Shown: one piece after another, positions 1 through 36,718 of the stretch
How the letters are laid out: the number at the start of each line of letters is the position of its first letter
How positions within the stretch are numbered: position 1 is the stretch's first letter
IMG/VR virus record: IMGVR_UViG_3300034418_005345
Coordinates: 1 to 36,718 of that record
Strand: one strand, 5' to 3'
DNA from: a virus
Length of the DNA: 36,718 bases
Notes under the pieces: model-generated
Told to the model about the DNA's origin: nothing
Databases searched by the model: none
The model's input: the letters and a program-made list of their open reading frames with translations, nothing else
Translations under genes and position numbers: made by a program

Positions 1-143
1 ACACGCGCTAACTTACCGCGCCTAACTTAGATACCGCCCAGGTATGCACGCGCCATAATCAACGCGCGCCTAACTTATACCCCGCCCCTTGCAATCGACC
101 AGCATACAGACGACATCCCCCAAGGGGGGTAGATGTTGCGGCG
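1..143. repeat. left terminal direct repeat
   Basis: This 143-bp stretch recurs at 36576-36718 with one difference (C at 49, G at 36624). Repeated ends of this size fit the direct terminal repeats of T7-like phages, and the terminase genes lie near this end. Inside are three CTAACTTA copies (8-15, 22-29, 70-77) following GCGC-type sequence, a small hairpin ATACC/GGTAT (31-35/41-45) and a CCCCCAAGGGGG palindrome (117-128). An assembly overlap of a circular or concatemeric genome would look the same, so the physical ends are not proven. Confidence 0.85.
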
Positions 144-171
144 TCCTATACGTAACCCGCTCATATTTTTG

Positions 172-207
172 CACCAAAACTAAACGGGTCACCAAAACTA
201 AACGGGA
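172..207 (+). repeat. 18-bp tandem repeat
   Basis: CACCAAAACTAAACGGGT occurs twice head to tail (172-189 and 190-207), differing only in the last base. It lies 29 bp inside the left terminal repeat. It could be a protein binding site or a processing signal, but no known motif is recognised. Confidence 0.8.
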
Positions 208-280
208 ACTGTACTAGTAGCTGTCAACTGTACCTGACTAGCTAGTCGATGGTTGCCCACTGCGTGGGGGAAAGCAGGAG

Positions 281-321
281 CTCCCGTGAGTACAGCTAGT
301 TCGTTGACATAGCCACGGGAG
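281..321. repeat. inverted repeat CTCCCGTG/CACGGGAG
   Basis: Eight-base arms at 281-288 and 314-321 are perfectly complementary, with a 25-base spacer. The transcript could form a stem-loop. No U-run follows on either strand, so it is not a typical intrinsic terminator. Confidence 0.6.
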
Positions 322-392
322 TGGCATGGATGAAGGTCGAACCAGGTAAGAGAGAGGGTGTATACTCACTCAATAGGTAAGATGTATAGGGG

Positions 393-407
393 CGGAAAAT
401 ATTTCCG
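393..407. repeat. dispersed palindrome, copy 1
   Basis: CGGAAA-ATA-TTTCCG is a perfect inverted repeat with 6-bp arms and a 3-bp AT spacer, in noncoding DNA near the left end. The same arms and spacer length recur at 14530-14544 and 25833-25847. The architecture suits a dimeric DNA-binding protein, but the binder is unknown. Confidence 0.7.
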
Positions 408-525
408 TCAAGCCTAAAGTGCGGGAGGGTAGGATTGATGGGGGCTGGCGGGTAGGGGGGTGAGGGGTAGTGGTAGTGGGGTTTTATGGTGGAATTAGTG
501 GATCATGGGTGAACGACAAACCCAT

Positions 526-559
526 TTGTTGATCACAGGGAGGGTAATATGATCAACAA
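526..559. repeat. inverted repeat TTGTTGATC/GATCAACAA
   Basis: Nine-base arms at 526-534 and 551-559 pair perfectly across a 16-base spacer. An adjacent short hairpin (ATGGGT 505-510, ACCCAT 520-525) makes a structured stretch just downstream of the last late gene on the minus strand. It could slow transcription or mark a processing point, though no U-tract is present. Confidence 0.6.
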
Positions 560-598
560 CGTGGGAGGTGGGTAGGGTAGGTAGGTAGGGTAGAGGTA

Positions 599-907
599 TT
601 ATCGAAGGAGAAGGTAGAGGAAAGCGGCGGAGGCGAGGGCTAGGGCGATGATCCGTAGTGGGGAGAAGGTAGAGGGGAGGGGGCTGTCTTGTGAGTCGGC
701 GGTTATGTCGGAGAGGGCTTTGGAGAGTTGTTGCTCTTGTAGTTTCCAGAGTGGGAGGAAGCGGCGGACACGGCGGCGGACGGCATCTGTGGATCGTTGG
801 AGTTGCTTGGCTATATCGGGGTAGGGTTTTTTTAGGTAGAAGAGTTGTTTAAGGAGTTTATCGTCTTGAGGGGACCAGCGTTTGCGAGTGACTTTAGGTT
901 TCTTCAT
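599..907 (-). CDS. small Myb/SANT-like protein with C-terminal membrane helix
   Basis: A 102-residue protein, the last gene of the minus-strand late block. Residues about 10-50 (RWSPQDDKLLKQL through AVRRRVRRF) have the tryptophan start and helix spacing of a SANT/Myb-like helix-turn-helix, including a DIAKQLQRS recognition-turn pattern. Residues about 84-101 (IIALALASAAFLYLLL) form a strong hydrophobic segment at the C-terminus, so the protein may tether a DNA-binding domain to the membrane. The ATG overlaps the upstream gene's stop as ATGA, implying translational coupling. No Shine-Dalgarno sequence is obvious. The fold call is by eye, and the function is unknown. Confidence 0.7.
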   Translation of the reverse strand: MKKPKVTRKRWSPQDDKLLKQLFYLKKPYPDIAKQLQRSTDAVRRRVRRFLPLWKLQEQQLSKALSDITADSQDSPLPSTFSPLRIIALALASAAFLYLLLR

Positions 908-1146
908 AGTAGTGTTAGTTGTGTTGGTTGTGATGGTTGGAAGTTGTCGCAGGTATGGTTTGGTGGTGGCGACTTGGTGTAGTTCTTAGAGGTGAGGAGG
1001 CGGCAGTTATTGTATCCGGGATGGTCTGGATAGATTTCGTGTTTAGTATGGGAGAAGTACTTGCATTGGTTGCAGGAGGTATGGGGAGGGGAAGGCCGCA
1101 GGTTGACGGCCTGTTCTATTTGTTGGTCGGTTATGGGCTTAGACAT
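904..1146 (-). CDS. small cysteine-rich protein, possible zinc-binding
   Basis: An 80-residue ORF starting MSKPITDQQ, with its ATG inside the last codons of the large terminase gene (ATGTCTAA) and its stop overlapping the next ATG. A longer form from further upstream would run deeper into the terminase gene, so the inner ATG was chosen. The centre has CNQCKYF, then NNCRLL and HTCDNF, so four cysteines with histidines between them could form a compact zinc site. No enzyme motif is visible. Its place after terminase is conserved in layout but not informative about function. Confidence 0.65.
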   Translation of the reverse strand: MSKPITDQQIEQAVNLRPSPPHTSCNQCKYFSHTKHEIYPDHPGYNNCRLLTSKNYTKSPPPNHTCDNFQPSQPTQLTLL

Positions 1147-2818
1147 TGATCCAGGAGTTCCTTTGTCCTTTTGGTTGCTTATGGTACATACGTACAAAGT
1201 CCTTGAGTTCCTGGTTGAGGAGGTGTTGTCGTCGTTGCTTCATCCTTTGCTCTGGTAGTTGGTTCATTTGTTGGGTGAAATAATTGACTGCTATGGAGAG
1301 GGCATCGAGGCGGTCATCGTGGAGGATGGATCCTTTGTTGAGGGTGATGCGGGAGAGTTGGTAGAAGAGGGAGTAGGAGGCGCGTTGTTCGACGGGATAG
1401 GACTGTATGGTATCGTAATCGAGTTTGATGACAGTGGGGTCGATAATGAGGCGGTGTTGGGAGATGACGGGCTCTAGGGTGTCGATGATGCGGCGTTCTT
1501 TGTTGGTGGAGTGCTTGACTTCTTCTACGGCACAGGGGTAACTGGTGCGTAGATATGGCTTTAGAAGTTCAGAAAACATGCCGTCTCCGAGATTGGCTTC
1601 GATCAAGATTAGATTTACTTTGTTCCTTGCTGCTATACTGGTCAGTTGTTGAAGTACTGCTGGCTCATATCCCCCTTTGATACCGCCGGATTCGGGGCAG
1701 TAGAGGAATCCGTTTAGCATTTTGATGACGGAGTACCCGGTTTCGTCTTTTCCTCGTCCTGAAGGGTCGATGGACATGACCGATCCGGTGTATTTTATCA
1801 TATCCCCGACAGTTTGTTCGGGGCGATAGTACCGGTCCCCGTTGAATCCGATGTTGGGGAGTGTATCATCCCAGGCATTTTTGGGGTTGGCTGCGTAAAC
1901 GACACGCTCGGGGGCGACTTCATTGTCCACATTCTGGACGATAAGGTCGTTAATCTTGAGCGGGTAGCGGTCAACGTCCGAGAGGCGGGGATTGAGCATG
2001 TATTGTAGCTCATATCCGGCGCGTCCGTAGGAAAGTTTCCGTGCTTCGAGGTCTTCGGTGTTGAATCGGGTTGGCTCTGTTGGGAGTCCGGCGGAATCTG
2101 GGGTACAATCTTGCTCGATGATGGGGGCTAGTGTATTCCCGTAGACCTTGGCTATGTTGTGAGGGGAGACATACTCGGAAGGCCAGACCCGTGCGGTATA
2201 TCCCCGCTTTTGTAGCTTGAGATAGATGCTATCTTCGCATTGGGGAGTCCCGAGGAAGATGATCCTGGCGTCATCTAGGGGCTTTAGGATAGCGTCGAAC
2301 TCTTTGACCTGCTCATCTAGCTTGTCACGCATCCCCTGGGTCATGGAATTGTTGGGGACTTCGATGTCGTCCGCTACGATGATGTCGGCACGGCTACCTG
2401 TTAGCTGCGAGGTGATACCGAGGGACTTGACGGAGGGAGCATGGGAGGGAGGTGCTAGTCCCACATCGAAGGCAATCTTACTGAAACGCTGGTTGGCCTT
2501 GGGTTGGAGATGCTGGAGGATCGGGATCTCATGGATTAGGCGCAGGGTGAAGGTGCTAAAGTCGTCCGCCCTGGTCTTGGATGCGGATACCACCAGGATG
2601 TTCTTGGTGGGGTCGAGGAATAGCTGGTGTACGACGAATGCACTACACTCCCAGGACTTACCTACGCCACGAAAGGCTTCCACAATGCAGCGGGTTGGTC
2701 CATGTTGCAGGTAATCCGCTATGTCGTATTGGATTTGTGTGGGGTCTGGAAGGTTTAGGTACTTCCATACTAGGTACAGAAAGTTACGGAAGTCCTTTAA
2801 CTCGTCAGGGATTTGCAT
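1139..2818 (-). CDS. terminase large subunit (T7 gp19-like DNA maturase B)
   Basis: This 559-residue protein is the packaging motor that pumps concatemeric DNA into the prohead and cuts it. The N-terminal ATPase has a Walker A-type loop FRGVGKS at about 49-55 and a Walker B strand IIVADDIE at about 146-153. The segment FLGTPQCED follows at about 188-196 in the position of the coupling motif. The C-terminal RNase H-fold nuclease shows SIDPSGRGKDETG (acidic Asp351), LILIEAN (Glu407) and a late HDDRLDAL motif. Length is near T7 gp19 (586 aa). It is separated from the small subunit by a plus-strand regulator gene. No strong ribosome site precedes the ATG. Confidence 0.95.
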   Translation of the reverse strand: MQIPDELKDFRNFLYLVWKYLNLPDPTQIQYDIADYLQHGPTRCIVEAFRGVGKSWECSAFVVHQLFLDPTKNILVVSASKTRADDFSTFTLRLIHEIPILQHLQPKANQRFSKIAFDVGLAPPSHAPSVKSLGITSQLTGSRADIIVADDIEVPNNSMTQGMRDKLDEQVKEFDAILKPLDDARIIFLGTPQCEDSIYLKLQKRGYTARVWPSEYVSPHNIAKVYGNTLAPIIEQDCTPDSAGLPTEPTRFNTEDLEARKLSYGRAGYELQYMLNPRLSDVDRYPLKINDLIVQNVDNEVAPERVVYAANPKNAWDDTLPNIGFNGDRYYRPEQTVGDMIKYTGSVMSIDPSGRGKDETGYSVIKMLNGFLYCPESGGIKGGYEPAVLQQLTSIAARNKVNLILIEANLGDGMFSELLKPYLRTSYPCAVEEVKHSTNKERRIIDTLEPVISQHRLIIDPTVIKLDYDTIQSYPVEQRASYSLFYQLSRITLNKGSILHDDRLDALSIAVNYFTQQMNQLPEQRMKQRRQHLLNQELKDFVRMYHKQPKGQRNSWINV

Positions 2819-2839
2819 ATCGGGCTTGACTCAATGGAT

Positions 2840-2853
2840 AATCTACACACATT
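2840..2853 (+). promoter_or_regulatory. shared upstream element AATCTACACACATT, copy A
   Basis: This 14-mer lies 10 bp upstream of the ATG of the ribbon-helix-helix gene, in the gap between it and the divergent large terminase gene. The identical 14-mer is at 24310-24323, ahead of the replication block. A phage RNA polymerase promoter element or an operator of the adjacent regulator would both fit. Two copies alone cannot decide. Confidence 0.4.
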
Positions 2854-2863
2854 ACGGAGGAAT

Positions 2864-3085
2864 ATGGATAAACCTCAAGCAAAAAGGACACGCAAACCGA
2901 AAGCACCCCATCGCCAGGTTGATGGCTATGATGGAGAGACTGTGGAATCAGGGGCGAAGACAAGTATCTATCTGCCCAATGATGTCATGGATCAGGTCAA
3001 GAGGTTTGCGGATGCCGACAAAGTTTCCGTTAGTCACTTTGTACGAAGTGCGGTACTGGTAGCTATGCGCTCCAGGATGCGTTAG
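2864..3085 (+). CDS. ribbon-helix-helix transcriptional regulator
   Basis: A 73-residue basic protein with a disordered N-terminus rich in Lys/Arg/Pro. The C-terminal half reads as a CopG/Arc/MetJ-type fold: a beta strand KTSIYLPNDV at about 32-41, helix A to RFADADK, a turn, then helix B SHFVRSAVLVAMRS. Such proteins bind operator DNA as dimers through the strand. The start at 2864 was chosen because GGAGG sits 5 bases ahead; longer in-frame starts lack this. It is the only plus-strand gene inside the late block. Its 3' end overlaps the small terminase stop by 4 bp, and its 5' end diverges from the large terminase gene. Confidence 0.8.
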   Translation: MDKPQAKRTRKPKAPHRQVDGYDGETVESGAKTSIYLPNDVMDQVKRFADADKVSVSHFVRSAVLVAMRSRMR

Positions 3086-3351
3086 AGTTCGGCAAACTTC
3101 TTCTCGAAGTCATCATCCGCCATACCCTTCTGGAATGGCAGTACCTTGGTCAGGTCATTGAGGGGAGTACCCTCAGCCGCCGAGGTGATGACATCATTGT
3201 CTTTTAGGAGTTGTCGCGCCTGACCTAAGATGCTGGCGTTGTACTCGCCGGACTGGTGCATATCATCAATGGCAAGGCTGAAGGTGTCGATCAACCTGCC
3301 TTGCAATTCTTCCATGCGTTTCCGCATGTTGTCTGATAGCTGCTTGTCCAT
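3082..3351 (-). CDS. terminase small subunit (T7 gp18-like DNA maturase A)
   Basis: An 89-residue protein, the same length as T7 gp18, placed between tail fibre and large terminase as in T7. The sequence is helical and charged, with the pattern EELQGRLIDTF, then ASILGQARQLLKDNDV and a C-terminal acidic/aromatic tail (DDDFEKKFAEL). These match the small terminase of T7-like phages, which recognises concatemer DNA and stimulates the large subunit. Its ATG shares one base with the fibre stop (TAATG), indicating coupled translation. Identification rests on position, size and the ARQLLKDN-type motif. Confidence 0.85.
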   Translation of the reverse strand: MDKQLSDNMRKRMEELQGRLIDTFSLAIDDMHQSGEYNASILGQARQLLKDNDVITSAAEGTPLNDLTKVLPFQKGMADDDFEKKFAEL

Positions 3352-5231
3352 TATTGAATGGTTACACGGATTTGGCCTGTTCCTGTATTCCAGGTAGCTG
3401 TTGTGCCTATTCCTGCGCCAAGTTCATAATAATAAGGGTTATCTTGGAAGATAAGTTTCAGCCCACGGGTGGAAGTATCAAAAGTTGCTTGAACTCCAAC
3501 AGATGTACTTACAGAGCTTCCATCAGGAGCGCAGGATATTTTAAAGCATTCTGTTGCAGAGGAAGAACTGCGAAACCATATAGTTACATCAAACGGAAAA
3601 TATGAAGCTACATCCGTTGAAAGTATTTCAGTCAGAGACAAATTAGATCCGATAGAAGAGCCTCCCCAAGCAGTAACCCAGCCGGAGTCATAGATGTATC
3701 GAGAAGACCCCGACATGGCAACTGTACCATTGCGGTTCCAAATGGCATGGGTAACTCCTGGATCGGAAGTTGGTAGATTGCCTAACAGGATGTTGTGTTT
3801 CTCTCCGCTATTGTTATTGGCAGCGGCTGGATTTGATCCAGTTCCAATCTGCAAAGGTATTCCGTAAAGAGTTGAGCCAGCGTTATTATAGACTGCAAAG
3901 TTCAGGTAATTGTTGTTTAATCCGATATGCACCTGGCCTTTATCGGTTGGTGCGTCTGTATCTTTGAATACAATGGTTGAGGAAGTTCCTTCCAGAATGA
4001 TGGAAGCATAATCAGCAGCATCTGTTCCTTCAGTTTGAATTTTCAGTACGCATTCACTTCCGGCATCGGTGTCGTGCATCAACACATCCCCGTGGAATGT
4101 GTGTTTGTATGCAGCATCTTCTATAACACCATCCCCGTAGACATTGTAGCCATCTGCCGTAAGCTGTATAGCCTTCTTACTTAATGAGCCAGCGTCTGTA
4201 TAAAGTGACAGGGCTAAGGCATCCCCGTTGTTCACTAACTGCCACAATCCTTTGTCAGCGGTAGCTTGGGTGTCATACAAGCGAAGGACGGCTATACTGC
4301 CTTCGATGTTGACCTGTGCGGTGTCCGTTGCTCCAGCCCCATCGGCTATTACTTCTAGGGTTGCGTTGGTTCCACCTACTGTAACGCCATCTCCATTTGT
4401 AGCAATTTTTAGAGCAACATCTTTTTCTGCACCTCCATCATCCAATGGAATGAATTTCAATTCTCCATTAACTAAACGTACATTAAAATACTTATTATCC
4501 GTAGATCCGTTTGTATCAAAGAATTGGAGGATAGGAGATTGCGATGCAAGTATCAGGACGGCATTTGTCACCCCACTTGTGCTGGCATTCTCGATAGTAA
4601 GTACCGCTCCGTTTACTGCATTATCGTCATCACGGATTAACAGGTCGCCATAAAACTTGTGCTTGTAGGTTGTGGCTGGAGCTCCACCGAATCCGAAAGT
4701 GGCATTGCCACTATCGTATTGCAGGTTGAGTGGTATCACATCCCACTTCTTTGTAGAGGAATTGTAGGCCAGGACTGCATTAGCTACTGCGCCTGTACCA
4801 GAGACTTCCCATCTGCCGTTATCTTCACTCCATGTTAGGATTGCGCCGTCTTCTGCGTTTACTGTGCTGATTGGGTCTTCCGAGGCTTCCTGCGCCAAAT
4901 ACAAGTTGTGCAAGTAGGTTGTATCCAGGTCGTCGGCCTTGATGACGCTACCATCTGAGAAGTCTACCAATCTACCAACTTGGTCATTATTGATTCCTCT
5001 GGTATTCCTGTAAACCCGCACCTTTTGTCCGGCGGATAATGCCGGGGAAATGACAACCTTTTTGGTTGGACTGGTAGATATGGTGAAGGTGTAAGTGCCT
5101 CCAGAGCTATTTACATCGTAGTCGGTTCCATCAATGTTTACGATTACGTGATAGTCTTCAAGGTAGTCAAAGTTGATGGCGAAATCAGTTTCTCCTGCTC
5201 CGCTCGTATAGTCCGTGTATGTGTTGGCCAT
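3351..5231 (-). CDS. tail fibre protein (T7 gp17-like N-terminus)
   Basis: A 626-residue protein. The first 110 residues match the T7 gp17 tail-attachment domain: TDFAINFDYLEDYHVIVNI, a beta-rich stretch, KVRVYRNT and the FSDGSVIKADDLD segment. The middle holds three degenerate repeats of about 68 residues (about 209-276, 291-357, 394-462), each running from an LTIE/LEVI/LKIQ strand through an FxDT or LYDT motif with DK, to an N-x-L core. The C-terminus (from about 485) differs and probably forms the receptor-binding head. A leader CCAGGAAACCAA precedes the ATG. It would trimerise and attach to the tail tube, with the tip setting host range. Confidence 0.9.
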   Translation of the reverse strand: MANTYTDYTSGAGETDFAINFDYLEDYHVIVNIDGTDYDVNSSGGTYTFTISTSPTKKVVISPALSAGQKVRVYRNTRGINNDQVGRLVDFSDGSVIKADDLDTTYLHNLYLAQEASEDPISTVNAEDGAILTWSEDNGRWEVSGTGAVANAVLAYNSSTKKWDVIPLNLQYDSGNATFGFGGAPATTYKHKFYGDLLIRDDDNAVNGAVLTIENASTSGVTNAVLILASQSPILQFFDTNGSTDNKYFNVRLVNGELKFIPLDDGGAEKDVALKIATNGDGVTVGGTNATLEVIADGAGATDTAQVNIEGSIAVLRLYDTQATADKGLWQLVNNGDALALSLYTDAGSLSKKAIQLTADGYNVYGDGVIEDAAYKHTFHGDVLMHDTDAGSECVLKIQTEGTDAADYASIILEGTSSTIVFKDTDAPTDKGQVHIGLNNNYLNFAVYNNAGSTLYGIPLQIGTGSNPAAANNNSGEKHNILLGNLPTSDPGVTHAIWNRNGTVAMSGSSRYIYDSGWVTAWGGSSIGSNLSLTEILSTDVASYFPFDVTIWFRSSSSATECFKISCAPDGSSVSTSVGVQATFDTSTRGLKLIFQDNPYYYELGAGIGTTATWNTGTGQIRVTIQ

Positions 5232-5252
5232 TTGGTTTCCTGGTTTTTTAGA

Positions 5253-5302
5253 TTATCTAGATTCTCTTAGTTCCTGTAAAGCTCCCATTTGTTTGACCCC
5301 TA
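5253..5302 (-). other. out-of-frame duplicate of the internal virion protein C-terminus
   Basis: Just after the stop of the 1542-residue gene, the DNA repeats the last 15 codons in the -1 frame. The gene ends KVGVMQWGIVQELRK-stop, and the next frame reads VGVKQMGALQELRESR-stop. The junction is A-AAG-TAG, where Lys-tRNA could slip one base onto AAA. A -1 shift would add 16 residues. An A-run indel error or a decayed tandem duplication would give the same picture. Confidence 0.55.
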
Positions 5303-8300
5303 CTTTCTAAGTTCCTGTACAATTCCCCATTGCATGACCCCAACTTTACCTTTTTTCTTTTGTTCCTCGATTTTTTCAAGAAGGTTTTCAGGTTGCGCCC
5401 CGGTCATTCTGCCAATCACATCAAATAGGCTACGATCCTTTTGGTCTACAAATTGAGATAAGAACTCTTTGTCTTTCAGAATGTCATCCTTCACCTGCTT
5501 ATAGTATTTGCTGAATATTTTATTCAATTCCAGCAACCCTTCGTTTTCATACCTGTCTTGTCTGCTTTCGCTTTGAATGAATCCTTTGTTGAACTTGCGC
5601 TGCCATGAAGTCTTACTAACCAGTTGTTCCAAGGTTTCAAGCAGGGTCTTGCGATTGATCCTTGTCTCTCTTAGTCGCAGGTCGTAGTGATACCAAAGTG
5701 GTACACCTTCCGCATCAACATAACTTGCCATGTCAATGCCAGCAATGGTGGATGGCTTGTAGGAGATGTTGTTGTGGCCAGAATCGGCCAAGATATATTC
5801 TTCCAGCTTGGTAAGTGTTTGGAATTTCTGCGGGAATTGCCGCATCACATTAGTAGAGAACCAAGTCCCTGTCGGTTGAATGTCTTCTCCAAACCTGTCC
5901 GTCCTCTTGGCCTGTGCGCCATGTCCTAGTGCGTTGTAAACTATACGGGCTTGGAAGGAAGCCCCTTTCATGTCTGCAACTGTGCCTGATCCAGACTCCT
6001 CCCATTGCCTCACAAACTTGCGAATTTGGGCTGGAACTAAAAAGAAAGATGAAACAAACCTGGATTGCGCTCTAGCCTTCTGCTCCCTAGATCCACTTAC
6101 CATGTCAGTTATGTCACCGATGGAAGAAGTGATTGGCTGATCTTTTAACAACTCTAGGAATGATTGTGCAGCCACCGAAAACAAATCTTGGTCAGATGTG
6201 AGGAACTTTTTGTTTTCTGTGCGTTCCAGTTCTTTGAGACGATGGTACATGCCAAGGTCAGCGGCGGCTGCAAATGGAAAGTTAAATGGTGCAGCAGCAG
6301 TGTATTCTACACCAAGCATATTAAATTTTTTTGTATTCTTTTCTAAGTTCCTTTTTTGCTCATCTGACATCCAGGCCAAAGATCCGGTCCCGTAACCATA
6401 TCTACCTGCAAGATACCCAACTGTTCCAAGACCTATTGTCATCATAGTGTCCTTGAGGATGTCGAGGTTGTAGTCATTGCGTAGCTTTTGTACCCGTGTG
6501 ATTTCTTGAGCTACAGTCTTGATCTCTTCTTCTGTCCTTCGTTTTGCTTCTGGAGTTAGACCTTCAACCTCCTTGCTATCTATCAAGGCTTGTTGCTCAA
6601 AGCGCAAACTATCCAACTTTGGATTGTGCGGGTTTTTGAAAGCACGTAATGGCGCGATAGAAAGACGGATTCCCCTGAATGTGCCTCTAACACCTACCCC
6701 CAGGAATGGCATCAAGATGCTCATCAAGGCACGAACTGAAGTATTCGACCTGTCTTCAACAACTTTGATCCCTTTTTCGATCAGTGCTGTAACAGTTCCT
6801 TCTATGTCATCCGTGTTGGCAGCTTTCAATAATTCGATTTCAACTTGGTTTACAATAGATTGGTCATGGCTTGAACTAAGGACTGCAACTCCATCATCGT
6901 CCACCCACTGCTTTTTATAGTTTTTCTCGGCTATTTCCTTTAATTCGCTAAAGTTTGCATCTGGATTTAGATCAACAGCTTGCTTGAGAGAATCGGAGTA
7001 CATGCGTCCCCGGAGCAACTGCCTCTGGAAAAGACCATCCATTACGCCAATACCCCTGGCTCCAATGGAAAGTATGTCCATTATCTTGCCATTCAGAATC
7101 GTATGCAGGAGGTAGTTTGTTATATTTGTGACACCTTTATCCCTAGCCATTGCATCGGCGTATGCCTTTTGCATCAATCTCGTCCCTGTCTTTCGCCCGT
7201 GATGGTCGAAGTATTTCATGGCGGACTTATTTGTTATGTCCCTACCCTCAACAAAAGTACGTGCTGAGTATTTCAGCATCTCCTTTAGATTTATGCTAGA
7301 GAACATGGCCATTGTGCCATGCAAATCAGCTAGTGCCATTTTAGATGCCTTCGAGATGGACTTGTCTTTCCATGCGGTAAAGATGAACTCCGGTATAAAG
7401 CCGACAGTTTGTTTAATCCCTACACCAATTCCGGCAGGTACAGCGGCAGCAACAGATGGCAGTTGGTCGATCATTGCCATTCTGCGAGCGGACAAGTACC
7501 AGTTTATTGCGCTATTGTATGCACCAAACTTGTTCCTGTTTGCACCAGTGATAGCTGTATTGAGGTAGGAATTGTACAGGAGTTTGATGAACTCTTCGTC
7601 TTTGATTTTGTTTGCGGCCTTGTCGATGTCCCTCAGTTTTTGCGCCATCCGTTTCTTGGAGTCTCTAATTTCCTTTTCGAGCTTCTGCAATCTACCCGGC
7701 GTCTTGGTTGGTCCTTTAGGTTTTTTTGCTGTGATGCCACGCATTTCTGACATGACCCCTCGCCCCTCAGCTTCAATTATCTCTTTGCGCTGTTGTAACC
7801 TTTGTATGTACTTCTCGTTCTCCTTGATTGCATCCTGGTAGAACTTCTTTACCCTGAGCTTTTCCTGTACTTCGGCAGATAATTGCTTCTTTAGCTTGGC
7901 CTTTGTTTCTTCAGGCTCGTCAAATACTTTCTTACGCAACTCTTCTATTTGCTCGTCTAACTTGCTTGCCGCTTTTTGCTGTTGCTCCAGTAGCTTTTTA
8001 GCTAAGACATCCTCCTGGCTCTTCTCAAGATCTTCTATTGGTTTTTTAACAGCCTTTTTTGTTTTCCTAGTAGGCTTGGCCTCTGGCTTTTGAATAATCT
8101 CCTCCGCAGTTTCACCCATCTTTTTAACATCAATGATAGGCTCTACGGCTTCTTCTGGAGCCTTTGGAGCGGTGATGCTCTCCAGCGTTTCACGCATAGC
8201 CAACTCATCCGGTGTCCTTCCGGTCTTAGCCGTCTCATTGACCAACTCCAGGAGCGATTCGAGAGCTTCATCTTCATCTATATTTTCCTGGCTGATTTGT

Positions 8301-9928
8301 TTATATTGTGGGTTTTCGGGGTTTTGGATGAAGTATGGACTCTTCCGTGGGGTTGCTAGTCTAACTGCTGCTGGATCATCTGCCCTAAAGCCACGCACGC
8401 CACCTCCAGCCATAAACTCTAGTGCATAGCCAGTGTTCAAGTTGACCTTGCGTAGGAAGTTTATCTCATTGGACAACTCCTTTGCTACCGATTGGTTCCC
8501 TGCATCTTTGTGAAGTTCATTTACTAAGTGCAGGATTCTTTCTTCCGTGTGACTTTGCAGATCCCTCAATGCCTTCGTCACAGATTGAAGGTTCGTTTGG
8601 TGTGTAGAAGAATCCGGCTTAACAAGCTGTGAGCGTTTGTAAATATCTAGGAATGTTTTCTCCCTAGCCTCATCCACATAAATAGGATTCTTTAATTCCT
8701 CCGCAGACTCCGTGACTGGCTTTACTTGTTCAACTGGAGGAGTTACCCCCTCCGCATCTGGTGTAGCTTGTGGAGCAGAGACAAAATCTTCTTCTTGTAT
8801 TGGCGGAAGCTCAGGCTGTGAAAACTCACCTGGGTCTTGGATCTTTTGTGGCTCTGTTGGTTCTGCTAGATCAACTTTGGTTGCTTCGATGTCTGCTTTG
8901 GAGAACTCCTCTGCTCCATCTTTCATTAACTCAAGAGCTTCTTCTATTACCTCAATCTCTTTCCGCTTAGTACGAATGGCCATTTCTTGCCCAATCCTTG
9001 CAGAGTTAGCATAACTGGCCCACGGATTGGATGTAACAGAAGAAGGTAGCGGTTGTTGTAGGTCTGCAAGTGTTGCTTGCGCAGTAGCAAGTCTTTCCTT
9101 GAGTGAGTCAACAGATGTTTCAAATACTTTGGTTGCTTGTTTTCTTCCCCATGCGCCTGTTTTCCCCCATAAATTGAACAAAGAATTGAAGCCAGCACCA
9201 AACCCGGCGGATAGAAGATAGTCGTAGGTGTCCCTATTTTCCCGGTCGTTTAATAAAATCTCTACCTCTTGCCGCAGTACAGATTCTGACAATCCCATTG
9301 CTGCACCGGACACAGACTTGGTGGCTCCGAATACAAGAAGATCTTTCCTTTTCCATGCCTTCATGGATTGCAAGGATGGTTGATGTATCTTGAATACCTT
9401 CTCCCCTGCCTTGGCTACTGCCTTGTCAATGCCTGTCCCGACCACAGTCAAATTGAACACAGAAGCAGCAGCGACTTCTCCCCATGAAGTCTTGTCCTGC
9501 AAGCCATAGGCTTTGCGTATTTGCTGACCAGCTATATTCGATGCTGCACCAATAGCCGCCTCTCCAGCGAGAAACACACCAGCACCAATGGCAGTGCTTA
9601 CTGGCTCTGGAGTAACTACCCCTGCTGATCCAGCCGCCCTGGCCGCATTTGCGATCCGAACAGCATTCATGTACCTGCTCCAGGCTATGCCACCTGCGAT
9701 ACTTCCGCCGATCTCAGTACCAACACCTAATGTCGTTCCAATTATGGCTCGCTTCTTTGATATTGTCTCAGCAGCAGTTACTTCATCTGCCATAGCATAC
9801 ATGGCATTCAACACTTCCGGGTCTACGCCTTCTGGCGCAGATGCAGCCATATAATCCCGAAGTCTTGCTTGCTGCTGGGCTTCCTCTTCTTCCCTGCGCT
9901 TGATGATGTCTTCTGCTGTAATTGGCAT
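5300..9928 (-). CDS. large internal virion protein (T7 gp16 position, ejection protein D-like)
   Basis: A 1542-residue protein in the place of T7 gp16 (1318 aa), between the gp15-like protein and the tail fibre. Such proteins leave the capsid core and extend the tail across the envelope during DNA ejection. The N-terminus has Gly/Ala-rich hydrophobic stretches (about 60-85 and 110-135). Residues about 600-780 are a long Lys/Glu/Gln coiled coil. The C-terminal half alternates hydrophobic and charged helices. The lytic transglycosylase domain that starts T7 gp16 was not found. The product is assigned by size and order rather than by catalytic motifs. The odd duplication at its 3' end is described separately. 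Confidence 0.75.
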   Translation of the reverse strand: MPITAEDIIKRREEEEAQQQARLRDYMAASAPEGVDPEVLNAMYAMADEVTAAETISKKRAIIGTTLGVGTEIGGSIAGGIAWSRYMNAVRIANAARAAGSAGVVTPEPVSTAIGAGVFLAGEAAIGAASNIAGQQIRKAYGLQDKTSWGEVAAASVFNLTVVGTGIDKAVAKAGEKVFKIHQPSLQSMKAWKRKDLLVFGATKSVSGAAMGLSESVLRQEVEILLNDRENRDTYDYLLSAGFGAGFNSLFNLWGKTGAWGRKQATKVFETSVDSLKERLATAQATLADLQQPLPSSVTSNPWASYANSARIGQEMAIRTKRKEIEVIEEALELMKDGAEEFSKADIEATKVDLAEPTEPQKIQDPGEFSQPELPPIQEEDFVSAPQATPDAEGVTPPVEQVKPVTESAEELKNPIYVDEAREKTFLDIYKRSQLVKPDSSTHQTNLQSVTKALRDLQSHTEERILHLVNELHKDAGNQSVAKELSNEINFLRKVNLNTGYALEFMAGGGVRGFRADDPAAVRLATPRKSPYFIQNPENPQYKQISQENIDEDEALESLLELVNETAKTGRTPDELAMRETLESITAPKAPEEAVEPIIDVKKMGETAEEIIQKPEAKPTRKTKKAVKKPIEDLEKSQEDVLAKKLLEQQQKAASKLDEQIEELRKKVFDEPEETKAKLKKQLSAEVQEKLRVKKFYQDAIKENEKYIQRLQQRKEIIEAEGRGVMSEMRGITAKKPKGPTKTPGRLQKLEKEIRDSKKRMAQKLRDIDKAANKIKDEEFIKLLYNSYLNTAITGANRNKFGAYNSAINWYLSARRMAMIDQLPSVAAAVPAGIGVGIKQTVGFIPEFIFTAWKDKSISKASKMALADLHGTMAMFSSINLKEMLKYSARTFVEGRDITNKSAMKYFDHHGRKTGTRLMQKAYADAMARDKGVTNITNYLLHTILNGKIMDILSIGARGIGVMDGLFQRQLLRGRMYSDSLKQAVDLNPDANFSELKEIAEKNYKKQWVDDDGVAVLSSSHDQSIVNQVEIELLKAANTDDIEGTVTALIEKGIKVVEDRSNTSVRALMSILMPFLGVGVRGTFRGIRLSIAPLRAFKNPHNPKLDSLRFEQQALIDSKEVEGLTPEAKRRTEEEIKTVAQEITRVQKLRNDYNLDILKDTMMTIGLGTVGYLAGRYGYGTGSLAWMSDEQKRNLEKNTKKFNMLGVEYTAAAPFNFPFAAAADLGMYHRLKELERTENKKFLTSDQDLFSVAAQSFLELLKDQPITSSIGDITDMVSGSREQKARAQSRFVSSFFLVPAQIRKFVRQWEESGSGTVADMKGASFQARIVYNALGHGAQAKRTDRFGEDIQPTGTWFSTNVMRQFPQKFQTLTKLEEYILADSGHNNISYKPSTIAGIDMASYVDAEGVPLWYHYDLRLRETRINRKTLLETLEQLVSKTSWQRKFNKGFIQSESRQDRYENEGLLELNKIFSKYYKQVKDDILKDKEFLSQFVDQKDRSLFDVIGRMTGAQPENLLEKIEEQKKKGKVGVMQWGIVQELRK

Positions 9929-9936
9929 AGAGGGTA

Positions 9937-12231
9937 TTATTGTGCTTTTCTAAGGGAATGTTGAATATCAAAAAATTCTTCAATGGATTGTATCAACTCT
10001 TCCGCATCCTTTCCGAAGATACCAAATTGTTGAAATTGCATTAAGGCTTTCTCTTGGTTTGCCTTCTGGTCTTTGGTCAGTGGAGTAGGATCTTCAGTAA
10101 GTTTCCCATTGTTATCCATGTCGTATCCAAACATTCGGCTTGCTGCATTTAGCCAATTCATTTCCAGAATAGTCATTTTAGCCGCTTCAAGATTTCCTTT
10201 CCCAAAGAATTGTATGTTGTCCTTGTAGTCTAATCCAGCCGCCTTCATCAGCCTGGGAATCTCTTCCTCATCCCATTTAGTAAACCCAAATCTTTTCAGG
10301 GATGTTTTTAATGAATCATCATCTTTATCCTTTACCATCTCCTCACGATCCTGATTGATTTGTGCAGGCGTTGTCACACTCTTATCAAACCATCCTGCTT
10401 TTCTGAGAGATGGATATTTCTGAACCCTTGGCGGGGTGTCCTCAATCTCACTTTCTTCCGATGGACTTATCTTGTAAAGACTCTCGAATACATCCTTGTA
10501 TCTCCTTTGTTGCTGGTCTGCCAAATCCTGTAAAACTTTCAGACGTTCCGTTGGGGCAATATATCCTGGTTGACCCTCCGTAAGCTGGTCCATCTCCTTT
10601 GCTTTATCGAACAAAAGTAACTTGATATTCCTTAATGCTACTTGATTCCGAAATAGATCTACTTGTTCTTCGGCAAATTCTTTATCTTCTAAATCTTCAA
10701 AGTTTATCGTCTTAAATATTAGTTCTAGGGATTTATCTAAACCCCGGTACAATGGCGTTTTGTAGACGTATGTACCTTTTGTCATTTCATTGTAATATTT
10801 TTGCAGTTCTGGAAACTGGAGTGGCTTTAACAATAATTCACCACGAACCTCAGCTAACGTAGGCGTATTCTCTCCTGCTAAGCTGATCCGCCCTTCCATG
10901 CGAGCAACGATTTCTCTTTTTTCAGCGGGACTTAATCCCCTACCCAATGGTGATTCGTCCAATGCCTTTAGTTTCCTTGCGATACCTTCTTGGGTGCTGA
11001 AGTAAATCTCCTCGGATGTATCGCTCCCAGCCAACCCCAATGCGTCATACAGTTTTTTGAAGTTCTGTAATGGTGTGCCTGTTTCTGGATTAAAGACTAT
11101 GGCTTGTAATTCATTTAATCTTTCTTCTGTCTGACCCTTCTCCCCGACTGTCCGCTGGAAAGTCAGGACTTCGTTTAAAAGATCACGATCTGCTTCAGTA
11201 AATTCATTTATATTTGTGACAGAATTAAGTCGGCCAATTAAATTTGTAGCTTTGTCCGAATGTCGGTCTGCAAGCTCTTTTTTGTCCCTAGTCCTATCCT
11301 GTATCTTGTCGTACTCGATCTTGTTGCGGATTTGGTTTAGTTGGGCTTGTGCAGCAGTAGACTTGAACACTGGCTTCCCATTGATTTTGACGCTCTCTGT
11401 GGCATCCAATAGAGTCATTGCCTTTGCATGTTGGCCTTCATCCGCTAACTGGCGTGCATAGGTAGCAACCGACTCAGAGAGGATAATTGTGCGATCCAAT
11501 GGATTTGGATACATTCCTTTCAAGCCATCGTCATAGCTTGCCAAGAATAACTGTGTATCAGCATAGACTGTTGTGGACTCTGGATCTCCTGTGATCCTAT
11601 CCAACTCTATTCCGACCTCCATCCTTGCGATGCCTCTGGCTCGATCCTGTATAGCCGCATCTCTTGCCCTGTCAGTTTGTGACACAAAGTTAGATGCTTC
11701 CGCATCAGCTATCCTGTTGAAGGCCAGGAGAGCATAGGGGTTGTTCTGTAGCTTCTCCGCAATCTTACCACGGGCATTGGCGATCAGTTCGTTTACTGCA
11801 TCGTCATCGGCATCAGGGGAAATGACATCATTGTATCCTTTGTTCAGTTCTTGAAGAAACTCACTCTTCATCATCCTACCTATCCCGGCATTGTAGGATT
11901 CACGGAAACCAATGCGCTGAGAGTTTTTTAGCAGACCTTGATCCACTAGCTTCTGCTCAGTCTTAAATAGCTCCAGCTTCTTTTCCTCGGTATCTGCTGC
12001 CGCCGCATCTCGTGCAAACTGCAATTCCCCTAGCTTCTGGCCTTCTATTCTCTGGATGCCCTGGTATTTGCTATACGCAACTAATCCCTGGTTTACATTG
12101 GACAGAGCGGATGCAAGTTTAGTCAGTCCGCTAACTGGTGCTTCCTGTACTTGCACCCGATACTGACCCGCTGACACAGCAGCAGGTTTTGCAATCCTAC
12201 CCGGTAAATCCTGAACTTGTTCTCTGGCCAT
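9937..12231 (-). CDS. internal virion protein C-like (T7 gp15 position)
   Basis: A 764-residue, mostly helical, charged protein between the gp14-like and gp16-like genes, close to T7 gp15 (747 aa). It starts MAREQVQDLPGRIAKP, then has a segment SGLTKLASALSNVNQGL common in core/ejection proteins, followed by long amphipathic helices rich in Glu, Lys and Ala. In T7 this protein stacks in the internal core and forms part of the periplasmic ejection tube. The GACATG start lies just after the preceding stop codon. No enzymatic motif is visible. The call rests on length, composition and neighbours. Confidence 0.75.
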   Translation of the reverse strand: MAREQVQDLPGRIAKPAAVSAGQYRVQVQEAPVSGLTKLASALSNVNQGLVAYSKYQGIQRIEGQKLGELQFARDAAAADTEEKKLELFKTEQKLVDQGLLKNSQRIGFRESYNAGIGRMMKSEFLQELNKGYNDVISPDADDDAVNELIANARGKIAEKLQNNPYALLAFNRIADAEASNFVSQTDRARDAAIQDRARGIARMEVGIELDRITGDPESTTVYADTQLFLASYDDGLKGMYPNPLDRTIILSESVATYARQLADEGQHAKAMTLLDATESVKINGKPVFKSTAAQAQLNQIRNKIEYDKIQDRTRDKKELADRHSDKATNLIGRLNSVTNINEFTEADRDLLNEVLTFQRTVGEKGQTEERLNELQAIVFNPETGTPLQNFKKLYDALGLAGSDTSEEIYFSTQEGIARKLKALDESPLGRGLSPAEKREIVARMEGRISLAGENTPTLAEVRGELLLKPLQFPELQKYYNEMTKGTYVYKTPLYRGLDKSLELIFKTINFEDLEDKEFAEEQVDLFRNQVALRNIKLLLFDKAKEMDQLTEGQPGYIAPTERLKVLQDLADQQQRRYKDVFESLYKISPSEESEIEDTPPRVQKYPSLRKAGWFDKSVTTPAQINQDREEMVKDKDDDSLKTSLKRFGFTKWDEEEIPRLMKAAGLDYKDNIQFFGKGNLEAAKMTILEMNWLNAASRMFGYDMDNNGKLTEDPTPLTKDQKANQEKALMQFQQFGIFGKDAEELIQSIEEFFDIQHSLRKAQ

Positions 12232-12234
12232 GTC

Positions 12235-12852
12235 TTATCCGAATCCTAGCTGATAGTTTTTATCAAAAGCAGTAGTCTGAAATGCGCTTGTAGATCCACC
12301 AGATCCAGAAGGTAAACCTCCGCTAGCTGCTTGCATTTGCGCCCCTTGTGCGTATCCCTGCATCCCGGCGGATGCAATGCTTGCTACACCTTCAAGCAAG
12401 CTGGGTTCATTCACAGGACGGCGTATGCCTATTAGATTCTGTTGGCTACGCATTCCTATGTCGGATAATGCCAAGCCCGTAGCAATGTCCTGGTATCCAC
12501 GCTCCTTGGTTAGTGCAGTCCTGTAATCACCTAGCTGCCGATAATAGTCGCCAATCATTACATCAATACCCTGTCCGGCAACTCCGGCCTCACCTGCGGC
12601 TACCCTGGCTCTTGCAATACTAGCCTTTGCCATCTGTTCAGCTTTAAATGCTTCGGCTTCCCTAGCTTCCATTTCCATTCCGGTGCGAGTCAACATTGCA
12701 GATTGCTCCTGGAGGAATCTCTGCTGCTCCTGCTTTGCAGCAATCTCTTGGTATTGCCTTTGCGCCCTAGCTTGCTGGCGTTGGCCAATGAAGGATGCTG
12801 CCGCAGTTGCAGTAGACGCTACTGCTGCCATTACTGCTATGTCCCAACACAT
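12235..12852 (-). CDS. internal virion protein B-like (T7 gp14)
   Basis: A 205-residue protein, near T7 gp14 (196 aa). The N-terminus MCWDIAVMAAVASTATAA is the typical short Cys-Trp opening followed by a hydrophobic helix. Next come a Gln/Arg/Ala-rich helix (RQQARAQRQYQ to AEAFKAEQ) and the segment ARVAAGEAGVAGQGIDVMIGDYYRQ, a hallmark of this family. The C-terminus is Gly/Ser-rich. In T7 the protein goes to the outer membrane early in ejection and forms a pore. GGGAGG lies 8 bases before the ATG, supporting the start. It is followed three bases later by the gp15-like gene. Confidence 0.88.
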   Translation of the reverse strand: MCWDIAVMAAVASTATAAASFIGQRQQARAQRQYQEIAAKQEQQRFLQEQSAMLTRTGMEMEAREAEAFKAEQMAKASIARARVAAGEAGVAGQGIDVMIGDYYRQLGDYRTALTKERGYQDIATGLALSDIGMRSQQNLIGIRRPVNEPSLLEGVASIASAGMQGYAQGAQMQAASGGLPSGSGGSTSAFQTTAFDKNYQLGFG

Positions 12853-12853
12853 A

Positions 12854-13324
12854 TCAATATCCTCCCTTCCGTATCAAGAAATACTCATAGCCAGCAGGAG
12901 TGTCCTGAGTCTCAAAGAACTCCGCATTCAACCATCCTAGCCATCTCTTGCTCACTGTATTATCTTTGCTAATCAAATTAAATCCGTAGTCGTATCCAGT
13001 AAGGAGGTAATCTATCCATGTGCGACTATACCGCAAGAACGTAGATTGTACTGTCCTGACCAGATCCGTACCCAACATCCAGATCGTAGCGATTGTCGGG
13101 GTGTCCGTCTTTCCACATCCAAAGCAAGCAATCAGGTCGCCATCAAACGTCCGCATGGTCATGGCGATGTCACTATTCTCATAGCTGACATTGCAAGCAT
13201 AGTCGGTCAGTACGCCTAAGCCTTTGATTTCATTGACATCCTGTTCACGCAACTTGTCACACAACTCCGTGAGATCGCCCCGAGTTGCTTCCTTAATTAC
13301 GCAATCTGAATACTTAACCTCCAT
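12854..13324 (-). CDS. T7 gp13-like protein (DUF2833, acetyltransferase-like fold)
   Basis: A 156-residue protein between tail tubular protein B and the gp14-like gene, the T7 gp13 position. Its pattern (VIKEATRGDLTELCDKLREQD near the start, CFGCGKTDTPTIATIWMLGT in the middle, YFLIRKGGY at the end) resembles the DUF2833 family, which has a GNAT-like outline. Catalytic activity is unproven. T7 gp13 is needed for a functional tail and internal assembly. An ATG at 13324 with AGGAG eight bases ahead was preferred over a TTG further upstream. It overlaps the 3' end of the preceding gene by 11 bp. Confidence 0.8.
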   Translation of the reverse strand: MEVKYSDCVIKEATRGDLTELCDKLREQDVNEIKGLGVLTDYACNVSYENSDIAMTMRTFDGDLIACFGCGKTDTPTIATIWMLGTDLVRTVQSTFLRYSRTWIDYLLTGYDYGFNLISKDNTVSKRWLGWLNAEFFETQDTPAGYEYFLIRKGGY

Positions 13325-15875
13325 ATCTGCGACTCCTGCTGCTGGCGTGTGATTCAAATTCTGCTGCCAATATTTGAACTGGCAATGCGCTATCCGATGT
13401 TACCGAGATGGTAATGTCGTCAGGCTTGGAGTAGACAGGGAAGCGGAAGAATCCGTCCTGTACTGTCAAGATTCCTAATGCCGGGTCTGCGCCTAGTATT
13501 ATGGGATTGTAGATGTGTTCGTAGGATGGCCTGTACTTGGATGCCACATTGACGATGAAGTGTCCTGTGTTGGCAAACTCAATGCTGCCCGTCCGTAGAG
13601 TCTCCTTCGTGTAAACACTAGCTGCCCTGCCTCCACCTACTGATGGTTGCTTTAAGGTCGGGCGTGTAAAGGTATAGGAAAATTGGTAGGGGATTCCAAT
13701 GTATGCGCTGCTGCTGTAATTACCAAGAACGACAATGGTATTCCCGCTACGGCTATCTACATTGGCTTTCACTCCGGCTTGGCTCCATACTTCAGCCTCA
13801 AAGTCAGTTTCGTCTACTTTGTATGGGGCTGTGAAAGTTGTCTTGTTGGTTCCGGCATGATAGCTCGGGGAACAACTGGCAGCTGCTTTCCGTTTATCCA
13901 AGTGGATCGAGTAGTCTAGTCCTGAATCCACCAGACCACTCTCCAGAGACATCTTTTCCAGGTGTGTCCTGGTATCATCCTTGGTCACTAAGTACAGGTC
14001 GCTCTCCAGGAAGAATGCGCTAACAATGTCATTGCCGAAGGTGAACTTAGACCAGGAGCTTTGGATGCGCTCGGTTCCGCGCCAGAAGTATTTGTAGATG
14101 TATGCTTCCTTCAGGCTGCTACCAAGGCATACGATACAGTCTTCGGAGTTAGTCCCGGCCATGTGACGGATCTCGCCAGCAATGTATCTGGGGATGTGTT
14201 CGGTAATCTCATCTGCCCTCATATTGTCATTACTGACATCCATGAAGTATTCGTTGACTGCTCCGAAACTGTTCCTGGTGAATGGGAAGTAAATGAACTG
14301 TCCAAGTCCCAGGGGGCGAACCTTGCTGGAGGCTACATATTCTGTGATTGGACTGATGTTGATTGTCTTTGGGGTCAGTAGTTCATTTCCCTTGATGACG
14401 AACTGCGTCTCCTCACTAAATACAATTAGCTTCTCTTGGAATGCCGCTACGTGCTTGAGGAAACTTACCTTGGTATGGGATATGCCTACGTCAATAGGTG
14501 CGCTGTCTAGCAGCTGGAGAACTGTACTGCGGAAAAAATTTCCGTACTCATCCGCTTCGCTGAACAGGATGTTCTGCCCGGATAATAGTCCCAGGCGGTT
14601 CTTCCAGAAAAAGATATTCTCAATGGTGTTTTCGACAAAGGATGGGTCTGGGTTTGTCGTTGTGTCCCCGACTTCCCGTGTCCCCCATGTGTTCTGGATG
14701 ATGCAGTAATTGGTGTCGTTAGGATCTTGTGGCCTGATGATATATGGCAACTCGGTAGCATCTAAGGCTGTCGGTGTGTCCGGGGCAATTGTTTCTACCC
14801 ATGCGCCTTCACCGTAGTCATCCGTTGTTGCTCCATCTTCTTTGACCGCAAACTTAACATAGTAGTCATCTTGGGCTAATTCTACGTCACCAGCTACCTT
14901 TACTCGAAAATCATGGAAAGCGCGTGTCGGCAGATCGGTTAGTCCGCCAACTTCTTTATACACCACTCCAATGCCAATGTCGCCTAAGCCATCGTGTGTA
15001 TGAACATGGAAAGAAGAACCTCCTGTATATTCTATCAGGATCGCATTGGCGTTTGTTGCCGCACTATAATCTGTCCCACTTACTCCTTCTAAGTGTGCAA
15101 GCGTGACAGTAATATTGGCAATCGGATCTGATGGATCGGCGGCTATTGCAGTAGCTTTTGTATCAAGGATTGCAGCATATACGCCCTGCGCAATGACCTC
15201 CGTTGATGCGCCTTCTTCTTTTACGGCGTATCCAGCCCCAGTAATATTAGTAGGTTTAACGCCATTTACTAATTCTGAGTTACTGGTTCCTCCATCGTTT
15301 GACTTATATGTGCTATGATATGTAGTTCCGCCAATAACAACATCCACATGGTAATCCTTGGCATAGTCACCTTGCTTGATGAAAACGATTGCCTTTTTCT
15401 CAAGTGCATCACTATTCGTCCCGGACGCACTGATCGTCTTGGTTTTGTTCAGGATGTATGTGGTATCAGCAACTGTGATGGCCGTCAGATTGTCCTTTGG
15501 CGTGGCATTGCTGATGTATGTAACATTGGGCGGATTTGTATTTGTAAGAGCATCGTAGACGTTCAGTTCCGTCCCGTTATCAATGTTGTAGATCTTTGGT
15601 GTAGTGGCAGTAGCAGGGTTTGCATTCGGTTCTATTACCAGCAAATGCCGTAATCCTGGCCCACGATTGATGAAATGTACGAAGCTATTTTCACTTATCG
15701 GGGTATCTGTCCCTAACTCCCCCACAAACTGAGTGAATGGACGCTTCTTCAACCCATCTACAACACTACTATACCCATTGACCTGCGCCTCACCTTGGCC
15801 AGGGAACCGAAGGTTGTCAGGTTGTTGGCTAACCCCCTGCGCTAAGTTCGGGATGCTGGTATTGATTAACGGCAT
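13314..15875 (-). CDS. tail tubular protein B (T7 gp12-like nozzle)
   Basis: An 853-residue protein matching T7 gp12 in place and opening (INTSIPNLAQGVSQQPDNLR, then GLKKRPFTQFVG). The body is beta-rich with many Gly/Thr/Asn, as in the hexameric nozzle that closes the short tail and carries the fibres. Recognisable later segments include NRLGLLSGQNILFSEAD and SPITEYVASSKVRPLGLGQ, which are conserved in this family. It is about 60 residues longer than T7 gp12, with the extra length in the N-terminal third. Its ATG overlaps the tail tubular A stop by one base. Confidence 0.93.
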   Translation of the reverse strand: MPLINTSIPNLAQGVSQQPDNLRFPGQGEAQVNGYSSVVDGLKKRPFTQFVGELGTDTPISENSFVHFINRGPGLRHLLVIEPNANPATATTPKIYNIDNGTELNVYDALTNTNPPNVTYISNATPKDNLTAITVADTTYILNKTKTISASGTNSDALEKKAIVFIKQGDYAKDYHVDVVIGGTTYHSTYKSNDGGTSNSELVNGVKPTNITGAGYAVKEEGASTEVIAQGVYAAILDTKATAIAADPSDPIANITVTLAHLEGVSGTDYSAATNANAILIEYTGGSSFHVHTHDGLGDIGIGVVYKEVGGLTDLPTRAFHDFRVKVAGDVELAQDDYYVKFAVKEDGATTDDYGEGAWVETIAPDTPTALDATELPYIIRPQDPNDTNYCIIQNTWGTREVGDTTTNPDPSFVENTIENIFFWKNRLGLLSGQNILFSEADEYGNFFRSTVLQLLDSAPIDVGISHTKVSFLKHVAAFQEKLIVFSEETQFVIKGNELLTPKTINISPITEYVASSKVRPLGLGQFIYFPFTRNSFGAVNEYFMDVSNDNMRADEITEHIPRYIAGEIRHMAGTNSEDCIVCLGSSLKEAYIYKYFWRGTERIQSSWSKFTFGNDIVSAFFLESDLYLVTKDDTRTHLEKMSLESGLVDSGLDYSIHLDKRKAAASCSPSYHAGTNKTTFTAPYKVDETDFEAEVWSQAGVKANVDSRSGNTIVVLGNYSSSAYIGIPYQFSYTFTRPTLKQPSVGGGRAASVYTKETLRTGSIEFANTGHFIVNVASKYRPSYEHIYNPIILGADPALGILTVQDGFFRFPVYSKPDDITISVTSDSALPVQILAAEFESHASSRSRRYGG
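14530..14544. repeat. dispersed palindrome, copy 2
   Basis: CGGAAA-AAA-TTTCCG lies inside the tail tubular protein B gene, where it encodes part of a GNFFRS segment on the minus strand. The arms and spacer length match the copies at 393-407 and 25833-25847. Confidence 0.7.
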
Positions 15876-16459
15876 TACCTAACCAAAGTCTGGAATACTT
15901 GTAGATTGTCAAATACTGACCTATCAGCAGAAGCGGAGTCCGAGGACTTGGCCAATCTCCTGGCCTCAAATTCGTCCCTCAATGTGAAAGTTTCCATCTC
16001 CCCGCTGCCGATATATCGTGCAGCCATCTTCCTTGCTGCCCTAATGGTAATCCAACGCCGGAATGATTCAGGTATTTCTGTAAAGTCTAGTAGGAAGGTG
16101 ATCTCGACATCCAGGTTCTTTGTGAATGTTTCCCGGTGGTTCTTCCTGTCGTACAACTTAGTGCCTCTCTGCACTATGTCTATGTCCGTGTACTTGTTGA
16201 TCTCGGTGTCTACCCGCAGTGTGTTGCTTGGTAGGACAATCTTGTTATCCGAATCCCTGATTAAAGTGTAGTCCTTCTCGGTATTGAATGCCCATCCTTC
16301 CGATTGTACCTCCCTGCTTGTGTCGTCCAGGAGGTTCTCTGCTACGACTACTTGGACTGGCTTACCACCTGTTGCGTCCAGTGTGTTCACCGGATGCTCT
16401 CCAATGACCCCTATGATGGTATTTACCGCTTCTAGTCTGGTTGTAAGTGTTAGTGCCAT
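15875..16459 (-). CDS. tail tubular protein A (T7 gp11-like gatekeeper)
   Basis: A 194-residue protein, almost the length of T7 gp11 (196). It opens LTTRLEAVNTIIGVIGEHPVN and contains VQSEGWAFNTEKDYTL, then FRRWITIRAARKMAARYIGS, all typical of this family. It forms the dodecameric ring joining the portal to the nozzle. It follows the capsid gene across a terminator hairpin. Its leader lacks a strong Shine-Dalgarno site. Confidence 0.92.
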   Translation of the reverse strand: MALTLTTRLEAVNTIIGVIGEHPVNTLDATGGKPVQVVVAENLLDDTSREVQSEGWAFNTEKDYTLIRDSDNKIVLPSNTLRVDTEINKYTDIDIVQRGTKLYDRKNHRETFTKNLDVEITFLLDFTEIPESFRRWITIRAARKMAARYIGSGEMETFTLRDEFEARRLAKSSDSASADRSVFDNLQVFQTLVR

Positions 16460-16481
16460 AGTCGTATGTATTTAAGGAAAG

Positions 16482-16521
16482 GGGGGAGCAGTAGTGAAAG
16501 GACGAAAACTACTACTCCCCC
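16482..16521 (-). terminator. transcription terminator after the capsid gene
   Basis: A long hairpin lies between the capsid stop and the tail tubular A start. Arms GGGGGAG-x-AGTAGT (16482-16495) and ACTACT-x-CTCCCCC (16508-16521) pair over 13 bp with one mismatch and a 12-base loop. On the minus strand the stem is followed by CTTTCCTT. T7 has its Tphi terminator at the same place, just after gene 10, so partial termination to boost capsid mRNA is likely. Confidence 0.75.
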
Positions 16522-16544
16522 ACGATCCATTGGGGAATTACCTA

Positions 16545-17615
16545 TTAGGCAACAAGCTCAAGAGCGCACTCCGGGCGAAGCACGCCGTGACCCATTGCAT
16601 ATTTGGCGAGGAAGAGGGTTGATTGATACTCTGGTTTGTACTCGGACTCGGTAGCGAGGTCGAGAAGTTTCACAGTACCAACTGCCGCTGGGTGAGCAAT
16701 AACACCAAAGGTATTACGGAAGTCACCATTGTAACCTACACCACTACCGCCGAACACATCATTGCTAGAAGCACCATCACCAGTGGTAACGGCAGACAAG
16801 TTCGTGGAAGGGATGTGGTTGGATTTGTAGATCTTGATCCCGGCAATGCTAGGAATCGTACCAGTGGAGATGCTGCCACTTCCACCAATGTCGCTGTTAG
16901 CGGCAGAGGTAAGCGTGAGAACATTGCTTCCGTCAGCACCAGTGAGGAGCTTGTAGTATTCTTGCGGACGAAGAACACAGAAGCGATCCATCTCAGGAAC
17001 GTCATTCTCATCGAGCCTTTGGGCTGCAACGAAGAATGCGTTGATGAGGTCTTGTGCTGTGAATGCGGCAGGGGTTCCTGGGACACCAGGTGCAGAAACA
17101 TCGCCATTGGGGATGTCGATCTGTCCACCAGTCTTGTTGGTCTGGGTCAGGTTAGCACTATCACGGGCAGCAGCAACAAACACTTTGCAGATGGCAGTGT
17201 CGAAGCGTTTAGCCAGCGCACGGCCAAGCTCAGTAGCATAGATGCTGCGGATGTCGTAGTGGTTCTTTACGTCATCCAAGTTGTATAGCATGGTCGAAGC
17301 AACCAAGAGATCGTCAATGGTGATGACCTTCTCAGTCTTTGCGATGTCGCTAAGGTAGGTGGAGCTAGCCCCGCCTTCTTGGATAATGTTCTGCCCAGGG
17401 GTGTGGTAGTTAGCCGAAGCAACACCCGTTACCGGGAATTGTGCGGACTTACCAGACGTGATGGTACGGATGGTGTGGAGAGCCTTGAATACGTTTGCTT
17501 CTTCAAACGTGCTGAGGATCTCCCCGGTGAATTGTTTAAGGAACAAGTCGTTATAACCTGATCCTGCCTGATTGTCATCAAACCTTGATGGTACGGTTAA
17601 GCCTTCGTTGGCCAT
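16545..17615 (-). CDS. major capsid protein (T7 gp10-like)
   Basis: A 356-residue HK97-fold type capsid protein by position and sequence (T7 gp10A, 345 aa). The opening MANEGLTVPSRFDDNQAGSG is followed by LFLKQFTGEILSTFEE, then TSGKSAQFPVTGVASA and the DDLLVASTMLYNLDD segment typical of T7-like capsids. Near the end it has a conserved EYKPEYQSTLFLAKYAMGHG stretch. The ATG is preceded by AGGAGACACTACA, a good ribosome site. It follows the scaffold gene across a 140-bp intergenic region and is followed by a strong hairpin terminator, which fits high expression. No frameshifted minor form was noticed. Confidence 0.95.
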   Translation of the reverse strand: MANEGLTVPSRFDDNQAGSGYNDLFLKQFTGEILSTFEEANVFKALHTIRTITSGKSAQFPVTGVASANYHTPGQNIIQEGGASSTYLSDIAKTEKVITIDDLLVASTMLYNLDDVKNHYDIRSIYATELGRALAKRFDTAICKVFVAAARDSANLTQTNKTGGQIDIPNGDVSAPGVPGTPAAFTAQDLINAFFVAAQRLDENDVPEMDRFCVLRPQEYYKLLTGADGSNVLTLTSAANSDIGGSGSISTGTIPSIAGIKIYKSNHIPSTNLSAVTTGDGASSNDVFGGSGVGYNGDFRNTFGVIAHPAAVGTVKLLDLATESEYKPEYQSTLFLAKYAMGHGVLRPECALELVA

Positions 17616-17755
17616 TGTAGTGTCTCCTTATTAGAGGGTTATAAGATAAGTGATTAAGTTATCTCGCTCTCCGTCAAAGGTATCACCCGCAGGTGGCTCC
17701 GCTTAAAACGAAATTATGTTCACAACGCTAAAACGCATTGCGAAAATTTGTCAAA
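17616..17755 (-). promoter_or_regulatory. capsid leader region, probable promoter area
   Basis: These 140 bases between scaffold and capsid genes are the largest gap in the structural part of the late block. In T7 a strong phage promoter stands just before gene 10. On the plus strand ATGTTCACAACGC here resembles ATGTTCGCACGC in the 24.25 kb divergent region, in the same orientation relative to the late genes. That is a weak candidate for a shared promoter element. A small hairpin (CACC/GGTG) lies at about 17686-17697. Confidence 0.35.
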
Positions 17756-18502
17756 TTAAAAGGTACTCACCTGCAACCTGCGCTGGACTTGTTTATGGAA
17801 GCTGGAGTTCTGGTCCCTATATTCTGGTCGTCCCATGTCTTTTGCGGCTTCCTTCATACTTCCGTATGGTTGTACCCCGCCAAGTCCAGAGGTTTCGCCC
17901 TGGTAGACTTTGACTCCTTTATTGTTCTCAGCCTTATAGCGGTTGAAGATATACTCAGCCGCCATCATTGCAGCGTCAGGATCTCCAGAGTTATAAGCAT
18001 TGTTGTAAGCCGCTATCTGGTTTTCCGTCAGGTTGGAGTCAGCCCAATCCAACATGGCATCATGTTGGTTCCCTGCTACTGACCTGACCTTGTTATCAAA
18101 CTGCTCACGCATTGCATTCTGTCCAGCAATGAAAGCGTCTACGACTTCCCGTGGGAATCCTGATTTCTCCAGGGTTCCATAGGTGGTATCGCTTAGTCCA
18201 TTCTGCTCGAAGAACTCAGTCCGTGCTGACTCTAATACTTCGCCTACGTTGTTAGTCGGAGGGGATTCGTTGTCCGGCTTCCGCTCCCCGAGTTTCTTTT
18301 GTAACTCAACGTAAGCCTTAGCTTGTTCTTCTACGGACTTGTATTTATCCAAGAGCCATTCGGGACGCTCCGGTTGTTCTTCTTGTCCTTGTTCTTCTGG
18401 TTGATCCTCAGCTAGTTGTTCATCGACAACTTCCTCCTGGTCTTCAGGTGCGATCTCGGAGGGTGCGGGTTCATTGATTTGTATGCTACTTACTACGCCC
18501 AT
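17756..18502 (-). CDS. capsid assembly scaffolding protein (T7 gp9-like)
   Basis: A 248-residue acidic protein between portal and capsid genes. The N-terminal half is rich in Glu, Gln, Pro and Asp (for example DQEEVVDEQLAEDQPEEQ). The conserved PEWLLDKYKSVEEQAKAYVELQKKLG motif follows at about 48-73, a signature of T7-like scaffolds. The C-terminus is helical and more basic, as expected for capsid contact. It is somewhat shorter than T7 gp9 (307 aa). The protein guides prohead formation and is then lost. Three bases separate the portal stop from its ATG. Confidence 0.92.
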   Translation of the reverse strand: MGVVSSIQINEPAPSEIAPEDQEEVVDEQLAEDQPEEQGQEEQPERPEWLLDKYKSVEEQAKAYVELQKKLGERKPDNESPPTNNVGEVLESARTEFFEQNGLSDTTYGTLEKSGFPREVVDAFIAGQNAMREQFDNKVRSVAGNQHDAMLDWADSNLTENQIAAYNNAYNSGDPDAAMMAAEYIFNRYKAENNKGVKVYQGETSGLGGVQPYGSMKEAAKDMGRPEYRDQNSSFHKQVQRRLQVSTF

Positions 18503-18505
18503 TTC

Positions 18506-20065
18506 TTATTCTGTTGGTTGTTGTGCTCTTTCTGCCATCTCCTGCTGTTGCATATATTGTGCGCTCGCAGTCTCAATGGCGGGTTTACCAAGTTGAGAAG
18601 CCATCATCATCATTTGCTGCTGTTGCTGCTCTTGTGCTAATTGCTCCTCAGACTTAACTAGATTCTCTGTTTCAATGCCGAGTGCCGTTGCCCTCCGCTT
18701 GAAGTATTCAGGTATGCTCAAGACTTGCTGGACTGCTTGTGGGCCCACTACTTGGTTCGCTCCAGCCAGGAACATATCCAGGCGATTAAGGTCGTTACCA
18801 CGTCCAAGGGCTTCCACGCCTGTAGTAATGGCTGGCTTGACTATACCCTTGGGTAGTTTCGGAAGACGCTTCTCTTGGGTCATGCGGTTCATCAGGAGGC
18901 GCACCAATGGCAACTGGAACTCTTGCGCTTGTAAGCTGTACAATCCACCAAGGGCGGACTCTAGCTCCTGGGACAACATACGGATCTCCTCGGCGGTAAC
19001 ACGCTCTGCTCGCCGCACCACGCCGCTGTTGATTAAGAATGCCTGGGATACACGCTCTTCAATCCTTGTCGAAGTCTCCAAGGCTACTCTGAAGTCATTG
19101 TACTTCTGCAACTGCAATGGGACTACATCTTGAGCCAAGCCCTCGATAACGCCGCCGTTGGGTGCATTTACAATGTCGTCGGAGTTTGTTACCCCGTTGG
19201 GATTGTTCAAAAATAATAACCTGGAAGCAGCAGCAGATCCTTCGAGGAGCGCACGGGACAGTCCTTCCAGGGAACGAAGGTCGCCAAGGTATTCCTCAAC
19301 GTATCCACGGCCATAGCTTTCCCCGTCGATCCGGTTGAAGCGCAAAGCAATGTAAGGAAGTTTCTCCTCCGTGTATGTAGTTTCGGTATCAGGCAGCACT
19401 ATGCCTTTGATTTCCTGCCATACACGGAATGTATCCTCACCTTCACGGACAATGGCCGTGTAGAGGTCACAGTTGGCTTCCTTGTCGTTGGCATACTGTG
19501 AACGGATCTCTTCAGGAAGTGCAGAGTGCGAGATGGTTTCCTGGGTAACAATCTTGAGGATGTTGCCCATCGGGTCACGTTTCACCACATACCGGTCCAG
19601 TCGGAAGACCCGGGTCTGTCCTGACTTGTCCATGTAGATCAAGGCATTGCCAGTAACGATCAAGTTGCGGATTGCTTCGTATGCTCCAACACGGATGGCG
19701 TTGGTTTCAATCTCCATCGAAACACTCTTTTCAATCTCCGATAAGGCTCGCTCCAGTTCAGTACGCAACCCACTAGCTTGCTCTTGTCCTAGTTCGGCCT
19801 GGGCTTTATTGAGTTCTCCCCGGTCGATTGTCAGGCGGAAGAATGGTGCGTTAGGTGGTAGCAATGCCAACAACAGCTTGGATGCCAGATTGTTTACTGC
19901 TTTTGCGCCTATGCCTTGATATGGCGTGGGTAGCCTGTTTGCGGGGCTATGTCCCAATGGCGGCATAAGGAATGGTATGGTCAGCTTAGAACCATCCCGC
20001 GCCCTATCCAGGAACATATACCTGTCCGATTCTAAATTCTGATAAATACCTTGTGCAGTTTCCAT
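18506..20065 (-). CDS. head-tail connector / portal protein (T7 gp8-like)
   Basis: A 519-residue portal protein; T7 gp8 has 536. Early motifs DRYMFLDRARDGSKLTIPFL, GIGAKAVNNLASKLLLALLPP and a later RSLEGLSRALLEGSAAASR are typical. The end is Gln-rich (QEQQQQQMMMMASQLG). Twelve copies form the portal vertex through which DNA enters and leaves. The start at 20065 (METAQG) was chosen because AAGGAG stands 8 bases ahead and the ATG shares a base with the upstream stop (TAATG). Earlier in-frame ATGs are too close to that site. Confidence 0.94.
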   Translation of the reverse strand: METAQGIYQNLESDRYMFLDRARDGSKLTIPFLMPPLGHSPANRLPTPYQGIGAKAVNNLASKLLLALLPPNAPFFRLTIDRGELNKAQAELGQEQASGLRTELERALSEIEKSVSMEIETNAIRVGAYEAIRNLIVTGNALIYMDKSGQTRVFRLDRYVVKRDPMGNILKIVTQETISHSALPEEIRSQYANDKEANCDLYTAIVREGEDTFRVWQEIKGIVLPDTETTYTEEKLPYIALRFNRIDGESYGRGYVEEYLGDLRSLEGLSRALLEGSAAASRLLFLNNPNGVTNSDDIVNAPNGGVIEGLAQDVVPLQLQKYNDFRVALETSTRIEERVSQAFLINSGVVRRAERVTAEEIRMLSQELESALGGLYSLQAQEFQLPLVRLLMNRMTQEKRLPKLPKGIVKPAITTGVEALGRGNDLNRLDMFLAGANQVVGPQAVQQVLSIPEYFKRRATALGIETENLVKSEEQLAQEQQQQQMMMMASQLGKPAIETASAQYMQQQEMAERAQQPTE

Positions 20066-20355
20066 TACCATTTCTCCTTGTCTGCCCAATACGCCGCGGA
20101 CATCTTTCCTTTTGCGATGTTCTTGGCGTGACGGGCTTTAAAAGATTTTCTCTTAGCTTTCATCCTAGCTGACTCCCCTGCTTTAGGTGCGCCAGCAGTC
20201 TTAGCTCCTTGTTCCCCAAAGCGGATGGTCTTCACCTTGTTCCCGACCTTTGCCACGACAACGTGGCTTTTCTTTGGGTGGCTAGGGGTGCGCTTGGGTT
20301 TGTTGTACCCGCTAACCCCTGCCCTTACTAACCTGGAATCTTTCTTATTCGGCAT
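20065..20355 (-). CDS. conserved basic protein upstream of the portal
   Basis: A 96-residue Lys/Arg-rich protein. Segments SGYNKPKRTPSHPKKSHVVV, IRFGEQG and RKSFKARHAKNIAKGKMSAA are characteristic of a small family that sits just before the portal gene in many marine T7-like phages (recalled as DUF6321). The strong basic charge suggests contact with DNA or with acidic virion proteins. Function is not established. It overlaps the lipoprotein gene upstream by 11 bp and the portal ATG by one base. Confidence 0.8.
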   Translation of the reverse strand: MPNKKDSRLVRAGVSGYNKPKRTPSHPKKSHVVVAKVGNKVKTIRFGEQGAKTAGAPKAGESARMKAKRKSFKARHAKNIAKGKMSAAYWADKEKW

Positions 20356-20632
20356 CGTTCTTAGCGGCTGGACGTTTCAATCCTTTGACCGAGGCGTTGA
20401 TTCCGAACAGCGGGTTGGAGTGTACCACATTGATTGACTCAATGGTCAGTACATCATCTTCGATCTTCGCATTCTGGGCGTTGACTGTGGTACTGGTGAT
20501 ATTGCCAGTCCTGGCGTAGTTCAGTTCCCCGAACTCGTAGCCCGGAAGATCCTTGATGGTTTGTGAGAGATTGAGACACCCAGTCCCCGCTACGCAGTAA
20601 CCGAGTGCCAAAAGTGTGATGATCGCTTTCAT
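20345..20632 (-). CDS. small exported lipoprotein-like protein, possible outer spanin
   Basis: A 95-residue protein with a short signal: MKAIITLLALGYCVAGTGC has one Lys, a hydrophobic core and a Cys at position 19. The residues before that Cys (GTG) are a weak lipobox, so lipidation is uncertain. The mature part is polar and beta-like (NITSTTVNAQNAKIEDDV). It sits at the downstream end of a lysis-like cassette, where an o-spanin (Rz1-like) would be expected, but it is longer than most and not proline-rich. It could also be a virion or exclusion lipoprotein. ATGA overlap with the upstream gene. Confidence 0.65.
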   Translation of the reverse strand: MKAIITLLALGYCVAGTGCLNLSQTIKDLPGYEFGELNYARTGNITSTTVNAQNAKIEDDVLTIESINVVHSNPLFGINASVKGLKRPAAKNDAE

Positions 20633-21222
20633 GGCTGTATGTTATACCTAACTTCAAAGTTATTTTCGTCAAAGACTAAATCATTTCTCAAGAGGCCACG
20701 GGCTAGTGCGTATGTACGGCACACATCGTTCTTGTCCGGTACTTTGCATTTGTATCCGATATGCGTTCCAATCCTTACCCCGAGGTAAATGAGATAAGAC
20801 TTGAGGCCACCCATGCCTTCGGCGTGCGCTGCGTCCCTGAGTATGCCGTCCGTGGTTGCGTTGCCTGTAATAAAGAATCCACGTAGCCAGTCGTGCAGGA
20901 TGCCGGAATAATAGAACTTGTTTGGGTTTATCAACCAATGTAGGAACCAGGGGACGCTTGGTCCGTCTGTTACCCGGCCAGCAGGGACTACCCATACAGT
21001 CTGGTGCGGGAAGTATTTCTCTACCAATGCCTCCAGGTATTCCTTCGATAAGAAATTAGGTTGCTCACATGCGTAACCAGTCCGCCATGAATCCAGGAAC
21101 GCTTTAATCGTGACATCGGATATGTACCCTCCGGCGTATTGGAAGACCAATGGCTCCAGGGTGATGACAAAATTGCCATCAACCTTTACCAGTTTTGGGT
21201 CATTTAAAAACTTTGCTTTCAT
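20629..21222 (-). CDS. DUF1353-like protein, candidate lysis-cassette component
   Basis: A 197-residue protein. The centre carries the DUF1353 pattern: VPAGRVTDGPSVPWFLHWL, PNKFYYSGILHDWLRG and DGILRDAAHAEGMGGLKSY. Conserved His-Asp (LHDW) and Asp/His residues (DAAHAE) would suit a metal site. The biochemical role of this family is not known to me. Members are often next to phage lysis genes, as here, with two coiled-coil membrane proteins upstream and a lipoprotein downstream. Because no lysozyme, amidase or transglycosylase was recognised in the window, this is the best candidate for a cell-wall enzyme. ATGA overlaps join it on both sides. Confidence 0.75.
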   Translation of the reverse strand: MKAKFLNDPKLVKVDGNFVITLEPLVFQYAGGYISDVTIKAFLDSWRTGYACEQPNFLSKEYLEALVEKYFPHQTVWVVPAGRVTDGPSVPWFLHWLINPNKFYYSGILHDWLRGFFITGNATTDGILRDAAHAEGMGGLKSYLIYLGVRIGTHIGYKCKVPDKNDVCRTYALARGLLRNDLVFDENNFEVRYNIQP

Positions 21223-21455
21223 CTTAGTACGTCAAAGACCTTGGACACCATCACGTTGATTGCCATACCGATGCCGATGCCGATATAGACTTTGGTGCGT
21301 AGGTCGTCCAGTTTCCCTGCCAGAGGGGCGAAAGTGTGTTCTTTGTGGTGGCGGAGTGCCTCCCTGTCCTCGATCTCACGGAACTCAACAGCAGCCATCC
21401 TGGCCTCTAATCCTGCCAGTCTTTCATCATGCGTGGATGGAATGTGATGGTTCAT
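21219..21455 (-). CDS. small coiled-coil protein with C-terminal membrane helix, holin-like
   Basis: A 78-residue protein with an N-terminal heptad-like helix (DERLAGLEARMAAVEFREI) and a C-terminal hydrophobic segment (VYIGIGIGMAINVMVSKVF, about 56-74). This order resembles XhlA-type hemolysin/holin accessory proteins, which are tail-anchored. A role in membrane permeabilisation at lysis is inferred from topology and neighbours. It overlaps both adjacent genes by four bases, so the cassette is translationally coupled. Confidence 0.65.
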   Translation of the reverse strand: MNHHIPSTHDERLAGLEARMAAVEFREIEDREALRHHKEHTFAPLAGKLDDLRTKVYIGIGIGMAINVMVSKVFDVLR

Positions 21456-21796
21456 TGTCCATCAGTGCCGTGACATTTGAGGAGTATGTTTAACTTCTCG
21501 TCCATACGGGACAAGGTTTTGCCAAGCTCGTTGATGCTGTTCCCGTGGCCATGTACTTCTTTGGCCAACTCGGCTACGTTGCCTTCAATGACCTTTAGTT
21601 TCTCCACGTCTACGTCGAGTCGGCTTTCAATTTTGTTAAGCCTCTGGAAGATTTCCTTGTTGTTTTCCCGTTCCGCACCTTGCTTTTCCATGAGCGAGAC
21701 AACCTTGGTTTTAAGTTCGCCGTAGCCTAAGACTGCCCCGCCTACTGTGGCGAAAGCGGCTATTGAGCCAAGTAGGACTGTCGGGTCAATTTCCAT
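21452..21796 (-). CDS. N-anchored coiled-coil protein, candidate inner spanin or holin
   Basis: A 114-residue protein starting with a transmembrane helix (VLLGSIAAFATVGGAVLGYG, about 7-26), then a long charged coiled coil to the end (RLNKIESRLDVDVEKLKVI and ELGKTLSRMDEKLNILL). One N-terminal anchor plus a periplasmic coiled coil is the i-spanin (Rz-like) topology. Together with the downstream lipoprotein it could form a spanin pair, though the two genes are not adjacent. A structural or holin role is possible. No clear Shine-Dalgarno precedes the ATG. Confidence 0.6.
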   Translation of the reverse strand: MEIDPTVLLGSIAAFATVGGAVLGYGELKTKVVSLMEKQGAERENNKEIFQRLNKIESRLDVDVEKLKVIEGNVAELAKEVHGHGNSINELGKTLSRMDEKLNILLKCHGTDGQ

Positions 21797-21801
21797 AATT
21801 T

Positions 21802-22044
21802 TCAGATGTCAGATTCTATGTACCAGATGTCATTTACATCATTGACGATTCCTAAAATCTGCTCATGTGTATAGACTGTCTTTCCATACAGGCAATAAGG
21901 TTTGTTGCCTTCATATTTTACAATAAAAAATTGCCCGTCACTAGAGTAGCGAACATCGCCCTGATCTTGGATTACCTTTGTAAAATCAATGGAATCCAAC
22001 TCCGAAGTCGGTACAATGATGTATCTTAAATTATTGTATCTCAT
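21802..22044 (-). CDS. hypothetical protein in the late block
   Basis: An 80-residue ORF with no family recognised. It alternates short strands and helices (YIIVPTSELDSIDFTKVIQ, FFIVKYEGNKPYCLYG, THEQILGIVNDVND). It fits tightly between the LamG-domain gene and the lysis-like cassette (5-6 bp gaps), which supports it as a real late gene. A tail-associated role is possible by location. Confidence 0.65.
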   Translation of the reverse strand: MRYNNLRYIIVPTSELDSIDFTKVIQDQGDVRYSSDGQFFIVKYEGNKPYCLYGKTVYTHEQILGIVNDVNDIWYIESDI

Positions 22045-22050
22045 CGGATG

Positions 22051-22782
22051 TTACGGAACTGAGGTTGACCAAGTTGCCCCACTGATTGTTCCACTATGAC
22101 CATTCCCAGAGGCATCTGCCACTGATGTTCCAGAACCCTCTTCGAGAGGTAGATTCATCACAGTGTTTGCAGTGTTTGGTGCTAATGCGCCAGTATTATA
22201 AAGGTTTGACATTTCATCAGCGGATAATTCTTTGTCCCATATTTGTGCTTCAGCAATCAATCCGTTTGCGTAGTCCGGCGTTGTGATATTCAGTTTACCT
22301 AATTGGACTGCACCACTTGTATTGTGCATGGCTACGTAAGTTCCTTGCGAATTACCGGACATTGAAACTAGGGCTCCATCAACATAAAGATTGATGTTGG
22401 TGTAACTACCTCCACCACTATACGTTGCACCAACATGATACCAAACCCCTGTGCTAAGAGGTGTTAGTCTCCACCTATTAAGTGAGTTACTGCCAGTTAA
22501 GTCAAAAAGAGACAAGGCAAGGTTACCAGCTCCGTCTCCAGTAAATACCCATTCTCTATTGCTATTATCTTGGAATTTAGAAATAATTCGGAATTTAGTC
22601 CAACTATCGGCTTTTACCCATGCGGTAATACTGAACGGGCTGTCAGTTGTTCCGTTGCCAAACGACAAATCGTCGCTATCTGGTACGCTCACATAATCAT
22701 TTACCCCGTCAAAGTCCAAAGAGTAAAAATTTCTCAATGGCTTGGCTATGCTACCTACCATGCCTGGAAGTATAAAACTCAT
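22051..22782 (-). CDS. LamG/concanavalin-like domain protein, candidate receptor-binding or decoration protein
   Basis: A 243-residue protein. Residues about 20-205 match a laminin-G-like jelly roll: SLDFDGVNDYVSVPDSDDLS, FSITAWVKADSW, WYHVGATYSGGG, INLYVDGALVS and GLIAEAQIWDKELSADEMSN. The end has the LPLEEGSGTSVADASGNGH motif common after such domains. These folds bind sugars and occur in phage tail spikes and capsid fibres. The gene lies among small structural genes at the head of the late block, away from the main fibre gene. Its ATG overlaps the preceding stop (TAATG). The target glycan is unknown. Confidence 0.85.
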   Translation of the reverse strand: MSFILPGMVGSIAKPLRNFYSLDFDGVNDYVSVPDSDDLSFGNGTTDSPFSITAWVKADSWTKFRIISKFQDNSNREWVFTGDGAGNLALSLFDLTGSNSLNRWRLTPLSTGVWYHVGATYSGGGSYTNINLYVDGALVSMSGNSQGTYVAMHNTSGAVQLGKLNITTPDYANGLIAEAQIWDKELSADEMSNLYNTGALAPNTANTVMNLPLEEGSGTSVADASGNGHSGTISGATWSTSVP

Positions 22783-23312
22783 TACGATGAGGTTTCGCCA
22801 GCAAGAATCCAGGTTGTGTCGGCATAAGACAGGAGGCTTGCTACCCCGTATTGTCCTGCAATCTTGGTGTGGCTATTGCGGTTGTTGATTGTCGTGCCTG
22901 AGCCGGAAATAGTAACCTGCCCTGCCCCAAGTTGTACCAGTGTGCAGTTGAAGTTAGCACCCAGGCCAGTCGGTACAGTCAGTGTGATTGCAGAAGCATT
23001 GTCTAGCGTGATGACCTTTCCTGCATCTGAACTGAGCAGGGTATAGGTCGTGCCTGTCTGTGCGTTGATGCTGGCATCAAACCCGAGGATCGAGTTGCCA
23101 TCGAAGTTGAAATCGTTAAGGTTCCCAGCATCAATCGTGACCGACCCGGTAAGGCTGTTTACGCTCTGCACAGGGGCTGCGCCCATCAGGTTGGTCACTG
23201 TTACCTTCTTGGTAACTGGTGTGCCACCAGGATCGTCTACCATCGGGATGATGTCTGTCCCTGCTGGTGTTGCACCGAGGGCTGTTAATTCTGTAATCTT
23301 TTTGTCTGCCAT
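22782..23312 (-). CDS. tail fibre-like / accessory tail protein
   Basis: A 176-residue protein with the opening MADKKITELTALGATPAGTD followed by IIPMVDDPGGT, a very common start of small phage tail and fibre proteins. It continues with VQSVNSLTGSVTIDAG, and a beta-rich C-terminus (LDNASAITLTVPTGLGANF, then VTISGSGTTINN). This type of protein often forms a trimeric adaptor or fibre shaft. GGAGG nine bases ahead supports the start. It is followed by the LamG protein with overlapping codons, so the two may form one accessory appendage. Confidence 0.8.
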   Translation of the reverse strand: MADKKITELTALGATPAGTDIIPMVDDPGGTPVTKKVTVTNLMGAAPVQSVNSLTGSVTIDAGNLNDFNFDGNSILGFDASINAQTGTTYTLLSSDAGKVITLDNASAITLTVPTGLGANFNCTLVQLGAGQVTISGSGTTINNRNSHTKIAGQYGVASLLSYADTTWILAGETSS

Positions 23313-23315
23313 GTC

Positions 23316-23504
23316 TTATGCCTCCCAAATTAAAAAGTCACCTGCTTCGGTGAGTAGTTGCTCGCTAAGTTCCGTAAGTAATCCGTCAACGGCTCCTGCT
23401 GGTGTGCTAGGGAAATCACCCAGAACTGCTACACTTGAGGGTACACTAATACTGCTGGCCAGTGTGTACCCCTGGGTTAGTCCGCTGGGGATTTCTACGC
23501 TCAT
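23316..23504 (-). CDS. small hypothetical structural-region protein
   Basis: A 62-residue ORF, rich in Ser, Leu, Thr and Ala (MSVEIPSGLTQGYTLASSIS, then LLTELSEQLLTEAGDFLIWE). No family is recognised. It is packed between two likely structural genes on the same strand. A ribosome site is not obvious. Confidence 0.6.
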   Translation of the reverse strand: MSVEIPSGLTQGYTLASSISVPSSVAVLGDFPSTPAGAVDGLLTELSEQLLTEAGDFLIWEA

Positions 23505-23516
23505 TGTGTATTGTTG

Positions 23517-23834
23517 TTACAGGCCAGAGCTTCCGCCAATGGCCCATACCGAATATGCGCCATCCGTGCGAGCAGAGAGGTTAGCACGTACTGCCATGTA
23601 TTGGCCATTATTTTGGTAGATGATCTTATCCGCGGTTGCAGTAAATACCTCTTCATGGATGTCAAACCATGTGCCTCCAACTTTGCCTTGGATTTTCAAT
23701 GTGCCTCCAGAACTTGCGCCAGCGCATCGCAGAAAAAAAGTCCAGCCCCGTTCACGCTCGGCATTAAATTCTGCTCCTGCGCCCGTCGATGTTGCGGCAT
23801 TGAGGAGTTGGATTTCGTGTGCTTTGTATAACAT
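23517..23834 (-). CDS. small putative virion protein
   Basis: A 105-residue protein with an immunoglobulin/carbohydrate-module look: strands GWTFFLRCAGASSGGTLKIQG, GTWFDIHEEVFTATADK, then QYMAVRANLSARTDGAYSVW. This type of short beta protein is common among phage decoration or tail accessory proteins. Its place among LamG and fibre-like genes supports a virion role. No closer family is recognised. Confidence 0.65.
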   Translation of the reverse strand: MLYKAHEIQLLNAATSTGAGAEFNAERERGWTFFLRCAGASSGGTLKIQGKVGGTWFDIHEEVFTATADKIIYQNNGQYMAVRANLSARTDGAYSVWAIGGSSGL

Positions 23835-23835
23835 T

Positions 23836-24054
23836 TTATTGCCCTGGTTGGTTCATGCTAACCCCAGACCCTGCGCTAGTGATGCCGACAGAGGGAGAGC
23901 GGTAGGTAAGTTGGGAAGTGCCTCGCTTCTTTTTGGTAACAGTTCCCCTGGCAATTTTCCTTGGAGATTCCACAGAAGAAGCGACTTCCGTTGGTGGAGG
24001 AGGAGCTGGAGGAGGAGGGGGTGGAGGTTGTGGTGATGGGCCGCCGAAACACAT
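23836..24054 (-). CDS. short proline-rich phage protein
   Basis: A 72-residue protein starting MCFGGPSPQPPPPPPPAP. The rest is basic and Ser/Thr-rich (ARGTVTKKKRGTSQL). Small genes opening with Met-Cys-Phe-Gly and a poly-proline run are frequent next to structural genes of short-tailed phages, but their function is unsettled. It is the second gene of the late block. Confidence 0.75.
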   Translation of the reverse strand: MCFGGPSPQPPPPPPPAPPPPTEVASSVESPRKIARGTVTKKKRGTSQLTYRSPSVGITSAGSGVSMNQPGQ

Positions 24055-24056
24055 GA

Positions 24057-24242
24057 TTATTCGCTGGTTAAAATGTTCTCGTTCTGTTGTTTATGAATCC
24101 TTTTGAGGAAGTCAATGACACGCTGTTCACCTGCCATGACCCAGATTTGCCTATCGTCCCAATCGGTATCGGGACAACGGAGCGGAAACCTTTTAATCAT
24201 TTCTTGGAGCATGTCAGTTGAGACTGTTGGGAATCCTTTCAT
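24057..24242 (-). CDS. small hypothetical protein, first gene of the late block
   Basis: A 61-residue protein (MKGFPTVSTDMLQEMIKRFP, then DTDWDDRQIWVMAGEQRVID) of unknown function. ATG at 24242 was preferred over a GTG nine bases upstream because AGGTGG then has normal spacing. Being first after the divergent promoter region, it marks the start of the leftward late transcript. Helical, mixed charge, no membrane segment. Confidence 0.65.
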   Translation of the reverse strand: MKGFPTVSTDMLQEMIKRFPLRCPDTDWDDRQIWVMAGEQRVIDFLKRIHKQQNENILTSE

Positions 24243-24369
24243 TCCTACCACCTAGAATGTTCGCACGCACGAAGGCAAACTTTTTTTTATTTTTTCCTTT
24301 ACAAGGCGAAATCTACACACATTGATAAACGGCGACCAACCGATTCATGTTGGAGAACAAAAGGACATT
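24243..24369. promoter_or_regulatory. divergent control region between late and replication blocks
   Basis: About 127 bases separate the leftward late block from the rightward replication block, so promoters for both should lie here. It contains an AT-only run (about 24281-24300) next to CACGCACGAAGG, and the element AATCTACACACATT at 24310-24323, identical to the one before the ribbon-helix-helix gene. AAAAGGAC just before 24370 is the ribosome site for the first replication gene. No canonical sigma-70 pair or known T7-class promoter was recognised. Confidence 0.65.
24310..24323 (+). promoter_or_regulatory. shared upstream element AATCTACACACATT, copy B
   Basis: Exact 14-base match to 2840-2853, here 46 bp before the ATG of the annealing protein and oriented toward the replication block. 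A looser relative (CTACACGCACATT) lies at 25298-25310, before the exonuclease gene. ATCTACACAC also occurs on the minus strand at 33493-33502, just before the RNA polymerase start but within a tiny ORF. Confidence 0.4.
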
Positions 24370-24942
24370 ATGAAAGAACTAGCAAAAGCCCTGTTGAAAG
24401 CCAGGGCAGAGATGGGGAAGCTCATCAATAACGCAAAGAATCCTCACTTCCGTAGCAACTACGCTACGTTGGATGAGGTGATCCGGGTAGCCCAGGAACC
24501 TCTGGCAAGCAATGACGTATGTGTCATCGAGCGTTGCGTAAGCGGAGAGTCTTCCACGATCCAGCAACTTACAATGATTCATTGTGAGTCTGGAGAAGAA
24601 GTCACCAGTTCAATGGAGCTGGTCTGCAAAGACCCAACGAATCCTCAGCAGTTGAAAAGCGCACAGACATACGCTCGCCGGATGCTTTGGACAACAGCCG
24701 CTGGACTTGCGCCAGAGGACGACGATGGCAATGCCGCCAGCAGTGGCAGTAGCAATACCGCCAAGGACGCAGCCGCACGGCTTAGGCAAGCACTCGGTAG
24801 CAATGTTGAATCAGTCGAGCGATACGCACGATCCAAAGGCATCCTCGGAGAAGGTGAGCCATTGGAGAAGCTGGACATTAAATGGATTCTCAAGGGGTTG
24901 AGTAACCCAGAACAACTAATCGAAAAAGCAAATGAGCAATAA
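24370..24942 (+). CDS. Erf-type single-strand annealing protein
   Basis: A 190-residue recombinase of the ERF family. The signature is clear: LAKALLKARAEMGKLINNAKN, then NPHFRSNYATLDEVIRVAQEP, LASNDVCVIE, and SAQTYARRMLWTTAAGLAPEDDDGN ending the core. Such proteins form rings that anneal complementary strands and can circularise or concatenate phage DNA (P22 Erf). The C-terminal 50 residues, after a Ser/Ala/Asn-rich linker, form a separate small domain. ATG 24370 follows AAAAGGACATT, while a TTG 48 bases upstream has no ribosome site. First gene of the replication block; its end overlaps the next start. Confidence 0.92.
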   Translation: MKELAKALLKARAEMGKLINNAKNPHFRSNYATLDEVIRVAQEPLASNDVCVIERCVSGESSTIQQLTMIHCESGEEVTSSMELVCKDPTNPQQLKSAQTYARRMLWTTAAGLAPEDDDGNAASSGSSNTAKDAAARLRQALGSNVESVERYARSKGILGEGEPLEKLDIKWILKGLSNPEQLIEKANEQ

Positions 24943-25261
24943 ACTAGAGTACGTAGGGAAAGTCGTCAATGTTGGCGACATTGAGTTGGTCGGAACAGAC
25001 CAGTTCCATAAGCAAACCTTCTGGGTTCTTGAAACTGGCGACTACGCCAAGCCCGTCGCCTTCGAGTTGATGGGGAAAGTCCTGGAAAAGATGAAGCCAC
25101 TCCACAAAGGAGATGTGGTTAAAGTCTCATTCAACATCAAGTCACGTGAGTACAATGGCAGAAGCTACACCAACTTGAATGCGTGGAATGTCAAGGTGAA
25201 GCCAAAGACATTTCAGCCCGACGAGTTCGGGATAGACGATTCCGAAGAGGTTCCATTCTAA
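24932..25261 (+). CDS. DUF3127-like OB-fold protein, candidate single-strand binding protein
   Basis: A 109-residue protein with the pattern QFHKQTFWVLETGDYAKPV, then GDVVKVSFNIKSREYNGRSY and TNLNAWNVK, which matches DUF3127. The strand pattern suggests an OB fold, and the acidic C-terminal tail (DEFGIDDSEEVPF) looks like the protein-interaction tail of SSB proteins. It overlaps the annealing protein gene by 11 bp. Acting together, they would coat and pair single-stranded DNA during recombination-dependent replication. Binding activity is inferred. Confidence 0.82.
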   Translation: MSNKLEYVGKVVNVGDIELVGTDQFHKQTFWVLETGDYAKPVAFELMGKVLEKMKPLHKGDVVKVSFNIKSREYNGRSYTNLNAWNVKVKPKTFQPDEFGIDDSEEVPF

Positions 25262-25324
25262 TAATTTCTTCCGTTAAACAAATGGGGGGTGCGCATCCTA
25301 CACGCACATTTTGAAAGGACACAC

Positions 25325-25963
25325 ATGAATATGATAATAGATATAGAGACTGGAGGCTGGTTAGACTGCCCATTCCAGTTCGACGAATCCTCGGTAGCTC
25401 TCGGAAACTTGAAAGACCCCGAGAAGATCGAAGCCAAACTTGCTGAGGCCAAAGGTAAGTGGGAAGAGAACATGGCATTAGCCGCTGAGACTGGAGAAGT
25501 CCTGGCGGTAGGAATCACGGAAGGATACAAGGACACCATCCTTGTTGGCCGAGAAAAGGACATCCTAATCGCAGCCTGGGGACATATCTCCCAACAACTT
25601 ACTGCCCAGAGGTACGTTGTCGGTCACAACCTTTGTGGCTTCGACCTGCCCTTTATGATAAGAAGGAGTTGGGTCAATGGCGTGAAGGTTCCATTGGAAG
25701 TAATGAGGCATACTGGCAGATACCCAACTTGGCATAGCTGCATTAAGGACACCATGCTCCTTTGGGCGATGGGTGATCGCACCTTTATCTCGCTGGACAA
25801 GCTATGCAAAGTCCTCGGGGTAGGAGCTAAGGCGGAAAATTTTTCCGGGTCTATGTTTGCAGAGTACTGGAGGAGCGGCGATCAGGCTAAGAAAGACCTG
25901 GCCATTGACTACCTCAAGCAAGACCTCCGCTTAACCCAAGCAGTTTCAGAAGTATTGATATGA
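25325..25963 (+). CDS. DEDD-type 3'-5' exonuclease
   Basis: A 212-residue DnaQ-like nuclease. Exo I is DIET (Asp6, Glu8), Exo II is GHNLCGFDLPF (Asp107), and Exo III is YLKQDLRLT with Tyr196 and Asp200 (YxxxD type). These acidic residues bind two metals. The domain stands alone, with no polymerase attached, so it may trim ends for annealing or proofread. ATG 25325 has GAAAGGAC before it; a GTG at 25289 was rejected. The palindrome at 25833-25847 lies in this gene. The end overlaps the next ATG as ATGA. Confidence 0.88.
   Translation: MNMIIDIETGGWLDCPFQFDESSVALGNLKDPEKIEAKLAEAKGKWEENMALAAETGEVLAVGITEGYKDTILVGREKDILIAAWGHISQQLTAQRYVVGHNLCGFDLPFMIRRSWVNGVKVPLEVMRHTGRYPTWHSCIKDTMLLWAMGDRTFISLDKLCKVLGVGAKAENFSGSMFAEYWRSGDQAKKDLAIDYLKQDLRLTQAVSEVLI
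25833..25847. repeat. dispersed palindrome, copy 3
   Basis: CGGAAA-ATT-TTTCCG within the exonuclease gene (coding for part of AENFSG). Same arms and spacer size as the copies at 393 and 14530. Confidence 0.7.
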
Positions 25964-26208
25964 ACCCAGACAACTTAGACAAAGCACGCAGTCTTCTTCT
26001 TGAAGAGATGAAGACATTGGACGAAAAGTCACTTGAGTACCGGATTCTAAAAGCAGCAGACCGAGCAATCGGAGCTGCAACCTGGAACCCGTATGAGTGT
26101 TTCAACATGATATGGGTAGCCTCCCATGACCTGGAGATAATCCGCAAGGAGATGGTTGCTAAAAAAATCGAAGACATGGAGAAGAACAATGAACTGGACG
26201 AGCGTTGA
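25960..26208 (+). CDS. small hypothetical protein of the replication block
   Basis: An 82-residue helical protein (KARSLLLEEMKTLDEKSLEY, then YECFNMIWVASHDLEIIRKE, ending in charged KKIEDMEKNNELDER). No family recognised. The ATG overlaps the exonuclease stop, and its 3' end overlaps the resolvase gene by 20 bp, so it is co-translated with both. Confidence 0.65.
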   Translation: MNPDNLDKARSLLLEEMKTLDEKSLEYRILKAADRAIGAATWNPYECFNMIWVASHDLEIIRKEMVAKKIEDMEKNNELDER

Positions 26209-26677
26209 TATAGGCGCAGGGAAGGCTGGCGTTGCCGAATGGTACGAGAACGATTTGATCCGTACCTATGTGGTCAAACCCTGTGGCAACAAAGGTGCGT
26301 ACTGGAAAGGCGACAACAAGTTCGACACCAAGTACAAAGTATGGAACGCGGTTTGCGTTTGCAGCGAACTGGTCATAATGGAGCGTGGTGCTGGTAACAG
26401 ACCGAACGTCATTAACGGACAGGCAAAACTCCGTGGATACCTGGAAGCAATTTGCGAGGCAACTATCGGAACTAAGCACCTGGAGGTCAACGTCTCGGAG
26501 TGGAGGCGGGTAATCAAGGAAGACCTGGGGATCTCTTGGCCTTGGGATAGCGCACGCCAGAAGGAGTTGGCGTTGAAGCTGGCTAAGGAGTTGTACCAAG
26601 TGGACGTAACCGAGGACGAAGCGGACGCAATTCTGTTGGGTCATGCCTCGATCCGTATGGGACTGAACAAGTTATGA
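26189..26677 (+). CDS. RuvC-like Holliday junction resolvase
   Basis: A 162-residue RNase H-fold protein. The first strand has VDIGAGKAG (Asp7), the second conserved acid lies in LVIMERGAGN (Glu65), and the C-terminal pair is in TEDEADAILLGHAS (about Asp143/Asp146). These fit the four acidic residues of RuvC-family resolvases. It would cleave branched DNA before packaging, a job done by endonuclease I (gp3) in T7. GGAGAAG before the ATG at 26189 sets the start; the longer form has none. Confidence 0.85.
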   Translation: MNWTSVDIGAGKAGVAEWYENDLIRTYVVKPCGNKGAYWKGDNKFDTKYKVWNAVCVCSELVIMERGAGNRPNVINGQAKLRGYLEAICEATIGTKHLEVNVSEWRRVIKEDLGISWPWDSARQKELALKLAKELYQVDVTEDEADAILLGHASIRMGLNKL

Positions 26678-26820
26678 AGCGTAAGAAAATCAGCTACTAT
26701 CTTCAGAAGAAGATGAACAACGGCAAGCCGCCGGAGGAGATCCTGCGGAACCTGAAACTGACAGTAGGCCAAGTCCGGGATGCTATGGAAAAATACAAAC
26801 CACTAATCTACAAACCATGA
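26674..26820 (+). CDS. 48-residue basic protein, possible small DNA-binding protein
   Basis: An ORF with ATGA overlaps on both sides, filling the gap between the resolvase and the next gene exactly. The product is Lys-rich (MKRKKISYYLQKKMNNGK), then PPEEILRNLKLTVGQVRDAM, a helix-turn-helix-like spacing. No family recognised. The perfect coupling to both neighbours is the main evidence that it is translated. Confidence 0.6.
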   Translation: MKRKKISYYLQKKMNNGKPPEEILRNLKLTVGQVRDAMEKYKPLIYKP

Positions 26821-27152
26821 ATACTACAAAAGAACTGAATGAAGGACTGAGGAAAATTGCAAGCTGGGCGCAACGCCGAGCAAAAGGCGACCATGATAAT
26901 ATTTCAACCCTTATGGGGCTGGAGAGGATGATGCGAGAACTGCGATATGCTATGAGGGATGACATTGTTACGCACACAAAATACTCCGTGATAGAAATCA
27001 ACGTGGAAACCGACAAGGACATGCCATCCGAAGATGTGGATGAATTCATTCAAGAATTCCTAGATGATTTAAAAATTAACACAACCCTATGGAGTCCAGA
27101 AGGAGCAATGCACCTAACGGCAAGTGTACCCCATGAAGAACCAACGCCATGA
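26817..27152 (+). CDS. hypothetical protein of the replication block
   Basis: A 111-residue protein. The N-terminus is helical and charged (KELNEGLRKIASWAQRRAKG, then GLERMMRELRYAMRDD). The second half is acidic with VIEINVETDKDMPSEDVDEF. No domain recognised. Coupled by ATGA overlap to genes on either side. Confidence 0.65.
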   Translation: MNTTKELNEGLRKIASWAQRRAKGDHDNISTLMGLERMMRELRYAMRDDIVTHTKYSVIEINVETDKDMPSEDVDEFIQEFLDDLKINTTLWSPEGAMHLTASVPHEEPTP

Positions 27153-27487
27153 ACGAACAACTTGAACTCACATTCGACATACGGCTACCGGAGCCAAGTA
27201 AGACCAGGTCAATCGGGGAATCCTTCGAGATGTTCCATGAACTGAATCCTGCGGTATACCGGAACCTAGTCCTTTTATGCCGTCAACTGGCTGGACGAGG
27301 ACGAAGGAAGATCGGGATGAAGATGGTCTTCGAGGTCTTGCGCTGGAACTATATGCTGGCAACGGAAGATCCGAACTCCGAGTACCGACTGAACAATAAC
27401 TACACAAGCAGGTATGCTAGGTTGATCGGCCAACAGGAGCCGGACTTAGCTGGCCTGTTTGAGACACGGGGATTAAAAACACAATAA
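27149..27487 (+). CDS. conserved small phage protein (RYARLI family, function unknown)
   Basis: A 112-residue protein with a pattern seen in many phage and prophage genes: FHELNPAVYRNLVLLCRQL, RKIGMKMVFEVLRWNYMLAT, and RLNNNYTSRYARLIGQQEPD, ending FETRGLK. The strong conservation implies a fixed structural role, perhaps DNA or protein binding in replication, but no activity is known to me. Starts by ATGA overlap with the gene before it. Confidence 0.75.
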   Translation: MNEQLELTFDIRLPEPSKTRSIGESFEMFHELNPAVYRNLVLLCRQLAGRGRRKIGMKMVFEVLRWNYMLATEDPNSEYRLNNNYTSRYARLIGQQEPDLAGLFETRGLKTQ

Positions 27488-27514
27488 CCTACACAGTAGC
27501 AGAATATTAAAACC

Positions 27515-27718
27515 ATGAATCTTAAGTTCACAGTAAGGAAAAGTACCACATTGTTTTTACCAGCGTTGATCATTCAACAGGATCTTTCCGGCTATAAAAA
27601 AATGTTCAAAGATATTGAAGGCACACATTTAGGAAAAACGATTTCAAGGATGCTTCGAGAGGATGATTTAGAAGAGTTTTTTAAACAGTATGACATTAAC
27701 CGCGGCTATAAGGATTGA
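27515..27718 (+). CDS. small hypothetical protein
   Basis: A 67-residue protein (MNLKFTVRKSTTLFLPALII, then GKTISRMLREDDLEEFFKQY). Its leader, GAATATTAAAACC, has no Shine-Dalgarno sequence. Unlike its neighbours it is AT-rich and not overlapped, which may mark a separate insertion. No function suggested. Confidence 0.55.
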   Translation: MNLKFTVRKSTTLFLPALIIQQDLSGYKKMFKDIEGTHLGKTISRMLREDDLEEFFKQYDINRGYKD

Positions 27719-27780
27719 CAAGCACGGGCGCATAGGCAGAGTAACAAGCAAATCGGGAAGTGATGTTCCCATTTAGACTT

Positions 27781-27882
27781 ATGAAACAATTTATCCATCC
27801 AAGGTTGAGAGCGAGGCTGCAAGTCTGGCCAAACATCACCGCACTCCCTTGGGTGGTCTATTTAGAAGGGATGCGAAAATGA
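27781..27882 (+). CDS. 33-residue ORF coupled to the initiator gene
   Basis: ATG 27781 to a TGA that overlaps the initiator ATG (ATGA). The product is basic with hydrophobic patches (RLRARLQVWPNITALPWVVY). No ribosome site is clear, so it may be a leader peptide that couples translation rather than a functional protein. Support is mostly the overlap. Confidence 0.35.
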   Translation: MKQFIHPRLRARLQVWPNITALPWVVYLEGMRK

Positions 27883-28709
27883 GCATCAACGAGAAGAAAT
27901 CCTTCCAACTTTACCATGACCTTGTTGGGATGGTCGGGGTAATGTCGGACGAACAAGCTGGCAAGTTGCTAAAGGCGATCTTGTCTTACGTGAACGCAGA
28001 GCCTTTAGAACTTGATGACCCTGTTGTACTGGTGGCATTCCAACCTGTGAAGCAGACGCTGGATCGGGATCATGAAGCATACAGGTTAAAATCAGAACAA
28101 AACCGAAAGAACGCCAGAAAGCGATGGCATGCGGACGCATCCAATGGCATGCAATCGCATGCGAATGGTATGCGAAAGGATGCGAATCATGCCGATACAG
28201 ATACAGATACAGGTAAGGATACAGATAAAAAAACTTTACCCCCATTATCCCCCAAGGGGGAACAAGCTAAACGGAAAACCCAACTCTCTGATGATTGGCA
28301 ACCTGACCTTGAGTACGCAAAGCAGTACGGCATGAACCCAGAGTTAGCTTTCGAGATCTTCTCCGATTGGGCAAAATCCAAGGGACATACCTACGCCGAC
28401 TGGAACCTTGCATGGAAGAAGGCTTGCCGTGAATGGCTACCAGACCAATGCACCAAGGCAGTAGCTAATCAAGTCAGGTCAGGACAACCTAGCCAGCAAT
28501 CCACCGGGGCGACCTGTCCCAAGGGCCGACCCTATCCTCCAGGATGTCACTACGACAAAGACCAACAGCTCCATCGTGGCCCTACCGGATGGGAGATAGA
28601 CGAAGAGCGCATCATGAAAATGTGGCAAGACCTCGGCAACGAGGAGAACGCAAAACTTTGGAAGCCGTTCGATTGGGCGGACTTCCAGGACATGGAGGCG
28701 GCGATATGA
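27879..28709 (+). CDS. replication initiator / helicase-loader type protein
   Basis: A 276-residue protein. Residues 1-90 (SFQLYHDLVGMVGVMSDEQA, ILSYVNAEPLELDDPVV, LDRDHEAYRLKSEQNRKNARKRW) match the DUF6291-type N-terminus of phage replication proteins. A low-complexity linker about 91-125 is His/Asn/Asp/Thr-rich. Residues about 140-195 (DDWQPDLEYAKQYGMNPELA to WNLAWKKACREWL) resemble the C-terminal domain of DnaT/O-like loaders. It sits directly before the DnaB-type helicase, as lambda O and P do before host DnaB. The start at 27879 has AAGGG ahead; the TTG upstream is unlikely. The linker-coding DNA contains phased iterons. Confidence 0.82.
   Translation: MSINEKKSFQLYHDLVGMVGVMSDEQAGKLLKAILSYVNAEPLELDDPVVLVAFQPVKQTLDRDHEAYRLKSEQNRKNARKRWHADASNGMQSHANGMRKDANHADTDTDTGKDTDKKTLPPLSPKGEQAKRKTQLSDDWQPDLEYAKQYGMNPELAFEIFSDWAKSKGHTYADWNLAWKKACREWLPDQCTKAVANQVRSGQPSQQSTGATCPKGRPYPPGCHYDKDQQLHRGPTGWEIDEERIMKMWQDLGNEENAKLWKPFDWADFQDMEAAI
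28126..28229. repeat. candidate replication origin: phased iterons and GATACA repeats
   Basis: GCATGCG-like 8-mers begin at 28126, 28136 (partly inverted, CGCATCCA), 28146, 28156, 28167, 28177 and 28187, a period of 10-11 bp. Directly after come three tandem GATACA units (28194-28211), a fourth at 28218-28223 and an A-run (GATAAAAAAAC), which could unwind easily. Lambda places its iterons inside the O initiator gene in just this way. The repeats also encode a low-complexity linker, so protein-level selection is an alternative. Confidence 0.6.
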
Positions 28710-30028
28710 TTATCCAAACCGACCAGCTTGAAGTACCCTCGGCAACCGAGCATGAGAAGCGGTTACTCTCCTGCCTGTTCCTCGACAGTCTCAACGAAGG
28801 ATTTCGTGGATGCTTGCGGAAGTCGGTCGCCCTCGGGGTCACCGAGGACACCTTCTTCAAACCATTGCACAAGCTGGTATGGCGTTCGATGTCCGCAATG
28901 AAAGACCAGCCGATCCCCCTCGACGAGCTTGCAATCATGGACTGGTGCAAGGCTAACAAGGAACCGGACATCCCCGAGTACAAGGAACTCAACGAGATCT
29001 TCAACAGTTGCGTCACCACCACCTGGTTTGAGCATTGGCTGGAGGTCTGCATGGACACCGAATCCAAACGTCAATTCCGTACCCTCGGAATGGAAGTTGC
29101 GCAAATGGCCTCAGAAGGGGCGAGCGCATCTGACATGGGTCTTGCTATGGAAAAGAAACCCAAGAGCCTTCTAGGGGCATCAGCGAACGCTATAAAGGCT
29201 GATCTGGCATCGGAAGCAACGAGTAACCTCATCGCCCTGAACAATTCCACCAATGACTTTATCGGAATCGCCACCGGAATTAGTGCATGGGACTACCTCC
29301 TCGGAGGCATACGTCCAGGGACTCTCAACATTATCGCAGCCCGTCCTTCCCGGGGTAAGACAACCATAGCCCTGCAAGTAGCACTCAATGTGGCCACCAT
29401 TAACAAGCGCATCCGGTTCTGGTCGCTTGAAATGTCACCACTACAACTCCTCAACAAACTCGCCCTCAACTTGTCAGGGGTAATGTACCAACGTGCGAAG
29501 GACGGGCTGCTATCCAACCAGGAACTACGGAACTACGAGAATGCAGCCAATGCCATCTCGAATATGCCGATCGACATCAGCAAAGATAGCAACGTGACTG
29601 TCGCACATATTGCAGGACAACTTCACCGAGACCTTGCACTCAACTCTGAGGAATCCAAGCCGGAGTTGGTCATCGTGGACTACCTCCAGCTAATAACCCC
29701 CGCCGACCGAAGAGTACCACGGGAACAGCAGATCGCACAGATGACCCGTGACCTCAAGATGATCACCAGGGACACGGGCGTGCCTATCATCCTCCTGGCT
29801 CAACTCAGCCGTGAATGTGAGAAGGACAAACGGGAACCGAGAATGTCCGACCTCCGTGAAGGTGGAAGTTCCGAGCAGGATGCCGACACCATCACGTTCC
29901 TCCACCACGATGAAGCCCTCGGTGAGTTTGGCCTCCGTCTTCTGGTTGCAAAAAATAGAGAAGACAAAACTGGCAAAGTTGAGGTAACTTTTAATCGTCC
30001 CCTTTCAAGGATCTATACAACCAAATGA
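28706..30028 (+). CDS. DnaB-type replicative helicase
   Basis: A 440-residue hexameric helicase. The N-terminal domain (1-140) has SATEHEKRLLSCLF. The RecA-like core has Walker A in ARPSRGKTT (211-219), Walker B in LVIVDYLQLI (321-330), the DnaB motif 4 QLSRECEKDKREPRMSDLRE with GGSSEQDADTI, and LVAKNREDKTGKVEVTF near the end. It unwinds the fork and would recruit host DnaG primase, since no primase is fused (unlike T7 gp4). Start at 28706 was chosen because it overlaps the initiator stop (ATGA) with GGAGG ahead. Confidence 0.95.
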   Translation: MIIQTDQLEVPSATEHEKRLLSCLFLDSLNEGFRGCLRKSVALGVTEDTFFKPLHKLVWRSMSAMKDQPIPLDELAIMDWCKANKEPDIPEYKELNEIFNSCVTTTWFEHWLEVCMDTESKRQFRTLGMEVAQMASEGASASDMGLAMEKKPKSLLGASANAIKADLASEATSNLIALNNSTNDFIGIATGISAWDYLLGGIRPGTLNIIAARPSRGKTTIALQVALNVATINKRIRFWSLEMSPLQLLNKLALNLSGVMYQRAKDGLLSNQELRNYENAANAISNMPIDISKDSNVTVAHIAGQLHRDLALNSEESKPELVIVDYLQLITPADRRVPREQQIAQMTRDLKMITRDTGVPIILLAQLSRECEKDKREPRMSDLREGGSSEQDADTITFLHHDEALGEFGLRLLVAKNREDKTGKVEVTFNRPLSRIYTTK

Positions 30029-30882
30029 ATCCGTTCAAAGCACCACCACAGACGCAATATACATTCCTGTCCCTTGGGGCAGGAGTACAAAGCACCTGCC
30101 TTGCGCTCATGGCAGCACGTAATGAGTTGCCAGGAATCAATATAGATGCAGCAATCTTTGCGGACACACACGCCGAACCCGCCTCTGTTTACAAGCATCT
30201 CGAATGGCTGGAAGGGGTTCTCCCATATCCCGTCCACAGGGTAAGCAAAGGCAACTTGACAGAAGAGTCTCTGCGAATACGCAAACGGCAGTCTGGTGCA
30301 GGGCATTGGGTCAAGAGCCTGTTGCCTGTTTACACGCTGGAGACGGACGGCATAGAACGCAAAGAGGGTCATGTGGGTAGAGCTTGCACATACGACTATA
30401 AGGTCACGCCTCTAACAAAAAAGCAAAAGGCACTGGCCAGCATCAAACGGGCGCAGGACTACGTGACAGTCACCACCCTCATCGGTATTTCTATGGACGA
30501 GATACAGCGGGTCAAACCAAGCCGACTCAAATGGAACCAGCATAGGTGGCCTCTGATCGAGATGGAGATGAAGCGGCAAGACTGCATCAACTGGATGAAA
30601 GACAAAGGATACCCGGATTGTCCGAGGTCGGCTTGCTACTACTGCCCTTACCACTCCAACAAAGAATGGCGACGACTACGCGATGATGAACCAGAGGAGT
30701 TCCAGAGGGCCATTGAGTACGAGCGTAGGCTCCATGCAGTCAATGCGGTCACTGACAATATGAGGGGAAAACCATTCCTTCATAACTCTCGTGTCCCTCT
30801 CGATCAGGTGGACTTGGAGGATGACGACCCACGCCAGATGTGGCTATGGGGTAATGAATGTGAGGGTATTTGCGGAGTTTAA
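30025..30882 (+). CDS. PP-loop ATP pyrophosphatase, PAPS-reductase-like
   Basis: A 285-residue protein of the adenine-nucleotide alpha-hydrolase superfamily. SLGAGVQSTCLALMAAR (16-32) is the modified PP-loop, followed by AIFADTHAEPASVY. Further motifs are GRACTYDYKVTP and CPRSACYYCPYHSNKEW, whose cysteines could bind iron-sulfur or zinc. The family includes PAPS reductase, DndC and tRNA-thiolating enzymes. The phage version may modify nucleic acid or a nucleotide, but the substrate is unknown. It overlaps the helicase stop by four bases and so is made with the replication proteins. Confidence 0.85.
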   Translation: MNPFKAPPQTQYTFLSLGAGVQSTCLALMAARNELPGINIDAAIFADTHAEPASVYKHLEWLEGVLPYPVHRVSKGNLTEESLRIRKRQSGAGHWVKSLLPVYTLETDGIERKEGHVGRACTYDYKVTPLTKKQKALASIKRAQDYVTVTTLIGISMDEIQRVKPSRLKWNQHRWPLIEMEMKRQDCINWMKDKGYPDCPRSACYYCPYHSNKEWRRLRDDEPEEFQRAIEYERRLHAVNAVTDNMRGKPFLHNSRVPLDQVDLEDDDPRQMWLWGNECEGICGV

Positions 30883-30897
30883 CCTATCAATGTAATT

Positions 30898-31119
30898 ATG
30901 AAACACAAAAATCCACGCCTCAGTGAAGCCAGAATGCGCAGCAAATATATGCACCCACGTAACAAGGGTGATGACCGCAAGCGCATTGTAAATGTTGATA
31001 ACTTCGAGGACATAGACGAAGCCTTCCGCAACTTCTTCGCCCGTCGAGGCATGAACCCGCCCAGGGTTAGTAGTCATACCATCGAGGGTCTGGGAATTGA
31101 GAAGGAGCGGACGTACTAA
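30898..31119 (+). CDS. small basic hypothetical protein
   Basis: A 73-residue protein, very rich in Arg, Lys and Asn (MKHKNPRLSEARMRSKYMHP, then DDRKRIVNVDNFEDIDEAFR and FFARRGMNPP). No family recognised. It ends the replication block and overlaps the RNA polymerase stop by four bases in a tail-to-tail arrangement, which leaves no room for a terminator between the two converging blocks. Confidence 0.65.
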   Translation: MKHKNPRLSEARMRSKYMHPRNKGDDRKRIVNVDNFEDIDEAFRNFFARRGMNPPRVSSHTIEGLGIEKERTY

Positions 31120-33479
31120 CTGAACATGTACTTGGCGGTGAGGATATTCTTCATCGCCATCTCCCCTCGCTCAGGCTCCAGTCCTTCCAGCATATCGCAA
31201 GCGTACTGCTTCATCTCCTCGACCCAATCCGTCTCGGTGAAAACACTGTGGCACACCCGGCGGATGGTCTTGTTTACTCTGAGGTAATCAGCGGCGAGGG
31301 TAGCGTAGCAGTCATGGACTGTTGCAATCGCCCGCACTCCCTTCGGCAACTCGTTCACAACCTTGTGAAGCACCCCCGCATCCAGGCTGTGGACGAAATT
31401 AGCTGGAGAGGACGCGCCTTGCTTCATTATGTCGTAGTCCCCGGTGTCCTCGTGTATGGTCAGGCCGATCTTGTTGTTATTGTACAGGCACTCAATGCGC
31501 CTGGATGTCTTCTTGAATTTCTGTGTGGTCACAGGGAATCCACTCGGCGATTTCCATGCAAACCCCCTCTGTGCCTTGGCGTTCATTATCCCAATGTGCC
31601 TGATAAACTTCATCAACTTCTCCGGCTTCTCCGTGATCCTGATGACCTCGCTCATAACGATCCTCGCCATCAATACGCATGATTTGAAGGCCAGGTCGCC
31701 CAGGTAGGGAGGCATCCCGTCACCAGTCCGCTCATAGTAGTAGTTCGCCAGGTGACGCACCGCACTGTAAGCCCTGGAACCAAAGGGTCGGGTCATCACC
31801 AGTGGCTTGATCATGTCCCTGGTCATGCCGATCTTCTTCCAAGGCATAATCAGATAGTTTCTGCTGCCATTAACTGCGTTCTCTACCCGCTCCAGGATGT
31901 ACTGATAGAGATCGGTCGGCTCGTCCTTCCTGTGGATGTTCACAAATCTACCTACGTCCTCGTCCTTGCAAGCCATCGCCAGCATCTGGTAGCCATTACA
32001 TGACCCGTCCATCGACACGGGCAGAGTGGACCGGTAGCTATGGTTATCCTCCACCTTGTCGTACTCGAAACAGAATGCCAGGAATTGCCAGGGGTCTTTG
32101 GCATCCCTCCAGAATGTACTGTCCTTCGGGTTCATGGCAGCGGAAACAATGTCCTGGTCGTGGTCCTGCACCCACTGGATGCGCTCCTCATGCGTCCCTT
32201 TGATGCCGTACACGTTCGCCCCGTGTACATAAAGCCACTTCCAGCCGTGTCCTACCTTTTTACCCGTAGCAAAGTGTAGCAAACCCCGTTGCAGGTCGTT
32301 CCCCTGGTAGTTCAGAGCCTGGGGTATCATGTAAACTCTCCCCCGGAAGTCGCAGTTGTGCGGGTAGTAGAAGGTTTGATCCTTCAGCAGCTTGGCATGG
32401 CTTATTGTCCGCAGGTTCGCTACCATCTTGTGCCGGATCTCGGCATTCAACCTGTGGATGATCGCCCGATTGTCGATGATTTGTTTCCTAGCCGCGGTAC
32501 TAAGTTGCCCGAAGTCCTCAACCTCTGGTAAGTCGTAAGGCTTCATCCTCCCCAGGCATCCTATCTGCTGTCCCGTCTCTGCTGCCCATTGTGCTACCTC
32601 CAGAACCTCTTTATTTACCTGCCAGGGTACACGTTGCAGCCTATTGACCGCACTTACCGCCTCCCCCATATCGGCAAAGTCGTACTCCCTCCCGTGTAGG
32701 CGCATGTTCTTGACGAACGTGATCTTGGCCAGCCCATGTTTGTACCCGCCCTCGTCGTGGTGAGTCCAGGGGATCGGTTTCTCAACCATCGGCATGAGTA
32801 CCGGGCGGAGCAATTCAAATTGGCTGTTAAATTCCCTTATCCACTCCAAACATTTCGGCGTGGCCACGATGTACACGATGTCGTAGCTTTTTTTTGACTC
32901 CCGCTGCGCGTGTTCCTGGATAAAATGGGTGCTTCTCCTCACTACATCCAGCAACCAAGCCCCGATCCTCGCCCTGTCCTCGATCCTCCATTCTTTGTAA
33001 GGCTTGTCCTTAGTCCTGGCGTGCTGTTTGTAGATTTTGCGGGCTATCTCCCGGAATCCCTGCCGCCGAGACTTGGCGACCCATTTCCTGGCCTCCTTCC
33101 ATACATCTGGGTGCTGATTCTCCAGCCAGAGGCAGCGGTCCTCGTCCTGCAACGCCTCGCCGATCATGTTGATGGCCTTCGTGCGCTTGGTTTGTACGCT
33201 GATGATGTCCATCACCACCTGGATGCCTATAAAGGCCAGCTTTTCATCACTAATCCTGTGCAGCAGAGGCAACCACTTAGGCGTGTGATATATGAACTCG
33301 TTGTAATACTCCCGGGTGCGCTTCACCTCCTCCAGGATAGGCTCCAGCCCCAAAGCAGAAAGCCGCCTCCCGTAAGGTGAGCGGCTCTCCATGTTGCAAT
33401 TCCTAACTGTCTCCAGTTGGTGACGATACCGAGCCTGTCCGGATTGTACCATCAGTTCGTCTAACTTTTCCTGGTTCAT
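31116..33479 (-). CDS. single-subunit DNA-directed RNA polymerase (T7-type)
   Basis: A 787-residue polymerase (T7: 883). Motif A SMDGSCNGYQMLAM has the metal ligand Asp491. Motif B RDMIKPLVMTRPFGSRAY has Lys558 and Phe566, where T7 has Lys631 and Tyr639. Motif C TVHDCYATLAADY has Asp723. WKSPSGFPVTTQKFKKTSRR precedes the specificity loop, and the protein ends AKYMFS. It would transcribe the replication and late blocks from phage promoters. Start at 33479 (MNQEK) was chosen because a tiny ORF with a good ribosome site overlaps it by ATGA; a 40-residue extension would run through that ORF. Confidence 0.95.
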   Translation of the reverse strand: MNQEKLDELMVQSGQARYRHQLETVRNCNMESRSPYGRRLSALGLEPILEEVKRTREYYNEFIYHTPKWLPLLHRISDEKLAFIGIQVVMDIISVQTKRTKAINMIGEALQDEDRCLWLENQHPDVWKEARKWVAKSRRQGFREIARKIYKQHARTKDKPYKEWRIEDRARIGAWLLDVVRRSTHFIQEHAQRESKKSYDIVYIVATPKCLEWIREFNSQFELLRPVLMPMVEKPIPWTHHDEGGYKHGLAKITFVKNMRLHGREYDFADMGEAVSAVNRLQRVPWQVNKEVLEVAQWAAETGQQIGCLGRMKPYDLPEVEDFGQLSTAARKQIIDNRAIIHRLNAEIRHKMVANLRTISHAKLLKDQTFYYPHNCDFRGRVYMIPQALNYQGNDLQRGLLHFATGKKVGHGWKWLYVHGANVYGIKGTHEERIQWVQDHDQDIVSAAMNPKDSTFWRDAKDPWQFLAFCFEYDKVEDNHSYRSTLPVSMDGSCNGYQMLAMACKDEDVGRFVNIHRKDEPTDLYQYILERVENAVNGSRNYLIMPWKKIGMTRDMIKPLVMTRPFGSRAYSAVRHLANYYYERTGDGMPPYLGDLAFKSCVLMARIVMSEVIRITEKPEKLMKFIRHIGIMNAKAQRGFAWKSPSGFPVTTQKFKKTSRRIECLYNNNKIGLTIHEDTGDYDIMKQGASSPANFVHSLDAGVLHKVVNELPKGVRAIATVHDCYATLAADYLRVNKTIRRVCHSVFTETDWVEEMKQYACDMLEGLEPERGEMAMKNILTAKYMFS

Positions 33480-33544
33480 AGGTGCGTCCAGAGTGTGTAG
33501 ATATACACCGCAACCATGCCAATCATAATGAATGTGTAACGCAT
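33476..33544 (-). CDS. 22-residue membrane peptide / leader ORF before the RNA polymerase
   Basis: ATG at 33544 follows AACAAAGGACACA, one of the clearest ribosome sites in the early block. The product is almost wholly hydrophobic (RYTFIMIGMVAVYIYTLW) and its TGA overlaps the polymerase ATG. It may be a real small membrane protein or a leader peptide that sets polymerase translation by coupling. Confidence 0.5.
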   Translation of the reverse strand: MRYTFIMIGMVAVYIYTLWTHL

Positions 33545-33564
33545 TGTGTCCTTTGTTGTAAAAA

Positions 33565-33746
33565 TTATGCTGCTCGTTGGCTCTCCCCGGAGCAGCCACA
33601 GGTCAAGTAGGTTCCATAATAACCACGGCCATAGTCAAAGCCTGAAGAGGTACTATCCCCTGGGCAAGCTATTTTTTGCCGTATAGTAAATGCCAAGCCA
33701 CACGAAGAAGGCGGTCATGGCGGTGGATCCGTGAGATGTCCTTCAT
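33565..33746 (-). CDS. small gene in two frames, joined by a possible -1 shift
   Basis: Frame 1 (33746-33669) encodes 25 residues from an ATGA-coupled start: KDISRIHRHDRLLRVAW, then HLLYGKK and TAG. The sequence C-AAA-AAA-TAG would allow a -1 slip into the next frame. That frame reads on for 35 residues (IACPGDSTSSGFDYGRGYYG, then TYLTCGCSGE) to a stop at 33565, filling the gap before the next ORF exactly. The fused product would be 60 residues with three Cys in the second part. Either programmed slippage or a one-base error or mutation in the A6 run explains this. No family recognised. Confidence 0.4.
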
Positions 33747-33892
33747 TCCCATCCCCTTTCACGCTTGCGTATCTTCCGCATCCGTTGCGTGCTGAAGTAG
33801 TGGACGATTGTAAGGGTGATGGCTCCGCCCCATCCTATCGCCCCCAAGGTGAAGAGGGCGTAGATGGCGATTTCTTTTACTGTCTCAGTCAT
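33743..33892 (-). CDS. 49-residue single-span membrane protein
   Basis: Short ORF with ATGA overlaps at both ends. The N-terminal half is a transmembrane helix (EIAIYALFTLGAIGWGGAIT, then LTIVHYF) and the C-terminal tail is strongly basic (RMRKIRKRERGWE), so the tail should face the cytoplasm. Small early membrane proteins in phages often inhibit host functions or exclude other phages, but nothing here identifies a target. Confidence 0.6.
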   Translation of the reverse strand: MTETVKEIAIYALFTLGAIGWGGAITLTIVHYFSTQRMRKIRKRERGWE

Positions 33893-34119
33893 GATTTGCC
33901 TTTCGTTTGTTTTGGTTTGTCGAGGTGGAACATCACCTCATGAGTGAATAGGACGGCATTGCAGTTATCGCAACGGCGTTCCCTGATGATTCCCTTGGTG
34001 ATCCCCTGGTCGTCAGCCTCCCTGATGCACCTGTCCTTATGGTGCTTTGCGTGTAGGTTGCCGATGTCCCGGGAGTTCGTCACCCGCAGGGAGTGTTTAC
34101 AGAGTGGGCAGGTCTTCAT
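33889..34119 (-). CDS. zinc-ribbon protein, NrdR-like finger
   Basis: A 76-residue protein with two Cys pairs: CPLCKH near the N-terminus (residues 4-7) and CDNCN at about 50-53. Between them lies TNSRDIGNLHAKHHKDRC and before the second pair the run GIIRERR, similar to the RRRRxCxxC layout of the NrdR zinc ribbon. There is no ATP-cone domain, so it is not full NrdR. It may bind DNA or RNA polymerase. Coupled by ATGA overlap to the small ORFs on both sides. Confidence 0.7.
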   Translation of the reverse strand: MKTCPLCKHSLRVTNSRDIGNLHAKHHKDRCIREADDQGITKGIIRERRCDNCNAVLFTHEVMFHLDKPKQTKGKS

Positions 34120-34253
34120 TCCTGCTCCTCCCTGTCGAGTAGGTAATCCTCGGTCCTGTCTTCGAGGAAGGCATCCTCTGGTTCCCTGTCGAGGTAGTCA
34201 TCGTACCGCTCGGCTTGGCGGCATCTGTCGAGGTAGTCGCTACTGTGAAACAT
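34116..34253 (-). CDS. 45-residue acidic protein with YLDR repeats
   Basis: ATG 34253 has a clear leader, CCAAAGGACAAGACC. The product repeats DYLDR (twice), then DYLLDRE, in a very acidic chain (REPEDAFLEDRTED). Its TGA overlaps the zinc-ribbon ATG. Short acidic early proteins can mimic DNA or bind host enzymes, but this is only a possibility. Confidence 0.55.
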   Translation of the reverse strand: MFHSSDYLDRCRQAERYDDYLDREPEDAFLEDRTEDYLLDREEQE

Positions 34254-34276
34254 GGTCTTGTCCTTTGGTTTGGGGT

Positions 34277-34456
34277 TTATTTCTTCAATTTTTCTGACCG
34301 AACGAAAAATGGGGCACCATTAGTTACGCTTCCCAGTTCCTCATGTATTGCCATTACCCTTGTGGAAGGAGCCCAGTTCCTCCAGTGGTCAAAGGGGAAA
34401 ACGGCGGTTCCCTTTTTCCCGTTGATAGATTCAATTTCAATTTCTATTTTTTGCAT
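34277..34456 (-). CDS. 59-residue hypothetical early protein
   Basis: A short but well-formed ORF: MQKIEIEIESINGKKGTAVF, then PFDHWRNWAPSTRVMAIHEE and a basic end. The leader is A/C-rich (CAAACCAATAGAAAACC) without a Shine-Dalgarno site, like several genes of this block. It fills the space between its neighbours. No family recognised. Confidence 0.55.
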   Translation of the reverse strand: MQKIEIEIESINGKKGTAVFPFDHWRNWAPSTRVMAIHEELGSVTNGAPFFVRSEKLKK

Positions 34457-34481
34457 GGTTTTCTATTGGTTTGCGTTTGGG

Positions 34482-34796
34482 TTAAACCTGCTTGGTGAAC
34501 GGCTTCATGGAAGCCAGGAATGAGTTGGGCCGTTCTGGGGTCTCGTCGAAATAACCTTCGTCCTGGGCCCAGAGGAACAGCTTTTCCTCCAGGAAACGGA
34601 GCGTGGCCTCCGACTTGTCGCCTCCCCCGATGTAGTCCCGGTCCCCGATTTCCAGGTAAAATTCCCGGTGATCGTAGTCGATTTGTAATTCCGCCCCTTC
34701 TTCCCCATAAAGGAGGCAGGGTATGTCCGAATGCGGAGATATGCCAAGGCGGCGGGATAAGCGGAAGAGGTCAAGATGGGTTTGGTTATTTTGCAT
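34482..34796 (-). CDS. hypothetical early protein
   Basis: A 104-residue, acidic protein (HLDLFRLSRRLGISPHSDIP, AELQIDYDHREFYLEIGDRD, ATLRFLEEKLFLWAQDEGY). Mixed helix and strand, no membrane part, no known family. AAACAAAGGACAAAACC precedes its ATG and gives good initiation. Confidence 0.65.
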   Translation of the reverse strand: MQNNQTHLDLFRLSRRLGISPHSDIPCLLYGEEGAELQIDYDHREFYLEIGDRDYIGGGDKSEATLRFLEEKLFLWAQDEGYFDETPERPNSFLASMKPFTKQV

Positions 34797-34819
34797 GGTT
34801 TTGTCCTTTGTTTGGTTGG

Positions 34820-35062
34820 TTATTTAATACCCCAAGTGAAGTAGGATGTGTGGCCGAGCTTTTTCCAGGAGGTGAACCCGGCGTTGACCAGAGCCTTTTC
34901 GACGTATTTTGGCAACGTGCATTTGGTGCGGAATACCCATGTCGCCCCCATATCCTGGGCGCGTGTTCGTTGTCCCGCAGTCATGGGCGCGGAGTTTACG
35001 TCCATGAGAACTAAAGTTCGAGTGTGTTGTTTGCAGTTTGCGATGATTTTCTTGTGGTTCAT
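34820..35062 (-). CDS. hypothetical early protein
   Basis: An 80-residue basic protein (NHKKIIANCKQHTRTLVLMD, AGQRTRAQDMGATWVFRTKC, FTSWKKLGHTSYFTWG). The ATG at 35062 was chosen because a longer in-frame start would overlap the upstream gene by 150 bases. Leader AAAGTAAAAAACCT is A-rich. Function unknown. Confidence 0.6.
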   Translation of the reverse strand: MNHKKIIANCKQHTRTLVLMDVNSAPMTAGQRTRAQDMGATWVFRTKCTLPKYVEKALVNAGFTSWKKLGHTSYFTWGIK

Positions 35063-35097
35063 AGGTTTTTTACTTTCTATTTGATAGATTTGCCTGT

Positions 35098-35370
35098 TCA
35101 GAAAATGGTGAGGTCCCAGGCTATAACCTCCCATTGGTTTACCTTCCGGGTTTTGCCAGTCCGCTTGCTGTAGGCTGTAGACTGGCCAGCAATGGCCAGG
35201 GATAACCCGGCCTTGCGTAGCTCCTGCCCGTGGGCCTTCCATCGTCGCCAAAATAGCTTGGAAGGAATCCCCTTGCGAACCAGTCGGTCCTTCCCCTTGT
35301 TGGTGCGGTAGGTCTCGATCCCCTGCCAGTCCACGCTGGCAAGGGTCGATTGGAGGGTTTGCGTTGTCAT
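35098..35370 (-). CDS. basic hypothetical early protein
   Basis: A 90-residue protein rich in Lys, Arg and Trp (VDWQGIETYRTNKGKDRLVR, FWRRWKAHGQELRKAGLSLA, SKRTGKTRKVNQWEVIAW). Charge suggests nucleic-acid binding. ATG 35370 follows AAGGAGGT, the strongest ribosome site in the early block, which is part of the preceding gene's 3' end. An upstream in-frame ATG lacks this. No family recognised. Confidence 0.65.
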   Translation of the reverse strand: MTTQTLQSTLASVDWQGIETYRTNKGKDRLVRKGIPSKLFWRRWKAHGQELRKAGLSLAIAGQSTAYSKRTGKTRKVNQWEVIAWDLTIF

Positions 35371-35383
35371 TCGCTTGACCTCC

Positions 35384-35557
35384 TTAGAATTGTGACACAA
35401 TCACCCCGCCGGAAAACTCGACAAGCTGGCCATGGTCCAGGATATGGGAGCGGATTAGTTCTTCTATCTCCTCCTCCTCTTCATCACCTTCTAAGTCGAT
35501 ACCGGCGCGGTCATATAGGAGAGTTGCGACTTTGTTACTTGTAAGTGTTTTTTTCAT
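35384..35557 (-). CDS. 57-residue acidic early protein
   Basis: A short ORF: KKTLTSNKVATLLYDRAGID, then LEGDEEEEEIEELIRSHIL and a C-terminal strand GGVIVSQF. The central run of glutamates makes it strongly acidic. Its stop is immediately followed by the ribosome site of the next gene. Leader ACAGTAAAAATTC is A-rich without Shine-Dalgarno. Confidence 0.55.
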   Translation of the reverse strand: MKKTLTSNKVATLLYDRAGIDLEGDEEEEEIEELIRSHILDHGQLVEFSGGVIVSQF

Positions 35558-35632
35558 GAATTTTTACTGTTTTGGTTATTGGTTTGGTTAGGTTCCCATC
35601 CACCCACCCGCTTGCCTTAAAGCGCGGCTCTT

Positions 35633-35854
35633 TCAAGAAGCAAAGGTGAAGTCGGCAACCGCGCCGCCAAGATTATTGCAATCATTGGAGCGAGCAAACT
35701 CTTGCTCGTTGTCCATATCGACACAAAAGCCTAAGCCGTTGCGTTCCAGGAAAGCGTCCACTTCCTGAATTTCCTCCTCCTCCATACCGGAAGAGTCGCC
35801 GTTTACTAAGTAACAAGCCCAGTATATGGGCAAGGTGTATTTTTTGAACTTCAT
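35633..35854 (-). CDS. small conserved-type protein (PIYWACYLVNGDSSG motif)
   Basis: A 73-residue acidic protein. YTLPIYWACYLVNGDSSGME followed by EEEIQEVDAFLERNGLG is a pattern seen in small phage and plasmid proteins (recalled as DUF6926), which end in a strand like GGAVADFTF. Function unknown. The leader TAGAAAGAAAAAATCC has a GAAAG run only. The 75-bp gap before the next gene shows nothing beyond A/C-rich leader sequence. Confidence 0.65.
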   Translation of the reverse strand: MKFKKYTLPIYWACYLVNGDSSGMEEEEIQEVDAFLERNGLGFCVDMDNEQEFARSNDCNNLGGAVADFTFAS

Positions 35855-35883
35855 GGATTTTTTCTTTCTAGGTTATAGGTTTT

Positions 35884-36174
35884 TTACAGAACCACTACCT
35901 CCGTTTGTCGGTAATTGGACTCATGCCAGATTTCTAACACAGACTGAGGATCGCATTGGAAGACCAAGCATCGCTCAAGAACGAGCGCAAGATCGGCCGC
36001 GTATCCCCCGCCATGCAGGCAGGGTAATACAAAGGAGGAAAAAACCTCTTCTCCATCCGGTCCCTTCCACCAAGATCCTTCGTGAGGGGTTATTACATCC
36101 CCATCGTGGTCAAACTCTCCGCAGACTTCAGGTATATATTCTGCAACGTCGCCGATGTAATATGCTTTTTTCAT
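35884..36174 (-). CDS. first early gene, hypothetical acidic protein
   Basis: A 96-residue protein (MKKAYYIGDVAEYIPEVCGE, DGDVITPHEGSWWKGPDGEE, GGYAADLALVLERCLVFQCD, EIWHESNYRQTEVVVL). No domain recognised. It is the first ORF after the right-end control region, so it should be transcribed first by host polymerase. The leader GTAGAAAACCAAAAATA is A-rich and lacks Shine-Dalgarno. Early proteins at this place in T7-like phages often counter host defences (as T7 gp0.3 does), but nothing in this sequence proves that. Confidence 0.65.
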   Translation of the reverse strand: MKKAYYIGDVAEYIPEVCGEFDHDGDVITPHEGSWWKGPDGEEVFSSFVLPCLHGGGYAADLALVLERCLVFQCDPQSVLEIWHESNYRQTEVVVL

Positions 36175-36342
36175 TATTTTTGGTTTTCTACTGTTTATGG
36201 ATTTGACTGATTCACCGGTGAACTATTCCCGGCGAATATCCAATACAATCCCACAACATTTGGGGCGAGTCAACAAATATTCCAAAATATTTTTGCCACC
36301 ATACCATATAATAGACACGCGCGAGCCTTACCCTCTCGCAAC

Positions 36343-36399
36343 TTTTTTCCGAAAAAAAATACAACCCCGAAAAAAACATCCCGATTTTTTCCACCCCGA
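36343..36399. repeat. phased A/T tracts with CCCGA units
   Basis: TTCCGA, ACCCCGA (36364-36370), ATCCCGA (36378-36384) and ACCCCGA (36393-36399) alternate with A6-A8 or T6 tracts at a spacing of 14-18 bp. Tracts spaced like this can bend DNA or bind regulators. It lies within the early control region. Confidence 0.5.
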
Positions 36400-36430
36400 T
36401 TTATTTTTTCAACGGCCTTATTTTCCAGCG

Positions 36431-36458
36431 AATATATTTGCATGCAAACTGTCGACAA
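36431..36458 (-). promoter_or_regulatory. possible sigma-70-type early promoter
   Basis: On the minus strand TTGTCG (36458-36453) and TATATT (36436-36431) are 16 bases apart, close to the usual -35/-10 layout. The spacer contains the TTGCATGCAA palindrome, which might be an operator. A T/A-rich transcribed region follows. Confidence 0.3.
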
Positions 36459-36459
36459 C

Positions 36460-36547
36460 TTGCAAGGTTTCCTAGTGGACAGTTGACAAGCTGGACAGTG
36501 GACAGATTGCAAGTGGAACAAAGTTGCAAGGTTGATAAAATTGCAAG
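36460..36547. repeat. TTGCAAG and TGGACAG direct repeats
   Basis: TTGCAAG occurs at 36460-36466, 36507-36513, 36524-36530 and 36541-36547 (last three 17 bp apart), with a variant TTGACAAG at 36483-36490. TGGACAG occurs at 36476-36482, 36492-36498 and 36499-36505. The array ends 28 bp before the right terminal repeat. It could bind a phage or host protein involved in early transcription, replication or end processing. Confidence 0.7.
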
Positions 36548-36575
36548 CTGATCAAAAGGATATCCGCTACAACAC

Positions 36576-36718
36576 ACACGCGCTAACTTACCGCGCCTAA
36601 CTTAGATACCGCCCAGGTATGCAGGCGCCATAATCAACGCGCGCCTAACTTATACCCCGCCCCTTGCAATCGACCAGCATACAGACGACATCCCCCAAGG
36701 GGGGTAGATGTTGCGGCG
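36576..36718. repeat. right terminal direct repeat
   Basis: The second copy of the 143-bp terminal sequence, identical to 1-143 except G at 36624 for C at 49. In T7-type replication both ends come from one concatemer copy and should be identical, so the single difference points to population variation, a sequencing error or an assembly overlap. Confidence 0.85.

Follow-up and report, generated by a model that had tools for sequence, protein, structure and literature searches.

A candidate origin of replication lies inside the putative initiator gene of a 36,718-base virus sequence (the window, by which we mean the whole stretch of DNA that was analysed), and we put the probability of this reading at roughly 0.84. 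As we picture it, the DNA of the gene's linker region is the phage origin: the DUF6291 domain would bind the iterons, the hexamer tract would open, and DnaB would be recruited. We favor this reading because both elements are under selection at the DNA level, because their layout is family-wide, because the type of repeat unit is linked to the N-terminal domain, because initiator domains are interchanged, and because helicase or loader genes lie downstream. The relevant features are:

27879..28709, + strand: initiator gene (276 aa) encoding a DUF6291 domain, a repeat-encoding linker and a C-terminal helical domain (PF19808, E=5e-19)
27900..28127, + strand: DUF6291 domain, residues 8-83, proposed origin-binding domain (helices 7-20, 24-38 and 48-83 predicted, pLDDT 89)
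28119..28193, + strand: iteron array, 6-7 GCATGCG-like units, partly inverted repeats (p=0.0035 versus synonymous resampling)
28191..28199, + strand: junction GCCGATACA, of the form GC[CAT]GATA[GAC], recurrent among homologues
28194..28233, + strand: hexamer tract, proposed unwinding element, with GATACA at 28194, 28200, 28206 and 28218, then GATAAAAAAA (p=0.0047)
28254..28706, + strand: C-terminal domain, proposed helicase-recruiting part (helical model of low confidence, pLDDT 65)
28706..30028, + strand: DnaB-type replicative helicase (DnaB_C, E=5e-63), whose start codon overlaps the initiator's stop

The initiator gene belongs to a plus-strand replication block that encodes Erf, a DUF3127 single-strand-binding-like protein, an exonuclease, a resolvase-like protein, the DUF6291 protein and DnaB; the record also carries a single-subunit RNA polymerase gene and a terminase gene. 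The initiator product matches DUF6291 (PF19808) with an HMM score of 68.7 bits against a curated cut-off of 27.2, and the earlier note was right to place a DUF6291 gene directly before DnaB, given the overlapping stop and start codons. The DUF6291 domain is predicted to consist of three helices, the last of which is long and heads toward the basic linker. Comparison of this model with solved structures (PDB) revealed no matching fold, including no DNA-binding fold, while comparison with viral predicted structures returned chiefly DUF6291, DnaD-labelled and replisome-organiser models. The C-terminus shares 16-26% identity with the C-termini of other DUF6291 proteins and has no Pfam match. Its assignment as DnaT (PF17948) was not supported, there being neither a Pfam match nor a match in a profile comparison with 1 DnaT domain, the latter being a weak test. 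Searches of viral contigs using the whole initiator protein, DnaB or the RNA polymerase identified no direct relatives, a scan of genome contigs using the whole initiator protein identified none either, and a literature search found no experimental work on any DUF6291 protein. The T7-like single-subunit RNA polymerase (31116-33599) co-occurs with the DnaB/DUF6291/Erf block (24322-30028), and the record yielded no DNA polymerase of family A or B; provided that the record is complete, this is an unusual mix.

The array had been described as seven units every 10-11 bp. Units start at positions 28127 (GCATGCG), 28137 (GCATCCA), 28147 (GCATGCA), 28157 (GCATGCG), 28168 (GTATGCG), 28178 (GGATGCG) and 28187 (TCATGCC), with successive steps of 10, 10, 10, 11, 10 and 9 bp; the description therefore holds for positions and steps, save that the unit at 28137 is weak and one step is 9 bp. 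An inverted unit, CGCATC, is also present at 28136, and an inverted repeat with 20-nt arms (28136-28155 and 28165-28184, 75% complementary) lies within the array. The units occupy 2 codon phases of the gene. A search for an RNA element gave no Rfam match. The GATACA repeats and A-run said to follow the units were found as described, with the 7 A at 28227-28233, and the A+T content of the hexamer tract is 67-70% from 28200.

We measured repetitiveness against a synonymous-codon null, in which the peptide was held fixed, codons were redrawn from the usage of neighboring genes, and repeated 6-mers were counted in direct and inverted orientation. The repeat excess of 28119-28229 was matched in about 2 per 10,000 draws (p=2e-4), and both the iterons and the hexamers were significant when analysed separately. 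For the encoded peptide, synonymous codon choice thus falls far short of accounting for the repetitiveness of the linker DNA. The stretch 28119-28229 is the most repetitive 110-nt segment of coding DNA in the record and the second overall, the top rank belonging to an A/T-rich non-coding stretch at 36341.

Relatives of the DUF6291 gene were drawn from annotated phages, viral contigs and genome contigs, yielding 113 non-redundant genes; contig scans relied on profiles from sub-alignments, as the full alignment was too diverse. Using the same null, the linker DNA displayed a repeat excess (p<=0.05) in 98 of 111 homologues, compared to 11/112 for control windows in the N-domain and 9/109 in the C-domain, while 13 of the 111 linkers failed to reach this threshold. 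The iteron segment alone was significant in 88/105 homologues versus 2/105 controls, and inverted repeats alone in 27/105 iteron segments versus 1/105 controls. No clear array was evident in the DUF6291 genes L004, L307 and L315, and L309 lacked the hexamer tract.

The units form classes that differ by lineage, namely ATGCG/CGCAT (26 genes, the window included), TAGCAA (28), AACCC (22) and CTACCA/TGGTA (7), with the rest in smaller or unassigned groups, and their density in the linker is 35-110 times that in the rest of the gene. Spacing followed the helical turn in the TAGCAA class, where 47 of 54 successive units were 10 or 20 bp apart; steps of 10 bp were the most frequent among AACCC units, and the ATGCG class combined 10-bp steps with inverted pairs 7 bp apart. 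The iteron segment of the window spans 25 codons, compared to 18 in most close homologues. Units occurred in two or three codon phases (36/41/23 for AACCC, 21/3/19 for CGCAT and 45/35 for TAGCAA), so that a single DNA word is read as different peptides; AACCC, for example, encodes Asn-Pro, Lys/Glu-Pro or Thr-Gln depending on frame. Relatives change the peptide, and even the frame of the unit, yet keep the array and hexamer tract in place. Relatives that keep the peptide while losing the repeats had been named as evidence against an origin; the reverse was observed, which favors the note's reading. One homologue (L156:2995-3945) bears an insertion of ~100 residues in the linker, between the DUF6291 domain and the repeats, and one scanned DUF6291 protein, probably the same, matches T5orf172. 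In Aeromonas phage 4_L372X (L017:2507-2884) an N base immediately 5' of the GATAGT repeats interrupts the gene, so that the annotated frame departs from the Asp-Ser frame; the repeat may have been misread in sequencing.

Downstream of the array, nearly all homologues have a tract of hexamers, such as GATAGT, GATAAT, GTAAAT, AAGAAT or GATACA, usually after GC[CAT]GATA; among about 107 homologues the junction read GCCGATAGT in 30, GCCGATAAT in 15 and GCAGATAGT in 11. The top strand of the tract contains 3% C, compared to 16% elsewhere in DUF6291 genes. Codon choice was similarly skewed relative to the remainder of these genes, with AGT used for 96% of Ser (21% elsewhere), GAT for 99% of Asp (65%) and AAT for 98% of Asn (57%). 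A low-melting, strand-biased tract adjoining iterons looks as an unwinding element should, and we suggest that it may serve as one.

With the C-terminus held constant, similarity of the iteron segment tracked that of the DUF6291 domain (partial r 0.32); the converse correlation, with the C-domain, was far smaller (partial r 0.07), the permutation p being 0.002, the minimum, for both. Likewise, of 404 pairs with similar N-domains and unrelated C-domains, 273 had the same unit class, compared to 157 of 1584 pairs in which both domains differed. The unit type is thus tied more closely to the DUF6291 domain than to the C-terminus, although the array adjoins the N-domain and physical linkage alone could inflate the association. 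Domain substitution provides the stronger argument that DUF6291 reads the units. The iteron-binding part of lambda O is its N-terminal half. The C-terminal domain of lambda O is present in 7 DUF6291 proteins (L006, L009, L143, L146, L166, L170 and L178; 40-47% identity, E down to 3e-27), which span two iteron classes, AACCC and CTACCA, and further DUF6291 proteins carry the C-termini of r1t ORF11 or TP901-1 Rep. Phage_rep_O (PF04492), present in lambda O, was absent from the window protein and from the Pfam families listed for 60 DUF6291 proteins. Since some DUF6291 proteins share the lambda O and r1t C-termini, DUF6291 occupies the position of the origin-binding N-domain of lambda O, and the array lies between the two halves of the protein. 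Among 87 DUF6291 genes, the first long ORF downstream was DnaB-like in 39, IstB/DnaC-like in 8 and Toprim in 4, and relatives of lambda P are encoded at 3 DUF6291 loci.

Origins inside initiator genes have precedent. The lambda origin, with its iterons within gene O, is proven, and in Stx phages the O protein gains 13 aa from a pair of additional iterons (PMC7466680). For Tuc2009 Rep and TP901-1 ORF13, binding to repeats that lie within the respective gene and act as ori has been reported (PMC8965321). As positive controls for the synonymous-codon scan, we used the initiator genes of lambda and 3 lactococcal phages (Tuc2009, r1t and TP901-1). The scan peaked over the annotated iterons of lambda O and in mid-gene for r1t ORF11 and Tuc2009 rep, the latter annotated in its sequence record as 'contains origin of replication'. 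TP901-1 rep gave no signal, despite being reported to contain its origin, showing that the scan can miss a reported origin. The window resembles lambda O in having iterons between the N- and C-terminal domains of an initiator gene, beside an A+T-rich tract. It differs in that lambda has four 18-bp iterons, whereas the window has short units of 6-7 bp about 10 bp apart; that its next gene encodes DnaB, whereas that of lambda encodes P; and that the protein lacks Phage_rep_O and has a C-terminus that BLAST does not match to lambda O. Judged by sequence, the window protein falls outside the lambda O family, having a different N-terminal family and an unmatched C-terminus. The layout of the array is shared by r1t ORF11, in which GGAACC units ~11 bp apart are followed by C-free GATAAG-type DNA. 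The N-terminal domains of the lactococcal initiators differ, however, being HTH_36 in TP901-1 and not recognised by Pfam in r1t or Tuc2009. The analogy with an origin lying inside gene O, drawn in the earlier note, is strengthened by the proteins that join DUF6291 to a lambda O C-terminus and by the mid-gene signals of Tuc2009 and r1t. The intragenic-origin principle is known; what is new is a proposed DUF6291 origin-binding family with short, helically spaced units.

An independent search at the DNA level alone recovered 120 GATACA-repeat stretches in viral contigs, 117 of them in the Asp-Thr frame. Most of the encoded proteins resemble phage replication initiators, and a minority had Pfam matches, to DUF1376, DnaT, DUF6291, Phage_rep_org_N and Lin1244_N; a few are structural proteins or proteins of no recognised kind and are probably unrelated. 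DNA-level repeats were found upstream of the hexamers in 60/92 (p<=0.05), compared to 10/92 and 3/85 for controls. The DUF1376/DnaT and other initiators with a DTDTDT linker share with the window a DNA-level repeat array 5' of a GATACA tract, whereas their N-terminal domains are unrelated or unrecognised and their units differ (for example CAACG, GTAACG and GAAACG). Titles and abstracts of the DUF1376 literature gave no sign of origin work. The occurrence of GATACA tracts with upstream arrays in many other phage initiator families (L020-L139) suggests that intragenic origins are widespread.

These findings are consistent with a mechanism in which the DUF6291 domain binds GCATGCG-like iterons spaced one helical turn apart, perhaps cooperatively, and the resulting complex opens the adjoining A+T-rich hexamer tract. 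Either the C-terminal domain or the entire complex would then recruit the DnaB that the following gene encodes, after which the genome would be copied by host polymerase. The proposal of a candidate origin inside the initiator gene, with replication presumably starting here, is thus supported, on sequence grounds, by the synonymous null, the family-wide layout and domain exchange. An alternative role for the array is to bind the DUF6291 protein for autoregulation or incompatibility, with replication starting instead at non-coding repeats near the contig ends. Such repeats do exist (TTGCAAG repeats at 36461-36556, and others at 1-600 and 36341), and the 143-bp terminal repeat is similar to the ends from which T7-like phages are packaged. 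We nonetheless regard this alternative as unlikely: an operator would not be expected to have a C-poor, unwinding-type tract next to its units in nearly every homologue, this layout is a proven origin in lambda (PMC7466680) and a reported one in Tuc2009 (PMC8965321), DUF6291 co-occurs with the C-terminal domains of lambda O and r1t, and the TTGCAAG array lacks comparative support, no relatives of the genome having been found.

The two remaining alternatives deny the array a function as DNA. Repeats grown by microsatellite-like replication slippage might be neutral, or tolerated in a disordered linker, and the linker is indeed of low complexity and probably disordered, with a hexamer copy number that differs among relatives. 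Slippage does not, however, create the inverted units described above or place units in several frames at helical spacing, nor does it explain the use of AGT, GAT and AAT codons where the peptide is no simple repeat, or the recurrence of the layout in other initiator families; we consider it very improbable. Scarcely credible in our view is selection on the peptide alone, for a charged hydrophilic linker of which the DNA repeats are a consequence. The nearly invariant Asp-Thr frame of the GATACA set is as such selection would have it, but a null that holds the peptide constant was rejected in most homologues, and the DNA unit persists while peptide and frame vary. On the strength of the synonymous null, the frames and the inverted units we accordingly reject both slippage as the source of the array and a peptide-only linker.

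Returning to the origin reading, a broader proposal, which we hold to be somewhat favored, is that DUF6291 is an unrecognised origin-recognition domain, matching no solved fold, whose specificity co-evolves with iterons in the adjacent coding DNA, and that across several initiator families phages combine different origin-binding domains and matching intragenic iterons with shared hexamer tracts and helicase-recruiting C-termini. If so, initiator genes with unrelated N-terminal domains repeat the lambda arrangement of an internal origin, and the origins of many uncultivated phages could be recognised in their initiator genes. Testing for more repeats than synonymous codons would produce, which finds the lambda origin and the Tuc2009 and r1t arrays and misses TP901-1, would offer a simple origin predictor for phages available only from metagenomes. 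Origin recognition would likewise give a domain of unknown function a testable one, and raises a problem in co-evolution, that of which DUF6291 residues read which unit.

Cumulative GC skew had been put forward as a check, and it gave no support: neither overall nor at third codon positions was there a switch of the expected kind at 28.2 kb, although gene direction confounds the comparison and leaves the skew uninformative. Outside the initiator gene, the non-coding array near the contig end (36461-36556) consists of iteron-like TTGCAAG units together with AGTGGACAG repeats, and is possibly a second origin, a packaging region or a promoter region. The direct repeat at the termini (1-143 and 36576-36718) is identical at 142 of its 143 bases; it could be a genuine terminal redundancy or else an overlap left by assembly that contains a single error, and the record's class does not flag repeat ends. 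Finally, non-coding positions 172-206 contain a perfect tandem pair of the 18-nt unit CACCAAAACTAAACGGGT.
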